Shown one piece after another: positions 1-64,000 of a DNA stretch of 64,000 bases (position 1 is the stretch's first letter; every line of letters begins with the position of its first letter). The position numbers were made by a program, and so were the translations under genes. The notes under the pieces were generated by a model. The model saw nothing but the letters and a program-made list of their open reading frames with translations, was not told the DNA's origin and searched no databases. The stretch is from Alphaproteobacteria bacterium (GTDB lineage: Bacteria > Pseudomonadota > Alphaproteobacteria > UBA8366 > GCA-2717185): contig JBBDQU010000053.1 of NCBI GenBank assembly GCA_040905865.1, forward strand, positions 1-64,000, given 5' to 3'.

Positions 1-543
1 ACCCGGCATTCCGCGCCGAAATCCTCGCACGTTAACGATTCATGATTGTACCCTGACGGTCCGGCGCCTGCGGGATAAGCCGGGTAGTCATGACGCTTGC
101 ATATTTCCGGTAAAAAGTTTATATTCCTATACGGGTTTGAAATTGGCGTGCTCAACCGTCCACAGGGACAGGGGGGCGGCGCAGCCGGATCGTTGTTCCG
201 GGCCGAAGCCTGCAGAAGCCGCCGATGCCAGCGACTCGATATTTTCCGGAGAGGCCGGTCCGTGGAAAAGCGGATTCTGCCAGGGTGGAAAGGTTTGCAT
301 CGCCATGGAGAACAGGCTGTCGACAGGAGAAAATGTTAACCGATGTTAAGCGATGTTAAGCGCAGGAAATTTTTTTGGCGTCCGGCATGGCGCTGGCCTA
401 CGCTCCCTCCCGGTGAGTGGCCGGAGGCCTGAAACGCCAAATACAAATAAATGCCAATAGAAAGCCGATCGAGACGATAGTTTTTGCCGGCGTGCCGTAA
501 TGCGCATCGCAGCGAAGACACGTTAACGGAGAAAGGGACAGTC
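1..543. other. Leading non-coding region
   Basis: No convincing gene is seen here. The short open frames in it have no usable ribosome site and low-complexity, Arg-rich translations. The last part (about 520-543) is the leader of the downstream dehalogenase gene. The only structure I can point to is a 10-base tandem motif near 333-362, listed separately. Confidence 0.5.
333..362. repeat. Short tandem repeat gatgttaagc
   Basis: Three near-identical copies of a 10-base unit (atgttaaccg, atgttaagcg, atgttaagcg) lie head to tail. TTAA therefore recurs exactly every 10 bases, one helical turn. This spacing could suit a DNA-binding protein. It resembles CtrA half-sites (TTAA), but the usual CtrA spacing is TTAA-N7-TTAA and here it is N6. 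Function unknown. Confidence 0.5.
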
Positions 544-1254
544 ATGGCCGCACCGGTAATCAGGGCGCTGATATTCGATGTATTCGGTTCAGTAGTAGAC
601 TGGCGCGCCAGCATCATTCGTGAAGGGCAGGCGGTCGGCAAACGCCATGGGGTCGATACGGACTGGGCGGCCTTTGCCGATGGCTGGCGCGGACTGTACC
701 AGCCGGCGATGGCGCGCGTCCGCAATGGCGAGCGGGATTTCGTGAAACTGGACGTGCTGCATCGGGAAAATCTGGTCGACATGCTGGCGAAGACCGGCAT
801 TACCCAACTGGACGACGCCGCGATTGACGATTTCAATCACGCCTGGCACCGGCTCGACCCCTGGCCGGATTCGGTCGAGGGGCTGACGCGGTTGAAATCG
901 AAGTACATCATCGCGACCCAGTCCAACGGGAATGTCGCGCTGATGGTCAATATGGCGAAACATGCGGGTCTGCCCTGGGACACGATCCTGGGCGCGGAGG
1001 TTGTCGGCTATTACAAACCGCAGCCCGAGGCCTATATCCGCGCCTGCGAAATGCTGGACCTGCCGCGCGACCAGGTGATGATGTCCGCGGCGCATAACGA
1101 CGACCTGGCGGCGGCGAAGGCCTGCGGCTTGCGGACGGCGTTCTTCCCGCGCAAGGACCGGGGTCCGGACCAGACGGCGGGACTGACGCCGGAGCACGAT
1201 TTCGACTATGTGGCCACCGACCTGATCGACCTGGCGCGGCAACTGGGCTGCTGA
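544..1254 (+). CDS. Haloacid dehalogenase, type II (HAD superfamily)
   Basis: A 236-residue cytosolic HAD hydrolase of the L-2-haloacid dehalogenase type. This family removes halide from 2-haloalkanoates through an aspartyl ester, though many members have other small substrates. The nucleophile motif FDVFGS (Asp near residue 12) is at the N-terminus, with Ser where Thr is usual. The SNG motif follows near residue 120, then KPQPEAY with the conserved Lys, and the terminal SAAHNDDLAAAKACG motif carrying the acidic pair. The length matches the family (about 220-240). I chose the ATG at 544 because a GGAGAAAGGG ribosome site sits just upstream; an in-frame start at 484 would add a tail without family similarity. 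The gene stands alone; the next gene begins 79 bases downstream. Confidence 0.85.
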   Translation: MAAPVIRALIFDVFGSVVDWRASIIREGQAVGKRHGVDTDWAAFADGWRGLYQPAMARVRNGERDFVKLDVLHRENLVDMLAKTGITQLDDAAIDDFNHAWHRLDPWPDSVEGLTRLKSKYIIATQSNGNVALMVNMAKHAGLPWDTILGAEVVGYYKPQPEAYIRACEMLDLPRDQVMMSAAHNDDLAAAKACGLRTAFFPRKDRGPDQTAGLTPEHDFDYVATDLIDLARQLGC

Positions 1255-1333
1255 ATACACGCTAATCGTGTTCGATGAACCGCATAATTGTGATATGCTG
1301 CCGGGGTAATACAGCCATTCTGGGAGAAAGCTC

Positions 1334-2182
1334 ATGCGTCTCGGAGTATTTACTGCCGCGGCCGTTATCGGTATCGCGGGGCTGACCGGAACGCCACAGG
1401 CCGCGCCGCAGGTCCTGATGGTCGTGACACCCACCGAAGAACTGCCGCTGACCTGCGAGTCCGGACAATGTACGGCAGAGGTCGCGGCCATCTGCCTGCA
1501 GCCGGACCGGGCCAATCCGGAGCGCGGCAAGGGATACAGCGTCGCCGCCGGGCCCGATGGCCTGACGGGCGCCAAAAGCACCCGCAAGGACGACACAATG
1601 ACCCTGATCGGCGAAACGGCCGGCGGGCGCCAAATCGTCCTGCCGGCCGACCGGTATCTGCGGGTGCTGGCGGAACGCGATCATTACGCGGTCACGCTGA
1701 GCGTCGATGAATCGGTCATGCGTCGCAACGGGCTGGCATCCCTGTCGGTTCGGATCACGGGCAATGTCCTGCTGTTTCCCGATGCGGAACCGCAGGACGA
1801 CAACCCGCAGACCGAGGCGGACCGGAAGATCGCGCAGACGACCCAGCGCGGCGTCGCGGAAAAGATCCTCGGCCAGCGCGGCGATACGCTGGATGGCGCG
1901 AAAGTGGTGCGCACGGCGATCAACGCCCTGCCGCGCAACCGCCATACCACGGAAGGCGAACGCCGCGAGGCCCAGCGCCGCGCCCTGGAGGCCAGGGTAT
2001 CGGCGGAGGCGAAAGCGCATGCGGAAAAAGCCTTCGACGCATGCGGCGGCGTAGCCGACAGCGCCGGCGGCGCCGGTTCAGATGCGCATTACGGCTACCG
2101 GCACTGTCTCGGCGTCATGCATGACGGGCTGATCGACGGGGTGAACCGCGAATACTGGGATGCGCTGAAGGCGGGCAGCTAA
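1334..2182 (+). CDS. Exported protein of unknown function
   Basis: A 282-residue protein with a clear N-terminal signal peptide (short basic start, hydrophobic stretch to about residue 18, then an Ala-rich cleavage region ending near AQA/APQ), so it is probably periplasmic. Two Cys near residues 37 and 43 could form a disulfide. A charged, probably helical Arg/Glu/Ala-rich segment lies around residues 180-235, and further Cys occur near the C-terminus. I do not recognise a family. It starts 79 bases after the dehalogenase and its stop codon overlaps the convergent CoA-transferase gene end by four bases. An AGAAAG ribosome site precedes the ATG. Confidence 0.6.
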   Translation: MRLGVFTAAAVIGIAGLTGTPQAAPQVLMVVTPTEELPLTCESGQCTAEVAAICLQPDRANPERGKGYSVAAGPDGLTGAKSTRKDDTMTLIGETAGGRQIVLPADRYLRVLAERDHYAVTLSVDESVMRRNGLASLSVRITGNVLLFPDAEPQDDNPQTEADRKIAQTTQRGVAEKILGQRGDTLDGAKVVRTAINALPRNRHTTEGERREAQRRALEARVSAEAKAHAEKAFDACGGVADSAGGAGSDAHYGYRHCLGVMHDGLIDGVNREYWDALKAGS

Positions 2183-3402
2183 CCCTTTTCCGGCCCGGCG
2201 ACGATGCCGGCGTCGTGCAGCCGGCCGATCTGGCCGCTGTCGAGGCCGAGTTCGCCGGACAGGATCGCATCCGTATCCGCGCCCAGCCGCGGCGCGGGCT
2301 TCACCGGCGTCCGGGGCGCCGCGCCGAAATCCACCATCGGCCCGGCGGCGATATGCCGGCCGATGCCGGGCTGGTCGATTTCCTGGAACATCGGGTTTTC
2401 CGTCGACAGGCGCGGATCCTCGCCGACGGCCTGCGCGAAGCTTTGATAGGGCCCCCAGCAGGCGCCGACCGCGTTCATGGCCGTGCGGATCTGGTCCAGC
2501 GTCCGGGCGGCGAACCAGGGTTTGAGCAGGGCGGTGATGGTGTCGCGGGCCTCCCAGCGGGCTTCCTCGCGGTCCAGGTCCAGATCGAACAGTTCCGCGA
2601 CCTTGGCCATGCGGGCCGCCAGCCCGGTGGCCTCCAGCAGGGCATGCCAGTGGCGGGTGGTGAAGGCGGTGATCATGACGCGGCGCCCGTCGGCCGTGGC
2701 GAAGTCGCAGCCATAGGTGCCGTAGACCTGGTTGCCGGTCGCGGGGCGGTCGTCGCCATTGATCTGCACCTCGGCGATATAGCCCAGATGGCTCAGCGTC
2801 GAGAAGGCGGCGTCGGACAGCGCATGGGCGATGTACTGGCCCTGTCCTGTATCCCGGCGCATCCGTTCGGCGGCGAGGATCGCGGTCACCGCGCTCAGCC
2901 CGGCGACGACGTCCCAGACCGGCATGACGTGGTTGACCGGGCCGGCATGGCCGGCGGGGCCGGTCACCAGCGGGAAGCCGGCGGCGGCGTTGACGGTATA
3001 GTCGAGCGCGACCGAGCCGTCCCGGTTGCCGGTGATGCCGAGCATGATGAGGTCCTCGCGCCGGGCTTTCAGCCCGTCAAAGGCGAGCCAGCCGCGCGCC
3101 GGCAGGTTGGTGAGGACGATGCCGGCGCCGGGGCCGGGACGGGTCATCAGCGCATGCGCCAGCTCCCGGCCTTCCGGATCGCGGGCGTTGAGCATGATCG
3201 AGCGTTTGCCCTTGTTCAGCCCGGCCCAGTACAGGCTGTTGCCGTCCCGTGTGATCGGCCAGCGCTTGTGGTCGAGCCCGCCGCCGACGGGGTCGATACG
3301 GATCACATCCGCGCCCAGCTGCGCAAGGGTCAGCCCCGCATAGGGGGCGGCGATGAAGGCGGATGCCTCGACAACCCGAAGGCCTTTGATGATGTCGGTC
3401 AT
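2179..3402 (-). CDS. mct: CaiB/BaiF CoA transferase, 2-methylfumaryl-CoA isomerase (Mct)-like
   Basis: A 407-residue class III CoA transferase. The order is the family's: an N-terminal Rossmann half with GLRVVEASAF and LAQLGADVIRIDP, the motif GGLDHKRWP, LNKGKRS, then LDYTVN, and the catalytic Asp in VWDVVAGL (near residue 165). The C-terminus reads RLHDAGIVAGP. From memory this combination (GGGLDxKRWP, LPARGWL, NPMF, QPGIG) is that of mesaconyl-CoA C1-C4 CoA transferase (2-methylfumaryl-CoA isomerase) of the 3-hydroxypropionate bi-cycle, which moves CoA within one molecule. Related genes are also annotated in heterotrophic alphaproteobacteria. No other gene of that cycle is in the window, so the physiological substrate is inference. 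A MarR-like regulator lies just upstream on the same strand, 48 bases away. Confidence 0.8.
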   Translation of the reverse strand: MTDIIKGLRVVEASAFIAAPYAGLTLAQLGADVIRIDPVGGGLDHKRWPITRDGNSLYWAGLNKGKRSIMLNARDPEGRELAHALMTRPGPGAGIVLTNLPARGWLAFDGLKARREDLIMLGITGNRDGSVALDYTVNAAAGFPLVTGPAGHAGPVNHVMPVWDVVAGLSAVTAILAAERMRRDTGQGQYIAHALSDAAFSTLSHLGYIAEVQINGDDRPATGNQVYGTYGCDFATADGRRVMITAFTTRHWHALLEATGLAARMAKVAELFDLDLDREEARWEARDTITALLKPWFAARTLDQIRTAMNAVGACWGPYQSFAQAVGEDPRLSTENPMFQEIDQPGIGRHIAAGPMVDFGAAPRTPVKPAPRLGADTDAILSGELGLDSGQIGRLHDAGIVAGPEKG

Positions 3403-3450
3403 GGCGTCACTTTTGATATGGAGGGAAGATTGCGGCGGGGTGAGCGTGAG

Positions 3451-3861
3451 TCACCGGTCTTCGGGCGGGGGACCGATTTCATCGATTGTCCGGGTTGTCC
3501 GGTGGATGCCGTCGACGGCCTGGTCAAAGAAACAGTCGAGCCGCTGGCGCATGGCGGCCGAAAGCGACAGCAGTTTGGAACGCGCGTCTTCCGGGTTGTC
3601 GGATTCGATGAGGAAGCCCCGTTTCAGGGAGGATTCGACGTATTTGCTGGCCGTGTGGGCGCTCTTGATCGCCTTCATATAGCGCAGCGCATCCGTTTTT
3701 CGGACCGGTTTGTCGGATCGCCAGATTTCTGTCAGCAGATCCCAGTACGCGGCGGAGTAGAAGTCGGTGTCGCCCTGGAATATCTCGACCCAGCATCGAC
3801 CGATGCTGTCCGTCATTTCCAGATACTGCTTGTGTTGCGCGCGCGTGTATTTTGCCGTCAT
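3451..3861 (-). CDS. MarR-like winged-helix regulator
   Basis: A 136-residue small protein. Residues about 50-105 look like the winged helix of the MarR family: a segment around SDKPVRKTDALRYM, then an HTASKYVESSLKRGFL recognition-type helix followed by a wing-like ESDNPEDARSKL and a long C-terminal dimerisation helix. It is probably a DNA-binding regulator. It lies directly upstream of the Mct-like CoA transferase on the same strand, and its promoter side faces the 282-base gap shared with the divergent lipoprotein gene, so it may control either side. Similarity to MarR is by pattern only. It could also be one of the MarR-like proteins without a known ligand. Confidence 0.6.
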   Translation of the reverse strand: MTAKYTRAQHKQYLEMTDSIGRCWVEIFQGDTDFYSAAYWDLLTEIWRSDKPVRKTDALRYMKAIKSAHTASKYVESSLKRGFLIESDNPEDARSKLLSLSAAMRQRLDCFFDQAVDGIHRTTRTIDEIGPPPEDR

Positions 3862-4071
3862 GCCGCCCCTGTCCCGCTACCCGTGTCGTAATAACACCGA
3901 TTCCTGCCTGTTTTGCACCCTTTTCGAAGTACCTTGCATCAAAACCCTCTATCGGAATCCGCCAGTGCCACAAACCGACCGAATTGCGACAGGAATCAGG
4001 AAAAATAACCATCTGTTATCGTTTGAATAAATGATCAGGTCCACAAAAAACAACTCTTTATGCAAAAAAAA

Positions 4072-4100
4072 TTGACGGTAATAATGCATTCAAATACAAT
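4072..4100 (+). promoter_or_regulatory. Sigma70-type promoter for the glycine-zipper lipoprotein gene
   Basis: TTGACG at 4072-4077 and TACAAT at 4095-4100 are separated by exactly 17 bases, one mismatch each from the consensus. The start codon follows at 4144. The surrounding stretch (about 3990-4110) is unusually AT-rich for this window, which fits a strong promoter. Confidence 0.65.
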
Positions 4101-4143
4101 TATCGGATTGCGGCGGACCCGTAACGGCCTTCAGGAGAAGGAC

Positions 4144-4623
4144 ATGTCAATCAATCGAATTTCGAAAGTGGCGCTGGCCTGTGCAATAGTCCTGTCTCTC
4201 GGGGCCTGCCAGACTGCCGGCGGACAGAAGCAGGCTGGCGGAACGCTTCTTGGCGCCGGCCTGGGCGCGCTTGCCGGATCGCAGATCGGTTCCGGGCGCG
4301 GGCAACTTGTTTCGGTTGCCCTCGGCACACTGGGTGGCGCATTCCTGGGAAATTCGGTCGGAAAGTCACTGGACCGGGCGGATCGGGCCTATGCCGGTCA
4401 GGCAGTGCAGTCGGCGCAGTCGGCGCCGATCGGCCAGCCCGTCGTCTGGCACAATCCGGACACCGGCAACCAGGGCAGCGTCGTGGCCGTGCGCGAAGGC
4501 ACCCATACCGCAACCGGCGCCTATTGCCGCGAATACCAGCAGACCGTATCCGTCGGCGGACGGATGGAAGAGGCTTATGGCACGGCGTGCCGCCAACCCG
4601 ATGGCAGCTGGAAAATCCTATAG
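4144..4623 (+). CDS. Glycine-zipper outer-membrane lipoprotein (17 kDa surface-antigen type)
   Basis: A 159-residue lipoprotein. The signal peptide ends in the lipobox LGAC, with the acylated Cys near residue 22. It is followed by a glycine-zipper segment (repeated GxxxG pattern in GAGLGALAGSQIGSGRG and GTLGGAFLGNSVGKSL), typical of small outer-membrane lipoproteins related to rickettsial 17 kDa antigen and SmpA/Lpp0805-like proteins. The C-terminal half carries the family's YCREYQQTVSVGG motif. It probably stabilises the envelope. I placed the start at 4144 because AGGAGAAGG lies immediately before it; the longer frame from 4060 would bury the signal peptide. A near-consensus promoter sits upstream. 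A perfect palindrome follows 50 bases after the stop. Confidence 0.85.
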   Translation: MSINRISKVALACAIVLSLGACQTAGGQKQAGGTLLGAGLGALAGSQIGSGRGQLVSVALGTLGGAFLGNSVGKSLDRADRAYAGQAVQSAQSAPIGQPVVWHNPDTGNQGSVVAVREGTHTATGAYCREYQQTVSVGGRMEEAYGTACRQPDGSWKIL

Positions 4624-4672
4624 ATCAAACACGTGAATCCGGTTTATCTTATTGATAGATATGGCATATTTA

Positions 4673-4712
4673 CAGGTTTGAATGGAACCGCAACCGGTTC
4701 CATTCAAACCTG
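4673..4712. repeat. Perfect 18-bp inverted repeat (palindromic element, copy 1)
   Basis: Two 18-base arms, caggtttgaatggaaccg and its exact reverse complement, are separated by the four bases caac. No T-run follows. A related copy sits at 6571-6608, so this is a repeated element and not just a one-off terminator. Together the two bracket the amidohydrolase gene. It could act as a bidirectional terminator, an operator or a REP-like element. Confidence 0.75.
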
Positions 4713-4825
4713 ATGTGCTATAAGCGCCAATCTGGCTGACAAGGCTGGTGACCTGTCCTCCGGAATGGGGTTAAGATCGATTCCGCCAAGGTGTCTTCGT
4801 GGCAGCCCGTCGGGAGGAAGCGATT

Positions 4826-6550
4826 ATGAGTCTGGATTTGATTATCAGGAATGGCACGGTTATCGATGGCTCCGGCCAGTCGCGGTATCGGGCGGATATC
4901 GGTATCAGGGATGGAAAGATTGTCGAGATCGGTCGTATTCGCGCAGCCGCGGATCGTGTGATCGATGCGGACGGATTGATCGTCGCGCCGGGCTTCATCG
5001 ACGGCCACACCCACATGGATGCGCAGGTCGCCTGGGATCCGCTGGGCAGTTGCTCGTGCTGGCACGGGGTGACCAGTGTGGTGATGGGCAATTGCGGCTT
5101 CGCGCTCGCGCCCTGCCGGGAAAAAGACCGCGAATGGTATGCGAAATGCCTTGAAGCGGTGGAGGATATCCCGGCGGAAGCGGTCATGGCCGGCATCAAC
5201 TGGACCTGGGAGACCTATCCCGAATATCTGCAGATGGTGGACACGGTGCCGAAAGCGCTCAATTACGGCGCCTATATCGGTCATTCGGCGTTGCGCATGT
5301 ATGTCATGGGCGAGCGCGCGATGCATGAAAAAGCGACCGAGGACGACCTGAAGCAGATGACGGCGCGGGTTTCCGAGGCAATCCGCGCCGGCGCGTTCGG
5401 GTTTTCGACATCGCGGGCATCGACCCATTTCGCGCCGGACGGTTCGCCGGTTGCCAGCCGCATCGGCGACTGGAACGAAATCCACCAGCTGACGACGGCG
5501 ATGACGGATCTGAACGCCGGCATCTTCCAGATCGGCCCGGACGTTGCCTCCGGGGAGGCGCAGCGCGCCTGCCTCGACGAATTGCGGCGGGTCGCGTTGG
5601 CAAGCGGCCGGCCGGTCATGTTCGGAACGATATCGACCCGACAGGGCGTCGACCCGAACCCGTGGCAGTATCAGACCCGGTATATCGACGATACGGTTGC
5701 CGCTGGCGGCCGCATGTACGGGCAATCGACGACGCGGTCGATCAACGCGCTGTTCTCGCTGAAATCCTACCTGCCGTTCGATGTCCTGCCGAACTGGGCC
5801 GACGTCCGCTCGCGGCCGATCGACGAACAGAAACAGATGATGCGGGACCCGGAAATCAGGGCACGGCTGGTCGCCGACGAAGCCGGGATGAAGCCGCGCG
5901 ACAGCGAGTTCCAGGGCGGCGGCATGGCGACGACGGATCCGAAGAAGCCGGATTACACCAATCTGTTCGCGATGAAGGATACACGGTGGGAGGATCCCAC
6001 CATCGCCGAACTGTCGCAGGAAAGCGGGAAACATCCGGTCGAGGTTGTCCTGGACCTGATGCTGGCGAACGAGGACCAGATTTTCGTCCAGCCCATCGTG
6101 AACGAACGGCCCGAAGACGTGCTGGGTATGCTGAAACACCCGCGCACCTTGGCGACGTTCTCCGATTCCGGGGCCCATGTATGCCAGGAAATGGGATCGT
6201 CGCTGCAAACGCATATGCTGGCCTACTGGGTTCGGGACAAGCAGGCGTTTACGCTGGAGGAAGCCATCCGCATGATGACCTTCGAGAACGCCTCGGCCTG
6301 GGAAATGCCCAACCGGGGGCTGTTGCGCACGGGATATGCCGCCGATATCGTCATATTCGACGCAGACAACGTCCGGCCGCTCATGCCGACGGTGCAGCGG
6401 GACCTTCCCGGCGGTGCGCGCCGTTTCGTGCAGAAGGCGGACGGTATCGTGGCAACGATCGTTAACGGCGTGGTTGCATTCGAAAACGGCGTCTCCACGG
6501 GACAATTCGCCGGTCAGCTGATGCGCGGACCGCTTGCCGCGGCATCGTGA
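4826..6550 (+). CDS. Amidohydrolase, N-acyl-D-amino-acid deacylase (D-aminoacylase) family
   Basis: A 574-residue metal-dependent amidohydrolase of the D-aminoacylase type, which cleaves N-acyl groups or related cyclic amides in the cytosol. The N-terminal beta-sandwich half (LIIRNGTVIDGSG) is followed by PGFIDGHTHMD with the HxH zinc motif, then GVTSVVMGNCGFALAP with the Cys typical of this family, GHSALR, and FSDSGAHV (metal Asp) near residue 455. The closing sandwich contains GYAADIVIFD. Length fits the family. The start at 4826 has GGGAGGAAG just ahead, whereas the frame could open at 4799. The gene stands alone between two related palindromes, and a CoA-transferase gene follows. The true substrate cannot be read from sequence. 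Confidence 0.85.
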   Translation: MSLDLIIRNGTVIDGSGQSRYRADIGIRDGKIVEIGRIRAAADRVIDADGLIVAPGFIDGHTHMDAQVAWDPLGSCSCWHGVTSVVMGNCGFALAPCREKDREWYAKCLEAVEDIPAEAVMAGINWTWETYPEYLQMVDTVPKALNYGAYIGHSALRMYVMGERAMHEKATEDDLKQMTARVSEAIRAGAFGFSTSRASTHFAPDGSPVASRIGDWNEIHQLTTAMTDLNAGIFQIGPDVASGEAQRACLDELRRVALASGRPVMFGTISTRQGVDPNPWQYQTRYIDDTVAAGGRMYGQSTTRSINALFSLKSYLPFDVLPNWADVRSRPIDEQKQMMRDPEIRARLVADEAGMKPRDSEFQGGGMATTDPKKPDYTNLFAMKDTRWEDPTIAELSQESGKHPVEVVLDLMLANEDQIFVQPIVNERPEDVLGMLKHPRTLATFSDSGAHVCQEMGSSLQTHMLAYWVRDKQAFTLEEAIRMMTFENASAWEMPNRGLLRTGYAADIVIFDADNVRPLMPTVQRDLPGGARRFVQKADGIVATIVNGVVAFENGVSTGQFAGQLMRGPLAAAS

Positions 6551-6570
6551 CGTGAAATTATAGCAACATC

Positions 6571-6608
6571 AGGGTTAGATGGAACCGCAACAGGTTCCAT
6601 CCAACCTT
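6571..6608. repeat. Imperfect inverted repeat (palindromic element, copy 2)
   Basis: The core atggaaccgcaacaggttccat matches the centre of the palindrome at 4673-4712 at all but one base, including the loop start. The outer arms (ggttag / ccaacc) pair with one mismatch. It lies 20 bases after the amidohydrolase stop codon. The shared core and different flanks point to a dispersed repeat family. Confidence 0.65.
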
Positions 6609-6760
6609 GTGAAGCTGGTCTAACAGGGCCGGTCCAGGCGGCATTTACCTCATGCAGGGGCGCGGAGACCGGAAGGCCGGCGGATCGCCGGCGCGGCGTG
6701 CTCTTGGCGGAAGGTCGCCGTTGGATTAGCCTTGCCTTTTCGGTGGACGGAGACTGGGCG

Positions 6761-8176
6761 ATGAACGATATGAGCGGGTCCGAAGCCGGCATGGCCCGGC
6801 AGGCGCTTGGTCAGATACTTGATATTGTCGGCTGGAACCGCATACCGTCCGGACATCTGAAAATTTCCGGTAGCGATCCGATCCTGCCGTCCAATTTCCG
6901 GATTGGAGCGGCAGGGGCGGCGACGATCGGCGCGACGGGGCTGGCCGCGGCGGATCTGTGGGAAATGCGCACCGGGCGCCGGCAGGATGTTTCCATCGAT
7001 GTCCGGACCGCCGCCATGGCGATGCGAAGCCAGTTATACGTGCACATCGTCAACACGCCGAAACCGCCCTCCTGGGATGCGCTCTCCGGCTATTACCGGA
7101 CCCGCGACAGCCGCTGGGTTCAACTGCACTGCAATTTCCCGCACCACCGTGCCGGGGCGATCCGGGTTCTCGGTTGCGCCGACGAACGGGATTCCGCCGC
7201 CGCCGCTGTCGCGAAATGGGACGCGCAGGAACTCGAGGATACATTTGTCGCCGAAGGACTCTGCGCGGTCATGGCCCGCGATAATGCGGAATGGGCGCAG
7301 CATCCCCAGGGGGAGGTTGTGGCCGGGCTGCCGCTGCTTGAGGTAATCAGGATCGGCGACAGTGACCCGGAGCCATTGGGGCCGGGCGACCGCCCGCTTT
7401 CAGGTATCCGCGCGCTGGACCTGACCCGCGTTCTGGCGGGGCCAACCTGCGGACGCACGCTGGCGGAACATGGCGCCGATGTGATGCGGATCAGCGGCCC
7501 CCATTTGCCGTACCATGCCGGTTCCGTGCTCGATACCGGTCACGGAAAGCTGACGACGTTTCTGGACCTGCGCGATGCCGGCGACATGGCGACCCTGAAA
7601 AAACTTGTTGGCGAAAGTGATATCTTTACCCAGGCCTACCGTCCGGGTTCGCTGAACGCGCGCGGCCTGTCACCCGAGGAGCTTGCCGAATTGCGGCCGG
7701 GAATCATTTACGTGTCCCTGTGCGCCTATGGCCATGAGGGCCCCTGGCACGCGCGGCGCGGCTACGACACGCTGGTGCAAACCGCAACCGGCATCGCACT
7801 GGAAGAAGGCGACGGCGGGCCGCCGCGGCACACGCCGGTCTCGCTACTGGACTACGCGACCGGATATCTGGCTGCCTTCGGTGCCATGACGGCATTGTCG
7901 CGGCGCGCGCGCGAAGGAGGCAGTTATCTGGTGCGGTTGTCGCTGTGCCAGACGGCGCACTGGTTCAAGGAACTGGGCCGGATCCCGGCATCGGTAAACG
8001 CCCGGAATCTGCCGGACCCGGAACTGGCGGATGTTGCGGACCTTACGACCGAATCCGTCGGGCCGTTCGGCCGGGTCGTCCACCTCGCGCCGGCGATCAG
8101 GATGGCGGAAACGCCGGCGCGCTGGGCGCGTCCCGTGTCGCCCATAGGCTGCCACAGCCCGATCTGGCCCGAATGA
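6761..8176 (+). CDS. CaiB/BaiF-type CoA transferase with permuted or duplicated N-terminal part
   Basis: A 471-residue protein. Residues about 210-400 are a canonical class III CoA-transferase core: GIRALDLTRVLAGP, LAEHGADVMRI, LRPGIIYVSLCAYGHEGP, the gyD segment, and the catalytic Asp in LLDYATGYLAA. However, residues 1-200 resemble what normally comes after that core: LWEMRTGRRQDVSIDVRTAAMA, GYYRTRDSRWVQLH, and a stretch ending near WAQHPQGEV. The order therefore looks circularly permuted or partly duplicated. I chose the ATG at 6761, behind a GGACGGAG site, over the in-frame 6698. The gene follows the amidohydrolase on the same strand with a 210-base gap holding a palindrome. Substrate unknown. 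Confidence 0.75.
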   Translation: MNDMSGSEAGMARQALGQILDIVGWNRIPSGHLKISGSDPILPSNFRIGAAGAATIGATGLAAADLWEMRTGRRQDVSIDVRTAAMAMRSQLYVHIVNTPKPPSWDALSGYYRTRDSRWVQLHCNFPHHRAGAIRVLGCADERDSAAAAVAKWDAQELEDTFVAEGLCAVMARDNAEWAQHPQGEVVAGLPLLEVIRIGDSDPEPLGPGDRPLSGIRALDLTRVLAGPTCGRTLAEHGADVMRISGPHLPYHAGSVLDTGHGKLTTFLDLRDAGDMATLKKLVGESDIFTQAYRPGSLNARGLSPEELAELRPGIIYVSLCAYGHEGPWHARRGYDTLVQTATGIALEEGDGGPPRHTPVSLLDYATGYLAAFGAMTALSRRAREGGSYLVRLSLCQTAHWFKELGRIPASVNARNLPDPELADVADLTTESVGPFGRVVHLAPAIRMAETPARWARPVSPIGCHSPIWPE

Positions 8177-8350
8177 GAATCGTCGCCCAGTGTGACACAT
8201 GGTACTGCACCCGTATTTCGGATTGGCATATCGGGCTTGATTGCCGCATTGATAATGCCATCCACAGGGGAGTTACAGGTACTTGATTTGCAATCGCGCC
8301 GGTCACATTTCAACACGCAGATACGCCTGAATATTTGAAAGGATTGGTTA

Positions 8351-8518
8351 ATGCGCATTATTTTCGCGATGTTCGCCGTTCTGATGCTTGCCGGCGCCTG
8401 TGCTTCGGACAATTCATCGAGTATGGCCAGGAACGATCCCGCGGGTCAAATCCATGGCCATGGGATGATAACGGGCGCCAATATTCTCGTCCCGGGGACC
8501 ACGACGACGATTCATTAG
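8351..8518 (+). CDS. Small lipoprotein of 55 residues
   Basis: A short frame that opens with ATG at 8351, ten bases after a GAAAGGA ribosome site, and ends at TAG 8518. The product has a signal-peptide-like start (basic residue, then a hydrophobic run) and a Cys at about residue 17 in MLAGACAS, a plausible but atypical lipobox with Ala at -3. A His/Gly/Thr-rich mature part follows (HGHGMITGAN, TTTTIH). It is too short for family assignment. It may be an envelope lipoprotein linked to the downstream GH-like gene. Confidence 0.5.
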   Translation: MRIIFAMFAVLMLAGACASDNSSSMARNDPAGQIHGHGMITGANILVPGTTTTIH

Positions 8519-8584
8519 TCCTGCGTCGATGCAATGGGCGCCAAGGCTGTTGACCGGGGGCCGGGCGCCGCTTAACCCGTTGTC

Positions 8585-9919
8585 ATGGGAATAGTCTGGA
8601 TCGTGGCGATAGCCGTTGCCGCCCTGCTTGCAGGGAACCCGGCCACATGGCATGAAGACCCGGACATCGGCGCGGTTCAGTCCATGTATCGGGACGGCGT
8701 ACCGCATACCGACCGCCGCGGACGCCCGCTGAACGCTTTTGACCCGGACCGGTCGTTTTTTCCAATCGGTATTTACCACGGCGTCGCGGGGGATTTTCGC
8801 GGCCGACAATACGACCTGTCCGTGGCGCGCGAAGCCGGTTTCAACGCCGTGCATATGTGGGAGGGCCAGTCGCTGGAAACCGCCCTCGCTGCCGCGGCGG
8901 AGCACGGATTGCAGCTTGTCTATCACTACCCGAAGGATGCTGAAGTCCGGCGCTGGCGCGATCATCCGGGTCTGCTGGCCTGGTATCTGGACGAAGACCC
9001 GTCGATCCGCGTGTGGGATCCGGAATGGGACCGGCGGCTGGGGGCGTTTCAGACCCGCAAGGCAATGCTTCACGAGATGGACCCCGGCAGGCCTGTCCTG
9101 GCGCTGGATGGCCCGTTCATCGATCCGCCACACCGCGAGCGATGGTTGGCCTGGAACGCGGCGGGTGACATTTCCGCGCACTGGAATTATCCGATCCGGA
9201 CCGGCGGCGTCACATCCCTGACCGGCCGGCGCGGGATTCCGGAAAGCGTAACCACGGCGGTCCGCCTGAACGGTGAGAAAAAGCCGGTCTGGCTGGTGAT
9301 CCAGGCTTTTGGAAGCGAGCACCTGGGATGGCGGATGCCGTCCTCCAAGGAATTGCGTGCGATGGTGTTTGCCGGCCTCGTGCATGGGGCGACGGGCATC
9401 TTTTATTTTGCCCTCGACAGTTTCGTGACCCGGGATGGGCAGGTGGCCGGCGTCGCGCCCTGGGCCGAGGAAACCTATGGCCCCTCACCGGATTATGACG
9501 GGGACGGGCGATATCCGCTCGTGGTGTCTTCGGGCGACGCCGATGCCAGCCGCGCGTTATGGCGGACGATCGCCGCGCTGAATCGGGAAATCGCCGAACT
9601 GGCGCCAGCCCTGCTGTCGCCGACCGCGCGTCTGGATCATTCGGTTCGCGTGAATCGTGAAGGCGCGCCGGTGCGAACGCTGCTGAAACGGCGCGGCGAT
9701 GAATTGACGCTGATCGCCGTGAATGTCGAACCGGCGCCCGTCGAGCTGGAAGTCGGCTTTGAAGCCGGCACCCTGCCGTCGGCGCTGTCTGCCGGCACCC
9801 TGCCGTCGGCGCTGTCTGCCGGCAGTCCGGGGCGGATGTCGGCAGACAGCGGGGTGCTGCGCGACCGTCTGGAAGGCTTTGACGCCAGGGTCTATCGGCT
9901 GCGGCTGCGCCGGCCTTAG
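8585..9919 (+). CDS. Exported glycoside-hydrolase-like (TIM-barrel) protein
   Basis: A 444-residue protein with an N-terminal hydrophobic segment acting as signal or anchor (residues 3-18). Its middle looks like a TIM-barrel glycosidase: FFPIGIYHG near residue 60, REAGFNAVHMWEG (strand-helix), LQLVYHYP, a GLLAWYLDEDP segment with acidic residues at a strand end, and GATGIFYFALDSF. The C-terminal 100 residues form a likely beta-sandwich (LTLIAVNVEPAPVELEV). This layout recalls beta-galactosidase- or beta-mannanase-like proteins, but I cannot place it in a numbered family. Near residues 395-413 an exact in-frame duplication repeats AGTLPSALS. It is followed, convergently, by a short anchored protein. 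Possible role in exopolysaccharide processing. Confidence 0.6.
   Translation: MGIVWIVAIAVAALLAGNPATWHEDPDIGAVQSMYRDGVPHTDRRGRPLNAFDPDRSFFPIGIYHGVAGDFRGRQYDLSVAREAGFNAVHMWEGQSLETALAAAAEHGLQLVYHYPKDAEVRRWRDHPGLLAWYLDEDPSIRVWDPEWDRRLGAFQTRKAMLHEMDPGRPVLALDGPFIDPPHRERWLAWNAAGDISAHWNYPIRTGGVTSLTGRRGIPESVTTAVRLNGEKKPVWLVIQAFGSEHLGWRMPSSKELRAMVFAGLVHGATGIFYFALDSFVTRDGQVAGVAPWAEETYGPSPDYDGDGRYPLVVSSGDADASRALWRTIAALNREIAELAPALLSPTARLDHSVRVNREGAPVRTLLKRRGDELTLIAVNVEPAPVELEVGFEAGTLPSALSAGTLPSALSAGSPGRMSADSGVLRDRLEGFDARVYRLRLRRP
9769..9822 (+). repeat. 27-bp exact tandem duplication inside the GH-like gene
   Basis: Two head-to-tail 27-base copies (each encoding AGTLPSALS in phase) sit near the 3' end of the gene. 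They are followed by a third, diverged start of the unit. The duplication keeps the frame, so it is probably a recent replication slippage in a linker. Confidence 0.85.
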
Positions 9920-9929
9920 TGCCCGCCAC

Positions 9930-10247
9930 TCATTGTCCCCAGCGGCGCCCCTCTTTTCGTCCATGCCGGTCATAATGTTCCCGGGCGCCGAGAATGCCCA
10001 TCTTCCCGTTCCGGCCAAAATAACTGTCCGCGGCGACATCGGGATTACGCAGCCAGTATGCCTCGGCGAGCATCCGGATCTCTTCTGAACTGTGCTGCGA
10101 TGTCGCGTAATGGGCCAGCAGGTCCTGTTGCGCACGGAAATCCGGATTCATGACCGGCGAATGGTAAATTCCGTAGCCGTAAACCGCGAAGGCGACCGTC
10201 AGGCCGAGGATCGCCAGTGCATAGCGGCGGCTTTTGGAAAAGGTCAC
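9930..10247 (-). CDS. Small membrane-anchored protein with NPDVA/HYxxxGxxEGR motif
   Basis: A 105-residue protein: an N-terminal membrane segment (YALAILGLTVAFAVYGYGIY) followed by a soluble region. Its end reads YWLRNPDVAADSYFG, then GAREHYDRHGRKEGR. The NPDVA...HYxxxGxxEGR pattern recurs in many exported alphaproteobacterial proteins and polysaccharide enzymes. Its function is not known to me. The GTG start at 10247 is chosen because GGGAG lies eight bases before it, right across the stop codon of the sulfatase-like gene. An ATG at 10280 would overlap that gene by 28 bases. It is the last gene of the VanZ-like / sulfatase-like operon. Confidence 0.65.
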   Translation of the reverse strand: MTFSKSRRYALAILGLTVAFAVYGYGIYHSPVMNPDFRAQQDLLAHYATSQHSSEEIRMLAEAYWLRNPDVAADSYFGRNGKMGILGAREHYDRHGRKEGRRWGQ

Positions 10248-10252
10248 GATCG

Positions 10253-11860
10253 TTACTCCCGAACCCGGATTGTCAGCCACGGGGTCCAGACGTCGCCCTG
10301 GCCCGCGGGGCCGAGTCGCAGGCGGAATACGCCATACGGCACGATGTAGCGGTTCCAGTATTCCCGGCTGATCGGGCCGAAATCATGGGTCAGGCCGGTG
10401 ACAGCGATTTCACCTTCGAGAGCCAGGGCGCCTTCACCTGCACGGTACTGCATACGGTAATCGGCATTTTCCGGTCCGCGCCAGCGAAGCTGCAGCGGCG
10501 AGGGCAGGTCGGTATAGGATACGGACGCGCTGGATGGCGGGAATATCCATTGGGGTGGTTCAATTGCCGTACCATCGGTCGTGTTCGACTTGTTTGTCCG
10601 GGCAATCCGCAGCGCGACGATATCCGGCATAAGCGATTGCATCATGTCCCGGACGCGGCCGGGTTCCGCCGCCGCCAGATCGTTGCGTTCGCCGGGGTCA
10701 TTGGAGAGATCGTACAGCGACGTTCGGATAATCGTGGCGGGCGTTTCGAAGTCGACATGCAGTTTCCAGTCGCCCTCGACGCGCGCGGCGACAAAACGGG
10801 TGACACGATCCGGGTCCGGTTCAGCGAATCCGGCGCGGCTGGTAACTGCGTTCCATGCCCGTTTCTCCGGCAGGGAAAACATATCGCCTCCGTCGAGCGG
10901 CATCGGAGAGTCCCGCTGTAGCCGCGCCAGTATCGTCGGCATGATATCGAGATGGCTGGTTGGCGCGTCAATCACCCGGGGCGGGTCCGGCGAAACCGAC
11001 GGCGGAAGCCAGACGAAAAGCGGTACATGGGTAATTTCGTCATGCAGATGCCCGGTCCGCGTGGTCGATGCGTGGCCGACCGATCCGCGTTCGAGGAGTT
11101 CCTCGCCGTGGTCGGTTGTGACAATCAGGATCGTCCGGTCGCGTAATCCGCTGGCGTTGAAGAAGGTCCAGAATTCGCCAAACCAGGTATCGAAGGTTTT
11201 GAACTGCGCGCGGTAAAGCGGCTCGATCCAGCGAATGTCTTCGGGGGAAAACGCCACGGAATCATGCGGTATGGCGGGACTTTCCTGCACGATGGTCATA
11301 CGGGCGGCGGTCGCTGCATCACCGGGAGTCGCGACATCGGCGAAGGGCTCATAGGGCAGGTGGGTTTCCAGGTAATGATACCAGAGGAATAAGGGCCTGG
11401 ACGTGCGGGCTTCCGCGGCGAGCCAGGGGATCATCGCCGTTCCGGGCTCGACCTCCAGGCCCAGGTTCCGGAAACCGTCGATCAGCATGAAGGGCTGGAT
11501 GCCTGCCACGCGCCACCCGGCCTCGGCCAGCTGGTCGAGCGGGGTGTCCCAGGCAGCGGGAATCGACGAATCCCGGCTGTGTATGCCATGCCGAAACGCG
11601 GACAGGCCGGTCAGGATCGATACGATATTCGCGCCGGTCCATGCCGAAGCGGCGCGATGCCGGGTGAACCGGGTTCCCTGCTCCGCCGCCCGCCACAGGT
11701 TCGGGGTCGTTTCGGTGGAGAAAGCCGCGTAACGCGCACTTTCGACGGTCAGCACGACAACATGATAGCGCGCCGCCCTGTGCATTTCCCAAAGGGCCAC
11801 GGCAAGCCCGGCCGAAAGCGCAATCAGTGCGAGGCTAATGAAAACGGAGCGTCGGTACAT
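10253..11860 (-). CDS. Sulfatase-like / alkaline-phosphatase-superfamily hydrolase, membrane anchored
   Basis: A 535-residue protein with an N-terminal membrane helix (residues 5-25) and a periplasmic alkaline-phosphatase fold. Metal motifs are seen in VVLTVESAR near residue 37 (Glu where Asp is usual) and TTDHGEELLERGSVGH. The nucleophile region reads ASAWTGANIVSILTGLSAFRHG, so the CxPSR of true sulfatases is missing and a Thr or Ser may serve, as in phosphoglycerol or phosphoethanolamine transferases. The last ~100 residues form an added beta-rich domain. The gene overlaps the upstream VanZ-like gene by 26 bases (start at 11860). Likely acts on a surface polymer; substrate not readable. Confidence 0.7.
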   Translation of the reverse strand: MYRRSVFISLALIALSAGLAVALWEMHRAARYHVVVLTVESARYAAFSTETTPNLWRAAEQGTRFTRHRAASAWTGANIVSILTGLSAFRHGIHSRDSSIPAAWDTPLDQLAEAGWRVAGIQPFMLIDGFRNLGLEVEPGTAMIPWLAAEARTSRPLFLWYHYLETHLPYEPFADVATPGDAATAARMTIVQESPAIPHDSVAFSPEDIRWIEPLYRAQFKTFDTWFGEFWTFFNASGLRDRTILIVTTDHGEELLERGSVGHASTTRTGHLHDEITHVPLFVWLPPSVSPDPPRVIDAPTSHLDIMPTILARLQRDSPMPLDGGDMFSLPEKRAWNAVTSRAGFAEPDPDRVTRFVAARVEGDWKLHVDFETPATIIRTSLYDLSNDPGERNDLAAAEPGRVRDMMQSLMPDIVALRIARTNKSNTTDGTAIEPPQWIFPPSSASVSYTDLPSPLQLRWRGPENADYRMQYRAGEGALALEGEIAVTGLTHDFGPISREYWNRYIVPYGVFRLRLGPAGQGDVWTPWLTIRVRE

Positions 11861-12671
11861 GGCTTGCGAGCGGATACAGCAATAGGGAGAAAGCGGCAAA
11901 GGCGAAGACGCGGAAGGAAAGCGATCCGGCGAAACTGGCCGGCGCCAGCAGGGCGGTGCACAGACCGGCGGCGAGCAGGGGAAGTGCTGTCCAGGCGGGA
12001 ATGAACTGGTCGCGATACCCTTCGAGGGGCAGCACAAGGAGCCCGGCGCCAGCGACAATCGTCAGGATCGCGATGGTTCCCGACCGGTCCGGGTGCGCTG
12101 CCGAGGCGCCGGAAGGGTCCTTTCCCGGCGGCACAAAGGCGCCGGCAATCAGGGCGCCGGAAACGGCGCCAAGGATGTTGATGCCGATATCGCGAACGCC
12201 GAATGTCCGGTCCGGATGGAAGCCCTGCAGGAGTTCATCATGAATGCCGTAAAGCGTCCCCATGACAGCCGCGGCAAGGCACAGATAACGTCCGCGCGGA
12301 AGGTCGCGCGAAAGGGCACTATATAGGAGGAGAGCCAGAACCAGGTATTGCGCGACATGTATTCGCTTCGCCGGGAATTCGGGGTCGGTTGACAGCAGCG
12401 CCACAATTGCGACGGCCGCACCCAGGACAAAAAAGCGCCAATCGAAGACGGGTTTCCTGAATTTGGCGGCAAGGATGGATAGCAGGACAGCGGCGAGCGC
12501 CAGATAGGGCAGGTAGGCGGCCGTTTCGCGCCCGACCCACTGTCCAAGCCACGACCAGACGGCGAACGAACTCGCGTAGGCGGTAACCAGCGCCACGCAT
12601 AATAAATGCCATGCCAGCGCGGCGCGGCGGTGCGAAAAAAGCCCTTCTTCGCCGAATGTGAATCGGTCCAT
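11835..12671 (-). CDS. VanZ-like integral membrane protein
   Basis: A 278-residue protein with about eight hydrophobic helices. The VanZ-like signature appears in the middle: KRIHVAQYLVLALLLY, then GIHDELLQGFHPDRTFGVRDIGINILG (His-Asp-Glu, Gln, Arg, Asp, Asn), as in VanZ and phosphotransbutyrylase-linked families. The rest (C-terminal ~70 residues, three helices) is extra. VanZ-like proteins affect the cell surface and glycopeptide tolerance, but their chemistry is not settled. I chose the ATG at 12671 because the longer frame has Arg-rich non-family sequence. It is the first gene of a minus-strand run with the sulfatase-like gene (26-base overlap). Confidence 0.65.
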   Translation of the reverse strand: MDRFTFGEEGLFSHRRAALAWHLLCVALVTAYASSFAVWSWLGQWVGRETAAYLPYLALAAVLLSILAAKFRKPVFDWRFFVLGAAVAIVALLSTDPEFPAKRIHVAQYLVLALLLYSALSRDLPRGRYLCLAAAVMGTLYGIHDELLQGFHPDRTFGVRDIGINILGAVSGALIAGAFVPPGKDPSGASAAHPDRSGTIAILTIVAGAGLLVLPLEGYRDQFIPAWTALPLLAAGLCTALLAPASFAGSLSFRVFAFAAFSLLLYPLASHVPTLRFH

Positions 12672-12845
12672 GATGACGATATTCCTGAGCCGCCAACCGG
12701 CGCGACATGTCTTGCCGATGCGCGTCAGAATACAGGAAGGCGCCTGCATGGCGAAATGAAGTCGCGAGTGACCAGGATTACCGGAACCTTCTCCATATAC
12801 AATGGCGGTTGGCCGGCGATTAACGGCAGGTGTGACTAAGGCGCA

Positions 12846-13823
12846 ATGACAGCATCCAACAATCCGCCACGCTCCCGGCGCAATACGAAACTTCGGACCG
12901 GACTTACGATTGTTTCGATCATCGTTGTTGGCGCCGGCATTGGCTGGGCTGCGGCAAAGTACCTGACCTCCCCGGGACTTGAACCGGAATCCGCCGCGCT
13001 TGTGCTGCCCCGGCGTGAAGCCGTTGTTCCCGCGGTTCCGGCGGACATGGCGGCGAAAGAAGATGCGGGCGCCTCAAAGCAGCCGGAACAGGCCCCCGCT
13101 GTAATGCTCGTCGGCTCCTACGGACAGGAGCAATCCTACCCGATTGATGAATGGACGCTGGGGACGGCGCCGTCAGGATTTATTGACAGCGCCAGTGTGA
13201 ACGGGCGAGCGCTTGGGCCGGAGGCGGGCATGCCGCCGCTGCGGGGCCGTGATGTTCTGGAACTCTCCGGATGGGCGGGCGATGTTTCGATCGGATTGCG
13301 GTATCCGTATGTTCTGATCAGCGCCTGTGGCCGGATCCTGGCGCATGCCGCCGTGAACCTGCAACGCCCGGACGTCGCGAACGCCGTGCATGAAAACCTC
13401 CGCCTCTCGGGCTGGCGGGTGACGATTGCCGCCGCGCATCTGCCGCAATGCAAGGGCGGGGCGCTGCGCGCCTGGGGTGTTGCTCCGGGAGATCGAAAGC
13501 TGCTTCTCCCGCTGAACCGGCATGTCGCCCTGAGTGACACGGCGATTGAGCTGGACAGGGACGCGCGATTCGCTGCGGCCGAACCGCCGCTGCACGCTGC
13601 CGATATGCCGCCGATTGCACCCGTTATCCTGAATGTCCGGGCAAAAGTCCTGAACATGCGGCGCTGCGCCAAGGCTGAATGCGCCGTTACCGGCCAGTTG
13701 GCCCAGGGAACGTGGAACGTTCTGGAACTCGGCGGGACCGTGGATTGGATGCTTGTCGCGCTGCCGGGGCGCGCGGGCTGGATTTCCAGGCAAGACGCGG
13801 AAATCACCCAAAATCAGCGATAG
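12846..13823 (+). CDS. Anchored protein with C-terminal SH3-like domain
   Basis: A 325-residue protein: a basic N-terminus, one membrane segment (residues 18-38), a Pro/Ala-rich linker to about residue 90, and a central beta-rich domain with conserved-looking Cys at about residues 158 and 199. The last 60 residues look like a bacterial SH3 domain (VLNMRRCAKAECAVTGQL, then WMLVALPGRAGWIS). Such domains bind peptidoglycan or peptides, so it is probably a periplasmic, membrane-tethered envelope protein. It is divergent from the VanZ-like operon (about 170 bases between) and its stop overlaps the next, convergent gene by ten bases. No family name recognised for the central part. Confidence 0.6.
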   Translation: MTASNNPPRSRRNTKLRTGLTIVSIIVVGAGIGWAAAKYLTSPGLEPESAALVLPRREAVVPAVPADMAAKEDAGASKQPEQAPAVMLVGSYGQEQSYPIDEWTLGTAPSGFIDSASVNGRALGPEAGMPPLRGRDVLELSGWAGDVSIGLRYPYVLISACGRILAHAAVNLQRPDVANAVHENLRLSGWRVTIAAAHLPQCKGGALRAWGVAPGDRKLLLPLNRHVALSDTAIELDRDARFAAAEPPLHAADMPPIAPVILNVRAKVLNMRRCAKAECAVTGQLAQGTWNVLELGGTVDWMLVALPGRAGWISRQDAEITQNQR

Positions 13824-14680
13824 ACGTAGCCGCGCAGCAGCGCCGCCCATTTTTCCGTCCAGCAGCAATCGTGGTCCGCACCCGGCACGTTTATGACAGT
13901 AATGCGGGAAGTGTCGCCCGACCGGTCGAGGAACGACCCGGAAATGGCGGCCGGCACCACATCGTCATCGCTACCGACGAAATGTACCTGGGGAATGGCA
14001 GATACTGCCTGCGCCACATCGACAGCATCCAGTGACCCGAATAGCGGCGTATCGCGATGCAGCCTTGTCCAGGCGCCGTGATCCAGGTTGCCGGCAACCG
14101 TGACGACGCGCGTGACATCACGGCGCTGCCCGGCGACAAGGACGGCCAGGTTGCCGCCGCCGGAGTAGCCGAAAAGGGAAATTTGCCGCGCGCCGGATTC
14201 ACGCTTGGCCTGGTCAATCGCCGCATTGAGCGAGTCGACGACTTCCGGCGCATACCGGTGGGATGTCCAGTACGCAGGGTCGCAGCGCGTCAGTTCCGCC
14301 TGCGTCGCGTACTGGCAGGGACGCGCGAGATAGAGCCGGTTGGGGGTAGGGTCCTGAACGGCCAGTTGCAGGGTCAACGGTGTATCGGGGGTCGGGTCGC
14401 TGGACCGGATACTGCGGGAGACCCAGGCAACGCCATCTCCTTCGATATAAACGGCCAGGTCGGGCTGGTTTTTGTTATAGGCCGGATGGAAGGTCCTGAG
14501 CACAAACTGGCCGGCGACAATTTGTGCCGGTCGCCAGCCGTGATCATTCGCGACCGCCATGGCCCGTTCCTCGCGGCTTTGCAGAAGAGCAACCGAGTTG
14601 CAGGCGTTGAGGGAAAGCAGGAGCCCGACGCAAAGTAAAAGGGCTGCCGAATTCACGACAGCCCTAATCCTGTTACGCAT
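13814..14680 (-). CDS. Alpha/beta-hydrolase lipoprotein
   Basis: A 288-residue lipoprotein. The signal peptide ends in the lipobox LNAC near residue 27. The catalytic nucleophile sits in the elbow GYSGGG (Ser near residue 172). An Asp in the GSDDDVVP segment and the His in GADHDCCW complete a plausible triad. It is probably a periplasmic serine hydrolase or esterase of the AB_hydrolase type. The paired Cys (CDPAYW; DCCW) may form disulfides. The gene follows the autotransporter gene on the same strand with 13 bases between, suggesting co-transcription. Confidence 0.7.
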   Translation of the reverse strand: MRNRIRAVVNSAALLLCVGLLLSLNACNSVALLQSREERAMAVANDHGWRPAQIVAGQFVLRTFHPAYNKNQPDLAVYIEGDGVAWVSRSIRSSDPTPDTPLTLQLAVQDPTPNRLYLARPCQYATQAELTRCDPAYWTSHRYAPEVVDSLNAAIDQAKRESGARQISLFGYSGGGNLAVLVAGQRRDVTRVVTVAGNLDHGAWTRLHRDTPLFGSLDAVDVAQAVSAIPQVHFVGSDDDVVPAAISGSFLDRSGDTSRITVINVPGADHDCCWTEKWAALLRGYVYR

Positions 14681-14693
14681 CTTGCGAAGGTGA

Positions 14694-15758
14694 CTAGAAC
14701 TTTACGCGTACCCGGCCGCTGACGGAGTAGAGACTCAAGTCGTCGCGACCTTCGGTGGAGGTTGCGGTAAGCGTGCCGCTGACCGAGTCGGAGATGTCGA
14801 AATTCACGCCACCGCCGACCACGTAGCCGGTCGTATCTTCAGACGGGCTGGCTAGGCCGCCGCCGAGCACCGGCGTGCTGGGCGCCCAGAACTCGTGCTG
14901 GACCTGTGCCGTCAGGAAGGGCTGAACCTTGCCGAAGTCGTAACCGACAGTGCCGCCGAGCCGTCCCTGGCCGATCGAAATATCGTTTTCGCCAACGAAG
15001 GTCCCGTTGGATTCGGTGTAGGAATCCTGACTTTCATTGATGTAGAGGAAGCCGACCGAACCGTTCATGAACACCTTGTTAACCGAGTGGCCGATGTTCA
15101 GGTTACCGCCGGCGGTATAGCGCCGGGCGTCGAACTGGCCGGTCACCGTGCCGTTCGTGCGGGTCGTGTCCGTATCAAGCCGGGTGTAGCTGCCGTTGAC
15201 GTCCGCGGAAATATTTTTGGTCAGCTTGAACACCGCGTACGGCGCCACGCCAACACCTGACGTTTCGATTGTACCTGTATTGAAGGTCGTGTCGATGTCG
15301 ACATCTTCGTAGCTCAGCGCGACACCGGCAACGACCCGCTCCGTCAGGCGATAATCCACACCGCCGACAAATGCGGCAACGTCACCATCGAACGCGGTAT
15401 TGATGAAATCGTTTTCGATATCGGAGTAACTGCCAAGCAGCCAGACGCCCATTTTCTTTTCGCCGGCGCCTGCGGACCGCCCGCGATTGCCGCCTTCGAA
15501 ATAGCGCGTGACCGGCAGAGCGGATGTTGACGTGCCAGACGGGCCGAAAAGTCCGCCGCCGCCAGCATCACCTGTGAAGCCGCCGCCGCCGATGCCGGAT
15601 GCCAGCGTCGACGCGACCTGCGACGTTACCTGCTGGCTGATCTGGGCGCCGACAACCTCGCCTGCCGGTTCGTCATACTGCGCGGATGCCGAAAAGGCTG
15701 ACGCAGCCAGTATCGCAATGCCCAAAGCCGTTCTTTTGAAAAGCTGCGTAACCGTCAT
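14694..15758 (-). CDS. Autotransporter-type outer-membrane beta-barrel protein without passenger
   Basis: A 354-residue protein with a cleaved signal peptide (ends ASAQ near residue 26) and a short Gly/Ser-rich stretch. From about residue 100 to the end is an autotransporter beta-domain with alternating amphipathic strands (MGVWLLGSYSDIEND, VGGVDYRLTERVVAGVALSYE, VAPYAVFKLTKNISADVNGSYT) and the C-terminal aromatic RVRVKF recognised by the BAM machinery. The usual long secreted passenger is absent, so it may be a stand-alone barrel like those of small surface proteins. Composition is slightly less GC-rich and more Thr/Asn-rich than its neighbours, normal for barrels. It leads a two-gene transcript with the hydrolase lipoprotein. 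Confidence 0.8.
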   Translation of the reverse strand: MTVTQLFKRTALGIAILAASAFSASAQYDEPAGEVVGAQISQQVTSQVASTLASGIGGGGFTGDAGGGGLFGPSGTSTSALPVTRYFEGGNRGRSAGAGEKKMGVWLLGSYSDIENDFINTAFDGDVAAFVGGVDYRLTERVVAGVALSYEDVDIDTTFNTGTIETSGVGVAPYAVFKLTKNISADVNGSYTRLDTDTTRTNGTVTGQFDARRYTAGGNLNIGHSVNKVFMNGSVGFLYINESQDSYTESNGTFVGENDISIGQGRLGGTVGYDFGKVQPFLTAQVQHEFWAPSTPVLGGGLASPSEDTTGYVVGGGVNFDISDSVSGTLTATSTEGRDDLSLYSVSGRVRVKF

Positions 15759-16074
15759 CGTGCTGCGTCCTTCAAATACCGATACTTCACAAATTGAGAT
15801 GCTTCATTGATGTAACCTAAGGCGCGGGCGACGCATCTTATCCGGATATTTGACATCAACCGTTTAACAAGTCCCTAAAACACATCAATGACGAAGGCAG
15901 AAAATTGCCGAACGTAGGAATTTTTAACAAATGTCTCCGACCCTGAGAAGCGCTTTTCGCCTATTGAAGGGCGTTTTCGCTGCATGGAATACCCGTTTAA
16001 TTGCCGGTGTGATAATTCTGCAACGTCACGGATTGTTTACATCGGACTATGGCATATCCAGACCTGGGTCTGAC
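15759..16074. other. Intergenic region, AT-richer, promoter side of the autotransporter gene
   Basis: 316 bases without a gene. It contains the upstream region of the minus-strand autotransporter gene and the end of the O-antigen ligase gene. TTGACA occurs at 15850-15855 on the plus strand but has no matching -10 box at the right distance. AT-rich stretches are present but I see no RNA gene or clear operator. Confidence 0.5.
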
Positions 16075-18117
16075 CTAGCGACGCCTGACCGACGCTGCCT
16101 CTGACAGAATTCTCGACTTGATTTCAGGCGGAATGCGGAACCATTTTTCAATGCCGTTTTTCAGGCCGGAATCAAGCAGTAACAATGACTTGATTCTATT
16201 TTCCGGATTCCCCTGCTGATGGAGGGCCAGTCCTTTGAACCACAAGGCGATGGCGTTTTCGGGGTCCCGCGCGAGGACCGTATCGGTTAATGCGAATATT
16301 GTAGAATACTGGTTTCGCGCGAGGCTCCATGACAAGTAGGGATAAAGTAGATCCGACCGTTCCGGTTCCAGCGGTAAAAAGATAGCGACCTGTTCTTCCC
16401 AGTCTTCCAGATAACCGGCGAATCGCTCGCGATACGGTGCAAATTTCTCGTTGAATGCCAGTTGCGAGCGGAACAGAAGGCCGGCGCGCAACAGGCCGCG
16501 GGATCCGTTCCGCGCGCCACGAATGGTTGCGGCGCATGTCAGGTGGTCTAACCGGTCAATATCAGACGGCTGGAGGTTCCGCGCCGCTGGCGGCGCGACA
16601 ATCAGGTCGTACGACCGTAAAAACTGCAGTGTCAGACCGCTATCGCCGCGCCAGGCGTCGGAAGGGAATAAGTCGCAATCGCGCCGTTCCGTATCCCTGG
16701 CATCATGCGCCGCCTGGTATGGCATCGTTCTGTCGAATCGAAAGGATCGCCACGAAAAATCCGCCAGCAACACCGCGGCGCCTATCTGCGCGGACGCGAT
16801 GGCCCCCAGACTGACGACAGTAATCGCAGGGAAAAGGCGACCGGCCATTTCCGGACGCGCGGGGCCTGTCAGCAACGCCACCGCCAGTACCGATACCGGA
16901 ATGGTTCCGGGCATCTGGAACCAGAAGGAGACGATACAGACATATCCGATAGCGTAGGCGGTCGCCACGTGCAGGTGCTCCTTGCGGCAGACCAGCGGCA
17001 GCACGGCGCTATAGACCACGACGCCGACCGCACCCGGCAAGCCGGCGGATAACAGCGCTTCCAGCACCAGATTATGGCTGTGAAACGTGTCGCGCCAGAC
17101 AGCATCCCAGCTTCTGTCCCAGAGGATGGCGCTGCTTGTCGCGAGGGATTCGCCGAAATACTGCTGCGAATGTCCCCATCCCTTTCCATGCAGGAGTACG
17201 GCAGGATTGCGCTCTATAAAGTTGTAGAAAACGTCATTGATCAGCGCCCGCGACCGGATGGATTGCATGAATCCAAGTGATCCGAGCCAGCTGATGCAGA
17301 ACGGCGCGGCGCAGGCGACCGCGGCGGTGAACGCGGCGGCGAGACGTCGAACCGCGCCCGTCCGTACTGCGTTGCCGGGTCGTAATGTCAGATACACCAG
17401 GGCGCCGGCCGGGCCGCTTAACGCCAGGAGGACGAGGATTGCGGTATAATTCTGCGATACCGCAATGGCGGGCAGACCCGCGACCATTGCCAGCACGATC
17501 CGCGCCCGTGTTTTCGGAAACCGGTGCGCGAGGGCAACCGGTACGGCGACGGCGGCGGCGATTCCCAGGAACGCGAGATAATCGGTGAACCATATGGCGC
17601 GGGAAGCCGGAAACGCCGCGAGTCCGGGCAGGACCACCGCCGCTGCAAGTGTCGCCAGGCCGAGAATTTCGGTGATGCGGGCCGATTGCCTGACGAATCG
17701 GACCCCTGCGATAAAGACCGCTGTATCGAGCCATAACAGCGCGCCGTCCGCGAGCTGCGGCGAGCCGACAATCGACAGCAGAGGATACCGTGCCATGGGA
17801 GACACAGCGATGCTCCAGGCCGCGATCGCCAGCGCGATCAGGACAATCGGATGCCGGATGCTCGCCAGGGCGCGAGACGGCGTCCGCGCCGCCGCGGTTC
17901 CCAGCCCGATGGCGCAGAGAACCGCACCGCAATGAAGAAGAATGATGGTCGGTTCTACCCTGGGCCAAACGCCCAGTGACCAGGGCAGGTGCGCGGCAAA
18001 GGGCGATAACAGGGCAATCAGGATCCCGGCGGCCGTCATCCGGCACGCCATGGCGTGCGCCGGTTCGGCAGGAAATTCAGCGTCGCCCCGGGAATCCGCT
18101 CTGGTCAGTGTCGACAT
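16075..18117 (-). CDS. O-antigen ligase (WaaL/Wzy_C family) with C-terminal extension
   Basis: A 680-residue inner-membrane protein with about twelve hydrophobic helices in the first 430 residues. The periplasmic loop contains FHSHNLVLEALLSAGLPGAVG (about residues 340-360), the O-antigen ligase / polymerase signature with its conserved His. The family joins O-antigen or other glycan from undecaprenyl carrier to lipid A-core, or polymerises it. The final ~230 residues form a soluble, likely periplasmic, helical region (tetratricopeptide-like WFKGLALHQQGNPENR near the end), longer than in usual WaaL. It faces away from the divergent glycosyltransferase gene (18287), so both may share the region between. 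The start at 18117 is one of several in-frame ATGs. Confidence 0.75.
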   Translation of the reverse strand: MSTLTRADSRGDAEFPAEPAHAMACRMTAAGILIALLSPFAAHLPWSLGVWPRVEPTIILLHCGAVLCAIGLGTAAARTPSRALASIRHPIVLIALAIAAWSIAVSPMARYPLLSIVGSPQLADGALLWLDTAVFIAGVRFVRQSARITEILGLATLAAAVVLPGLAAFPASRAIWFTDYLAFLGIAAAVAVPVALAHRFPKTRARIVLAMVAGLPAIAVSQNYTAILVLLALSGPAGALVYLTLRPGNAVRTGAVRRLAAAFTAAVACAAPFCISWLGSLGFMQSIRSRALINDVFYNFIERNPAVLLHGKGWGHSQQYFGESLATSSAILWDRSWDAVWRDTFHSHNLVLEALLSAGLPGAVGVVVYSAVLPLVCRKEHLHVATAYAIGYVCIVSFWFQMPGTIPVSVLAVALLTGPARPEMAGRLFPAITVVSLGAIASAQIGAAVLLADFSWRSFRFDRTMPYQAAHDARDTERRDCDLFPSDAWRGDSGLTLQFLRSYDLIVAPPAARNLQPSDIDRLDHLTCAATIRGARNGSRGLLRAGLLFRSQLAFNEKFAPYRERFAGYLEDWEEQVAIFLPLEPERSDLLYPYLSWSLARNQYSTIFALTDTVLARDPENAIALWFKGLALHQQGNPENRIKSLLLLDSGLKNGIEKWFRIPPEIKSRILSEAASVRRR

Positions 18118-18286
18118 CCTGCGCGTTTCATTCAGTGCTCCTGTTGACGGCGCGCCGCATCGCTAATTCGCAAATCGGGCATCTGCAATTGTATTACCTT
18201 ATTTTCCGGACGATTTCGTGCAGGTACTTTATGCTTCGTCCGATTCGTCTCTAAACGGGTCGCAGGAAGCGCCGAGACGGTTTGCC

Positions 18287-19321
18287 ATGGGTAATGTTGT
18301 GAAACAAGGTTCGGGAAATCCAGCGGCGAAGTCCCGGCAAGGTGCATCCAGGGACGACGTAACGTCTGTCATCGTCGTGAATTTCAATGCCGGGCAATAT
18401 CTCTGCGCTGCGGTGGAAAGCGTCCTCGCCCAGGAGACGCCGGTCGAAATCATTGTGGTCGATAATCGTTCGACCGATGGCAGTGTGGAAAACCTGACGG
18501 CGCAGATTGTCGACCGACGCCTGCATGTCATACGCCTGGAACGGAATTTCGGTTTCGCGCATGCGTGCAATGCCGGTATTGCGAAGGCAACGGGATCAAC
18601 CTTTCTGATGTTCAATCCCGATTGCCGGATGGCGCATGGCGCCCTGCAGACCCTCAGGCTGGCGCTGTCCGCCGGCGACAAGCTGGGCATGGCCGGCCCC
18701 CTGCTGGTCAACCCGGATGGGACGGAGCAGCGCGGCGGCCGGCGCGACATACCCAATCCATGGCAGATTTTCTGCATGACGCTTCAGCTTCACCGGCTGA
18801 TGCCGAATCATCCGCGCTTTCGCAGTATCAATCAGCATGACCAGCCGATTCCGGATCAGCCGGTGTCGGTGCAGGCGATTTCGGGCGCGTGTATGCTGGT
18901 AAAGCGTTCCGCCGTCGAAAAGGTCGGGACGCTGGACCGGGCATTCTTCATGCATTTCGAGGACCTCGACTGGTGCCTGCGGTTTTCGCAGGCGGGATTC
19001 GGTATCGTATTCGTGCCGCAGGCCGTGGTCGAACACACGCAGGGTGTCTGCAGCCGGGGACGGGTCCGGCGGGTTGCGTATCACAAGCACCGGTCGCTTC
19101 TGACTTTCCTCGACAAGCATTTTACGCAATTCTATCCGACGCTGTTCATGGCGCTGGTTTCCTGCGCGGTGACGATACGATTCTTTCTGGTCGCCCTGAC
19201 GTCCCTGTTCAATACCCGGACGCTGACCCGCGATCCCTGGGACAGTCCGGTGCGATTGTCCGGCACGCCGGGTGAGAAACGGGACGGCAGGAAACCCGGG
19301 GAACGGGAATCGGTTCAGTGA
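18287..19321 (+). CDS. Family 2 glycosyltransferase (rhamnosyltransferase-like)
   Basis: A 344-residue GT-A fold enzyme. TSVIVVNFNAGQYL opens the domain; IIVVDNRSTDGSVE and LERNFGFAHACNAGI are the nucleotide-binding motifs; the FNPDCRM segment has the DxD-like Asp near residue 115. DLDWCLRFSQAGF and the late HKHRS are typical of GT2 enzymes that build O-antigen. A hydrophobic stretch near the end (FMALVSCAVTIRFFLVAL) may bind the membrane. Start: the frame opens upstream at a GTG (18218), but the ATG at 18287 gives a family-like beginning. Its TGA overlaps the GTG start of the next gene (GTGA), so the two are translationally coupled. Confidence 0.8.
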   Translation: MGNVVKQGSGNPAAKSRQGASRDDVTSVIVVNFNAGQYLCAAVESVLAQETPVEIIVVDNRSTDGSVENLTAQIVDRRLHVIRLERNFGFAHACNAGIAKATGSTFLMFNPDCRMAHGALQTLRLALSAGDKLGMAGPLLVNPDGTEQRGGRRDIPNPWQIFCMTLQLHRLMPNHPRFRSINQHDQPIPDQPVSVQAISGACMLVKRSAVEKVGTLDRAFFMHFEDLDWCLRFSQAGFGIVFVPQAVVEHTQGVCSRGRVRRVAYHKHRSLLTFLDKHFTQFYPTLFMALVSCAVTIRFFLVALTSLFNTRTLTRDPWDSPVRLSGTPGEKRDGRKPGERESVQ

Positions 19322-21618
19322 ATGCGACAGACGGAATGTCCGCGATCGTTCGTCGCCTTGCCCGCATCGCCACAGCTGCGATTATTGCCAAATACCGGTT
19401 GCGCAGCGGCCGCGGCTTGCTGTTCCTGATCGCCGCGATATTCGATCCCTATCTCTACGCCCTTACGGTTTACTTCGTGCTGGCCACCGTCTTCAAACTG
19501 GATTCAGTCGAACGCTTCCATATCCTTCTCATCGGATTCATGGCGTTTCGCTGGGGCATGTCGTCGCTCCTTGCCTCGGCGAACCTGATCGGGATATTGC
19601 GCCGGATGGTGGAGCATTCGACGACCCCGCTGGCCGCCGCCGTCGTCGCCGTCACGGCGCCGCCGGCTTTTGTCTTCTTTCTCGCCGTGACCAGCGCGTT
19701 TGTGTTTTCGCTGTTGATGGATTTGCCGCAGCAGTCGCTCGACGCGGCCGGCTGGCTGTTTTTCGTCGTTGCCATTCAGGCGGTATGGACTGTCGCGCTG
19801 ATCCTGATTCTCGCCTTCCTCAGGGAACGGCGCGTTCTGTCCAGCGATATGCCGGTTGTCGCGGCGGCGAGCCTGCTGTGGATATTGTCGCCGGTCATGT
19901 ATACCTTCCGCGATATTCCCGAAGGCGCCAGCAAACTGCTGACAAGTTACAATCCGGTATCGCACCTGCTGGCCGCCTACCAGAATGCCTATTGGTACGG
20001 CCAGAATATCAGCCTGGAGGTTCTGCCCGTACTGACGGCAGTTGGCGTTGGACTGATCTGGGTTCTGGGCCGGTTTGCGTTTGAGGGCGTGCGCGCTGTG
20101 CCGCGCCTGAACACCGCGTCGGCGCCGGCCGGCGGGGTTCACCTTGTTTACGTCGCCGGCGGACGGGGCCCGGCGCCGCCAGCACCGCCCTCCGGCGGGC
20201 ACCCGTGCGTTTACACGCCGTGGCGGGCCCGTTTCACGGATTTGAAAGGCCGTGACATGGTGAGGTTGCTGGTCGCGAACTGGGACGGGACACGGGCAGA
20301 GCGTCGGCGGAGCATCGAACAAATTGCGGAAGTCAGCGCAACGGGACGGTTGTTCGACGACTTTCTGGCAATTTATCCCGATCAGGCGCTCGACCAGCTT
20401 GCCTTTGCCGTGGCGATACAGTCGCCGCGGCCCACCGTCGTGCTGGATGGTCTGTTCGATACCCTGCCGACATCGTTCCTCGCAACGGCCTGGCAGCAGG
20501 TCCGGCAGGCGGCGGACCGGGGCCGCGCCATGACGGTCATATGCTACCGGCGGCCTTCGGTCCCCGAAACCCTTGAAGGCACGTTCGAAGTACAGGCGAC
20601 TGGCATGGACACGCAGCATGGCGATATCGGCCCGGCGCTGCCCCATGCGCTTGACCTTGCCGAAAGGGCGGAAAGCCGGGGGGACGCGATAGAACCCGTC
20701 GCGGCGACCGGCGATCCGCAAGTTCCTCTACCCTTTACCAGCGTGCTGGTTACGGGCGGGAGCAGCCAGATCGGCCGGTGCGTCTTGCGGCGTCTTGCCG
20801 TGGCGGGTGTTTCGGCCTTCGCCGTCGGCCGGAATATACCGCCGGGTCTCCCCGCCGACCGTTTTATCCGGGGCGATCTTACGGAGAAATCGCTGGCATT
20901 TCCCGACCGGCTGGATGCCGTGGTCCATATTGCCGGGCTCTGGTACCTGCCCGGGCATATCGACGCGCTGTATGACAGCGGCGTGCGGCGAATCGTTTGC
21001 TTCAGCACGACGTCGATTTTCGTCAAGCAGCATTCGTCCGATGCCGGCGAGCGCGACCTGGTCGTCCGCATGGTCAATGCGGAGGCAAGCGTTACGGCGC
21101 GTTGCGCCGAACTGGGAATCGCCTGCACGATATTGCGTCCGACCCTTGTCTACGGCTTGGGGATAGACCGCAATATCAGCCGGGCGGCCGCTTTTATCCG
21201 GCGATTCCGGTTCTATCCGTTGGCCGGCGAGGCGACGGGACTGCGCCAACCGGTACATGCGGACGATCTGGCTGCCGCCGCGCTGGCCGTGCTCAACGCC
21301 CCCGCGGCCGCCGGAAAATGCTATGAAGTCGGCGGCGGCGAGCGATTGGTCTACAGGGAAATGATCGGGCGATTGTTCGATGTCATGGGAATGCCGCGCC
21401 GTTTCGTGCCGATTCCGTTCCTGGGGCTTTTCGCGGCGCTGGCCGGATTTGTGCTGCGCCGTCCCGAGGTGACCGGTGAAATGGTGCAGCGCATGCGCCG
21501 GGATCTCGTGTGCGACAATGGCCCCGCGATCCGGGATTTCGGCTACGATCCCCGGCCGTTTCTGTCCGCGGGATCTGCCGACCTGCCGAATCTCGGAGAC
21601 GCGCCGTTGACACCGTAA
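19318..21618 (+). CDS. Fusion: ABC-2 permease, degenerate ABC ATPase-like domain, epimerase-like (SDR) domain
   Basis: A 766-residue single frame with three parts. Residues ~1-265: polysaccharide-export ABC-2 permease with about six helices and the tell-tale SPVMYTFRDIPEG plus NPVSHLLAAYQNAYW. Residues ~285-435: an ATPase-like region that aligns with the C-terminal half of Wzt-type domains (LAFAVAIQSPRPTVVLDGLFDTL), but has no Walker A, YPDQA where YSSGM is expected, DG instead of DE in Walker B, and CY in place of the SH switch. Residues ~474-750: an NAD-dependent epimerase-like fold (TGGSSQIG, GDLTEK, LRPTLVYGLGIDRNIS, LRQPVHADD) that lacks the YxxxK pair and one glycine of TGxxGxIG. It is coupled to the GT2 gene (GTGA) and followed by gmd 23 bases on. 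The fused order and the degenerate motifs make this protein unusual. Which partner ATPase it uses is unknown. Confidence 0.75.
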   Translation: MNATDGMSAIVRRLARIATAAIIAKYRLRSGRGLLFLIAAIFDPYLYALTVYFVLATVFKLDSVERFHILLIGFMAFRWGMSSLLASANLIGILRRMVEHSTTPLAAAVVAVTAPPAFVFFLAVTSAFVFSLLMDLPQQSLDAAGWLFFVVAIQAVWTVALILILAFLRERRVLSSDMPVVAAASLLWILSPVMYTFRDIPEGASKLLTSYNPVSHLLAAYQNAYWYGQNISLEVLPVLTAVGVGLIWVLGRFAFEGVRAVPRLNTASAPAGGVHLVYVAGGRGPAPPAPPSGGHPCVYTPWRARFTDLKGRDMVRLLVANWDGTRAERRRSIEQIAEVSATGRLFDDFLAIYPDQALDQLAFAVAIQSPRPTVVLDGLFDTLPTSFLATAWQQVRQAADRGRAMTVICYRRPSVPETLEGTFEVQATGMDTQHGDIGPALPHALDLAERAESRGDAIEPVAATGDPQVPLPFTSVLVTGGSSQIGRCVLRRLAVAGVSAFAVGRNIPPGLPADRFIRGDLTEKSLAFPDRLDAVVHIAGLWYLPGHIDALYDSGVRRIVCFSTTSIFVKQHSSDAGERDLVVRMVNAEASVTARCAELGIACTILRPTLVYGLGIDRNISRAAAFIRRFRFYPLAGEATGLRQPVHADDLAAAALAVLNAPAAAGKCYEVGGGERLVYREMIGRLFDVMGMPRRFVPIPFLGLFAALAGFVLRRPEVTGEMVQRMRRDLVCDNGPAIRDFGYDPRPFLSAGSADLPNLGDAPLTP

Positions 21619-21641
21619 CAAAGGCATAAGACAGTCGCGCC

Positions 21642-22709
21642 ATGACGGATAAAGTAGCATTGATTACGGGCGTTACCGGTCAGGATGGCGCCAGTCTGGC
21701 GGAGTTGCTTCTCGCCAAGGGCTATACGGTACACGGCATCAAACGGCGCTCGTCGTCGTTCAATTCCGAACGGGTCGAACATTTGTATGAAGACCCGCAT
21801 GAAGCGGATGTGCGGTTCTTCCTGCATTACGGCGACATGACGGATGCCACCAACCTGATCCGGATCGTGCAGCAGGTGCAGCCGGACGAAATCTATAACC
21901 TTGCCGCGCAGAGCCATGTGCAGGTCAGTTTCGAGACGCCCGAATACACAGCCAATGCGGACGGTTTGGGTCCCCTGCGGCTTCTGGAAGCCATCCGGAT
22001 CCTGGATATGAAGGACAGGGTGCGGTTCTACCAGGCATCGACTTCGGAACTCTTCGGCAACGCACCGGCGCCGCAGAATGAGGCGACGCCGTTCCACCCG
22101 CGCAGCCCCTACGGCGCCGCCAAGCTCTACGCCTACTGGATTACGGTCAATTACCGTGAAGCCTACGGTTTCCATGCATCCAACGGAATCCTGTTCAATC
22201 ATGAAGGGCCGGTGCGGGGCGAAACATTCGTGACCCGGAAAATCACCCGGGCCGTGGCGGCCATGGAGGCCGGTGTCCAGGAAAAGCTGTTTCTGGGCAA
22301 TCTGGATGCACGGCGCGACTGGGGCCATGCGCGTGACTATGTCGAAGGGATGTGGCGCATGCTGCAACAGGAAGTCGCGGACGATTACGTTATCGCGACC
22401 GGCGAATCCCACACGGTCCGGGAATTCGTGGAAGCGGCATTCCGGATGACCGGCGTGGAAATTGAGTGGCGCGGCACGGGCGTGGACGAAACCGGCGTCG
22501 ATGCGGCGACAGGGACCGTCCGGGTGCAGATCGATCCCCGCTATTTCCGGCCGACGGAAGTGGATTGCCTGATCGGCGACGCCAGCAAGGCGGAACGGAT
22601 CCTGGGGTGGCGCGCAACGACCGGGTTCGATGAACTGGTCGCCGATATGGTCCGCGCCGACCGCGCGATATTCGCTTCCGGACAGATGCAGATACGGTAT
22701 TCCGCATGA
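21642..22709 (+). CDS. gmd: GDP-mannose 4,6-dehydratase
   Basis: A 355-residue SDR enzyme that converts GDP-mannose to GDP-4-keto-6-deoxymannose, the precursor of GDP-fucose, GDP-rhamnose and perosamine. The motif [12 protein letters not shown] is at the start, with [14 protein letters not shown], the [18 protein letters not shown] segment, STSELFG (catalytic Thr/Ser-Glu region), YGAAK (Tyr-xxx-Lys) and [13 protein letters not shown]. Length is typical (about 345-370). One local change: NHEGPVRGE where NHESPRRGE is usual. Its stop overlaps the start of gmhA (ATGA). The context (O-antigen ligase, GT2, permease fusion) supports a role in surface-polysaccharide sugar supply. Confidence 0.92.
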
Positions 22710-23290
22710 TCGATTCCGCCGCCTATTTCGATGCGGAGTTCGATGAACATGCCGCGGTCGCCGCCGCGACCCGGCGCACTCTGTCGGCGCCGTTTGCCCG
22801 GATGCTCGACATCTGGGTTGCGTCGATTGAAACCGGCAACAAGATCGTTTTCTTCGGCAATGGCGGCAGTGCCGGCGATGCGCAGCACCTCGCGACCGAA
22901 CTGACGGTCCGCTACAGGAAGGACCGGCCGCCGATTGCCGCAATTGCGTTGACGACCGACACGTCGGCATTGACCGCAATCGGCAACGATCTTGGTTTCG
23001 AACAATTGTTCGCGCGCCAGATCGCCGCTCTTTGCCGGCAGGGCGACGTTGCCGTTGCCATATCCACTTCCGGCGCCAGCCCGAACATCATTGCCGCTTT
23101 AAAGGAAGCGCGGCGGCTGGGCGTCGTGACAACGGCACTGGGCGGCAAGGGCGGCGGCGACATGGTCGGGCTGGCCGATCCGATACTCATCGTGCCGTCC
23201 GATAACACGGCGCGAATTCAGGAAATGCATATAACGCTGGGGCAGATGCTCTGCGGCGCGCTGGAACTGCGGCTCGGGCTTGTTACCTGA
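22706..23290 (+). CDS. gmhA: Phosphoheptose isomerase (sedoheptulose 7-phosphate isomerase)
   Basis: A 194-residue cytosolic SIS-domain protein. It isomerises sedoheptulose 7-phosphate to D-glycero-D-manno-heptose 7-phosphate, the first step of ADP-heptose or GDP-heptose synthesis for lipopolysaccharide or S-layer glycans. The phosphate-binding motifs [18 protein letters not shown] and ISTSGASPN are intact, as is the catalytic-site His in [11 protein letters not shown] near the end. Length is typical. It overlaps gmd by four bases (ATGA), showing translational coupling. It ends 22 bases from the convergent map gene. Confidence 0.88.
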
Positions 23291-23312
23291 CGGCGCCGCG
23301 GCTCGGAATAAC

Positions 23313-24140
23313 TCAGATATAAGGCGGTGCTGTGTACCCGGCGGGCGACAGGGTGAAAATTTCGCACCCATCGGCGGTGACGCCGATTGTGTGTTCGAAC
23401 TGGGCGGAGAGCGACCGGTCCTTGGTCACGGCGGTCCAGCCGTCCTGCAGGATTTTCACGTCGTAGCGGCCGGCATTGATCATCGGTTCAATGGTGAAGA
23501 TCATGCCTTCCTTGAGTTCCATGCCGGTGCCGGGCCTGCCGTAATGCACGACGCTGGGCGGCGCGTGAAAAACGCGGCCCGTGCCATGACCGCAGAAATC
23601 GCGGACGATGGAGAAGCGGAAGGGCTCCGCGTAACTCTGGATCGCGTGACCGATATCGCCGAGCGTGGCGCCGGGCCGGACGGCCTCGATCCCGAGCATC
23701 AGCGCGTTATAGGTGACCTCGACGAGCTTGCGCGCCTTGACGCTGATCTTGTCGCCGACAAAAAACATCCGGCTGGTGTCGCCATGCCAGCCATCCAGCA
23801 GCACGGTAATGTCCAGGTTGACGATGTCGCCTTCTTGAAGCTTCTTGTTATCGTCGGGAATGCCGTGACAGACAACGTGGTTGATGCTGGTGCAGATCGA
23901 TCTGGGAAAACCGCGATAGTTCAGCGGGGCGGACCGGGCGCCGCGTGCAATGGTGAATTCATGGCAAAGCCGGTCAAGCTCCCCTGTCGTCACGCCGGGG
24001 ACGACGTAAGGGGTTATATAGTCGATGACTTCCGCCCCCAGCCTGCCCGCCTTCCGCATTGCCGCGAAATCCTCCGGTGTATGGATCACGACGTTTGAAT
24101 AGTCCGGTTTCCGCACCACTTGCCCCAGTGTTTCGTTCAT
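23313..24140 (-). CDS. map: Type I methionine aminopeptidase
   Basis: A 275-residue cytosolic metalloprotease that removes the initiator Met from new proteins. All five metal ligands can be seen: the two Asp in NLDITVLLDGWHGDTSRMF, the His in CGHGTGRVFH, and the Glu residues in IFTIEPM and QFEHTIGV. Length is typical for type I enzymes. I start at the ATG 24140, behind AGGAGA; a TTG 27 bases earlier would also fit the frame. The gene follows sfsA by seven bases, and its ribosome site lies in the sfsA end. Confidence 0.92.
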   Translation of the reverse strand: MNETLGQVVRKPDYSNVVIHTPEDFAAMRKAGRLGAEVIDYITPYVVPGVTTGELDRLCHEFTIARGARSAPLNYRGFPRSICTSINHVVCHGIPDDNKKLQEGDIVNLDITVLLDGWHGDTSRMFFVGDKISVKARKLVEVTYNALMLGIEAVRPGATLGDIGHAIQSYAEPFRFSIVRDFCGHGTGRVFHAPPSVVHYGRPGTGMELKEGMIFTIEPMINAGRYDVKILQDGWTAVTKDRSLSAQFEHTIGVTADGCEIFTLSPAGYTAPPYI

Positions 24141-24147
24141 CGCCTGT

Positions 24148-24894
24148 CTATATCTCCTGGGGCGCAATTGCGCCCCGCTGTCGTGTCACCACGGGAAGAG
24201 GCGACGCCAGTTCAATTCCATCGACCGATACGCGGCAATCGTAACAGATCGCCTCGACACCCTGCGCCATCGCCGCTTCAAGGGCATTTGCATAGGCCGG
24301 GTCAATATCCGCCGCAACCCTGAAATGGTCGCAATCGTGCCGGAATACAATATACAGCATGACGGCCCGTCGTCCCGCCGCGATCGTATCGATCAGTTCG
24401 GCAAGGTGTTTTGCCCCGCGTTTCGTGACGGAATCGGGGAATTCGGCGGCGGTCGGATCTGCGCCAAGCGGGCGCCGCAGGGTTACGCATTTTATTTCGA
24501 CGTAACAATCGGGGCGCAACCCGTCTTCGAGCAGAATGTCGATCCGGCTGTTGTTTCCGTAGCGGACCTCGCGCCGCAATGCCGCGTAACCCGAAAGGTC
24601 CGGAATTTGCCCGGCTGTGATCGCAGCCGCGGCGACGCCGTTCGGGCGGCCGGTATTGATGCAGACGAGGCCGCCGTCCGCCCGGACCAGTTCCCAGCGC
24701 CAGCCCAGCTTCGCCTTCGGATTGGTATTTTGCGACAGCCAGACTTCCGAACCCGGTTCCTGCAGCCCCAGCATTGAGCCGGGGTTCGCGCAATGGGCAA
24801 CGATGATTTCACCGTTTGCGAGTTCGATATCGGACAGGAAGCGCTTGTAGCGCCGGACCAGCGTGCCGCGGATGAGGGGGGCAGGAAATCGCAT
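24148..24894 (-). CDS. sfsA: SfsA family protein (sugar fermentation stimulation protein homologue)
   Basis: A 248-residue protein of the SfsA family, which has an N-terminal OB-like part and a C-terminal nuclease-like (PD-(D/E)xK) fold. Seen here: LIRGTLVRRYKRFLSDIEL, VAHCANPGSMLGL, RIDILLEDG with an acidic residue, YVEIKCVTL (E-x-K) and FPDSVTKRGAKHLAEL. Cellular function is poorly defined; DNA binding has been reported for the E. coli protein. I chose the ATG at 24894; the frame continues upstream to 24996 but without family similarity. It is co-transcribed with map. Confidence 0.9.
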   Translation of the reverse strand: MRFPAPLIRGTLVRRYKRFLSDIELANGEIIVAHCANPGSMLGLQEPGSEVWLSQNTNPKAKLGWRWELVRADGGLVCINTGRPNGVAAAAITAGQIPDLSGYAALRREVRYGNNSRIDILLEDGLRPDCYVEIKCVTLRRPLGADPTAAEFPDSVTKRGAKHLAELIDTIAAGRRAVMLYIVFRHDCDHFRVAADIDPAYANALEAAMAQGVEAICYDCRVSVDGIELASPLPVVTRQRGAIAPQEI

Positions 24895-25033
24895 TGGCGG
24901 CAATCTATGGGCTAAGCCCGCGGCGGGCAACCGGTGCAGTGCGTCGCGACGTATCGCGATGCGCATTGACCCCGGCATGAATCGTAGTAGGTTCACAGGT
25001 ATTCTAACGCATGAGCCTCTATGGGGAACCGCA

Positions 25034-25309
25034 ATGGCGGAAAAGCCTATGAACCTCAGGGTCGAGCCGGGCGACGGCGCAATCGGGGATGTCGATGTCG
25101 AAATTTACGCCGTCCTCGGCCAGTCGACGATGCTGGTCAGCCAGCTTCTGAAAATCGGCCGTGGCGCAATTATCGAACTGGATCAGCGAACCTCCGACCC
25201 GGTCGAAATACAGGTCAACCAGCAGGCCATCGCCTATGGCGAGATCATCACTCTGGACGACAAGCTTGGTGTCACGATAACCGAAATCATCAAGAAAAAC
25301 ATTTATTGA
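25034..25309 (+). CDS. fliN: FliN/SpoA-domain flagellar motor switch-like protein
   Basis: A 91-residue SpoA-domain protein. The line IYAVLGQSTMLVSQLLKIGRGAIIELDQ, then VEIQVNQQAIAYGEIITLDDKLGVTITEI, is the conserved FliN C-ring core: a beta-strand pair, the GAI(I)ELD loop and the final strands. FliN forms part of the rotor that switches rotation direction and binds export chaperones. The length (91) is near the shortest for the family. The start at ATG 25034 follows GGGGAACCGCA. No other flagellar gene is in the window; neighbours are sfsA (divergent) and cinA-like. The protein could be the FliN of a flagellar set elsewhere, or another SpoA protein. Confidence 0.75.
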   Translation: MAEKPMNLRVEPGDGAIGDVDVEIYAVLGQSTMLVSQLLKIGRGAIIELDQRTSDPVEIQVNQQAIAYGEIITLDDKLGVTITEIIKKNIY

Positions 25310-25385
25310 CGGGTTGTTGCGATGGGATTGTCCCGCGCCGGGTCGCGCGCGCGGATCAAGGCGGCGTTTCGTGGAATGATACACC

Positions 25386-26153
25386 ATGACCGATAAGAAA
25401 ATTGTCCGTGCGGCGATGGTTGTCATCGGCAATGAGATACTCTCGGGACGGACCCAGGACATCAATCTGCAATACCTTGCGAAGGGTCTGAACGATGTCG
25501 GCATCCGCCTGTCCGAGGCGCGGGTGGTGCCGGACGCCGAAGATGCCATTGTCGGCGCCGTCAATGCATTGCGCGCGACCTACGACTACGTCTTCACGAC
25601 TGGCGGAATCGGTCCGACGCATGACGACATCACGGCGGCCAGTATCGCAAAGGCGTTTGGCGTGGCGCTGATCTGCAATCCGGAGGCGCGGGCCCTGCTG
25701 CAGGCGCATTATGACAGGACCGGGCGGGACCTCAACGAAGCGCGGTTGCGGATGGCGAATACGCCGGAAGGGGCGACGCTGATCGCCAATCCGATATCGA
25801 CCGCGCCGGGGTTCCAGATCGGTAACGTCTATGTAATGGCCGGTGTGCCGGTCGTGATGCAGGCGATGCTGGACGGGCTGAAAAAGCATCTCGTCGGCGG
25901 CGAAATGATGCGTTCCCGTACCGTCGGGGGCGAGGTTGGCGAGGGAATCGTCGCCCGTGCGCTGGGGGAATTGCAGGCGGCGTATCCGGCAATCGATATC
26001 GGCAGTTATCCCTTTTACCGGCCGGACGGTATCACCGGCACCAATATCGTCATGCGCCATACCGACCCGGCCCTGCTTGATGTGGCCATACAGCAGGCCG
26101 CAGAGCTGATCCGGGCGCATGGCGGCGACCCGGTATTTCCCGAAGAGAATTAG
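25386..26153 (+). CDS. CinA-type (MoaB/MogA-fold) molybdopterin-binding domain protein
   Basis: A 255-residue protein of the MoCF_biosynth fold found in the N-terminal half of CinA. MVVIGNEILSGRTQDIN is the opening motif, FTTGGIGPTHDDITA the conserved loop, and AGVPVVMQAM the third family motif. It lacks the C-terminal deamidase part of full CinA, so it is the short form common in alphaproteobacteria. Full CinA proteins act in pyridine-nucleotide repair and DNA-uptake regulons; the role of the short form is not clear. The gene lies 76 bases after the FliN-like gene and 75 bases before tRNA-Leu, with a 10-bp stem in between. Confidence 0.8.
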   Translation: MTDKKIVRAAMVVIGNEILSGRTQDINLQYLAKGLNDVGIRLSEARVVPDAEDAIVGAVNALRATYDYVFTTGGIGPTHDDITAASIAKAFGVALICNPEARALLQAHYDRTGRDLNEARLRMANTPEGATLIANPISTAPGFQIGNVYVMAGVPVVMQAMLDGLKKHLVGGEMMRSRTVGGEVGEGIVARALGELQAAYPAIDIGSYPFYRPDGITGTNIVMRHTDPALLDVAIQQAAELIRAHGGDPVFPEEN

Positions 26154-26180
26154 ACGCCGGACACGGATGACTGCGCACCG

Positions 26181-26209
26181 CGATTGCTTGCGCTGGCGTC
26201 AAGCAATCG
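26181..26209. terminator. Hairpin after the CinA-type gene
   Basis: A perfect 10-base stem (cgattgcttg / caagcaatcg) with a nine-base loop, between the CinA-type gene and tRNA-Leu. No T-run follows on the plus strand, so Rho-independent termination is only possible, not shown. Confidence 0.4.
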
Positions 26210-26228
26210 GTACCGTCCGCGCCATCGT

Positions 26229-26315
26229 GCGGGCGTGGCGGAATCGGTAGACGCAGCAGACTTAAAATCTGCTTTCCGAAAGGGAGTGTGGGTTCAAGTC
26301 CCGCCGCCCGCACCA
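26229..26315 (+). tRNA. tRNA-Leu (anticodon TAA)
   Basis: Complete cloverleaf: acceptor stem gcgggcg pairs with cgcccgc, followed by discriminator A and an encoded CCA (26313-26315). The anticodon stem gcaga/tctgc holds the loop cttaaaa with anticodon TAA at 26263-26265, decoding TTA (and TTG by wobble). The long variable arm typical of leucine tRNAs and the ggttcaagtcc T-arm are present. It lies between the CinA-type gene and the ABC operon. Confidence 0.95.
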
Positions 26316-26399
26316 ATCGCACGTATCAGTTTCAGTCCTGGCGCCCCTGCGTTCGCCGCAGGTGATCAGAACGCAACCCTGAATTCAGACCTTTGCTGA

Positions 26400-26428
26400 T
26401 TGACAACGCGGGTGAGGGTATCTAGCGT
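26400..26428 (+). promoter_or_regulatory. Candidate promoter of the oligopeptide ABC operon
   Basis: TTGACA at 26400-26405 (perfect -35 match) and TAGCGT at 26423-26428 (weak -10 match, three of six bases) with a 17-base spacer. The first operon gene starts at 26486. Only the -35 box is strong, so moderate confidence. Confidence 0.4.
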
Positions 26429-26485
26429 TCCTGCAAGTACCGCTCGTTAAATGAAGTGGACTTAATATTTGAACAGGGAGTTGTC

Positions 26486-27484
26486 GTGGCTGCGCTACTA
26501 GAGATTCTCGACCTGAAAACCGAATTTGCCACCTCTGCGGGAACCGTAAAGGCCGTAGACGGGATCACGTATAACGTCGAGGAAGGCGAGACGGTTGCCA
26601 TCGTCGGCGAGTCCGGATGCGGAAAATCGGTCAGCGCGCTGTCCATTCTGCGCCTGATTCCGGATCCGCCGGGCAAGATCGTCGGCGGCAGCATCAAATT
26701 CATGGGCAACGAGCTTTTGACCATGAGCGATGTGGAAATCCGCAAGATACGCGGCAACCAGATCGGGATGGTTTTCCAGGAACCGATGACGTCGCTCAAC
26801 CCGGTACTGACGATCGGCCGTCAGTTGACCGAAACGGTTGAGCACCACATCGGCGTCGATCATGAAAAAGCCATGGACCGGGCGCGCGAACTGCTGCGCC
26901 TGGTTGGAATTTCCGATGCGGACCGGCGGCTGGAACAGTATCCGCACCATCTTTCGGGCGGCATGCGTCAGCGGGTCATGATCGCCATGGCCCTGGCGTG
27001 CGAGCCGAAGCTGATCATCGCCGATGAACCGACTACGGCGCTGGATGTCACGATCCAGGCGCAGATTCTGGAGCTGATGAAAAGCCTGACGGAGCGTCTC
27101 GGCGTTGCCCTCGTCATCATCACGCACAACCTCGGTGTGGTCGCGCGATACGCCAACCGGGTGAATGTGATGTATGCGGGAAAAATCATCGAGCGCGGCG
27201 CCGCCACCGAAATCTACCACGCCCCCCGGCATCCCTATACGCTCGGCCTGTTACGGTCCGTGCCGCGCCTGGACCAGGCTCGGGGCTCGCGACTGATCCC
27301 CATCGACGGGCAGCCGCCGGATCTGACGCGCCTGGATGGCGGTTGCGCCTTCCGGCCGCGCTGTGTTTTTGCCATTGACCGTTGCGCCGGGGAAATTCCG
27401 CCGCTGGAGGATGTCGGCGACGGTCATCTCGTCGCCTGCTGGCAGCAGGGAGTTGTTGGGCAATCCATGAGGAAGGCATCGTGA
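26486..27484 (+). CDS. Oligopeptide/dipeptide ABC transporter ATPase (DppD/OppD type)
   Basis: A 332-residue ATPase. Walker A GESGCGKS near residue 50, Q-loop near [11 protein letters not shown], signature LSGGMRQR, Walker [14 protein letters not shown], and the His switch in ITHNLG are intact. The C-terminal oligopeptide-transporter extension with its Cys pair ([12 protein letters not shown]) is present, as in DppD/OppD. It drives import of peptides or similar solutes with its partner ATPase. I take the GTG at 26486, six bases after GGGAG; an ATG at 26456 is less well placed. Its TGA overlaps the GTG of the next gene (GTGA). Confidence 0.92.
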
Positions 27485-28500
27485 GCATAGCCGAATCAGA
27501 CGCCCCGGCGGCATCGGCGGAACTGGGCGAAACGCTGCTTCAGGTCAGGGACCTGAAGAAATACTTCCCTATCAACGAGGGAATTCTCATCAAGCGCACC
27601 GTCGCCAATGTAAAGGCGGTCGACGGAATCAGTTTCGACGTGCGAAGAGGCGAGACACTGGGCCTGGTCGGCGAATCCGGCTGCGGCAAATCCACGACCG
27701 GGCGCTGTATCCTGCAGCTGGAACGGCCGACCGCCGGCCATATCCTGTATGACGGTGTCGATCTCGCGACGATCAGCGGCGCCGCGTTGAGCAAGATGCG
27801 CGAACGCATCCAGGTCATCTTCCAGGACCCCTTTTCCTCGCTCAATCCGCGGATGAAAATCGGGCAGATCATCGCCGAGCCCATGCATGTGCACGGAATT
27901 GAACCGGATGAGGGCAAGCGCAACGCGCGCGTGGCGGAACTGCTCAGCGTCTGCGGCCTCAATCCGCGCATGGCGGATCGTTATCCCCATGAAATGAGCG
28001 GCGGACAGCGCCAGCGGGTTGGTATCGCCCGCGCTCTTTCGATGCGACCGGAATTCATCGTCTGCGACGAAGCGGTTTCCGCCCTCGATGTTTCGATCCA
28101 GGCGCAGGTGATCAACCTGCTGGAGGATCTGCGTGAACAGTTCAATCTGACTTATCTGTTCATTGCCCATGACCTGAGTGTGGTTCGGCACCTGTGTCAC
28201 CGCGTGGCCGTCATGTATCTCGGCCGGATTGTCGAATTGGCCGATGCCGATGAATTGTTTGACAATCCATTGCATCCTTACACTCAGGCGCTGCTCTCCG
28301 CTGTACCTGTGCCTGACCCGACCGTAGAAGCCGGGCGTGTGCACAAGGTGGTGAAGGGGGAGGTGCCGAGCCCGATCAATCCACCGTCAGGGTGCGTTTT
28401 TCACCCGCGTTGTGAAATGGCTGTGGACAGATGCAGCGTCAAAATACCGGAACTACGTGAACTGAAACCCGGGCACTGGGTGGCCTGTACGGAGGTTTGA
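27481..28500 (+). CDS. Oligopeptide/dipeptide ABC transporter ATPase (DppF/OppF type)
   Basis: A 339-residue ATPase, partner of the preceding one. N-terminal [15 protein letters not shown] is characteristic of the F-type subunit. Walker [14 protein letters not shown]-loop [14 protein letters not shown], signature [10 protein letters not shown], Walker [14 protein letters not shown] and switch IAHDLSVV are intact. The C-terminal Cys-containing extension ([14 protein letters not shown]) follows. The start is GTG 27481, which overlaps the stop of the D-type gene, so the two ATPases are translationally coupled. The substrate-binding gene starts 86 bases on. Confidence 0.92.
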
Positions 28501-28586
28501 CGGTTACGCGACACGATAAACAAGAAACATAATATCCGTTCAGGGAAGGCTTATGGTCCATATTTTTGGGAGAAGGAGATGGAACA

Positions 28587-30194
28587 GTGAAACGCGTTAC
28601 AAGAAGTATCATGGCGCTTGGAACAGGCGCGGCGATGGGACTGGCGGCGCTTGGCGCCTCGGCAGCCGACACACCAAAATCCGGCGGTATCCTCAATATT
28701 GTCGTACCGAGTAATCCGCCATCCTATGACGCCCATCAGGAAACGACCTTCGGCGTCATCCATCCGCTCGCGCCGGTCTACAGTCTGCTGATCCGGGTTG
28801 ATCCGGATAACCCGCAGTCGTCGGATTTCGTCTGCGACCTTTGCGTTGGCGGCGTACCGGCGCCGACAGAAGACGGCACGCTTTATACCTTCAAAATTCG
28901 TCAGGGCGTAAAATTTCATGATGGTACGCCGCTGACGTCCGCGGACGTCAAGGCAAGCTGGGACAAGATCATTTTCCCGCCGGAAGGCGTGCCGAGCTCC
29001 CGCAAGGCGTTTTACGCCATGGTGGATTCCATTAACGCGCCGGATGCGGAAACGGTGACCTTCAAATTGAAATACCCGTCACCGGCCTTCCTGCCGGCTC
29101 TTGGCGATCCTTTTGCCTGGATTTATTCCAAGAAGGACCTCGATGAACACGGCTATTCCTGGCACAAGACAAACGTCAACGGTTCCGGTCCGTTCATCTT
29201 CGTTTCACACGAAGCCGGTTCTTCAATCGAAGGCAAGAAAAACCCGAATTATTATGTTGAAGGACGGCCTTATCTGGACGGGTATAGAGCCATCATTGCA
29301 CCGAAGATGGCGCTTCGCCTGCAGGCCATCCGTGCCGACCAGGCCGCGATCGAGTTTCGCGGATTTCCGCCGAAAGCCCGCGATGATCTTGTGAAAGCCC
29401 TTGGCGACAAGATCACGGTGCAGGAAAGCGACTGGAACTGCGGCAACATGGTGGTGTTCAACACCAAGATGCCGCCGTTCGACGATGCCCGTGTCCGCCG
29501 CGCGCTGACGCTGGCCATCGACCGTTGGGGCGGTTCGGAGTACCTGTCGCAAATTGCGATCGTGAAGACGGTCGGCGGAATCGTGTTCCCGGGACACGAA
29601 CTGGCGGCGACGAAGGAAGAACTTCAGCAAATCGCCGGTTTCTGGCCGGATATCAAGGAATCGCGGGCGGAAGCCAGGCGCCTCCTGAAGGAAGCCGGAC
29701 ACGAGAACCTGAAATTCGACCTGCACAACCGTGCCGTCGACCAGCCTTACAAGATCGTTGGAACCTGGCTGATCGATCAGTGGAAGCAGATCGGGGTCGA
29801 TGTGACGCAAAAGGCGGTGCCGACGGCGCAGTGGTATGACAAATACCGCAAGACGAGAGACTTCCAGGTCGGTCTGGACGCAAACTGCCAGTCTGTCGTC
29901 AATCCGACGGCGGATATCGCGAAGGTCCTTTGCGGGTCCACGAACAATTACTCTCAGTGTGAAGACGAGGAGGTCGTGGATCTCTTCAACAAGATGAGCA
30001 AAGAGGGTGACATGGCAAAAGTGCGCACAATGATGCGTCGCTATGAAAAGATTGTCATGGATGAGCAGGCCTATATGGGCCACGCGCTGTGGTGGTACAA
30101 GATCAACCCGCACCAGTCCTACGTCAAGGGCTGGAAGATCGCGCCGAGCCACTACCTGAACCAGCAACTCGATAACGTCTGGCTGGACAGGTAG
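28587..30194 (+). CDS. Periplasmic substrate-binding protein, SBP family 5
   Basis: A 535-residue exported binding protein of the dipeptide/oligopeptide/nickel type. The signal peptide (RSIMALGTGAAMGLAALGASAAD) is followed by GGILNIVVPSNPPSYD, YTFKIRQGVKFHDGTPLTSADVKASWD (the family hallmark), and FDDARVRRALTLAIDR. The C-terminal part has several Cys (NCQSV, LCGSTNNYSQCED), uncommon in this family and possibly a disulfide. The start is the GTG at 28587, behind AGAAGGAGATGGAA. It captures solute for the permease pair downstream. Specific ligand unknown: peptide, opine or amino-sugar are all possible. Confidence 0.9.
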   Translation: MKRVTRSIMALGTGAAMGLAALGASAADTPKSGGILNIVVPSNPPSYDAHQETTFGVIHPLAPVYSLLIRVDPDNPQSSDFVCDLCVGGVPAPTEDGTLYTFKIRQGVKFHDGTPLTSADVKASWDKIIFPPEGVPSSRKAFYAMVDSINAPDAETVTFKLKYPSPAFLPALGDPFAWIYSKKDLDEHGYSWHKTNVNGSGPFIFVSHEAGSSIEGKKNPNYYVEGRPYLDGYRAIIAPKMALRLQAIRADQAAIEFRGFPPKARDDLVKALGDKITVQESDWNCGNMVVFNTKMPPFDDARVRRALTLAIDRWGGSEYLSQIAIVKTVGGIVFPGHELAATKEELQQIAGFWPDIKESRAEARRLLKEAGHENLKFDLHNRAVDQPYKIVGTWLIDQWKQIGVDVTQKAVPTAQWYDKYRKTRDFQVGLDANCQSVVNPTADIAKVLCGSTNNYSQCEDEEVVDLFNKMSKEGDMAKVRTMMRRYEKIVMDEQAYMGHALWWYKINPHQSYVKGWKIAPSHYLNQQLDNVWLDR

Positions 30195-30219
30195 AGGCCG
30201 CGTTCACCGTAATCCGAAG

Positions 30220-30249
30220 CCCCCGTCATGCGCCCGATGGTGCATGACG
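30220..30249 (+). promoter_or_regulatory. Intercistronic hairpin between binding-protein and permease genes
   Basis: A perfect 10-base stem (cccgtcatgc / gcatgacggg) with a ten-base loop, 25 bases after the binding-protein stop. No T-run follows. Such hairpins after binding-protein genes commonly protect the upstream mRNA, giving more binding protein than permease. That role is inferred here. Confidence 0.55.
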
Positions 30250-30306
30250 GGCGGCTGAGGCTTTCGGAAAATTTTGCCGCGCAATCCGACAGGGCATGGC
30301 TGGAAG

Positions 30307-31278
30307 ATGTACAAATATATCATAAATCGCGTTCTTTTGATGATTCCGACGCTTCTTGGCGCAGCGGTGCTCGTGTTCTTCGTGCTGCGACTGGCGCCGG
30401 GCGATGTCTGCGAGATGCGCATGGCCGGGACAGGGCTTTTTGCCGATCCGGAGGCCATTGCCATTTGCCAGGAAAACCTTGGCCTGAATGACTCCAAACT
30501 TGTGCAGTTCGGCCGTTTTGTCGGCGGGTATTTCACTTTCGACCTTGGTATCTCCATGTGGACAGCCAGGCCGATAACGGAAGAGATCGGCCTTCGGTTC
30601 CAACTGTCGCTGCAACTGGCGATCATGGCGACAATATTATCCATAATCATCGCCATCCCGCTGGGGACTCTATCCGCGGTCAAACAGAATACCTGGATTG
30701 ACTATGTGGTCCGGAGTTTTTCCATTGCCGGGATTGCGATGCCGTCGTTCTGGCTGGGCATCCTGATTATCCTGGGCCTCCTGATTACGACACAGGTCTG
30801 GTTCGGCGCGCCCTGGATGCCGCCGATCACCTATGTTTCGCCGCTCGAAGACCCGTTGGGGAACCTCGCGCAGTTGATCTGGCCGGCAATGGCGACCGGG
30901 TACCGGTATGCGGCGGTGTCCACCCGCATGACCCGTTCGGCCCTGCTAGAGGTGCTGCGTGAAGATTACGTTCGGACGGCGCGCGCCAAGGGCCTTCTGG
31001 AAAAAGTGATCATCAACCGCCACGCGCTCAAGAACGCGCTGCTGCCGGTTGTCACCATCATCGGCATCGAATTTGCCTTCCTGATGGGCGGGCTCGTGGT
31101 GACGGAGCAGGTCTTCAATCTCAACGGCCTCGGTAAGCTGTTCGTCGAGTCGGTGCTGAACCATGACTACAACATGACGCAGCAACTGGTCATGCTGGTC
31201 GCGCTGATCTTCATTCTCACCAATTTTTTCGTGGATCTCCTGTATGCCTGGCTCGATCCGCGAATTCGCTACGCTTGA
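30307..31278 (+). CDS. Oligopeptide/dipeptide ABC transporter permease (DppB/OppB type)
   Basis: A 323-residue inner-membrane protein with six helices. Typical first-permease beginning MYKYIINRVLLMIPTLLGAAVLVF, the loop with APGDVC, and the EAA-type ATPase contact loop near residues 220-245 (LLEVLREDYVRTARAKGLLEKVIINRHALKNAL). The C-terminus ends LLYAWLDPRIRY as in DppB. It forms the channel with the downstream permease, ten bases away. The start codon at 30307 follows a GGAAG site. Confidence 0.92.
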   Translation: MYKYIINRVLLMIPTLLGAAVLVFFVLRLAPGDVCEMRMAGTGLFADPEAIAICQENLGLNDSKLVQFGRFVGGYFTFDLGISMWTARPITEEIGLRFQLSLQLAIMATILSIIIAIPLGTLSAVKQNTWIDYVVRSFSIAGIAMPSFWLGILIILGLLITTQVWFGAPWMPPITYVSPLEDPLGNLAQLIWPAMATGYRYAAVSTRMTRSALLEVLREDYVRTARAKGLLEKVIINRHALKNALLPVVTIIGIEFAFLMGGLVVTEQVFNLNGLGKLFVESVLNHDYNMTQQLVMLVALIFILTNFFVDLLYAWLDPRIRYA

Positions 31279-31287
31279 GGTGCGCCC

Positions 31288-32181
31288 ATGACCGTAACTA
31301 CCGGTGACGACAGTGGTCTTGAAGACGTCGGGCGCAGTGCGACGCTCAAGTCTCTTGCAGGGTTCTGCCGCAATCATCCCTTGGGCGCCGCAGGAGCGTT
31401 CATCGTATTGCTGATCATCCTTTCCGCGATTTTTGCGGAGGCCATCACCGTTTACGATCCGGAAGAAATCAGCTTTGAAGCGATGCTGGAGGCGCCGTCC
31501 CTGGCCCATCCATTGGGTACGGATAACTACGGTCGCGACATCCTGACCCGGATCATCTATGGCGCACGGACGGCGCTGGTGGTCGGTTTCGTCGCCGCCT
31601 TTGTCGGCTCTTTCATCGGGCTCGTGCTGGGTGTCGCCAGCGCCTATTTCGGCGGATATTTCGACCTTATTTTCCAGCGTGTCATGGATGTCTTCCTGGC
31701 GTTTCCGCTGATCATCCTGGCCCTCGCCGTGGTCGCGGTGCTGGGAACGGGGACCGAAAATGTAATTGTCGCCATTACCATTCCGTTTATCCCGCAATGC
31801 GCCCGCGTTGTGCGCTCGAATGCGCTGGCGATCCGGGAAATTCCCTATGTGGACGCGGCGCGCGCCTGCGGCTTTTCGGATACCCGGATCATCCTGCGGC
31901 ACATGGTGCCGAACGTCATGGCGCCCTTTCTGATCATGATCACCGCCTTTGTCGGCCAGGCGATCCTGCTGGAAGCCTCGCTGTCCTATCTCGGTCTCGG
32001 CGTACAGGAACCCGAGGCGGCCTGGGGACTCATGCTTCAGGGCGGTGCGGAAGAATATGCCGAAAGTGCGCCCTGGGTTGCGATTTTCCCGGGCCTGGCC
32101 ATCACTCTGGCGGTTTTTGCCTTCAACCTCTACGGCGACGCCCTGCGCGACGTGCTGGATCCGAAGATGCGCGCCCGATAA
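31288..32181 (+). CDS. Oligopeptide/dipeptide ABC transporter permease (DppC/OppC type)
   Basis: A 297-residue inner-membrane protein, second permease of the importer. N-terminal cytosolic segment FCRNHPLGAAGAFIV, then HPLGTDNYGRDILTRIIYGARTAL (the DppC hallmark), the helices, and the EAA loop (REIPYVDAARACGFSDTRIILRHMVPN). The end reads FNLYGDALRDVLDPKMRAR. It completes the five-gene transport operon, which ends in a strong terminator about 20 bases later. Confidence 0.92.
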   Translation: MTVTTGDDSGLEDVGRSATLKSLAGFCRNHPLGAAGAFIVLLIILSAIFAEAITVYDPEEISFEAMLEAPSLAHPLGTDNYGRDILTRIIYGARTALVVGFVAAFVGSFIGLVLGVASAYFGGYFDLIFQRVMDVFLAFPLIILALAVVAVLGTGTENVIVAITIPFIPQCARVVRSNALAIREIPYVDAARACGFSDTRIILRHMVPNVMAPFLIMITAFVGQAILLEASLSYLGLGVQEPEAAWGLMLQGGAEEYAESAPWVAIFPGLAITLAVFAFNLYGDALRDVLDPKMRAR

Positions 32182-32202
32182 CATACCCGATCCCGTCGGA
32201 AA

Positions 32203-32237
32203 GGCCGCCGCACCGGATATGTGCGGCGGCCTTTTTT
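32203..32237 (+). terminator. Strong Rho-independent terminator of the ABC operon
   Basis: An 11-base GC-rich stem (ggccgccgcac / gtgcggcggcc) with a seven-base loop, followed by six T. It sits 22 bases after the last permease stop codon and is the best terminator in the window. Confidence 0.9.
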
Positions 32238-32505
32238 CGTTTCCTGTCCGGAATTCGTATGGGGTGTGGATTTCATAAAGTAATTAAAATTTTAAATAAA
32301 GTAAAATAAAATAATATGACAAAAAATATCAATTAATATTAAATAAAAAATTATTGATTATCAATAAAGATAAACGATACTCCAAGTTTATTGGCCGGGG
32401 CCGGATCATTCGTGGTTTGGTTCGCGCCGTGACTTGTCGGTTGATTGTGCGCCGACCGGTTTGACGCGTTTTGCGGCAAGCTGTGACGACGAGGAGACAC
32501 AGACA
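32238..32505. other. AT-rich island upstream of the ParA gene
   Basis: Between the terminator and the ParA start there is no gene. Bases 32281-32370 contain only about seven G/C in 90, in a GC-rich genome. Within it lies a 17-base palindrome (32351-32367), listed separately. The GC content returns to normal by about 32395. It could be a regulatory or DNA-binding region. Confidence 0.8.
32351..32367. promoter_or_regulatory. 17-bp palindrome (ttattgat-t-atcaataa), candidate operator
   Basis: Eight-base arms ttattgat and atcaataa are exact reverse complements around one T, inside the AT-rich island 139 bases before the ParA gene. Its half-site TTGAT resembles FNR/CRP sites, but those have four bases between the halves, not one. 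The ribbon-helix-helix protein two genes down could be the ligand; that is inference. Confidence 0.5.
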
Positions 32506-33237
32506 ATGTTGGTGATGGCAGTAGCATCCCGTAAGGGAGGGTCCGGCAAGACAACCCTGGCAGGGCATCTTGCGGTGCAGGCGGAACGCGCCGGATTCGG
32601 CCCGATTGCATTGGTCGATACGGATCCCCAGGGCAGCCTTTCGGACTGGTGGAACGAACGCAAGGCGGAAACCCCGGTTTTCGCGCGGACAATCATTGCG
32701 CAACTGCCGCGCGATATCGAACGCATGAAACGTCTGGGCATACGCCTGCTGATCGTCGATACGCCGCCGGCGATCACCCTGACGATTGCCCATGTGATCA
32801 AGGTATCCGATCTGGTCGTGATCCCGACCCGGCCAAGCCCCCATGACCTGCGGGCCGCGGGCGCCACAATCGAACTGGCGGAACGCATGGGCAAGCCGAT
32901 GATTTTTGTGATCAATGGCGCGACGCCGCGGGCGCGCATTACCTCCCAGGCCGTCATCGCACTGTCACAGCATGGCACGCTGGCGCCGTCGATCATCCAT
33001 CAGCGCACGGATTTTGCGTCAAGCATGATCGACGGACGGACGGTAATGGAGCTTCCCCGCAAATCCCGGTCGGCGGCGGAAATCGAAAACCTCTGGATGT
33101 ATATGGAAAGCCGGCTGATCCGCGACGATATGACGATGCGCCAGAATATCCTGCAACGGGTTGCGTCGCCGCCGGCTTCCTATGGGATTCGGTCCGTTAC
33201 CGGGGACCGCCATCTTGAAGGGGAGACGGTTCGATGA
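32506..33237 (+). CDS. ParA/MinD-type ATPase (orphan)
   Basis: A 243-residue deviant-Walker ATPase. VASRKGGSGKTTLAGHLA carries the signature Lys and Walker A; LVDTDPQGSLSDWW is Walker A'; LLIVDTPPA is Walker B. These proteins move cargo such as plasmids, chromosome origins, chemoreceptors or carboxysomes along the nucleoid or pole. There is no chromosomal ParB or parS-like site in the window, so it is not the usual ParAB pair. I chose ATG 32506 behind GAGGAGAC; an upstream frame starts at 32434. It overlaps the next gene by four bases (ATGA). An AT-rich island with a palindrome precedes it. Confidence 0.85.
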   Translation: MLVMAVASRKGGSGKTTLAGHLAVQAERAGFGPIALVDTDPQGSLSDWWNERKAETPVFARTIIAQLPRDIERMKRLGIRLLIVDTPPAITLTIAHVIKVSDLVVIPTRPSPHDLRAAGATIELAERMGKPMIFVINGATPRARITSQAVIALSQHGTLAPSIIHQRTDFASSMIDGRTVMELPRKSRSAAEIENLWMYMESRLIRDDMTMRQNILQRVASPPASYGIRSVTGDRHLEGETVR

Positions 33238-33722
33238 GCGGATATGAAGCCATTGCCCCGCTGACGGGCACCCTGCTGTCCAGCAAGGGCGCCGCCGCGC
33301 CCAGCAATTCCGTTGCCTCCCTGATGGACGACTTTGCCGTAGAGGCGCTCGCCACCGCGCGGCCGTCGATGCGCCCGGCGTTGTCGCCGCGTGGCGAATC
33401 GGCGAAACCGCAGCAGGCTGGTACGGGTGCATACAGAAACGGGTCCAGAGTCACACCCCAACCGGTCCCCAAGGCAGTTAAGGGGGCGGCGCAGGAGCGT
33501 ATCAAGCTGTCGCTGCGACTGGACGCAGAGCAGCACCTTCGCCTGAAGCTGGCGGCGGCGCATCTTCGGCTTAGCAGCCAGGCCCTGCTCATGACGGCGC
33601 TTGACGATTATCTGGCCAATGCCGCCGTCGATATCCGCGATGGCCAATGCGCTTGCCTGATGTCCGGCGCACTGGATCCTACGGCGCCATGTCGCGGAAA
33701 ACGGTGCGGCAATGCCGGGTGA
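33234..33722 (+). CDS. Ribbon-helix-helix-like protein, partner of the ParA gene
   Basis: A 162-residue protein. Residues 1-80 are Ala/Pro/Ser-rich and probably disordered. Residues 85-130 match the ribbon-helix-helix pattern: strand IKLSLRLDAEQHLRLKLAAAHL, then LSSQALLMTALDDYLA. Four Cys follow near the C-terminus (CACLMSG, CRGKRC). RHH proteins bind DNA as dimers, and small RHH partners (ParG, omega) stimulate ParA ATPases on plasmids. Translational coupling to the ParA gene (ATGA) suggests it is the adaptor or regulator. Not a recognised family. Confidence 0.6.
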   Translation: MSGYEAIAPLTGTLLSSKGAAAPSNSVASLMDDFAVEALATARPSMRPALSPRGESAKPQQAGTGAYRNGSRVTPQPVPKAVKGAAQERIKLSLRLDAEQHLRLKLAAAHLRLSSQALLMTALDDYLANAAVDIRDGQCACLMSGALDPTAPCRGKRCGNAG

Positions 33723-33729
33723 GCCGGAG

Positions 33730-34371
33730 ATGAAACCGGACACCGCCTGCGGTCAGGAAGCCGCGTCGCTTTCCGATATGGGGTTGCGACGGCCATCCCT
33801 TTCGTCTCGTGGGAAAGATGGGGATATCACGGCGATGCTTGCGGCGATGCCGGCGGCGCCGGAGGTCCTGTCGGATTTCGATGGAATCGAACCGGTAACC
33901 GGGCTGGAAATGCGCGATGTCACGCCCCGGCCATCGGGACCGGCGGATGTCGTGAAGTGGTGGAACGGGCTTCGGCAATCCTGCCCGATGCCATCGCGCT
34001 CGCAGTTGACGGCGTCTGAACTGGCGTCGCGCTGGCCAAATCTTGTGCTGTTCCGCTGTGGAAATCTGCCCGGCCGGTTTCAGCCGGACTCAACTTTTGC
34101 AACCGCGTTACGCGCCAACAGGGACGGGCGCGATACCGGCCTGTCGGGCAGCCCGGAATTTACGGCAATGCTGTCACGATGGATGATCCGCCTGGCCAAC
34201 AAGGCCCTGGCGGCCGGCGCGCCGGTACAGGAGGATTCCCATTTCGATACCGCCGACGGCAGAATCGGATTTACGCTGGTTGCCCTGCCATTCGGCGAGG
34301 ACAGCCAGCCGGACCACATTCTCTGTCACGTACAGCAGGACACATCGGCGGAACGACCCGGACGGCGGTAA
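33730..34371 (+). CDS. PAS_5-like domain protein, third gene of the ParA cluster
   Basis: A 213-residue protein. The segment VKWWNGLRQSCPMPSRSQLTASELASRWPNLVLFRCG (about residues 75-112) matches the start of PAS_5-type sensory domains, in which a Trp, PSR and a following LxP motif recur. The remainder fits a degenerate PAS fold. An N-terminal part (about 70 residues) is low-complexity. Start is uncertain: ATG 33730 has GGTGAG six bases ahead, ATG 33712 overlaps the previous gene. It may sense a signal or serve as cargo adaptor for the ParA system. The stop is separated from the convergent msrP end by one base. Confidence 0.5.
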   Translation: MKPDTACGQEAASLSDMGLRRPSLSSRGKDGDITAMLAAMPAAPEVLSDFDGIEPVTGLEMRDVTPRPSGPADVVKWWNGLRQSCPMPSRSQLTASELASRWPNLVLFRCGNLPGRFQPDSTFATALRANRDGRDTGLSGSPEFTAMLSRWMIRLANKALAAGAPVQEDSHFDTADGRIGFTLVALPFGEDSQPDHILCHVQQDTSAERPGRR

Positions 34372-34372
34372 A

Positions 34373-35365
34373 CTACATAAAAAGTTTTTCGTTTGTCATG
34401 CCGCTGTAAAGGCCGGCAACGAATTCCTCATAGCCGTTATAAAGCCGGGTCGGAACGCGGTCATCGAGGCCGAGGACGCGCTCCGTTGCCTGGCTCCAGC
34501 GCGGATGCGATACCTGCGGGTTCACATTGGCCCAGAATCCGTATTCGCGCGACTGTATCCCCTGCCAGAAGGTTACGGGCCGCTTGTCGGTAAATTCGAT
34601 GCGGACAATGCCCTTGGCTGATTTGAAGCCGTATTTCCAGGGCAGGGTCAGGCGGAACGGCGTGCCGTTCTGTTTCAGCATTGGCTTGCCATAGGCGCCG
34701 GTCGCCATATAGGCCAGTTCGTTGGTCGCTTCCTCAATGGTCAATCCCTCGGTATAGGGCCAGGGATACCAGGAGGACTTCTGTCCCGGCGCCACCTTGG
34801 GATTTTCGAAACTGGTGAATTTCAGATATTTGGCGGAGGAGAGCGGCTGCGCCATGTCGACCAGCGCCTTCAGGGGAAAGCCGCTCCACGGTACGTCCAT
34901 CGACCAGGCCTCGACGCAACGATGCCGGTACAGCCTTTCGTCCAGCGGCATCTTCGCCAGCAGTTCGTCGACGCCGATGGTTACGGGCTTTTCGACCATC
35001 CCGTCGAGCGTCAGCGTCCAAGGCCGCAGGGGAAGCGCCTGCGCCTTGTCCCACACCGATTTGGACGAGCCGAATTCGTAATAATTGTTGTAGGTCGTGA
35101 CCAGCCGTTCTTCGGTGATCGGACGGTCCAGCGTATAGGCCGGATTGCGCGCAACAGGGTATAGCGGTGCGCTGGGATCCGGTTCCGGCGGCTTGCGCGT
35201 CACGATCGACGGCGTCTCGTCACATCCGGCTATCAGCGGCGAAATCGCCGCCATGATCGAACCGGCGGCAATGCCTTTAGCCAGGTTGCGCCGGCCCTGG
35301 AACAGGTCTTCAGGCGTCGCGGTCGATTCAGGTTTCGTCCAGCCGCGCGGTATCTTGATCAGCAT
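34373..35365 (-). CDS. msrP: Protein-methionine-sulfoxide reductase, molybdopterin subunit (MsrP/YedY type)
   Basis: A 330-residue Tat-exported molybdoenzyme. An RRNLAKG Tat signal is near residue 25, the molybdenum-ligand Cys is in YRHRCVEAWSMDVPWSGFPL, and AYMATGAYGKPML, LPWKYGFKSAKGIVRIEF and EYGFWANVNPQ are MsrP hallmarks. MsrP repairs oxidised Met in periplasmic proteins, using electrons from membrane haem protein MsrQ. No msrQ gene lies next to it here. I take ATG 35365; a second ATG three bases earlier is closer to AGGAGG. It is the last gene of the SCO1/CNPC minus-strand block, so oxidative or metal stress control is likely. Confidence 0.9.
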   Translation of the reverse strand: MLIKIPRGWTKPESTATPEDLFQGRRNLAKGIAAGSIMAAISPLIAGCDETPSIVTRKPPEPDPSAPLYPVARNPAYTLDRPITEERLVTTYNNYYEFGSSKSVWDKAQALPLRPWTLTLDGMVEKPVTIGVDELLAKMPLDERLYRHRCVEAWSMDVPWSGFPLKALVDMAQPLSSAKYLKFTSFENPKVAPGQKSSWYPWPYTEGLTIEEATNELAYMATGAYGKPMLKQNGTPFRLTLPWKYGFKSAKGIVRIEFTDKRPVTFWQGIQSREYGFWANVNPQVSHPRWSQATERVLGLDDRVPTRLYNGYEEFVAGLYSGMTNEKLFM

Positions 35366-35402
35366 CATGTGCCTCCTGTGTTGCGGCGCCCGGGAAGCCG
35401 GT

Positions 35403-36035
35403 TCAGTTAATATGGCGCCGCAGTATTTCGGCCATCTGGTCCGCGCCCAGAACGGGCGGTATCAGGGTCGCAAATTTTCCGTCCGGTCGCATCAGGTAAA
35501 TGAAAGAGCCATGCGCGTAGATCGGGTTGCCGTCGCCGTCCCGGGAAACCTGAGAGGATTCGACCTGATAGGCCTGCATCGTTTTTTGAACCTGCTTCGG
35601 CGTTCCCGTCAGGCCGAGCAGTCTTGGATGCACCTTTGGCATCTGTTGGGCCAATGCTCCAGGCGTGTCGTTTTCCGGATCCACCGTGATCAGGACGGGT
35701 TGCACCCTGCCAGCGGACGCGCCCAGCGCATCCAGCGCGGCCGTCATGTGTTGCAGGCCAACCGGGCAGATTGACTGGCAATCGGCATAACCGAAAAAGA
35801 CCAGCAGGAAAGAGCCATGAAAATCCGCATCGGTTCGCTGCGTGCCGTGATGGTCCGTCAGAGTGAACGGGCCGCCGATGTTGTCGAATGGCATGGCGCC
35901 CGGAGGTTTCGCTGCGAGGCCGGTCTGTGCCGTTACCTTGGCGGTCGCCGGAGCATGCAGCGAAGGATCATGCGTTGCCGCCGGTTCGGCGGAAAGCAGA
36001 AAGCCGGCTGCAAGGAGGGCATGTCGAAGTTTCAT
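35403..36035 (-). CDS. SCO1/SenC/PrrC family copper protein
   Basis: A 210-residue exported protein. After a signal peptide, GGPFTLTDHHGTQRTDADFHGSFLLVFFGYADCQSICP carries the CxxxC copper-binding pair (near residues 87-91), and the final YAHGSFIYLMRPDGKFATLIPP has the family's third ligand His. SCO proteins deliver copper to cytochrome oxidase or act as thioredoxin-like redox sensors. Here there is no oxidase gene next to it; neighbours are a Cys/His-rich exported protein and MsrP. The gene starts at 36035, three bases after the 181-residue gene, so it is co-transcribed. Confidence 0.85.
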   Translation of the reverse strand: MKLRHALLAAGFLLSAEPAATHDPSLHAPATAKVTAQTGLAAKPPGAMPFDNIGGPFTLTDHHGTQRTDADFHGSFLLVFFGYADCQSICPVGLQHMTAALDALGASAGRVQPVLITVDPENDTPGALAQQMPKVHPRLLGLTGTPKQVQKTMQAYQVESSQVSRDGDGNPIYAHGSFIYLMRPDGKFATLIPPVLGADQMAEILRRHIN

Positions 36036-36038
36036 GGC

Positions 36039-36584
36039 CTATTGTTTCGCCTCATACGCCTTGTCCGCCGCCAGGCCGAGGCCCAGCTTGCCGTTCGCCG
36101 CAAGTTCCGCTTTGATTCTCGGGTCGTGCAGATACCATTCCTCGACCATATCGCTTTTGGGACCGATGCCATTCTCAGCGGCCCATTTTGGCAGAAACCG
36201 GTTCGCGCGGCGCCAGGGGCCGTCCGGCGCCTTGCGCACGAACTGCAGTGCAAAAATCGTATGGCCCCTATTGGTGGTCAGCAGTCCATCCGCGATGACC
36301 GTTGCATTGCAGAAATCGATCAGTTCCGCGGCGGCGCCGGCAAAGATTACCGAGTTTTTCGACGGCAGAACCAACTTGCCGGTGCTGTCCAGCAGGCCAA
36401 GCTGGCGCTTGCCTTCGCCGCAGGCTTTCGGGCAGTCGCCGGTCAATTCGCACAGGATGTCGACCACCTTGGCCTCGAAGCGCGTGATTTTTTCGTTAGG
36501 CAGTCCCCATTCCTCGGCGGCCTGTACCTGTCCGTTCAGTACGAAGGCGACCGCAAGAGCCGTCAGCAATGTTCTGTATGTCAT
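36039..36584 (-). CDS. Exported protein of unknown function in the SCO1/MsrP block
   Basis: A 181-residue protein with a signal peptide ending in VQAAE. The mature part has Cys pairs at CELTGDCPKACGEGK (three Cys within twelve residues) and FCNATV, suggesting disulfides or metal binding. The C-terminal third (RANRFLPKWAAENGI, EWYLHDPRIKAELAAN) recalls a helical family seen with SCO1 proteins, but I cannot name it. It begins four bases after the 143-residue gene (start at 36584). The spacing and shared direction make it part of the same transcript. Confidence 0.6.
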   Translation of the reverse strand: MTYRTLLTALAVAFVLNGQVQAAEEWGLPNEKITRFEAKVVDILCELTGDCPKACGEGKRQLGLLDSTGKLVLPSKNSVIFAGAAAELIDFCNATVIADGLLTTNRGHTIFALQFVRKAPDGPWRRANRFLPKWAAENGIGPKSDMVEEWYLHDPRIKAELAANGKLGLGLAADKAYEAKQ

Positions 36585-36588
36585 GGCG

Positions 36589-37020
36589 TCAGTTCCCGAA
36601 AGGCTGGATGCCGTATTCTTCATGGGTCTCTTTTACGATGCCGGAATCGTCCACAACCTTGTTGACGACCAGATAGCGGATCCCGTCGCGTTCGTAGACA
36701 TCGCCATCAACCGTCACCTTGTGGGTCTGGATTTTCAGGATTGCCGGATTGGCGACGCTCGTCGCGTTCCCTTCGAGCTTCAGCACCATATAGACTTGGC
36801 CGTCCTCCCCCAGGACTCCGACCGGTATGCCGCCGGCCGCACACCACAGCGCGCATTGATGATGCGCCGTGCCTTCCGCGAACATGATTTCCGTAATGTA
36901 ACACCAGCTGTCGATGACCTCGCCGGTGATCGATACACGCTTCCCCGTGGCCGCATTTGCCGGGGCGGCCATCGCAGCGGCGAGAAGCGCTGCGATGGCG
37001 AATAATACGCCCTTTTTCAT
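36589..37020 (-). CDS. Exported Cys/His-rich protein (SCO1/MsrP block)
   Basis: A 143-residue protein with a signal peptide (MKKGVLFAIAALLAAAMAAPANAA). The mature part opens ITGEVIDSWCYITEIMFAEGTAHHQCALWCAAGGIPVG, with one Cys before a His-His-x-Cys-x3-Cys cluster, a layout that could bind copper or haem. The rest is a beta-rich region (VYMVLKLEGN, YLVVNKVVDD). I have seen this pattern in similar operons but do not know the role. A strong AGGGAGAA ribosome site precedes the ATG at 37020. It sits 77 bases after the CNPC-repeat gene and four bases before the next gene. Confidence 0.65.
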   Translation of the reverse strand: MKKGVLFAIAALLAAAMAAPANAATGKRVSITGEVIDSWCYITEIMFAEGTAHHQCALWCAAGGIPVGVLGEDGQVYMVLKLEGNATSVANPAILKIQTHKVTVDGDVYERDGIRYLVVNKVVDDSGIVKETHEEYGIQPFGN

Positions 37021-37097
37021 GTCAGGTTCTCCCTGTTGGGTTCCCGATTATGGTGCGCCAATTCGAGTCCCGGAAAAAAGACGCTCCCCGAAAATGG

Positions 37098-37379
37098 TTA
37101 CTTCCTGGCCGCGCAGGGATTGCAGCCTTTTTTTGCGGCGCAGGGATTGCAGCCCTTTGCGGCGCAGGGGTTCTTCGCGCTACAGGGATTGCAGCCCTTC
37201 TTCGCGGCGCAGGGATTGCATCCCTTTTTGGCGGAACAGGGATTGCAGGCGGCGAGTTGCACCGGGGCGGTACCGGGCTGGGCTGCCGCTGCGGGAAGCG
37301 CCGCTGCACTGGCCAGAACCGCCGCCGCGCCGACCGCCGCCATGGAACGTTTGAAACGAAGATTTGTCTTGGTGGACAT
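37098..37379 (-). CDS. Exported Cys-rich CNPC-repeat peptide
   Basis: A 93-residue protein: a signal peptide to about residue 33, a short linker, and a C-terminal 50 residues made of imperfect CNPC(A/S)AKKG repeats (five full CNPC units plus one NPC, 11 Cys in all). In mature form it should be a secreted or periplasmic metal-binding or disulfide-rich peptide. Similar short Cys-Asn-Pro-Cys proteins occur in alphaproteobacteria but I know no assigned role. The start has a very strong AAGGAGAGGCAC site. It is the first effector gene after the sensor kinase gene, 124 bases downstream, so probably regulated by that system. Confidence 0.8.
   Translation of the reverse strand: MSTKTNLRFKRSMAAVGAAAVLASAAALPAAAAQPGTAPVQLAACNPCSAKKGCNPCAAKKGCNPCSAKNPCAAKGCNPCAAKKGCNPCAARK
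37131..37253 (-). repeat. 27-bp tandem repeats encoding CNPCAAKKG units
   Basis: Repeated gene segments, spaced by 27 bases with some shorter units, encode the CNPC repeats of the Cys-rich peptide. The repeats remain in frame and are diverged at third positions, so they are old enough to have drifted but still selected. Confidence 0.75.
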
Positions 37380-37503
37380 GTGCCTCTCCTTAACATTGAC
37401 CTGCCGGCGGAATGCCGTACCGGTTGACGTCGGGCCGCAACTGTTTCAAGGCGGCCGCAAGGTTAAAGATGGCGCAGGGATGTAAGGCGCAAATAAAGAA
37501 ACA

Positions 37504-38607
37504 TTAAAGATTTTGTAAAGATTTGGGTCCGGTTGAGGGACCGTTGTCCGGAATAGCGACTGTGAAGGTAATTTCCGTTTCGTTCACGGCCACCGAGGCC
37601 TTTCCGCCATGGGCTTCGGTGAGTTGCCTGACGATGGACAGGCCGATGCCGGCGCCGCCGGTATCGCGGGACCGGGAGGGATCAAGCCGGTGGAAGCGTT
37701 CGAAGATCGCCGGCAGGTCGGCTTCGGAAATGCCGTTGCAGGTATTGGTGAAGCGCAGCTGTACCGACCCGTTTTCGTGCGTTGTTCCAACATGGAAATG
37801 GCCGCCGTCGGGCGTGTATTGCGAGGCGTTCTGCACCAGGTTGCTAAGCACCTGAAGAACCTTATCCCGGTCACCGTTCATGTGTCGCGCATCCCTGTCC
37901 AGATCGACGTCGACGGTAATATTCCGGGCGCTGAATTCGTGCCGGTTGAGCGTCAGGACACGGTCAATGAATTCCGCCAGGTCTATGGGTTCACGACGAA
38001 TATAGGCGCGCGCCGCATCGGCGTGGGTCAACTGGTTCAGGTCCTGCACCAGACGGACCAGCCGCATGATCTCGTCCTGCAGAATATCGTAGGTTTCCTT
38101 TGACGGCGTCACGACGCCATCGGCGAGCGCCTCCAGATAGCCCCGGATATTGGTCAGTGGCGTGCGCAGTTCATGGGCGAAGTCGGCAACCATCGTGCGC
38201 CGCAGTCCTTCGAGCTTTTCCAGGCTGTCGGCCATCTGGTTGAATGCGGCGGCCAGTTCGCCGATTTCGTCGGACGGGCCAATCGGCGTGCGTGCGGTGT
38301 AGTCGCCGGCGGCAAGACGCCGGGTTGCCTCGGCCATTTCGGAGAACGGCTTCAGCACCCGCCGGGTCAGCAGCGCACTGAGAATAAAGGCAAGCACAAG
38401 GCCGATCACCGCCGCCTTGATGAAGTAGCGATGGACCGCGTCGAGGAACATCTGATGCGTGTCCTCGGGTTCGATATTGTACTGCTTCATCAGCATGGTG
38501 AAATAGTCGGCGGCGAGCAGGTCGATTGCCATCCACAGCACCGCGATCACGACACAGATGATCGGCAGGTTTATGGCGAGCAGTTTCCATAACAGGCGCT
38601 GCTTCAT
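37504..38607 (-). CDS. Sensor histidine kinase (BaeS/EnvZ-like), envelope type
   Basis: A 367-residue membrane kinase. Two transmembrane helices (residues 10-30 and 62-82) enclose a short, about 30-residue periplasmic loop. Then a HAMP domain (LTRRVLKPFSEMAEATRRLAAGDYTARTPIG), the phosphorylated His in FAHELRTPLTN (near residue 147), the N-box LSNLVQNASQYTPDGG, and G-boxes DTGGAGIGLSIVRQL. The small periplasmic loop suggests it senses membrane or envelope state, or copper, as in BaeS/CusS types; this is inference. It overlaps the response-regulator gene by four bases (ATGA), so they are translated together. Confidence 0.88.
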   Translation of the reverse strand: MKQRLLWKLLAINLPIICVVIAVLWMAIDLLAADYFTMLMKQYNIEPEDTHQMFLDAVHRYFIKAAVIGLVLAFILSALLTRRVLKPFSEMAEATRRLAAGDYTARTPIGPSDEIGELAAAFNQMADSLEKLEGLRRTMVADFAHELRTPLTNIRGYLEALADGVVTPSKETYDILQDEIMRLVRLVQDLNQLTHADAARAYIRREPIDLAEFIDRVLTLNRHEFSARNITVDVDLDRDARHMNGDRDKVLQVLSNLVQNASQYTPDGGHFHVGTTHENGSVQLRFTNTCNGISEADLPAIFERFHRLDPSRSRDTGGAGIGLSIVRQLTEAHGGKASVAVNETEITFTVAIPDNGPSTGPKSLQNL

Positions 38608-39311
38608 CGGCCGATTTTCCGGTCGGCGAAGCGGTAACCGATGCCATGGACGGTTTCCACATAACGCGGTTGCGATGCATCGGGCTCGATCTTGCGGCGC
38701 AACTTGCCGATATGGACGTCGACAACCCGGTCAACGACGGATTCACCGTGCTCGTAGAGACTGCCGAGCAGGTCGCTGCGCGAATAGGCCCGGCCCGGCG
38801 ACTTCATCAGCGTGAACAACAGGGTATATTCCGACGGCGTCAGCGCCACCGCCGTGCCGTCCATGGCGACGGTCCGTTTTTCCGGATCGAGCGTCAGCGC
38901 GCCATGCCGCAATATTTTCGATCCGGCCGGGACGGTCTGTTCACCCGTCCGGCGCAGGATAGCCTTGACCCGTTCGGTCAGTTCGCGGGGACTGAACGGC
39001 TTCACGACATAGTCGTCGGCCCCCATCGACAGCCCGACAACCCGGTCCATTTCCTCCGCCCGCGCCGTCAGCATCAGGATCGGAACATTCGATTCCCGGC
39101 GCAGCGCCCGACAGATCTCCCAGCCGTCGATCCCCGGCAGCATCACGTCGAGGATGACGAGACGCGGACCTCGGCTGGTGGCGAGCCAAAGACCTTCATT
39201 GCCGTCATGGGCGACAAGCGTATCGTAGCCGGAACGGTTGAGATAGCGCCGGACAAGGTCCGCGATATTGCGGTCGTCTTCGATTATGAGGATCGGCGCG
39301 GCGTCTGCCAT
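38604..39311 (-). CDS. OmpR/PhoB-family response regulator
   Basis: A 235-residue two-domain regulator. Receiver residues 1-115: acidic pair LIIEDD, phosphoacceptor Asp in VILDVMLPG (near 54), Thr in LTAR, and Lys in VVKPFSPREL. The winged-helix DNA-binding part follows from about residue 135 (LTPSEYTLLFTLMKSPGRAYSR, VDVHIGKLRRKIEPD, YVETVHGIGYRF). I start at ATG 39311 (MADAAPILI); an upstream ATG (39335) adds eight residues with no ribosome site. It is the first gene of the minus-strand block that runs to msrP, and so the likely controller of the downstream CNPC/SCO/MsrP genes. Confidence 0.88.
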   Translation of the reverse strand: MADAAPILIIEDDRNIADLVRRYLNRSGYDTLVAHDGNEGLWLATSRGPRLVILDVMLPGIDGWEICRALRRESNVPILMLTARAEEMDRVVGLSMGADDYVVKPFSPRELTERVKAILRRTGEQTVPAGSKILRHGALTLDPEKRTVAMDGTAVALTPSEYTLLFTLMKSPGRAYSRSDLLGSLYEHGESVVDRVVDVHIGKLRRKIEPDASQPRYVETVHGIGYRFADRKIGR

Positions 39312-39450
39312 ATCCGGTACTTTCACTCCATGCATGGCGGGAGGCGGTCACTCCTTTAACACGGGGGCGTGGGGACCGAAAGCGCTTGTCGCATCGCCTC
39401 GCGGCAAGCAGTATCGACCCGAACACGGAAACGACGGAAGGAATCGGGGC

Positions 39451-40287
39451 ATGGCTGGTAGTTCGGGCGATCCTGTTGCAACAATCTCCGAGGCCGGGGC
39501 GACGGGCGATATTGCGGCGCTGTATGCGGATATCCGGGCCACCCAGGGGGTCCCTGTCGTGAACCTGATATGGCGCCATATCGCGGTGCTGCCAGGCGCG
39601 TTGGGCTGGGCATGGGAAGCGCTTAAACCGCTTTACGAGTCGGGTTTGATCGACGCCGAAGCGGACAGACTGCGCAATGATCTGACCCTGCCGGCGCTGC
39701 CCGGCATGTCGCGTTCCGTACTTCTTTGCGCTGGCCTGCGCGACAGCGACATCGCGCAGATCATGATGGTGCTGCAATCCTATGAGCGCAGCAATGCAAT
39801 GAACATGGTGGCTCTCAGTGCCCTGCTTGCCCGGATAGAAGGCGCCGCCTCGGCGTCCCGTCCGGCGGTTGTGACCGGGACCGTCCGTGCGGCAATCGAC
39901 GGCGCCATGCCGCCGTTGCCGGGGCTCGACGACATGCGGCCTCATGTCCGCGATGTGGTGCTTGCCCTGAATTCGGTTGGCGGGCGGACGGAAATTCTGG
40001 CGAGCATGTATCGGCATCTGGCGAACTGGCCGCCCTGTCTTGGCCTGATCCGGACACTTATTGCGCCGGTCGAAGCCGACGGCCGGATTGAACCGGTAAT
40101 TCAGTGTGTCATTGCCGAAGGGATCCGGCGCGGCGCGATACTTGCGGGCGGACTCGCCAGTCCGGCCAGCGTTCCCGATGCGACAACGCAGCAGGCCATC
40201 GCGCAGGCGCTTCGAACCTTCATCGAGGGGCCGATCGGCAAGATGATCGCCATTGTCCCGATAATCCGGCGCGCCATGCCGGCATGA
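39451..40287 (+). CDS. DehI-like (group I haloacid dehalogenase family) protein with altered active site
   Basis: A 278-residue protein. The order LYADIRATQGVPVVNLIWRHIAVLPGALGWAW near residues 25-58, then NWP (SMYRHLANWPPCL near 190) and LIAPVEADGRI, matches my memory of group I 2-haloacid dehalogenases (DehI). In DehI the step before this NWP segment carries the catalytic Asp (Ser-Asp); here the corresponding pair reads Ser-Met. If that alignment is right, hydrolysis by the DehI mechanism would be lost. The start at 39451 follows GGAAGGAATCGGGGC. It is divergent from the response-regulator gene, 139 bases apart. Function unknown. Confidence 0.6.
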   Translation: MAGSSGDPVATISEAGATGDIAALYADIRATQGVPVVNLIWRHIAVLPGALGWAWEALKPLYESGLIDAEADRLRNDLTLPALPGMSRSVLLCAGLRDSDIAQIMMVLQSYERSNAMNMVALSALLARIEGAASASRPAVVTGTVRAAIDGAMPPLPGLDDMRPHVRDVVLALNSVGGRTEILASMYRHLANWPPCLGLIRTLIAPVEADGRIEPVIQCVIAEGIRRGAILAGGLASPASVPDATTQQAIAQALRTFIEGPIGKMIAIVPIIRRAMPA

Positions 40288-40618
40288 CGGTCAGGCTGGC
40301 GCGCTGCCGTGTCTACAAGGTGAAGTCGGCAACCCCGGTTCGGCGCCGGCGTGAGCGTTCCGGATGGCGATATCGACACAACTGGCGACCGGTATTTTCG
40401 CGATTTCGGGTATCGGGGTATGTCTGAACCACGACGTCACAACGGGCGACGGCAGGGCTACGAGGACGCCAGAATTCGCCGAAAGACGAACGTTATCGGT
40501 ACATAATCATAAGGTTAGCAGAAGCCGCCGGCAGCTGCCATGCCGTCCTCGGCAGGCCTGCATTCATAGTTCATTAAGAGTTCGCGGCTAACGTCGCAGG
40601 AATTTGCAGGCAGCGACC
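40288..40618. other. Intergenic gap before the GGDEF-EAL gene
   Basis: 331 bases between the DehI-like gene and the c-di-GMP gene. No RNA gene, strong hairpin or near-consensus promoter pair was found. A short open frame inside it (40364-40591) has no ribosome site and no protein-like sequence. The 3' part probably contains the promoter and leader of the downstream gene. Confidence 0.4.
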
Positions 40619-43084
40619 GTGCGTAAGGGCGATAAAGTTTCGCTTCAGGACGAGAACCGAGTGACTGAATTGGCATGGCAAGATAAGCAGGTGCGGCAGG
40701 TAATTCAGCAATTGCCGTCACCGGAAGTAATTCTCTCGGCCGTGACGGATGCTGCGCCGGTGGCCTTTCTGGTACTTGACAAGAATCGTATTGTCAGACG
40801 GTTCGGGGGCGGCGCCATTGCAAGGATTGGCGCCAATCCGGCGACTATAACCGGGATGTCCTTCGATCATCTGTTTGTTGCCCACGCCAATCTGCGCCGG
40901 GCCCTGACACGCGCCTGTTCAGGGGGCGCTGTAAATGAAACCGCGGAAATTAACGGCAATACACTCGGGTTTCAGTTCCTGCCGGCACCGGATGCAGTCC
41001 CAAGTGTGACAGTCGTGGCCTTCGATGTTTCCCGCCGTCATATTCTGGAAGAACAGGAACGCCTGTTGAGCGGGATACTCGACTCTATTTCCGATGGCGT
41101 CGTTACGGTCAATACCAAGGGGCAAATCGAAAGTATCAATCGGGCGGGCCTCGAACTATTCGGATTTTCCGGCGACCAGATCGTCGACCGGAACATCGAA
41201 ACGCTGATTCCGGAACTCGGGATTGTCCGGATGGCGTCGCTGAAAAAGACCGAAGCAGTCGGCCGACGTAAGGATGGCAGCAATTTTGATGTCCGGCTGA
41301 TGATGACCTCCTTCAAACAGGGTGGCGAACAGAAATATTTTGCGACGATCGTCGATACTTCATCCGGGCAGGGCTCGAAAACCGACATCCGGGAAAGCGA
41401 GGAACGTTACGCCCTGGCGGCGCTCGGCGCGAATGACGGCTTGTGGGACTGGAATCTGGATGATGGAACGATCTACCTGTCGCCCCGCTGGCGCTCGATG
41501 CTCGGACTTGAGGAAAACGACTTGAAAAACAGTCCGGAAGAATGGCTGAGCCGTATTCATCCCGACGATGTCGTGGCGTTCTGCGAAGGTTTCGACGCCC
41601 ATCTTGACGGTACGAGCAGCCAGTTCGAGCACGAGTTTCGTATGCGCCATGCAAATGGCGAATATCGCTGGATGCAGGCGCGGGGGCTTGCCGTGCGACA
41701 GGCGGACGGCAAGGTATACAGGATGGCCGGCTCTCAGTCGGACATTACCGACCGCAAGCTTGCCGAAGAGCGTTTGATGCACGGGGCATTGCATGACCCG
41801 TTGACCAGTCTGCCGAACCGCGCCCTGATGCTGGACCGGCTGGGCCAGGCCCTGTCGCGAATGGAACGCAATGACGACCTGAATTTCGCGCTTGCGATCC
41901 TGGATATCGACCGGTTCATGCTTGTGAATGAAAGCCTCGGCCATGTCGTGGGCGACGAATTGCTGGTGTCCCTGTCGCGGCGCATGGAGGCTGAAATCGG
42001 CACCGGTAATACGCTTGCGCGGCTGGGTGGCGATGAGTTCGCGATCCTGATGGAAAATCCCGATACGCTCGTGGACATCAAGGGCTATGTCAAACGGCTG
42101 CAGGAAGTCATTGCCAAGCCGTTCGAACTTCTCGGCAAGGACGTATATGTTTCGGCCAGCTTCGGCATCGTACCCGGCGACTCCAGTTACACGCGCGCCA
42201 GCGACATGCTGCGCGATGCCGATCTGGCGATGTACCGGGCCAAGAAGGAGGGCAAGACCGGGTTCGAGGTATTCGAGGAGTCTCGCCACCGCCGCGAATT
42301 CGACCAGTTGCAGGTCGAAACCAGCCTTCGTCAGGGGCTGGAGGAAGGCTGGATACATGTGTACTACCAGCCGATCGTCGACTTGAAGACACGAAAGATC
42401 AAGGGATTTGAAGCGCTCAGCCGACTGATCCACCCGACCCACGGCGTCATTCCGCCGGCGGAGTTCATTGGCGTGGCCGAAGAAACCGGCCTGATCGTAC
42501 CCTTGGGCGAACAGATGCTCCTGATGGCCTGCGCGCAGACCGTGGAATGGCAGCAGCAATTCGGCATTTCCGACGCCCTTGATATCAGCGTCAACCTTTC
42601 GGCGCGGCATCTGGCCGAGGATAATATCGTCGAGTTGCTGGGCGACGTCCTGGAAAAGACCAAAATACCGCCGGCCAGTCTCAAGGTTGAAATCACCGAA
42701 TCCCTGATCATGTCGAATCCGGAACTGGCCGCGCAGACCCTCGACAGAATCAAGAAGCTCGGCATCACGCTGTCGCTCGACGATTTCGGGACGGGTTACT
42801 CCTCGCTCAGCTATTTGCGCCGGTTCCCGATCGATACGCTGAAGATGGACCGTTCCTTTGTCGCGCCCATCGATACGGACAAGCGCGACCTGGAACTGGT
42901 GCGCATGATCATTCTGCTGGCGCATACGCTGGGCATGGACGTCGTCGGCGAAGGCATCGAAACCGAAAGCCATCTCGACCTGTTGCGCGATCTCGATTGC
43001 GAATACGGCCAGGGCTATTTCTTCTCCCGGCCATTGCCGGCGGCCGACGTCGCTGCGCTGCTTCGACAGCAAACCGACCTATAG
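40619..43084 (+). CDS. PAS-GGDEF-EAL cyclic-di-GMP signalling protein
   Basis: An 821-residue protein without membrane helices. PAS-like regions: ~40-140 (FLVLDKNRIVRRF), ~150-260 (ILDSISDGVVTVNTKGQIESINRAG), ~275-400 (GLWDWNLDDGTIYLS) with a PAC extension. GGDEF domain about 400-555 has the active motif RLGGDEFAIL at residues near 468-476, although the usual phosphate-contact Lys in DRFK is Met (DRFMLVNESLGH) and no RxxD inhibitory site is seen. EAL domain about 570-815: FEALSRL, NLSARHL, ITESLI, LDDFGTGYSSL and VGEGIE. It can make or degrade c-di-GMP; the EAL looks complete. Start is uncertain: GTG 40619 and GTG 40661 (AGGA nearby) both fit. Confidence 0.88.
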   Translation: MRKGDKVSLQDENRVTELAWQDKQVRQVIQQLPSPEVILSAVTDAAPVAFLVLDKNRIVRRFGGGAIARIGANPATITGMSFDHLFVAHANLRRALTRACSGGAVNETAEINGNTLGFQFLPAPDAVPSVTVVAFDVSRRHILEEQERLLSGILDSISDGVVTVNTKGQIESINRAGLELFGFSGDQIVDRNIETLIPELGIVRMASLKKTEAVGRRKDGSNFDVRLMMTSFKQGGEQKYFATIVDTSSGQGSKTDIRESEERYALAALGANDGLWDWNLDDGTIYLSPRWRSMLGLEENDLKNSPEEWLSRIHPDDVVAFCEGFDAHLDGTSSQFEHEFRMRHANGEYRWMQARGLAVRQADGKVYRMAGSQSDITDRKLAEERLMHGALHDPLTSLPNRALMLDRLGQALSRMERNDDLNFALAILDIDRFMLVNESLGHVVGDELLVSLSRRMEAEIGTGNTLARLGGDEFAILMENPDTLVDIKGYVKRLQEVIAKPFELLGKDVYVSASFGIVPGDSSYTRASDMLRDADLAMYRAKKEGKTGFEVFEESRHRREFDQLQVETSLRQGLEEGWIHVYYQPIVDLKTRKIKGFEALSRLIHPTHGVIPPAEFIGVAEETGLIVPLGEQMLLMACAQTVEWQQQFGISDALDISVNLSARHLAEDNIVELLGDVLEKTKIPPASLKVEITESLIMSNPELAAQTLDRIKKLGITLSLDDFGTGYSSLSYLRRFPIDTLKMDRSFVAPIDTDKRDLELVRMIILLAHTLGMDVVGEGIETESHLDLLRDLDCEYGQGYFFSRPLPAADVAALLRQQTDL

Positions 43085-43181
43085 CCGGTTTGAACGGCGA
43101 CGTAGCGCCGCCTGTTTCGTTCCTGACGAGGCACATCTTGTGCTATGTTCTGCCGCATATTGTAAATGCGGGGCTGATAGC

Positions 43182-43865
43182 ATGAAGGAATGCAGCAAAT
43201 CGATCATGCGGCGGCTGGCCGAACCCAATTTCATCAACCGGTATTTCCGGGGTGACGGTATAGATATCGGCGGCGGGCCGGACCCTCTGGCCTTGTATGT
43301 CGAACTGTTTCCGTTGATGCGCGGCGTGCGCGTGTGGGACCTGAAGGACGGCGACGGCCAGGCGCTGGAAGGGGTGGCCGATGCGCAATATGATTTTGTA
43401 CATTCAAGTCATTGTCTGGAACATCTGCGCGATCCCGAAGAAGGGTTGCGCAACTGGATGCGGGTGCTGAAGCCGGGCGGGCATCTGATCGGCACGGTAC
43501 CGGATGAAGACCTGTATGAGCAGGGCCAGTTTCCCAGTACCTTCAATAGCGACCATAAATGGACGTTTACCATCCACAAGACCGAATCCTGGAGCAACCG
43601 GTCGCGGAACCTGTTCGAACTGATTGCCTCGCTGGGCGCACAAGCGGATGTCCAGAAGGTACAATTGCTCAATTCGACCTATCGCTACGGACTGCCCCGG
43701 TTTGATCAGACGCTGACGCCCATTGCCGAATCCGGCATAGAGTTCGTGATCCGCAAACGGACCGAGGAAGAGATTGCCTTCGGCGGCCGCAGACCGATCC
43801 CGGGGACGGTGCCGGATGGCGCCTTTTACGTCCTGACTGGCATTCGCCCGCCAACGCGCGGCTGA
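43182..43865 (+). CDS. SAM-dependent methyltransferase, class I
   Basis: A 227-residue methyltransferase-type protein. GDGIDIGGGPDPL is the SAM-binding Gly motif; the segment VHSSHCLEHLRDPEEGLRNWMRVLKPGGHLI is the typical motif II-III area. It ends with a C-terminal extension (TYRYGLPRFDQTLTP). It resembles proteins found beside sugar or glycan genes; here it precedes a TPR-glycosyltransferase gene with four bases between, so it may modify a surface glycan. Substrate not determined. The start is ATG 43182. Confidence 0.75.
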   Translation: MKECSKSIMRRLAEPNFINRYFRGDGIDIGGGPDPLALYVELFPLMRGVRVWDLKDGDGQALEGVADAQYDFVHSSHCLEHLRDPEEGLRNWMRVLKPGGHLIGTVPDEDLYEQGQFPSTFNSDHKWTFTIHKTESWSNRSRNLFELIASLGAQADVQKVQLLNSTYRYGLPRFDQTLTPIAESGIEFVIRKRTEEEIAFGGRRPIPGTVPDGAFYVLTGIRPPTRG

Positions 43866-43869
43866 GTCC

Positions 43870-45411
43870 GTGACGGAATTCGACCGGGCGCTTGCGGAAC
43901 ACCGCGCCGGGCGGCTGGAGGCGGCGGCGGCCGGATACCGGCGTATCCTCGACCGAAATCCCGAACATCCCGACGCCTGCCACCTGCTGGGCCTTACCCT
44001 GCATCAGCGAGGCGAAAACGCGCTGGCGGCGGAATTGATAAAACAGGCATTGCGGCTGAACCCCGGAGTTGCGAATTACCACAACAGTCTGGGATTGGCG
44101 TTGCGCGGCCTTGGCGAACAGGAGGGTGCGTTGCGCGCGTTTGAGCGCGCCATCGCAATCGACCCCGACGACGCCGACGCACAGAATAATTACGGTCTGA
44201 CACTGGGCGACAGGCGTTGCTACGCGGAAGCGGTCGGACCGTTGCGTCGGGCCCTGGCGATCAGGCCCGACTATCCTGCCGCGCAAAACAACCTGGGCCG
44301 TATCCTGGTGTGGCTGGGTGAATATGACGAGGCGATCAGGCTGCTCAGGGCCGCCTGCGCCACGGAAGGCGCCAACCCGAACTACTGGAACAGCCTGGGC
44401 GTGGCGCTGCGCGAATCCGGCGATCCGGAAGCCGCACTAACGGCGTTCGAAAAGGCGCTGGCGCGCGATCCTTCGCTGATCGACGCACATGTCAATCGCG
44501 CCCATATCTGGCTGGCCGCCGGTGATTTTGCGCGTGGCTGGCGCGAACATGAATGGCGCCTGCGGCATCCGCGATTCAGACAGCGCATGGCGGACCGTTA
44601 CTGGACCGGCGGCGATATCGACGGCCGGACAATCCTGATTTGGGTCGAGCAGGGATTTGGCGATGCCATTCAGTTCATCCGCTACGCGCCGCAGGTGGCT
44701 GCGCGGGGCGCGCGGGTCATAGTCGAATGTCCGGACTCCCTGTCCGCGCTGTTTTCCGGCGTTGACGGCGTTTCGGCAACGGTTCGACCGGGCGACGCGG
44801 TAGCGTATGACGTTCACGCGCCGCTGATGAGCCTGCCGCTGTTGCTGGCGGAAGAACCGGAAGCAATGCCGTATCTCCGGGCGCCGTCGGTTTCGAAATC
44901 GGTCGACAGGGCCGTCCGCCGCATCGGCCTTGTCTGGGCGGGGAACCCCGATCACGCCAACGACCGGAACCGCAGCCATCCGCTGGCGGCCTTTGCGCCG
45001 CTGGTTCCGGCGGCCGGTTCGGATACGGAGTTCTTCGCCCTGCAGATGGGGGTCGCCGCGGATGACGACCCGCCGGACGGGATGATACTGCGGTGGCCGG
45101 ACCGACCGTTCCGCAATTTCTCGGAAACGGCGGCGGCGGTTGCGGCGCTGGATCTGGTGATAAGTGTCGATACCTCCGTTGCACACCTGGCCGGCGCAAT
45201 GGGGCGCGATGTATGGGTGGTCCTGCCGCCGAACCCGGACTGGCGCTGGGGTGGCGCGGGCGATACATCGCCATGGTATGGGAATATGCGCCTGTTGCGG
45301 CAGGAATGGGGCGAATCCCGTGATGCATTGTTCAGGCGGCTGGCGGAAGCGCTTGGAAATTGGCGGACTCCGGACCAAATTCAGGTGCACACGGCAAATG
45401 GGGAGGGGTAG
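43870..45411 (+). CDS. TPR protein with C-terminal GT9-like glycosyltransferase domain
   Basis: A 513-residue cytosolic protein. About six tetratricopeptide repeats occupy residues 1-215 (e.g. DACHLLGLTLHQRGENALAAELIKQALRLNP). The C-terminal half is a two-domain Rossmann arrangement: WVEQGFGDAIQFIRYAPQV, RIGLVWAGNPDHANDRNRS, and VISVDTSVAHLAGAMG near residue 440, the GT9/heptosyltransferase-like motif. Such TPR-GT9 fusions are common in this bacterial group and are thought to build surface glycans. The GTG start lies four bases after the methyltransferase stop, and ald follows three bases after its own stop, so transcription is coupled. Confidence 0.8.
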   Translation: MTEFDRALAEHRAGRLEAAAAGYRRILDRNPEHPDACHLLGLTLHQRGENALAAELIKQALRLNPGVANYHNSLGLALRGLGEQEGALRAFERAIAIDPDDADAQNNYGLTLGDRRCYAEAVGPLRRALAIRPDYPAAQNNLGRILVWLGEYDEAIRLLRAACATEGANPNYWNSLGVALRESGDPEAALTAFEKALARDPSLIDAHVNRAHIWLAAGDFARGWREHEWRLRHPRFRQRMADRYWTGGDIDGRTILIWVEQGFGDAIQFIRYAPQVAARGARVIVECPDSLSALFSGVDGVSATVRPGDAVAYDVHAPLMSLPLLLAEEPEAMPYLRAPSVSKSVDRAVRRIGLVWAGNPDHANDRNRSHPLAAFAPLVPAAGSDTEFFALQMGVAADDDPPDGMILRWPDRPFRNFSETAAAVAALDLVISVDTSVAHLAGAMGRDVWVVLPPNPDWRWGGAGDTSPWYGNMRLLRQEWGESRDALFRRLAEALGNWRTPDQIQVHTANGEG

Positions 45412-45414
45412 ATC

Positions 45415-46530
45415 ATGCGCGTCGGCGTTCCGAAGGAAATCAAGAAGCAGGAAGCCCGGGTCGGGCTGGTGCCGGGCAGCGTCCGGGAATTCGTTCATCA
45501 CGGGCATGACGTTATCGTGGAAACACAGGCTGGAAGCGGCATCGGTTTCAGCGATGAAATCTATCGGGCGGCCGGGGCTACGGTGGTGGATACGGCGGCG
45601 GAAGTGTTCGCGACCGTTGACATGCTGGTCAAGGTCAAGGAACCGCAGCCCGAAGAAATCGCCATGCTGCGGGACGGACAGGTGCTGTTCACCTACCTGC
45701 ATCTTGCGGCGGACAAGGCTTTGACAGAAGGCATGTTGAATTCCGGCTGTATCGGCATCGCCTACGAAACGGTGACGAACCGGCATGGTCACCTGCCGTT
45801 GCTCGCGCCGATGAGCGAAGTCGCGGGCCGCATGTCGATCCAGGTGGGCGCCCATAATCTGGAGCGCCGGCAGGGCGGGGGCGGGATCCTGCTGGGCGGC
45901 GTGCCCGGTGTCGCGGCGGCCAAGGTACTGATTATCGGCGGCGGCGTATCCGGCATCAATGCCGCGCGCATGGCAATGGGCATGGAAGCGAAGGTCACGG
46001 TGCTGGACAAGTCGCTGGAACGGCTGGCGGAACTCGACATGCGCTTCGGCGGGCAGCTCAACACGCAGTATTCAACCGTGGACGCCATTGAATCCCATGT
46101 GATGGATGCGGACCTGGTTATCGGGGCGGTCCTTGTACCGGGCGCGGCGGCGCCGAAACTGGTGACCGAGGACATGGTGCGCGCTATGCGGCCCGGCTCG
46201 GTGATGGTCGATATCGCCATCGACCAGGGCGGCTGTTTCGCGACGTCGCGCCCGACGTCGCATGACGCGCCCACCTTTCTGGTGCATGACGTGGTGCATT
46301 ACTGCGTCACCAACATGCCCGGTGCGGTGGCGCGTACCTCGACCTTTGCGCTCAATAACGCAACCCTGCCCTTTGCCCTGGAAATCGCGGAACGGGGATA
46401 CCGGGACGCGATGCGGCGCGATCCCCATCTGCGCAACGGGTTGAACATTCACCGCGGGGCGGTCACCTATGAGGCTGTCGCCCGTGACCTTGGCCTGAAA
46501 TATGTCGCTGCGGAGACGGCGCTGGGTTAA
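45415..46530 (+). CDS. ald: Alanine dehydrogenase
   Basis: A 371-residue NAD-dependent enzyme catalysing L-alanine to pyruvate and ammonium. The N-terminus RVGVPKEIKKQEARVGLVPGSVREF and the pyruvate-pocket Lys/Arg region are intact. The catalytic His lies in FTYLHLAADKALTE. The NAD loop is VLIIGGGVSGINAARMAMGM; RPGSVMVDIAIDQGGCF and FALNNATLPFAL complete the pattern. Length is typical. It begins three bases after the TPR-GT9 gene and is followed by a small ABM-domain gene at 46613. It supports alanine as nitrogen or carbon source. Confidence 0.93.
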   Translation: MRVGVPKEIKKQEARVGLVPGSVREFVHHGHDVIVETQAGSGIGFSDEIYRAAGATVVDTAAEVFATVDMLVKVKEPQPEEIAMLRDGQVLFTYLHLAADKALTEGMLNSGCIGIAYETVTNRHGHLPLLAPMSEVAGRMSIQVGAHNLERRQGGGGILLGGVPGVAAAKVLIIGGGVSGINAARMAMGMEAKVTVLDKSLERLAELDMRFGGQLNTQYSTVDAIESHVMDADLVIGAVLVPGAAAPKLVTEDMVRAMRPGSVMVDIAIDQGGCFATSRPTSHDAPTFLVHDVVHYCVTNMPGAVARTSTFALNNATLPFALEIAERGYRDAMRRDPHLRNGLNIHRGAVTYEAVARDLGLKYVAAETALG

Positions 46531-46612
46531 GCGGCGCATGTCAGGATACTTGCAAACCCGCTACCGGTCTGAATGATGGGCGGCAGACAGAACATCATAA
46601 GAGAGACACGGT

Positions 46613-46909
46613 ATGAGCAGGGTAGCACTGGTTCCGAAATTTGAAATCAAGCCGGGCAGGATGGATGAATTCATGGCGATCATCCTGGAGCAGGCCAAAA
46701 ACAGCCTGGAAAAAGAGCCGGGATGCCTGCATTTTGACGTGCTGCGCCGGGACGAGGAGCCCGGAAAGGTCCTGCTGTATGAAATCTACACGGATGCGGC
46801 GGCGGTGAAGGCGCACCGGGAGTACCCGCATTACCTTGAATTTCGCAAGGCGATTGCCGATCTGATTGTCGGTAGCGTCGTGGAGCTCTGGACCCTTGAA
46901 AACGAGTAG
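46613..46909 (+). CDS. Antibiotic-biosynthesis-monooxygenase (ABM)-domain protein
   Basis: A 98-residue dimeric alpha-beta barrel protein. VALVPKFEIKPGRMDEFMAII, EPGCLHFDVLR and VLLYEIYTDAAAVKAHREYPHYLEF are the family motifs (Glu-Pro-Gly-C, Glu-Ile-Tyr, His-Arg). ABM proteins include quinol monooxygenase (YgiN) and small hydrolases or monooxygenases. The short length is typical. It follows ald by 82 bases, and the lipoprotein gene starts four bases after its stop. Confidence 0.8.
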   Translation: MSRVALVPKFEIKPGRMDEFMAIILEQAKNSLEKEPGCLHFDVLRRDEEPGKVLLYEIYTDAAAVKAHREYPHYLEFRKAIADLIVGSVVELWTLENE

Positions 46910-46913
46910 ACTG

Positions 46914-47156
46914 ATGGTTTTCCGGTTGTTATTGACGTTTCCGCTACTGGCTGTGCCCGCTGCCTGTTCGACGCAACAGGGCGACAAGACGGGCGTCGTC
47001 ATTCAGCACAGCGCCGCGCATGCCGGTGGGGCGCAATGGCAGGCGGACCGGCATTGCGCCCAGTTCGGCAGGAAGGCTGTGCTGGCGCAGAAGGCGCCAA
47101 AACAGTCGGACTATCTGGTCGAAACCAATGTCAGCCTTTTCGACTGCGTGAACTGA
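46914..47156 (+). CDS. Small lipoprotein of unknown function
   Basis: An 80-residue exported protein. The signal peptide ends in the lipobox VPAAC with the Cys at about residue 18. The mature part contains Cys in HCAQFGRK and FDCVN, possibly paired. No family recognised. The ATG at 46914 starts four bases after the ABM-domain gene stop, so they may be translated together. The frame continues upstream without a better start. Confidence 0.6.
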   Translation: MVFRLLLTFPLLAVPAACSTQQGDKTGVVIQHSAAHAGGAQWQADRHCAQFGRKAVLAQKAPKQSDYLVETNVSLFDCVN

Positions 47157-47163
47157 ACCCGGC

Positions 47164-47751
47164 CTATTCGGCTGCCGCGGGTAACCCTGTCCACTCGGAG
47201 GTGAATACCATCGGATCCGGGCGCGGTTTCACACTTTGCGGCGTGCGCGGCGTGCCGATATACAGGAATCCTATGATTTCGTCCCGGTCGCCCAGATTGA
47301 AGGCGCGCTTGACGATCGGATCCCGGGCGTTTTTGCCGGTCGCGAGGAACGCGCCGAATCCGCCGGCATGGGCGGCATTCAGGATATTCTGCGTGGCGGC
47401 GCCAGTCGCGACTATCTGTTCGACTGGAGGCACATTGGGGTTCGCATCGGAAATTTTGGCGCAGATCACGATGGCGACCGGCGCGTAACTCGGCCTCAGG
47501 CGTTCCTTTTCCACCGCATCCGCCGGTGCGGCGGGGTCGCGCGCCAGTAACGCCTGGACGAAAAGTTCCCCGAGACGCGCCCGTGCCGACCCGCGAACGA
47601 TGTGGAAGCGCCAGGGCTGGATCGCGCCATGATCCGGCGCCCGCATGCCCGCAGCGAGGAATTCGTGCAGTTGCGCATCATCCGGTCCGGGCTCCGTCAG
47701 CAGTTTGGGCGGAATGGATGTCCGGGTCATCAGCGCTTCAATTGTGTTCAT
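47164..47751 (-). CDS. Nitroreductase-family FMN protein
   Basis: A 195-residue protein of the nitroreductase fold (YdjA-like). TRTSIPPKLLTEPGPDD, AAGMRAPDHGAIQPWRFHIV, ATGAATQNILNAAHAGGFGAFLATG and the closing FLYIGTP match the family's FMN-binding motifs. These enzymes reduce nitro groups, quinones or act in cofactor work. Its convergent partner is the small lipoprotein gene, seven bases away. Start is ATG 47751; another ATG lies two codons earlier. Divergent-side neighbour is the rhomboid gene, same strand. Confidence 0.85.
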   Translation of the reverse strand: MNTIEALMTRTSIPPKLLTEPGPDDAQLHEFLAAGMRAPDHGAIQPWRFHIVRGSARARLGELFVQALLARDPAAPADAVEKERLRPSYAPVAIVICAKISDANPNVPPVEQIVATGAATQNILNAAHAGGFGAFLATGKNARDPIVKRAFNLGDRDEIIGFLYIGTPRTPQSVKPRPDPMVFTSEWTGLPAAAE

Positions 47752-47807
47752 CGGCATGTCTCCTTCACGCGTCGCTCGCGTCTGGCCTCACTATATATGC
47801 CGAATGG

Positions 47808-48509
47808 TCAGGTGCGCCAATTCGCATGTGTTGGTCTGGCAAACAGTGTAATGAGCGCAAATCCGGCGACAAAGCCGCCGAGATGGGCCTCCCAGGCGAT
47901 TTCCGCGTCGATTCCGAAAACAGCGCCGCCAATGATTCCAAAGACAAAATTCAGGACCAGCCACACAACCACGAAGGCAAGCGCCGTACCCCGGTTGCGG
48001 AAAGGCATGTCATACGTGTCGGACCGGTTCAGGCTGATCCGGCCGACGGCGCCGACCATTCCGGAAATGGCCCCTGACGCGCCGAGCAGCGGGTCCGTCG
48101 AGGCCGGATGCATGTACAGCCAGAATGCCGCCCCGGCGACGCCGCAAACGGCATACAGCAGCACGAATGACAGTGCGGTCATGCGGCGCGCAACAACGGT
48201 GCCGAATGCCAGCAGCATGGCCATGTTTATAAGCAGATGCGTCAGGCCGCCATGCAGGAACATATAGGTTATCGGCGCTGCGACATAGGCAAGCGGGTCA
48301 AGCCGCCAGACGCCGGGAAAGGTGTAACGCGCGGACAGAAAGGCGAACCGGTCGATCATCTCATAAAGCAGCATGTCGGGCAGGGCGACCATCAATACCT
48401 GCACGAGAACACAGGATGCGACGAGCCAGCGAACCACCGGGGCCGTATTCAGAATCGGCGCCTTCGGATTGAATACAGGTGGTTGCAGCGTGTGCCCTCC
48501 AGGCGTCAT
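47808..48509 (-). CDS. Rhomboid-family intramembrane serine protease
   Basis: A 233-residue integral membrane protein with six helices. The catalytic Ser lies in LLGASGAISGMVG (GxSG motif), and the His in WEAHLGGFVAGF, the GxxxxH dyad. The amphipathic loop and THLLINMAMLLAFG follow the family. Rhomboids cleave membrane proteins within helices. Start at ATG 48509 was chosen because the frame continues 1.7 kb upstream only as the shadow of the neighbouring divergent acyl-CoA synthetase gene. The two are divergent and share 93 bases. Confidence 0.85.
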   Translation of the reverse strand: MTPGGHTLQPPVFNPKAPILNTAPVVRWLVASCVLVQVLMVALPDMLLYEMIDRFAFLSARYTFPGVWRLDPLAYVAAPITYMFLHGGLTHLLINMAMLLAFGTVVARRMTALSFVLLYAVCGVAGAAFWLYMHPASTDPLLGASGAISGMVGAVGRISLNRSDTYDMPFRNRGTALAFVVVWLVLNFVFGIIGGAVFGIDAEIAWEAHLGGFVAGFALITLFARPTHANWRT

Positions 48510-48602
48510 GAAAACCGGGCCCTTCAGGGTGGGCAAGGCGGACCTTGCCACGGCGGTTCCCTGTCGGCAAGATTCACATATCCGGATACATGGGGAGTAT
48601 TG

Positions 48603-50120
48603 ATGAATATTGCCAATCATCTGGTCCGCGCGGGCGCGGCGCGCGGCGAGCGGCCCGCCGTCGCGACTGGCGGAACGGTACTGCTGACCTATGCTCAGCT
48701 TGCGGACCGGGCGGCCCGCCTTGCCGGCGCCCTGCGCGGCGCTTATGGCCTGAAGGCGGGAGACCGGGTCGTGCTGGCCATGAAGAACTGCCCCGAATAC
48801 ATGGAAGTGATGTATGGCTGCTGGCATGCCGGCCTGATCGCCGTGCCGACCAACGCCAAGCTGCACAGCCGGGAATTCGCCTATATCATGGCCAATAGCG
48901 GGGCGCGCCTGTGCTTCGCGACGAGCGACCTGGTCGACGTGTTGGCGTCCGTCATGACGCCGCCGATGGAGCGGATCGTCGAAGTAGGCGGCGAGGAATT
49001 CAGGCGCATACAATCGTCGGCAGCGATCCCCTGTGTGACGCGTGCCCCGCGGGATGGCGCATGGCTGTTCTATACCAGTGGGACGACAGGGCGACCGAAA
49101 GGGGCGGAGTTGAGCCACCGCAACCTGCTGGCGGCGATATTCTGTTACTTTGCCGATATGGATCAGGGGGAGCCCTGGGACGCGATCCTGCATGCGGCGC
49201 CGATCAGTCACGGTTCGGGCCTGTATGGCCTGGCGCATGTGACCCAGGCCTCCTGTCATGTCCTGCCCGAAAGCGGCGGGTTCGACCCGGCGGAAATCTA
49301 CCGGATCATCGGGCAGTGGCCGGGGCTGGTTTTCTTCGCGGCGCCAACGATGCTGAAGCGGCTGGTCGATCATTCCGAGGATTTGGATACGGCGAACCTG
49401 AAACAGATCCATTATGGCGGCGGACCGATGTATGTCGCCGACTGCCGCGCCGGGCTGGAGCGGTTCGGCCCCAGGCTGGCGCAGCTGTACGGGCAGGGGG
49501 AAAGCCCGATGACCATCACGGCGCTGACCCGCCAGATGCATGCGGACAATACCCATCCGCGCTGGCTGGAGCGCCTGGGCTCCGTCGGCACGGCGCAGAG
49601 TATCGTGGAGGTGCGTGTCGCGGATGATGACGACAATTTTCTTCCCGCTGGCGAAACCGGCGAAATCCTCGTGCGTGGCGATGCGGTCATGAACGGCTAC
49701 TGGGACAACCCCGAAGCGACGGCGGCGGCGCTGAAGGGCGGCTGGCTGCATACCGGGGACATGGGCGCCTTTGACGCGGACGGGTTTTTGACCCTGAAGG
49801 ACCGGTCGAAGGATATGATCATATCCGGCGGCACCAATATCTACCCCCGGGAAATCGAGGAAGTGCTGCTGCGCCATCCGGATGTAACGGAAGTATCCGT
49901 TATCGGCCGCGACGACCCCGATTGGGGCGAAATCGTGGTCGCTTATGTGGTCGCGGCGGAACAGGGTGTGGCGCCTGCCGCGCTGGATGCCTTCTGCCTG
50001 GAAAATATCGCCCGTTTCAAGCGGCCGAAGGACTACCGCTTCGTAACGGAACTGCCGAAGAACAATTACGGCAAGGTCCTGAAAACGGCGCTGCGTGAAA
50101 TGGACGGTGCGGAAATCTAA
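48603..50120 (+). CDS. Acyl-CoA synthetase / AMP-dependent ligase
   Basis: A 505-residue ANL-family enzyme. LFYTSGTTGRPKGAELSHRNL is the P-loop, LYGQGESPMTITA the second motif, YWDNPEATAAALKGGWLHTGD with its Asp the adenylation hinge, and FKRPKDYRFVTELPKNNYGKVLK ends with the catalytic Lys. It activates a carboxylic acid as acyl-AMP and then makes a thioester. The exact acid is unknown (long-chain or aromatic are possible). Length is typical. The gene ends with a four-base overlap to the convergent desuccinylase-like gene. Its ribosome site GGGGAG lies before ATG 48603. Confidence 0.88.
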   Translation: MNIANHLVRAGAARGERPAVATGGTVLLTYAQLADRAARLAGALRGAYGLKAGDRVVLAMKNCPEYMEVMYGCWHAGLIAVPTNAKLHSREFAYIMANSGARLCFATSDLVDVLASVMTPPMERIVEVGGEEFRRIQSSAAIPCVTRAPRDGAWLFYTSGTTGRPKGAELSHRNLLAAIFCYFADMDQGEPWDAILHAAPISHGSGLYGLAHVTQASCHVLPESGGFDPAEIYRIIGQWPGLVFFAAPTMLKRLVDHSEDLDTANLKQIHYGGGPMYVADCRAGLERFGPRLAQLYGQGESPMTITALTRQMHADNTHPRWLERLGSVGTAQSIVEVRVADDDDNFLPAGETGEILVRGDAVMNGYWDNPEATAAALKGGWLHTGDMGAFDADGFLTLKDRSKDMIISGGTNIYPREIEEVLLRHPDVTEVSVIGRDDPDWGEIVVAYVVAAEQGVAPAALDAFCLENIARFKRPKDYRFVTELPKNNYGKVLKTALREMDGAEI

Positions 50121-51070
50121 TTCGGCGCGGAAACAAGGCGGCCTAATCTGACGGCGGTCTGTCCGGGGTAGAGTCGCAGCGAGGGCATGATCAGAACGCA
50201 CTGGTCATAGGGCGTGCGGATGGCCGTTTCGCCGTCATACGCGATGACCGATCCTGCCTGTGCTATGACCTCCGCGCCCGTATAGGGGCGGACAAACCGG
50301 AAGTCATTCGATTTCGCCGTCACCGCATCGGTGACCTCGATGAATTTCTGCGCCGGCGGGGTAACGGAAACGCCGTGTTCTTCGGCGAATTGCGGGTCGA
50401 TGACCTCAAGGTAACGCAGGAAGCGCAACGTCGTTTCCAGCGATACCGCCGCGCTGGCGGCTTCCCAGTGCTGGCCGCATTCGACCAGCAGGGCGCTGCG
50501 GGGGCTGGTCGGGTCGCCGAAATTGCCGTAGTCGCGCAACCGGCGGCCAGCGGCATGGCCGCTATCGGCAACGACATACGTCGGTACGCCGACGCCGGCG
50601 GCGAGCAACCTGCCTTTTTCCAGGGGTCCCGCCAGCATCAGCGGCGGGCTTGGCTGCTGCATCGAGTGGAGGTCGAGGAGGAAATCGACCGTGTCGATAA
50701 ACGGCCGGTAAATACGGGCGCGGGAAAGTTCGGAGGAATGGCGGGGGCCGTCCAGGACTTCCGGCGACCAGAGTCGGTTGAAATCCTCGTTCACGTAACG
50801 CGAGGCGGTCGGCCGCGCCGGGTTGAACCGCAGATACGCGTCGACATTGGCGAATCCGAGGGTCAGCCTGCCGCGTATCGGCCGCAGGTCTTGCCGGAAC
50901 AGACGATCCAGGGTAATCGCGCCGCAAATTTCATTGCCATGGGTTACGGCGTTGACCATGACATGCGGGCCGGGCGCGCCGCTGTCAAAGGTGGTGACAT
51001 AGGGTATGCCGGTATTGCCCTTGGCGTAGGCGCTGATATCCGGCGCTTCCAGTTCGATACGAAACGTCAT
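50117..51070 (-). CDS. Succinylglutamate desuccinylase / aspartoacylase family protein
   Basis: A 317-residue zinc-dependent deacylase-like protein. Zinc motif NAVTHGNEICGAITLD supplies His and Glu; the later LLDLHSMQQPSPP supplies a second His, and LLVECGQHWE is a further family motif. Family members cleave N-acyl amino acids (aspartoacylase, AstE) or related amides. Gene neighbours (argE six bases upstream on the same strand, N-formylglutamate amidohydrolase divergent) suggest amino-acid deacylation. The substrate is not shown by the sequence. Confidence 0.78.
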   Translation of the reverse strand: MTFRIELEAPDISAYAKGNTGIPYVTTFDSGAPGPHVMVNAVTHGNEICGAITLDRLFRQDLRPIRGRLTLGFANVDAYLRFNPARPTASRYVNEDFNRLWSPEVLDGPRHSSELSRARIYRPFIDTVDFLLDLHSMQQPSPPLMLAGPLEKGRLLAAGVGVPTYVVADSGHAAGRRLRDYGNFGDPTSPRSALLVECGQHWEAASAAVSLETTLRFLRYLEVIDPQFAEEHGVSVTPPAQKFIEVTDAVTAKSNDFRFVRPYTGAEVIAQAGSVIAYDGETAIRTPYDQCVLIMPSLRLYPGQTAVRLGRLVSAPN

Positions 51071-51076
51071 TGTTCT

Positions 51077-52261
51077 TTACGCTACCTTCGAATCCAGCCG
51101 GTCGATGAGCCGCTTCATGAATGTCTCGCAAAGGACCACCTGTTCGTGCTCGATATATTCGTCCGGCCGGTGGGCCTGGCTGATGCTGCCGGGCCCGCAG
51201 ATCACGGTCGGTATTCCGGCATGTCTGCTGAAAAGCCCGGCTTCGGTGCCGAAGGCGACCTTGCCGTGATCGTTTCGCTCGGCAATCGATTTCACAAAGG
51301 TGACGACATCTTCGTCCTCGCGGGCATCGAGCGACGGGATCGTGCTCAATGCCTCGAAACTGAAGCCGGTCCCCGGATCGATCGCCTGCATCTCGGGTTC
51401 CAGGGTTTCCGAGATATAGGTTTTCAGTTCGGCGAACAGGGCATCCGGATCGTCGGCGGGGAGATGGCGGAATTCGAAATCGAAACTGCATTCCTTCGGT
51501 ACGATGTTCAGCGCCGTGCCGCCGTTCATGACGCCTGTATGGACGGTTGTGTGCCGGATATCGAAATCATCGTCGAAGGGGCCTTTCGACGCGATCCGCC
51601 GCGCCATGCCTTTCAGGTAGGCAACCGCCTCGGCCGCATATTCGACGGCGTTCACGGCGTTCGGCGCCAGCGAGGAATGGCTTTCCACGCCGCGGACATG
51701 GGCGCGAAACGCCTTTTTGCCCTTGTGCGCGATGACAACCTTCATCTCGGTCGGTTCGCCGACGATGCACATCGCCGGCTTGACAGGCATGTCGCGCAGC
51801 ATTTCAACGAGGCGGCGGACGCCAACGCAGCCGATTTCCTCATCGTAGGAGAATGCCAGATGAATCGGTGTTTCCAGCTTGCGGGCGATGATTTCCGGCG
51901 CGAAGGCGAGGACCACGGCAATGAAGCTTTTCATGTCGCTGGTCCCGCGGCCGAACAGTTTTCCCGCATGACTTAGAACGGTAAAAGGATCGGTGGTCCA
52001 GGCCTGGCCATCGACCGGCACGACATCGGTATGGCCGGACAGCATGATGCCGGACCGGTCCTGGGGCCCGAGCGTCGCGTAGAGGTTCGCCTTGCGGTTT
52101 TCCGCGTCAAAGACGAGCAGGCTCTCGACCCCAAGGTCCTTAAGGTAGCCTTTGACAAAATCGATCAGTTCAAGATTGGACTCTCGGCTGGTGGTATCGA
52201 AACTGACGAGCTTTTCGATCAGTGCGAGGCTGGCCGGTGAGGCGACCGTCTGCTGCGCCAT
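51077..52261 (-). CDS. argE: Acetylornithine deacetylase
   Basis: A 394-residue M20 peptidase-family enzyme. SGHTDVVPVDGQAWTTDPF holds the first metal His and Asp, LFGRGTSDMKSFIAV the bridging Asp, SYDEEIGCVGVRRL the catalytic Glu pair, and GPGSISQAHRPDEYIEHEQV the last His. The family removes acetyl from N-acetylornithine in arginine synthesis; some members are N-acyl-amino-acid or N-formyl amide deacylases. It is upstream of the desuccinylase-like gene by six bases, so they are co-transcribed. I start at ATG 52261; the longer frame has no family match. Confidence 0.88.
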   Translation of the reverse strand: MAQQTVASPASLALIEKLVSFDTTSRESNLELIDFVKGYLKDLGVESLLVFDAENRKANLYATLGPQDRSGIMLSGHTDVVPVDGQAWTTDPFTVLSHAGKLFGRGTSDMKSFIAVVLAFAPEIIARKLETPIHLAFSYDEEIGCVGVRRLVEMLRDMPVKPAMCIVGEPTEMKVVIAHKGKKAFRAHVRGVESHSSLAPNAVNAVEYAAEAVAYLKGMARRIASKGPFDDDFDIRHTTVHTGVMNGGTALNIVPKECSFDFEFRHLPADDPDALFAELKTYISETLEPEMQAIDPGTGFSFEALSTIPSLDAREDEDVVTFVKSIAERNDHGKVAFGTEAGLFSRHAGIPTVICGPGSISQAHRPDEYIEHEQVVLCETFMKRLIDRLDSKVA

Positions 52262-52420
52262 ATGTGCGTATCCCTTTAATGCTCCGATGATCAGTATAGC
52301 CGCCTGATGCCGGATCGCCAGCACCGGAGAACATGGAAACAGCCAATTGCAGTGGTTGCACGTCCCGCGGCCATCATACATTCTGATGGCCTGCGATTCG
52401 GACAACAGCGAAGGCCGCGT

Positions 52421-53308
52421 TTGTTGCATACCAGAATTCCCGGCGTACTGCAGGTGATAAAGCCGAATGGAAACGCGGCGCCGGTCGTTCTCGATTCGCC
52501 GCATAGCGGGACGGAGTATCCCGCCGATTTCAGCTGTGTCACGCCGATGAATATCATGCGCAAGGCGGAAGACAGTTTCGTCGATGAATTGTTCATGGCA
52601 GCGCCGGATTGCGGGGCCAGCCTGCAGACGGCGCTGTTTCCACGTTCCTATATCGATCCGAACCGCTCATTGCAGGATATCGATGCGGCGTTGCTGGCCG
52701 GCCCCTGGCCGGAATCGGTCTGCCCCAGCGAAAAGACCCGGCTGGGTCATGGCCTTGTTTGGCGTATCTGCCCCCCCGGGCATCCGATCTACGACCGGAA
52801 GCTCGAAGTGTCGGAAATGCGGAACCGGATCGAAATATACTGGCGCCCCTATCATGAAACGCTTCGGCGGACACTGGACGAAACCCATGAACGGTTCGGC
52901 GAAGTCTGGCATATCAATTGCCACTCGATGCCTACCTCCGTGATGCCATACGCCCAGGGCGGGATTTCCGGCTGGGGGGATTTCGTGCTGGGAGATCGCG
53001 ACGGGTCCACCTGTTCGACCGATTTTACGCAATTCGTGGCCGAAACATTGCGGGGGTACGGTTACGATGTCCGGATAAACGACCCCTATAAAGGCGTGGA
53101 ACTAATCCGGGCGCATTCTGATCCGGCAAACGGACGGCACGGCCTGCAGATTGAAATCAACCGCGCGATTTATATGGATGAATGTCGTCTGGAGCGGAAT
53201 GGCGGCTTCGCGGTGCTTCAGAACGACATGACCCGGCTCGTCAAAGCGATTTGCCGCCATACCCGCGACCAGCTTACGCGACCCGGTTCCCGAAACGTCA
53301 GCTCGTGA
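52421..53308 (+). CDS. N-formylglutamate amidohydrolase
   Basis: A 295-residue HutG-type (or related) hydrolase. [13 protein letters not shown] near the N-terminus, [11 protein letters not shown] and [15 protein letters not shown] contain the family's His-based metal motif. The protein probably hydrolyses N-formylglutamate in histidine breakdown, or a related formyl amide. Start is uncertain: TTG 52421 has AAGG six bases before it, whereas ATG 52307 would add 38 residues without family match. It is divergent from argE. No other hut gene is in the window, so the pathway assignment is inference. Confidence 0.8.
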
Positions 53309-54065
53309 ACTGTTCCTTGAGGATACGCTCCTCCAGGCCGTGTTCCTTGTCGAACAGGATCGAAACGGCCAGTTCCGCCGCTTCGCGGACTTCGACCGAA
53401 GCAACGTCCCGGATTTCGGTGCCGTCCGCCACGGCGCTGACCGGCCTTTTCTTCGGTTCCAGCACATCGAAGCGAATTATGGCATTGTGCGGCAGCAGAG
53501 CGCCGCGCCACCGGCGAGGCCGAAAGGCGCTGATCGGTGTGAGTGCGAGTACGCCCGAACCGATCGGCACGATCGGCCCGTGGGCCGACAGGTTGTATGC
53601 CGTGCTACCCGCCGGGGTCGCGACCAGGACGCCGTCACAGATCATTTCCGCCATCCGTTCGATCCCGTCGATCAGGATGCGGATTTTCGCCGCCTGACGC
53701 GTTTCGCGCAGCAGGGAGACTTCGTTGATGGCAAGCGCCTCGTTTTCAGATCCGTCGATGCCAAGGCTTTTCAATCGCAATGGCACAAATTTTTCCGCTT
53801 CCGCGTCCGCCAGGCGCTCGAACAGCGAATCTTCCTGGTACTTGTTCATCAGGAAACCAACCGACCCGCGGTTCATGCCATATATCGGGACGTCGCGGCC
53901 CATCGATTCATGCAGGCATTGCAGAATGAATCCGTCGCCGCCCAGCGCGACGATAATATCCGCTTCGGCAACAGGAACATGCGGATATCGCTTGCATAGG
54001 ACCTTCATGGCTTCCTTGGCGCGGGGCGACCCGGATCCGACGAACGCAATTTTCTTGTTTTGCAT
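53298..54065 (-). CDS. nadK: NAD kinase
   Basis: A 255-residue enzyme that phosphorylates NAD to NADP. Motif [14 protein letters not shown] (GGDG), [25 protein letters not shown] (NE), [22 protein letters not shown] are all present. Length is typical for the bacterial short form. I take ATG 54065 for the start. The convergent amidohydrolase gene overlaps its end by about ten bases. It is a single gene, probably with its own promoter. Confidence 0.93.
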
Positions 54066-54164
54066 GGGTGGTTCCCGTGAGAATAGCGCTGAATTCAGGC
54101 AAAACCGCGACTGAACGGCCCGGTTTTCGAACAATACCGGCCCGCTATACCGATGGGAAGTCAG

Positions 54165-54275
54165 ATGTTGAAATTAGGGCAGGCGGCGATCTTCGACCTT
54201 GCGAAAATGATGGGTTTCGAACTGATTACGGTAAGCGACGGACGCGAATTCGCCCATCAGGTCATAGTCGAATAG
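54165..54275 (+). CDS. Possible small protein of 36 residues
   Basis: A short frame behind a very good GGGAAG site, four bases before ATG 54165. The product ([21 protein letters not shown], then a GREFAH segment) looks protein-like rather than random, but I know no family. It stops 11 bases before the next gene's start, in the same direction, so it could be a leader or a small operon member. Evidence is only the ribosome site, length and position. Confidence 0.35.
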
Positions 54276-54286
54276 CGGGGAGGCCG

Positions 54287-54691
54287 ATGTTGGAACAGGA
54301 TGCCGTTCTATTCGCCAACGAAGCGTTTTACCGCGCTTTTGCCGATTGCGATGTGGCGGCGATGGAGGCGCTATGGGCGCAATCGGCGCCGGTCTGCTGC
54401 ATCCATCCTGGCTGGGAGGCGATTCATGGACGTGAAGACGTGCTGAACAGCTGGCGGGCGATCCTGACCGGGGCCGCTCCGCCACGGATCGTCTGTCTTG
54501 CGCCGCAGGTATATTTTTTCGGCAATGCGGCGTTTGTCGTCTGTTTCGAAGGAATAGATGGAAATTATCTGATTGCGACAAATTACTTCGTGCGGGAAGG
54601 CGGGCGCTGGCGGATGGTTCACCATCAGGCTGGGCCGACCCGGTTCACACCGGGCGACATACCGACCGAGGAAGCGCCCTCGATCAACTGA
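54287..54691 (+). CDS. SnoaL-like / NTF2-fold protein
   Basis: A 134-residue protein of the nuclear-transport-factor-2 / SnoaL-like fold. ANEAFYRAFADCDVAAMEALWA, CCIHPGWEAIHGREDVLNSWRAIL and GGRWRMVHHQAG match the family's helix-sheet pattern. Members are isomerases, dehydratases or binding proteins. The ATG 54287 has GGGGAGG three bases earlier. No substrate can be read. A possible 36-residue reading frame lies just upstream. Confidence 0.75.
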   Translation: MLEQDAVLFANEAFYRAFADCDVAAMEALWAQSAPVCCIHPGWEAIHGREDVLNSWRAILTGAAPPRIVCLAPQVYFFGNAAFVVCFEGIDGNYLIATNYFVREGGRWRMVHHQAGPTRFTPGDIPTEEAPSIN

Positions 54692-54709
54692 TCCAGCCGC
54701 CGGCCCGGC

Positions 54710-55135
54710 TCAATCCGACAGGGCCAGGCGCATATCCACCCTGTTGCGGTCGCCGGTCCTCTGATAGGTCACCGAATCCATTATCGTCATGATCAGGTGG
54801 ATGCCGAGACCGCCGATCGGCCTGTCCTCCACGTCGCCGGACATATCCGCCTCTGACTGTCGGGTCAGGTCAAAAGGCGCGCCGTCGTCTTCACAGGTCA
54901 CGTGGAGCCATCCGTCAGCCAGTGACAGCCGTACTTCGATGACATGGGGCATCGTATCCGCTGCATCGTATCCATAACTGATCGTGTTGGTCAGCAATTC
55001 CTCCAGGACGAGCGTCAACCGGTGTTCCAGCGGAAGCAATTCACTGTGTTCGCTGCAGAACGCGGAAACCGCAGATGTGGCACGGTTCAGTTCTTCCAGA
55101 TTATTGGTCACCGTGACGGCTGTTTCCGCGGCCAT
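54710..55135 (-). CDS. Serine-protein kinase / anti-sigma-factor ATPase (RsbW-like)
   Basis: A 141-residue GHKL-type ATPase. ALVLEELLTNTISYGYDAAD is the N-box, LHVTCEDDGAPFD the G1-like box, and IGGLGIHLIMTIMD the G2 box. This is the RsbW/SpoIIAB fold that phosphorylates an STAS partner and binds sigma factor. The STAS protein and SpoIIE-type phosphatase lie in the same 5 kb block, so it is probably the partner-switching kinase. The start at 55135 follows AGGAAAAATGAC. It is separated from the FecR gene (divergent) by 143 bases. Confidence 0.85.
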   Translation of the reverse strand: MAAETAVTVTNNLEELNRATSAVSAFCSEHSELLPLEHRLTLVLEELLTNTISYGYDAADTMPHVIEVRLSLADGWLHVTCEDDGAPFDLTRQSEADMSGDVEDRPIGGLGIHLIMTIMDSVTYQRTGDRNRVDMRLALSD

Positions 55136-55278
55136 GTCATTTTTCCTGAACGTACGACCATGCAACGCTAACGTATATTCGGGTCAATTGCATACCGGAC
55201 TTCCGATTAAACTGTGGCAATAGCGGCCATTCTGAACGATAGTCTGTTAATCATTCGCTGTTATCGACGGAGATTTCC

Positions 55279-55734
55279 ATGCGCCTTGGAGGGAAATTAT
55301 TTATTGCGGCAATTGTATCGGGGCTGCTGCCAACCTTCGTCGCCGCGGCGCAGCCGGAGCGGATAGGGCAGTTGCGCAGTGTGTCGGGGGAAGCATTTGT
55401 GGTGCGTGGCGATGCGCGCCAGCCGGCAATTGTCGGCAATACCGTACAACAGAAAGATATCATCGAAACAGGCCAGGACGGCGCCGTCGGCATCACCTTC
55501 GATGACAATTCGGTTTTTTCGACCGGACCGAACAGCAATGTCAGCCTGGAAGAGTTCAAATACAACCCGTCGACGCTGAAGGGATCGTTCCTGGCCAAGC
55601 TGGGCAAGGGAACGCTATCAGTAATTTCCGGCGATATCGCGCGCGGCTCGCCGGAAGCGATGAAGATCCGCACACCATCGGCGATACTAGGCGTCCGGGG
55701 CACGCGTTTCCTCGTCCGGGTTGACGAGCAATAG
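55279..55734 (+). CDS. FecR-domain exported protein
   Basis: A 151-residue protein with a signal peptide (LFIAAIVSGLLPTFVAAA) and a FecR-type domain. IGQLRSVSGEAFVVRGD, the GNTVQQKDIIETGQDGAVGITFDDNSVFSTGPNSNVSLEEF segment, and MKIRTPSAILGVRGTRFLVRVD are the family's repeated beta motifs. FecR-domain proteins sit in the periplasm and work with sensor or CHASE2 proteins. An OmpA lipoprotein gene follows by 17 bases on the same strand. Both are convergent to the CHASE2-SpoIIE phosphatase gene. Confidence 0.85.
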   Translation: MRLGGKLFIAAIVSGLLPTFVAAAQPERIGQLRSVSGEAFVVRGDARQPAIVGNTVQQKDIIETGQDGAVGITFDDNSVFSTGPNSNVSLEEFKYNPSTLKGSFLAKLGKGTLSVISGDIARGSPEAMKIRTPSAILGVRGTRFLVRVDEQ

Positions 55735-55751
55735 GCGAAGGGACGCGGCGA

Positions 55752-56363
55752 ATGTTTCAAGGTCGATTGTTCAAGGGACTGGCAATTCTGGCGGTGTTGC
55801 TGGCATCGGCCTGCGCGGAACCGCGCCTTGGCAAGAACCTGGTAATCGTATTACCGGATGAGAACGGCAACGTCGGCGCAGTCACCGTGACGGACGGCAA
55901 GAACGAGGTCCTTCTGGACAGCGCGCTGGCGGCGGCAAAGATCACGTCCGGTAACAGGGTCGAACCGGTGGCTGTGACCAATGAGGATGTCGATGGTATC
56001 TTTGCCCGCGCCCTGGCGGCGCAACCGAGACCGCCGAAACGATTCCGGCTGTATTTTATTCGCGACAGCGATGACCTTACCGAGGAATCGGAGAAAGAAT
56101 TCGAACTCGTTTTCGCCGATGTCAAGAAACGCAGCGCCTATGAAGTTCAGGTGACAGGCCATACCGATACGACAGGCGATGAATCCTATAATGCACAGCT
56201 GTCCATCAAACGGGCGGCGGCGATCCGGGACAGGCTGGTATCGCGCGGGATCGATTCCGCGCTGATTGAGGTTTACGGTCGCGGCGAATGGGATTTGTAT
56301 ATCAGGACAAAGGACGAATTCACCGAACCGCGGAACCGCCGCGTAGAGGTGATGATCCGCTAA
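55752..56363 (+). CDS. OmpA-domain outer-membrane lipoprotein
   Basis: A 203-residue lipoprotein. Lipobox ASAC near residue 21, a linker, and an OmpA-type peptidoglycan-binding domain at about residues 95-203: LYFIRDSDDLTEESEKEF, VQVTGHTDTTGDESYNAQLSIKRAAAIRDRLVSRG and NRRVEVMIR. It anchors an outer-membrane or periplasmic complex to the cell wall. It follows the FecR gene directly, suggesting the two work together in a periplasmic signal relay with the downstream CHASE2 sensor. The convergent phosphatase gene ends 30 bases after its stop. Confidence 0.85.
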   Translation: MFQGRLFKGLAILAVLLASACAEPRLGKNLVIVLPDENGNVGAVTVTDGKNEVLLDSALAAAKITSGNRVEPVAVTNEDVDGIFARALAAQPRPPKRFRLYFIRDSDDLTEESEKEFELVFADVKKRSAYEVQVTGHTDTTGDESYNAQLSIKRAAAIRDRLVSRGIDSALIEVYGRGEWDLYIRTKDEFTEPRNRRVEVMIR

Positions 56364-56393
56364 AATCATAATTGACGATTTGAATGTTTTTCG

Positions 56394-58514
56394 TCAGTCC
56401 CCGGATGCCGGACCGAGGTAGCGCAGGACGAGGATGGTGACATCGTCGGATGCTTCCGCGCCATCGACGAACCGTTCGATATCCGAATTGATCGCCTTGA
56501 CGATTGAGGCGCAATCCGCGCCATCCGCCACATGGGTCAGCGTGTCGATCAGGCGCGTTGCGGTATAGAGGTCGCTGTAGCCGTTCATCGCTTCGGATAC
56601 CCCATCCGTATACAGGATGATCGCCTCACCCGGGTTCAGGCGGTAATTGTCGCGCGGATACTCAAAATCGTCGAGGACGCATAGTGGCGGGCCGCCGCCC
56701 ATTTCCAGCGGCCTGGGGCGCTGACCGGCCGCCAGCAGGACCGGCGCGTCATGACCTGCGTTACAGAATTCGACGTTGCCGGTATGGATGTCCAGTATGC
56801 CCGCCAGCGCAGTCACGAACATCATCGCGGGGTTTTCCCTGGAAATTTCCGCATTCGCTTCGGTCATGATTTCGTCTATCGCGACCTTGCGACGCATGGC
56901 GCTGCTTTTGTAAAGCGCCTTCGATAATGCCATGAACAGCGACGCCGGTATGCCCTTGCCGGACACATCGCCGACGATGAAGAAAAGATGATTCTCGTCC
57001 ACCATGGCGAAATCGTAGAGGTCGCCACCGACTGCTTTCGCCGGTTCCAGCATTGCGTAGAGGTCGAATTCCTGGTGTTCCGGAAAGGCGGGGAAGGTGC
57101 TGGGCAGAATGCCCAGCTGGATGCTTCGTGCGGCTTCCAGTTCGCCTTCCAGCTTCGCTGCTTCGGCGCGTTCGTTTTCCAGATCGGTTTGCAGTAGCCG
57201 GCGTTTCCGCTCGGTATCGACCAGCGTCGCGCCCAGCAGCAGGGCGAAGACCGTGACGTCTGAAAGCCCTGCGAAAGATGTGTCGATCCGCATCCCGAAA
57301 TAATGATGGGCGCCCCATGCGGTGCCGGCCAGCAGGGCGATCATGACGCCAAGCGGTATTACGGCCCATTTAGGTTTCAGAAAAGGTGTCAGCACAATCA
57401 GGACTATCCCGGACAACAGAAGCAACCCGAGTTCCAGCCAATCCGCGTAGTGCGGTCGGTCGAGCAACTGGCCGGTTATAAGGGATTCCAACAGCATGGC
57501 GTGAATTTCGATGCCGTTTACCCGATTGGCCAAGGGGATGGATTTCGCGTCGACCAGACCCAGCGCGCTGCTGCCGAGCAGGACGAGCTTGCCGGGTATC
57601 CGCTCCCGTTCAATTCCACCGTCGAGCAGGGTGCCGGCGGATACATATCGTTCCCCGCGCGGTTCGGTGAAATTTACCCAGGCGCGCCCGTCCGGTTCGG
57701 TCGGGATGAAAATATCGGCAACGGCGATCCCGCTGATCCTGTCGCCATCGCGGTGGATGGTATAGTTCGGCGCGCCGACCGCCAGGCGCAGCATTTCCAC
57801 TGTCAGTGTCGGTGTGATCGTGCCGTCGATGTTGACGGCGAGCGGCACGCGGCGAATGATGCCGTCGCGTTCCGGCAGGACGTTGAGGACCGCGTGGCTG
57901 GGGGCCGCATCAACAAGCAGTTCAAGACTTTGCAGTGCGGTTGGAAAATAGGGCAGTAGCGGCGCTGCCGGTCCGCCCCGTTCGATCACGGGGACCTGCG
58001 CAACAAGTCTGGATACCACCGTCGGCCTGAATTCCAGCGCGCCGATACCCAGAACCGCCGGCGCTGACGACAGGGCCCTGGCAAGCCGCTGGTCGTGCGG
58101 TTCCAGTTTCGCAATCGCCGCCTTGGTCGCGTCATCGAGGAAGGGATAGTCGGACAGCAGAAGATGCGGCGACAGCCGGTCCGGTTCCGCGAAGACAATA
58201 TCGAACCCGATCGCCAGCGGCTCCAGCGCCGAAATCCTGTCGACGAGATCGGCCATCAGGTTGCGCGGCCATGGCCATTGACCGTAACGGGCCAGGCTTT
58301 CCTCGTCGATATCGACAATGATGACGGGAAGCTGACTTTGCCAGGCGCGGGGTTCCATGACCTGCAAGGTATCGAACAGGGCGGTCCGCAGGGATTCCAT
58401 CGGCGCCGGGTTTGTGGCGCGGACGCCGAGAAATACAACAAGGCAAAGGAGCGCCAGCGTCCGGCCGCGCCAATGGAACAACGGCGCAAACGCGTCCAGT
58501 TTGAAGCGGCGCAC
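56394..58514 (-). CDS. CHASE2 sensor with C-terminal SpoIIE-type phosphatase
   Basis: A 706-residue membrane protein. A signal-anchor near the start, an extracytoplasmic CHASE2 domain (about 45-340: VDIDEESLARYGQWPWPR, VRFDIVFAEPD-like segment, NVLPERDGIIRRVPL), and three helices (about 360-435). Then a coiled coil (about 440-475) and a PP2C/SpoIIE phosphatase (about 480-700) with AVGGDLYDFA, GDVSGKGIPASLFMA, CNAGHDAP, LYTDGVSEAMNG and SDDVTILVLR. CHASE2 domains are often paired with FecR-like proteins. Its phosphatase would activate an STAS anti-anti-sigma factor, and such a gene lies upstream on the same strand. Confidence 0.88.
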   Translation of the reverse strand: MRRFKLDAFAPLFHWRGRTLALLCLVVFLGVRATNPAPMESLRTALFDTLQVMEPRAWQSQLPVIIVDIDEESLARYGQWPWPRNLMADLVDRISALEPLAIGFDIVFAEPDRLSPHLLLSDYPFLDDATKAAIAKLEPHDQRLARALSSAPAVLGIGALEFRPTVVSRLVAQVPVIERGGPAAPLLPYFPTALQSLELLVDAAPSHAVLNVLPERDGIIRRVPLAVNIDGTITPTLTVEMLRLAVGAPNYTIHRDGDRISGIAVADIFIPTEPDGRAWVNFTEPRGERYVSAGTLLDGGIERERIPGKLVLLGSSALGLVDAKSIPLANRVNGIEIHAMLLESLITGQLLDRPHYADWLELGLLLLSGIVLIVLTPFLKPKWAVIPLGVMIALLAGTAWGAHHYFGMRIDTSFAGLSDVTVFALLLGATLVDTERKRRLLQTDLENERAEAAKLEGELEAARSIQLGILPSTFPAFPEHQEFDLYAMLEPAKAVGGDLYDFAMVDENHLFFIVGDVSGKGIPASLFMALSKALYKSSAMRRKVAIDEIMTEANAEISRENPAMMFVTALAGILDIHTGNVEFCNAGHDAPVLLAAGQRPRPLEMGGGPPLCVLDDFEYPRDNYRLNPGEAIILYTDGVSEAMNGYSDLYTATRLIDTLTHVADGADCASIVKAINSDIERFVDGAEASDDVTILVLRYLGPASGD

Positions 58515-58523
58515 TATTGCTCC

Positions 58524-59483
58524 TTATACGACAATTTCCCGACCATCATAGGCCGACGATACGATCAGCGAGTCGCCTTCCTCGCTCAATTCCTCGTACC
58601 GGATGGTCTCTTGCATGATGCGCTCGATCATGGCGTCGTCGTAATTGGGTTCGTGATGATACATGCAGAGATGTTTTGCGCCGGCCCGCTGCGCCAGTTC
58701 GACGCCGATAATGTTGCTGGAATGGCCCCAGTCTTCCTTGATGGAAATCGAATCCGCCAGTGAATACATGGCATCGAAAATGACCAGATCGGCGCCGCGG
58801 AGGAAATGGATAAAGGGATAGTCGTCGTCGATCAGTTCGAATTTATGTTCTGAATCCGTCGTATAAACGATCGATTTTCCGTTTTTCTCGAACCGGTATC
58901 CATAGGAATCGCCGGAATGGTGCTGCTTCAGCGCGCGGACAGTCACGCCATCGACAACGTATTCCTTGCCGGGCTCCAGTGTTACAAATTGAATATCCGC
59001 GCCCAGCGCGGCCCATGGAACGGGGAAGCCGGGCTCCGAATGCTGCCGCCGATAGGCTTCCTCCAGATTTGCGTGGCATCCGTGAATGACGACCTTGAAG
59101 CCCGGCACATAGGCGGGCACGAAAAACGGAAATCCCATGATGTGATCCCAATGGGGATGGGACTGGAAAATATTGATGACCTTTTCCTTGTTCGGGTATT
59201 TCTGGGCCATGATGGCGTTGCCGAATTCCCGGCCGCCGCTGCCCATGTCGCAGAGAATATGCTGCGTGCCGCCACTTTCTATTTCGACGCAGGACGAATT
59301 TCCGCCGAACGTGCCGGAGACCGAAAATGCGAGTTTCTCGTCGATAAAGGTTTCGAGGCGTTCCGGTGTGCTGATGTCGTGTCCAATGCTTTCCCGCAGC
59401 GCGCGGCGGATTTTTTCCCGCACGGCAACCGCGTTCAAAGGGGTTGGCAGGGATCCGCGTGTACCCCAGAACCGAACCAGCAT
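58524..59483 (-). CDS. Metallo-beta-lactamase-fold hydrolase
   Basis: A 319-residue MBL protein. LVRFWGTRGSLPTP at the start, the metal motif SHPHWDHIMGFPFF (HxHxDH), the Asp/His of TTDSEHKFELIDDD, and the last motif GHSSNIIGVELAQRAGAKHLCMYHHEP are present. It is related to the RNase Z/PhnP-like or cyclic-nucleotide-phosphodiesterase-like branch. It sits between the CHASE2-SpoIIE and the STAS genes, same strand, so it may turn over a small messenger in that pathway. The start is ATG 59483, with GGGAG eight bases before it. Confidence 0.8.
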   Translation of the reverse strand: MLVRFWGTRGSLPTPLNAVAVREKIRRALRESIGHDISTPERLETFIDEKLAFSVSGTFGGNSSCVEIESGGTQHILCDMGSGGREFGNAIMAQKYPNKEKVINIFQSHPHWDHIMGFPFFVPAYVPGFKVVIHGCHANLEEAYRRQHSEPGFPVPWAALGADIQFVTLEPGKEYVVDGVTVRALKQHHSGDSYGYRFEKNGKSIVYTTDSEHKFELIDDDYPFIHFLRGADLVIFDAMYSLADSISIKEDWGHSSNIIGVELAQRAGAKHLCMYHHEPNYDDAMIERIMQETIRYEELSEEGDSLIVSSAYDGREIVV

Positions 59484-59539
59484 TCCTGAAACTCCCTGAA
59501 TCATTTAGGCCGGATCACAGCCCGGACAATTGTTGTCGT

Positions 59540-59905
59540 TTATCGCGCCGCGTATGCCGCGGCGGCATCGCTGGAAAGAGCCGTCAGCGCGGATTCAACG
59601 GTATCGAATATCTGGACCACGAAATTGAACCGGCTGATTTCGAAAACCTCGTTCACTTCCGGGATCAGGCCGGCAACGGCAATCGGGACATTCGCCACCT
59701 TGCCCTGTTTTGCCGCGATCATCAGCGCCCGAAGACCGACACTGCTGATATAGGGAATGCCGGTGAAATCGATGATGACAGCGCTGCCGCGTGCGCCGAC
59801 AATACCCAGTAACATCGCCTGAAACTCCGGCGTCGTTGACTGGTCGAGCCGTCCCGACGGCGCCAGCACAATGACGTCGCCAAATTGCGATTCAGTAATT
59901 TCCAT
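59540..59905 (-). CDS. STAS-domain anti-sigma-factor antagonist
   Basis: A 121-residue STAS protein (SpoIIAA/RsbV fold). IVLAPSGRLDQSTTPEFQAMLL, then VIIDFTGIPYISSVGLRALMIAAKQGK contains the phosphorylatable Ser in the D-x-SS pattern, followed by IPEVNEVFEISRF. It is the substrate for the SpoIIE-type phosphatase and the RsbW-like kinase in this block. The start at ATG 59905 follows AAGGGGCAGGG. It leads a minus-strand set STAS, MBL hydrolase, CHASE2-SpoIIE, which supports a partner-switching signal path. Confidence 0.88.
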   Translation of the reverse strand: MEITESQFGDVIVLAPSGRLDQSTTPEFQAMLLGIVGARGSAVIIDFTGIPYISSVGLRALMIAAKQGKVANVPIAVAGLIPEVNEVFEISRFNFVVQIFDTVESALTALSSDAAAAYAAR

Positions 59906-60037
59906 GCCCTGCCCCTTTTTGAACTTGCCCAAACGCGTTGAATCGCGTTTTCCCTGCCACCTATTTTCGTGAAACCCGCTTCGGTAAGCAATCGGTTTAA
60001 TCGGTGTCGATGTGGCGGGCGCCATGATGAAGTAAGC

Positions 60038-62122
60038 CTAGTTCCCGATTTTTTCGGCGCGGGACGCGACCATCCATTCAAATGCGGCTTCCATATGCAA
60101 GGCAAATCCCGGCGCGTCGCAGAGCGATGAATTGCGTGCGATGCCTCGAAGCCCTTGGCGCAGCTTTACCAGCGCATCGATGTTTTCCGCTTGCCGTCTG
60201 GCGATTTTTACATAGGCATCGGTGTCGGCGGCGATCCAGTCGTTCAGCCCCGTGTGGGTCAACAGGCTGGCGCCGACCCGCGCGGCATGGCGGTTCCCCC
60301 GCAGTGTGACAGTCGGGACTCCCATCCACAGCGCCTCGCAGGTTGTGGTCGTGCCGTTATACGGAAACGGGTCCAGGGCGATGTCCACTTCCGCGTAGGT
60401 TCCGAGATGTTCGGAAGGCGACGCCACCGTATCGCGCAGCATGATTCTGTCGGCGGCTATATCGTGCATGCCGAAAGCGGCGGTGAAACGGTCACGGGTA
60501 GCCGCGTCGGCGAAGGAGCGCGCCTTCAGCATCATGCGAGCGGTCGGCACGGCGTCCAGGACCTTCGCCCAGACTTCGATCACCGCCGGGGTGACCTTGC
60601 GGAGGTTGTTGAAGGACCCGAAGGTGACATGTCCGCGCGACAGGGCCGGGAGCGGCGCGACCTCGGGCGCATCGGACGGCGGTGCATAACACAGGAATCC
60701 CGCATCAAGCCGGATCAGGGATTCGGTCCATAGTGCCTCCGCGCCGGGTGGGTCGGCAATCGGGTCGGTAATGCGGTAATCGATATCTGTCATTCCCGTC
60801 GTGTTCGGGTAACCCAGCCAGGTGACCTGTATGGGCGCGGGCCTGTGTTGAAAGGCCAGCAGACGGTTCCCCGCGGTATGGCCGGACAGGTCCACCAGAA
60901 TATCGATTTCATCGGCGCGAATCTGCGCTGCAAGCTGCGCGTCATCGATTCCCGCGACCCAGCGCCAGTGGTCGCCGACGGCCTGCAGCCGTGCGGTGGT
61001 GTCGTCGGGGTTTTCGAGATTGGCGTAACAGAACACCTCGAACCGGCGACGGTTTCGGTGTCTAAGCAGCGGTTCGAAGAAATAGGCGACCGAATGCCGG
61101 CGGAAATCGCCGGAAACATAGCCGATGCGCAGGCGGCGGGAATTTGGGCGGGTGCCGGTGGCGGGCTGGGCGGCGACGGGCGCCGCATGCTGCTCGGCCC
61201 AACGGCAATGCGCCTGAAACAGTATGCCAGGGTTGTTTTCCCGGTAATTGCGGCACAGCAGCAGGTTCGAATGGGCGCGGTTGTCGCCGGGATTGCGTTC
61301 GAGCGCCTGCTTGAATCGTTCTTCCGCCGCGTCGATGCGGCCCTGGTCGAGCAGCACGCCGGCGAGATTGTCATAGGCTTCGGTGAGGGACGGATCGAGG
61401 GACATCGCCTTCAGCAGCGCTGCCTCACTGCCAGCGAGCTTTCCCCGGCTGTGCCGCAGGGCGCCGAGATAGCGATACAGCCCGGCGTTTTCCGGCTGGT
61501 CTGCGATGGCCAGATCGATAGTTGCTTCCGCCGCTGCGATGGAACCTCTCCGGTGCTGGGCGACGGCCAGATTGAACCGGGCATCGGAAAGGTCCGGTTG
61601 CAGCGCCAGAGCGTGACGGAAGCTTTCCTCGGCCGCCGCCGGTTGCCCGGTGCCGAGCATGACCCGGCCGAGATTGCAGTAGGCCTGGGCATATCGGGGG
61701 TTCGATTCGGTTGCCCGCCGGTAGGCCGCCGCGGCGGCGCCCGGCTGTCCCATGGCTTCCAGCGCCGCGCCCAGATTGTTTTCGGCTTCGGCGAAATCCG
61801 GCTCGCGGGCGATGGCGATCCGGAATGCGGCGCAGGCCGCGTCGTGCCGGCCCAGCGCCATGAGGACCAGCCCGTGCAGGTTATGGCCGTCCGCCATCTC
61901 CGGAAGCAGGGATATCGCGCGGGTAACGAACTTATGCGCCGCCGGCAGGCGACCCTGCTGATAGGCGATGACCGCCAGAAAATAGAGCGCGCTTGTATGG
62001 TCCGGATCCACATCCAGGACATCCCGAAAGCGCGCCGCGACCGTTTCGGCCTGTCCCGATTCGAAAGCCGCTAATGCGGCCTGAAGCAATTCTGCAGCGT
62101 TGTGTCTCTTTGTATCGTTCAA
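60038..62122 (-). CDS. TPR protein with O-GlcNAc-transferase-like (SPINDLY type) C-terminus
   Basis: A 694-residue protein. About nine TPR units occupy the first 330 residues (e.g. AENNLGAALEAMGQPGAAAAAYRRATESNP). The C-terminal part is an OGT/SPY-like glycosyltransferase: LRIGYVSGDFRRHSVAYFFEPLL, DILVDLSGHTAGNRLLAFQHRPAPIQVTWLGYPNTTG, YAEVDIALDPFPYNGTTTTCEALWMGVPTV, and DRIMLRD. Bacterial relatives glycosylate proteins (e.g. flagellins) or glycans. Start is uncertain: TTG 62122 (GGGAG eight bases before) or GTG 62131. Divergent to the methyltransferase gene, with 112 bases between. It may act on surface proteins. Confidence 0.85.
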   Translation of the reverse strand: MNDTKRHNAAELLQAALAAFESGQAETVAARFRDVLDVDPDHTSALYFLAVIAYQQGRLPAAHKFVTRAISLLPEMADGHNLHGLVLMALGRHDAACAAFRIAIAREPDFAEAENNLGAALEAMGQPGAAAAAYRRATESNPRYAQAYCNLGRVMLGTGQPAAAEESFRHALALQPDLSDARFNLAVAQHRRGSIAAAEATIDLAIADQPENAGLYRYLGALRHSRGKLAGSEAALLKAMSLDPSLTEAYDNLAGVLLDQGRIDAAEERFKQALERNPGDNRAHSNLLLCRNYRENNPGILFQAHCRWAEQHAAPVAAQPATGTRPNSRRLRIGYVSGDFRRHSVAYFFEPLLRHRNRRRFEVFCYANLENPDDTTARLQAVGDHWRWVAGIDDAQLAAQIRADEIDILVDLSGHTAGNRLLAFQHRPAPIQVTWLGYPNTTGMTDIDYRITDPIADPPGAEALWTESLIRLDAGFLCYAPPSDAPEVAPLPALSRGHVTFGSFNNLRKVTPAVIEVWAKVLDAVPTARMMLKARSFADAATRDRFTAAFGMHDIAADRIMLRDTVASPSEHLGTYAEVDIALDPFPYNGTTTTCEALWMGVPTVTLRGNRHAARVGASLLTHTGLNDWIAADTDAYVKIARRQAENIDALVKLRQGLRGIARNSSLCDAPGFALHMEAAFEWMVASRAEKIGN

Positions 62123-62234
62123 CGGCGCCACTCCCGGTGCAAGGCGTGCGTGGATTCCACCGCGCCGGTGCCGTAGGATACGCGCAGCGCCGCCCGGCGG
62201 TAACAGTGTCTGAACGGCAGGACAGGATTCATCA

Positions 62235-63041
62235 ATGGCTCCGCACATTCCGGATAATACATCGGCGGATTCCGCGCCGCCGGATCTGGCAGGCCGGGTC
62301 GCGTCGATAGACTACTGGTATCACAGGATCGACCTGCCGGGCGGCATTACGACGCCGGGATGGGCGCCGATCAATCCCGCCGCGTACAGGGTGCCGTCCA
62401 ATCTGACCGGGCTGCGGGTTCTCGATGTTGGCGCGTGGGACGGGTTCTGGACATTCGAGGCGCTGAAGCGGGGCGCGCGCGAAGTGGTCGCCATCGACGA
62501 TTTTTCCGACTTACTGGGCAAGCTGGATGTCCGGCAGCGTCCGGGCTGGACAAGTTTCGATATCTGCCGGGACGCCTTCGGTTATGACGAATCGCGATGT
62601 TCGCGACAGGAAATGAGCGTCTATGACGTGACAGAAGCAGCCCTGGGGCGCTTCGATGCCGTGTTCTGTTTTGGTCTGCTTTATCATCTGCGATATCCGC
62701 TGCTGGCGCTGGACCGCCTGGCGGCGGTTTGCGATCAGGCGATTTTTGTCGAATCGGCAATTCTCGATGACTACAGCCCCTATCGCGGCGGCATCGGCAA
62801 AGGCTATCCCGATGGACAGATGGTGATGGAATTTTATCCGGACAGCCAGTATGGCAACAACCGGACGAATTTCTGGGTGCCGACCCTGCATTGCCTGGGA
62901 CACATGGTGCGCAGCGCGGGATTCACGAATGTCGATGGCGGAAAACTGGTCGAGAAGCCCGTGGCGCTGCCCTATTGTCGCGGTGTTGTCGCAGGTTACC
63001 GGCAGGGTGCGACTATGCAGCCGGACGGAGGAAACGCATGA
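62235..63041 (+). CDS. SAM-dependent methyltransferase of the CmoB-like (DUF1698) type
   Basis: A 268-residue protein. WYHRIDLPGGITTPG near residue 30 is the beginning typical of the tRNA carboxymethyltransferase-like CmoB family and its relatives in glycan clusters. VLDVGAWDGFWTFEALKRGA is the SAM motif; FDAVFCFGLLYHLRYPLLALDRL is the third. Length fits. Many such proteins methylate sugars in O-antigen clusters. The ATG 62235 has an AGGATT site. Its TGA overlaps the start of a 30-codon frame (ATGA) that looks like a PdxA2 remnant. Confidence 0.8.
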   Translation: MAPHIPDNTSADSAPPDLAGRVASIDYWYHRIDLPGGITTPGWAPINPAAYRVPSNLTGLRVLDVGAWDGFWTFEALKRGAREVVAIDDFSDLLGKLDVRQRPGWTSFDICRDAFGYDESRCSRQEMSVYDVTEAALGRFDAVFCFGLLYHLRYPLLALDRLAAVCDQAIFVESAILDDYSPYRGGIGKGYPDGQMVMEFYPDSQYGNNRTNFWVPTLHCLGHMVRSAGFTNVDGGKLVEKPVALPYCRGVVAGYRQGATMQPDGGNA

Positions 63042-63130
63042 AACAGAAAATCGGCCCTTTGGCGGGCGGGTTGCCGATTTCGGTGACGACCCCGGCTCAT
63101 GGCACGGCCTATGACATTGCAGGGCACTGA
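63038..63130 (+). pseudogene. Remnant of a PdxA2-like gene (30 codons)
   Basis: A 30-codon frame behind a perfect GGAGGAA site, overlapping the methyltransferase stop. The sequence GGLPISVTTPAHGTAYDIAG corresponds, from memory, to the C-terminal motif of PdxA-type dehydrogenases (GLPxxxTSxxHGTAxDIAG), but the rest of the protein (about 300 residues upstream) is missing, and the reading stops right after. PdxA2 enzymes often accompany DenD and OtnK in D-erythronate or D-threonate degradation, and a DenD gene starts 34 bases on. I interpret it as a deletion junction. Confidence 0.6.
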
Positions 63131-63150
63131 CCAGGACAACCCAGGACAAC
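63131..63150 (+). repeat. 10-bp tandem duplication ccaggacaac
   Basis: Two exact head-to-tail copies directly after the PdxA2 remnant stop, in the leader of denD. They probably mark the scar of a slippage or the deletion that removed the rest of the upstream gene. Confidence 0.7.
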
Positions 63151-63164
63151 GGAGTAAGTCATTC

Positions 63165-64000
63165 ATGAAAGTCGTTATCACCGGCGGCGCCGGATTCATC
63201 GGCCGCAAACTGGCGGCGAAGCTGCTGGAAAAGAATTCGCTGGATCTCGGCGGCGGCAGGTCCGGCGCGGTCGACAAGGTGACTGTCTTCGATGTCGGCG
63301 AACCGGATCCGCCTTTTCCGCCCGACCCGCGCCTTGATGTCATGACCGGCGATGTCAGCGATATCCAAACGATCCGCCGGTTGATCACGCCCGATATCGA
63401 CGCGGTCTTCCATCTGGCCGCCGTGGTCAGTTCCGGCGCGGAAGCGGATTTCGACCTGGGCATGCGGGTCAATCTCGGCGGAACGCGGGCAGTGCTCGAT
63501 GTCTGCCGCGAGCTTGGCACCGTGCCGCGGGTCTGCTTCGCCAGTTCCGTCGCGGTGTTCGGCGGCAATGTGCCGGACGTGATCCAGGACGACACCCATC
63601 TGACGCCGCAGACGTCCTATGGCGCGCAGAAGGCGATGGGCGAGTTGATGATCAACGACTACAGCCGCAAGGGTTTCGTCGATGGCCGCGCGCTGCGCCT
63701 GCCGACCGTCGTGGTGCGGCCGGGTAAACCGAACAAGGCGGCATCGACCTTCGCCAGTTCGATTATCCGCGAACCCCTGCAGGGCGATACGGCGATCTGT
63801 CCGGTCGCCCCCGAGCAGGCGATGTGGCTGCTGTCGCCGCGCCGCGTCGTCGATGCCTTCATCCGGGCGGCCGAGCTGCCCGCGGAGGCCTGGGGGCCGA
63901 GCCGGTCGGTGTCGATTCCGGGCATCACCCATACGGTCCAGGAAATGGTCGATGCCCTGTCCGTTGTCGCAGGGAAGAAAGTGACGGAACGCATCAAGTG
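63165..64000 (+). CDS. denD: D-erythronate dehydrogenase (SDR), partial at window end
   Basis: The first 278 residues of an SDR-fold dehydrogenase; the gene runs off the window. MKVVITGGAGFIGRKLAAKLL is the NAD motif, VFHLAAVVSSGAEADFDLGMRVNLGGTRAVLDVCRELG and SYGAQKAMGELMINDYSRKGFVDGRALRLPT follow the DenD pattern, including the Tyr-xxx-Lys. PGKPNKAASTFASSIIREPL is also characteristic. It oxidises D-erythronate (to the 3-keto product) in the four-carbon acid sugar pathway. The start ATG 63165 has GGAG ten bases before it. A PdxA2-like remnant lies directly upstream. Confidence 0.85.
   Translation, partial: MKVVITGGAGFIGRKLAAKLLEKNSLDLGGGRSGAVDKVTVFDVGEPDPPFPPDPRLDVMTGDVSDIQTIRRLITPDIDAVFHLAAVVSSGAEADFDLGMRVNLGGTRAVLDVCRELGTVPRVCFASSVAVFGGNVPDVIQDDTHLTPQTSYGAQKAMGELMINDYSRKGFVDGRALRLPTVVVRPGKPNKAASTFASSIIREPLQGDTAICPVAPEQAMWLLSPRRVVDAFIRAAELPAEAWGPSRSVSIPGITHTVQEMVDALSVVAGKKVTERIK

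Follow-up and report, generated by a model that had tools for sequence, protein, structure and literature searches.

Gene content of the locus

The window, by which we mean the whole 64,000-nucleotide stretch of alphaproteobacterial DNA analyzed here, contains on its forward strand one gene in which an ABC-2 permease, a pseudo-nucleotide-binding domain (pseudo-NBD), and an atypical SDR are joined. It lies between genes for envelope-glycan functions and a gmd–gmhA pair, and the features of the locus are as follows.

10253..12058, reverse strand: sulfatase-superfamily protein, module member (PF00884, E 7.5e-23)
11835..12749, reverse strand: VanZ-like membrane protein, module member (PF04892, E 2e-8)
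12846..13823, forward strand: SH3-like membrane-anchored protein, module member (weak SH3 match)
13814..14680, reverse strand: alpha/beta hydrolase-like protein, module member (PF12146, E 8e-6, slightly under the cut-off)
14694..15758, reverse strand: autotransporter-type beta-barrel, module member (PF03797, E 1e-29)
16075..18117, reverse strand: putative O-antigen-ligase-like membrane protein with a C-terminal TPR region (TPR_16 the sole match, under the cut-off)
18218..19321, forward strand: GT2 glycosyltransferase (Pfam Glycos_transf_2, E 7e-25), overlapping the start of the fused gene by 4 bp and its partner in nearly all relatives
19318..21618, forward strand: fused ORF of 766 aa, found by ORF calling, with the fusion also in genomes G009 (contig of L012), G010, G008, and G006
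19318..20091, forward strand: predicted Wzm-like ABC-2 permease domain, residues 1–258 (VIA-align Z 20.4 to Wzm 6m96_B; also similar to KpsM and TarG)
20110..20682, forward strand: Wzt-like pseudo-NBD, residues 265–455 (profile and genome-scan sequence matches; fold)
20155..20205, forward strand: low-confidence loop, residues 280–296, at the place of the Walker A P-loop and helix (no helix in the model, pLDDT <50 over 284–294; no GxxxxGK[ST])
20374..20409, forward strand: former signature segment YPDQALDQLAFA, residues 353–364, facing YSSGMxxRLAFA of Wzt in the family alignments
20434..20451, forward strand: Walker B-like strand hhhhDG, residues 373–378 (model and alignment), with the Asp mostly kept and Gly for the catalytic Glu
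20545..20547, forward strand: Tyr410 at the switch-His position (alignment; His in G010 only)
20740..21588, forward strand: atypical SDR domain, residues 475–757 (Pfam Epimerase, E 2e-14; best Foldseek matches SimC7 and SwaQ2)
20752..20775, forward strand: SDR cofactor motif TGGSSQIG (TGxxSxxG), with Ser for the middle Gly of TGxxGxxG throughout the branch (alignment)
21058..21072, forward strand: LVVRM, residues 581–585, at the YxxxK position (our placement against GalE/SimC7-type motifs)
21642..22709, forward strand: gmd, GDP-mannose 4,6-dehydratase (TIGR01472, 584 bits, cut-off 415)
22706..23290, forward strand: gmhA-like SIS-domain isomerase (SIS_2, E 1.5e-23)

A three-domain fusion under purifying selection

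The frame is uninterrupted for 766 codons from a GTG start that shares 4 bp with the stop end of the GT2 gene. A sequence-only reading of this DNA had described it as a single intact frame of three units that is probably maintained, and the relatives bear this out: the same three-part order occurs in three congeners (G009, G010, and G008; 62–82% identity) and in a member of another genus (G006, 46% identity), where a contig end splits the gene. The G009 contig is apparently the same as that of L012, which is a MAG. Because the same fusion recurs in several independent assemblies from two genera, an assembly error that merged separate genes is ruled out. Selection on the fused gene is purifying. 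Between the window and G009, dN/dS is 0.16 for the permease, 0.19 for the pseudo-NBD core, and 0.13 for the SDR, with 0.59 for the linker; other pairs agree, but their synonymous sites are near saturation and their values call for caution. A decaying gene or an assembly artefact might be suspected from the many lost motifs described below, and from the fragmented, incomplete state of several of the genomes, one of which carries the name of a metagenome assembly; given the recurrence of the fusion and the constraint on all three domain cores, this explanation is extremely improbable.

A Pfam search of the fused ORF recognizes the C-terminal SDR alone (PF01370 Epimerase, 54 bits against a cut-off of 20.9), and NCBIfam likewise returns SDR matches only, every one far under its cut-off. 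When the permease and the middle domain were searched, no model of either collection matched. The two-domain unit is therefore probably annotated as hypothetical wherever it is present. A literature search, which was not exhaustive, found no account of such a fusion or of a pseudo-Wzt. We have high confidence in the three-domain architecture and in the loss of the ATPase motifs.

An exporter-type permease joined to a pseudo-ATPase

Homologue alignments were built from five and then from ten sequences. A model of the whole protein from five sequences has a pLDDT of 61 and is weak in the SDR part; for fold comparison we used a model of residues 1–469 from ten sequences (pLDDT 78, pTM 0.80). In this predicted model residues 9–261 superpose on Wzm 6m96_B (Z 20.4, 3.5 Å, 244 of 256 residues), so that the ABC-2 fold extends over the full length of the permease, and the next matches are TarG, KpsM, and mycobacterial Wzm (Z 17–20). 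The permease goes unrecognized by PF01061, with no match at E 10 for five family members and none for P0011 and P0012, and a permease profile found no relative among PDB sequences; because sequence searches find no relative, the assignment rests on the predicted fold. By that fold the permease is predicted to be of the Wzm-like ABC-2 type, with very low sequence similarity to Wzm. It keeps the re-entrant-helix motifs SPVMY..DIP and NP..H, and the pattern SP..Y..DIP...S...T..NP..H is invariant in 10 aligned relatives.

The middle domain has no Pfam match, and its model resembles several ABC ATPases (LptB, Z 15.2; TagH, Z 14.8; Wzt, Z 14.1). A profile of five middle domains searched against the PDB (177,635 sequences) places the Aquifex aeolicus Wzt chains first (E 0.0019) and ranks TagH lower (E 0.42). 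Two genome scans, one of 385 and one of 398 genomes, gave mostly genuine Wzt genes as the top matches outside the family, with E values down to 9e-8 and 5e-11. These sequence matches establish Wzt as the ancestor of the middle domain. The sequence-only reading had seen here a degenerate Wzt reduced to its C-terminal half; the degenerate Wzt stands, but the reduction does not, since the domain is a nearly whole pseudo-NBD whose alignment with LptB begins near LptB residue 22, with a loop in place of the P-loop helix.

That reading had also listed Walker A, the signature, the Walker B Glu, and the switch His as lost, and an alignment of nine family members with five Wzt/KpsT sequences confirms each loss. 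The Walker A motif GxxxxGK[ST] is missing from all nine. Where Wzt has YSSGMxxR, the family has YPDQALDQ or a variant of it, and Asp359 in this segment is nearly invariant across the family. The Walker B Asp-Glu pair is Asp-Gly, the position of the catalytic Glu being occupied by Gly in most members and by Arg in G338, and Tyr stands for the switch His. On the established chemistry of NBDs, ATP hydrolysis is not expected of a pseudo-NBD without these motifs, and we infer that this domain would not hydrolyze ATP.

Compared with the A. aeolicus Wzm–Wzt transporter (6m96, 7k2t, 8dne), the fusion has the same permease fold from end to end (Z 20.4 over 244 residues) and, within the ATPase, the same helical part, signature helix, Walker B, and later strands. 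Unlike Wzm–Wzt it is a single chain with a shortened ATPase and an added SDR; the P-loop, the SSGM signature, and the catalytic Glu are all missing, and Tyr replaces the switch His. KpsM–KpsT and TarG–TarH, ABC-2 exporters of lipid-linked polymers, likewise share the permease fold (Z 19–20), but their ATPases work and are encoded in separate chains. The order of permease and then NBD in one polypeptide is that of ABCA1, ABCA4, and ABCA7, and the model aligns with such permease–NBD units as one body over >400 residues (411–436); the ABCA transporters are, however, active, two-halved, eukaryotic in the matches seen, and only about 10% identical in sequence to the fusion.

An atypical SDR domain encoded beside gmd

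The C-terminal domain has the extended SDR fold, as do SimC7, SwaQ2, and the complex I subunit NDUFA9, to which it is also close in sequence searches. LVVRM stands in place of the YxxxK pair, and serine in place of the cofactor motif's middle glycine, in agreement with what the sequence-only reading had noted. Its description of this end as degenerate does not hold, and the reservation it added, that absence of YxxxK might be natural in this branch, proved apt: the pair is missing across the whole SDR branch, including the stand-alone homologues of a sister genus (g2; 58–65% identical) and of a Pseudomonas aeruginosa plasmid (41%), so the loss is a trait of the branch and not decay, and the SDR is atypical rather than degenerate. 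In SimC7 a Ser-Ile-His set replaces the triad and the enzyme is nevertheless an active ketoreductase (PMC5039031). By this analogy the fused SDR may well be catalytic. Unlike SimC7-type SDRs, whose substrate is unrelated, it forms one chain with a membrane protein and has gmd as its neighbor gene. In the plasmid's polysaccharide locus (NZ_CP083368) the homologue also follows a GT2 gene, with a nucleoside-diphosphate-sugar epimerase/dehydratase gene close by, but it is a separate protein, and the locus has no permease.

From its gene neighborhood, the most likely role of the SDR would be that of a 4-ketoreductase (the Rmd/WbpK role) that takes the keto-sugar nucleotide from Gmd as its substrate. 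The other SDRs of this genome that were retrieved with a Gmd query and read by eye are of RmlB, UDP-xylose/UDP-glucuronate, and epimerase type, and none is of Rmd/Fcl type, although a distant Rmd/Fcl may escape such a query.

Distribution and the eight-gene module

The permease and pseudo-NBD also occur without the SDR, as proteins of 430–470 aa, in five genomes from three other families of the same class (G421, G352, G338, G440, and G425), the G352 gene being cut by a contig end. The two-domain unit is rare, being found in 4 of 385 sampled genomes of the class, the window's genome included, and patchy within genera; a phylum-wide sample of 398 genomes yielded no further member of the family. 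Plasmid searches returned matches to the SDR and gmd alone. In the sister genus g2 the permease is absent and the SDR is a separate gene before gmd and gmhA, and gmd comes after the SDR in every SDR-bearing genome of the family. The permease with its pseudo-NBD is the older unit, and the fusion is younger, since the SDR is still separate next to gmd–gmhA in the sister genus. The likely order of events is that the SDR, once a neighbor gene in a gmd–gmhA operon, was joined to the permease unit in one family.

The two-domain gene almost always adjoins a GT2 gene, and tblastn searches delimit an eight-gene module that comprises the sulfatase-superfamily, VanZ-like, SH3-like, hydrolase, autotransporter-type barrel, ligase-like, GT2, and permease–pseudo-NBD genes. 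The two-domain gene is embedded in all or the greater part of this module in G421, G352, G338, and G440, as is the SDR-bearing gene in G006 and in the window; in G425 the module genes are present as far as a short contig reaches. The ligase-like gene is syntenic in G006 as well as in four genomes from other families. In genus g2 not only the permease but also the GT2 gene and most of the module genes are missing from that place. From this distribution, the two-domain unit probably belongs functionally to the eight-gene module and the SDR to the gmd–gmhA operon behind it. The module looks like an undescribed envelope-glycan system. On reading its genes we noticed no flippase of the Wzx type.

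Proposed function

ATP-driven transport is a defining trait of ABC exporters. We propose that the permease half is a membrane component derived from such an exporter that operates without ATP hydrolysis. Most likely it would move the lipid-linked sugar made by the GT2 enzyme over the inner membrane without ATP, or else it would hold the GT2 enzyme and the ligase-like protein together, these roles being suggested by the module itself, in which we saw no other gene of flippase type. The SDR would reduce the keto-sugar nucleotide supplied by the adjacent Gmd, and in the family with the fusion the activated deoxysugar would thereby be completed next to its transferase at the membrane. Taken as a whole, this statement (no use of ATP, movement or handling of the GT2 product, and ketoreduction of the Gmd product) is plausible but tentative. 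It is possible, though doubtful, that a polysaccharide ABC exporter was turned into an ATP-free flippase for a GT2 envelope-glycan module in several families, one of which gained a reductase for the last step of making the sugar nucleotide.

A conserved exporter permease covalently tied to an NBD that had lost the known mode of ATP binding and hydrolysis would offer a natural case of what the permease fold can do on its own, whether it flips passively, gates, or scaffolds. The fusion with an SDR contributes an example of sugar-nucleotide synthesis coupled to a membrane glycan machine.

Intact Wzm/Wzt genes and alternative roles

The sequence-only reading had suggested looking for a stand-alone wzt elsewhere in this genome, and one is present. 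Two PF01061 matches were found: an intact Wzm on contig C36 beside its own Wzt, in a locus that also has HldE-like, GmhB-like, and SDR genes, and a second match, under the cut-off, at a contig end in SecD/SecF-like sequence. Similar intact pairs occur in G338, G440, and G421, in G338 and G421 at about 30 kb or less from the two-domain gene, and G425 has a Wzt-type C-terminal fragment about 2 kb from it. The intact Wzm/Wzt of this genome, G338, and G421 could act with or through the two-domain protein, an observation that counts against the functional proposal above. We also considered a heterodimer with an intact Wzm/Wzt half, and rejected it because each composite ATP site would lose either its P-loop or its signature.

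These intact pairs, with the G425 fragment, are what would allow the protein to be a true ATP-driven exporter permease that borrows a distant Wzt, its pseudo-NBD serving as a lid or regulator. Each intact ATPase, however, adjoins its own permease, and no Wzt gene adjoins the fusion in the window or, the G425 fragment apart, the two-domain gene in the related loci read. A Wzt of the C36 type was not found at E 1e-32 in G008, G009, G010, G006, and G352, which is suggestive only, as these assemblies are 64–90% complete. The model aligns jointly with ABCA-type units, and the pseudo-NBD would moreover occupy the place where an NBD docks; for this reason we do not favor the earlier idea that the permease depends on an external ATPase, and we consider borrowing unlikely. 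A non-transporting scaffold or regulator, in which an ABC-derived membrane platform anchors the GT2 enzyme and the ligase-like protein, together with the SDR in family f1, would account for the loss of the ATP motifs while the permease is retained along with a newly conserved DQL/DRL patch where the signature used to be, and for the tight linkage to GT2. We nevertheless judge it rather unlikely, because few residues are as strongly conserved as those of the translocation lane's re-entrant SP...DIP...NP..H elements, as would be expected if the lane were still in use.

For the SDR part, the alternative to the proposed ketoreductase is that suggested in the sequence-only reading, a sensor that would gate the permease according to sugar-nucleotide or NAD(P) state. 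A cofactor-binding domain joined to a transporter and missing YxxxK would fit such a role. Against it, the loss of YxxxK extends through the branch to stand-alone copies beside gmd and in the Pseudomonas polysaccharide locus, and the two-domain form is retained without an SDR in three other families; we regard a sensor as very unlikely. The SDR adjoins gmd in all three genera, a position more in keeping with an enzyme that helps to make sugar nucleotides than with a sensing tail.

An envelope-glycan module of eight genes is kept across at least four families of Alphaproteobacteria (window 10253-19321; loci L072, L073, L074, L081, L082, and L023). It encodes the following proteins:
a sulfatase-superfamily protein
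a VanZ-like protein
an SH3-like protein
a hydrolase
an autotransporter-type barrel
a ligase-like protein with TPR
a GT2 glycosyltransferase
the permease–pseudo-NBD

This module around the permease–pseudo-NBD has apparently not been described so far. In genome G421 (L072 10276-11319), an extra GT2 gene follows the two-domain permease–pseudo-NBD gene, which lacks the SDR, and the GT2 ortholog sits at another place within the module.

Across the pseudo-NBD family, Asp359 of the D[QR]L motif (ORF residue 359, window 20392-20394) is almost invariant, whereas Wzt has no aspartate at the matching position; this residue is a possible new contact site within the former signature helix.

Compared with the window, the SDR-adjoining site in sister genus g2 is a one-site exchange of glycan machinery. 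In G001 of this genus (contig C3, L020 8301-13988), hydrolase and MBOAT-type genes lie beside the SDR gene, replacing GT2 and the permease.

Contig C36 of the genome under study, G000, encodes an intact Wzm and an intact Wzt (L029 1-8490) together with a HldE-like bifunctional enzyme, two SDRs, a transaldolase-like protein, a GmhB-like HAD protein, and a glycosyltransferase. Taken together with the window's gmhA and gmd, this gene set suggests that the surface glycan of G000 contains heptose or 6-deoxyheptose. Given that RmlA-like and RmlB-like genes adjoin on contig C65 (L116), G000 may also have a dTDP-rhamnose-type pathway.
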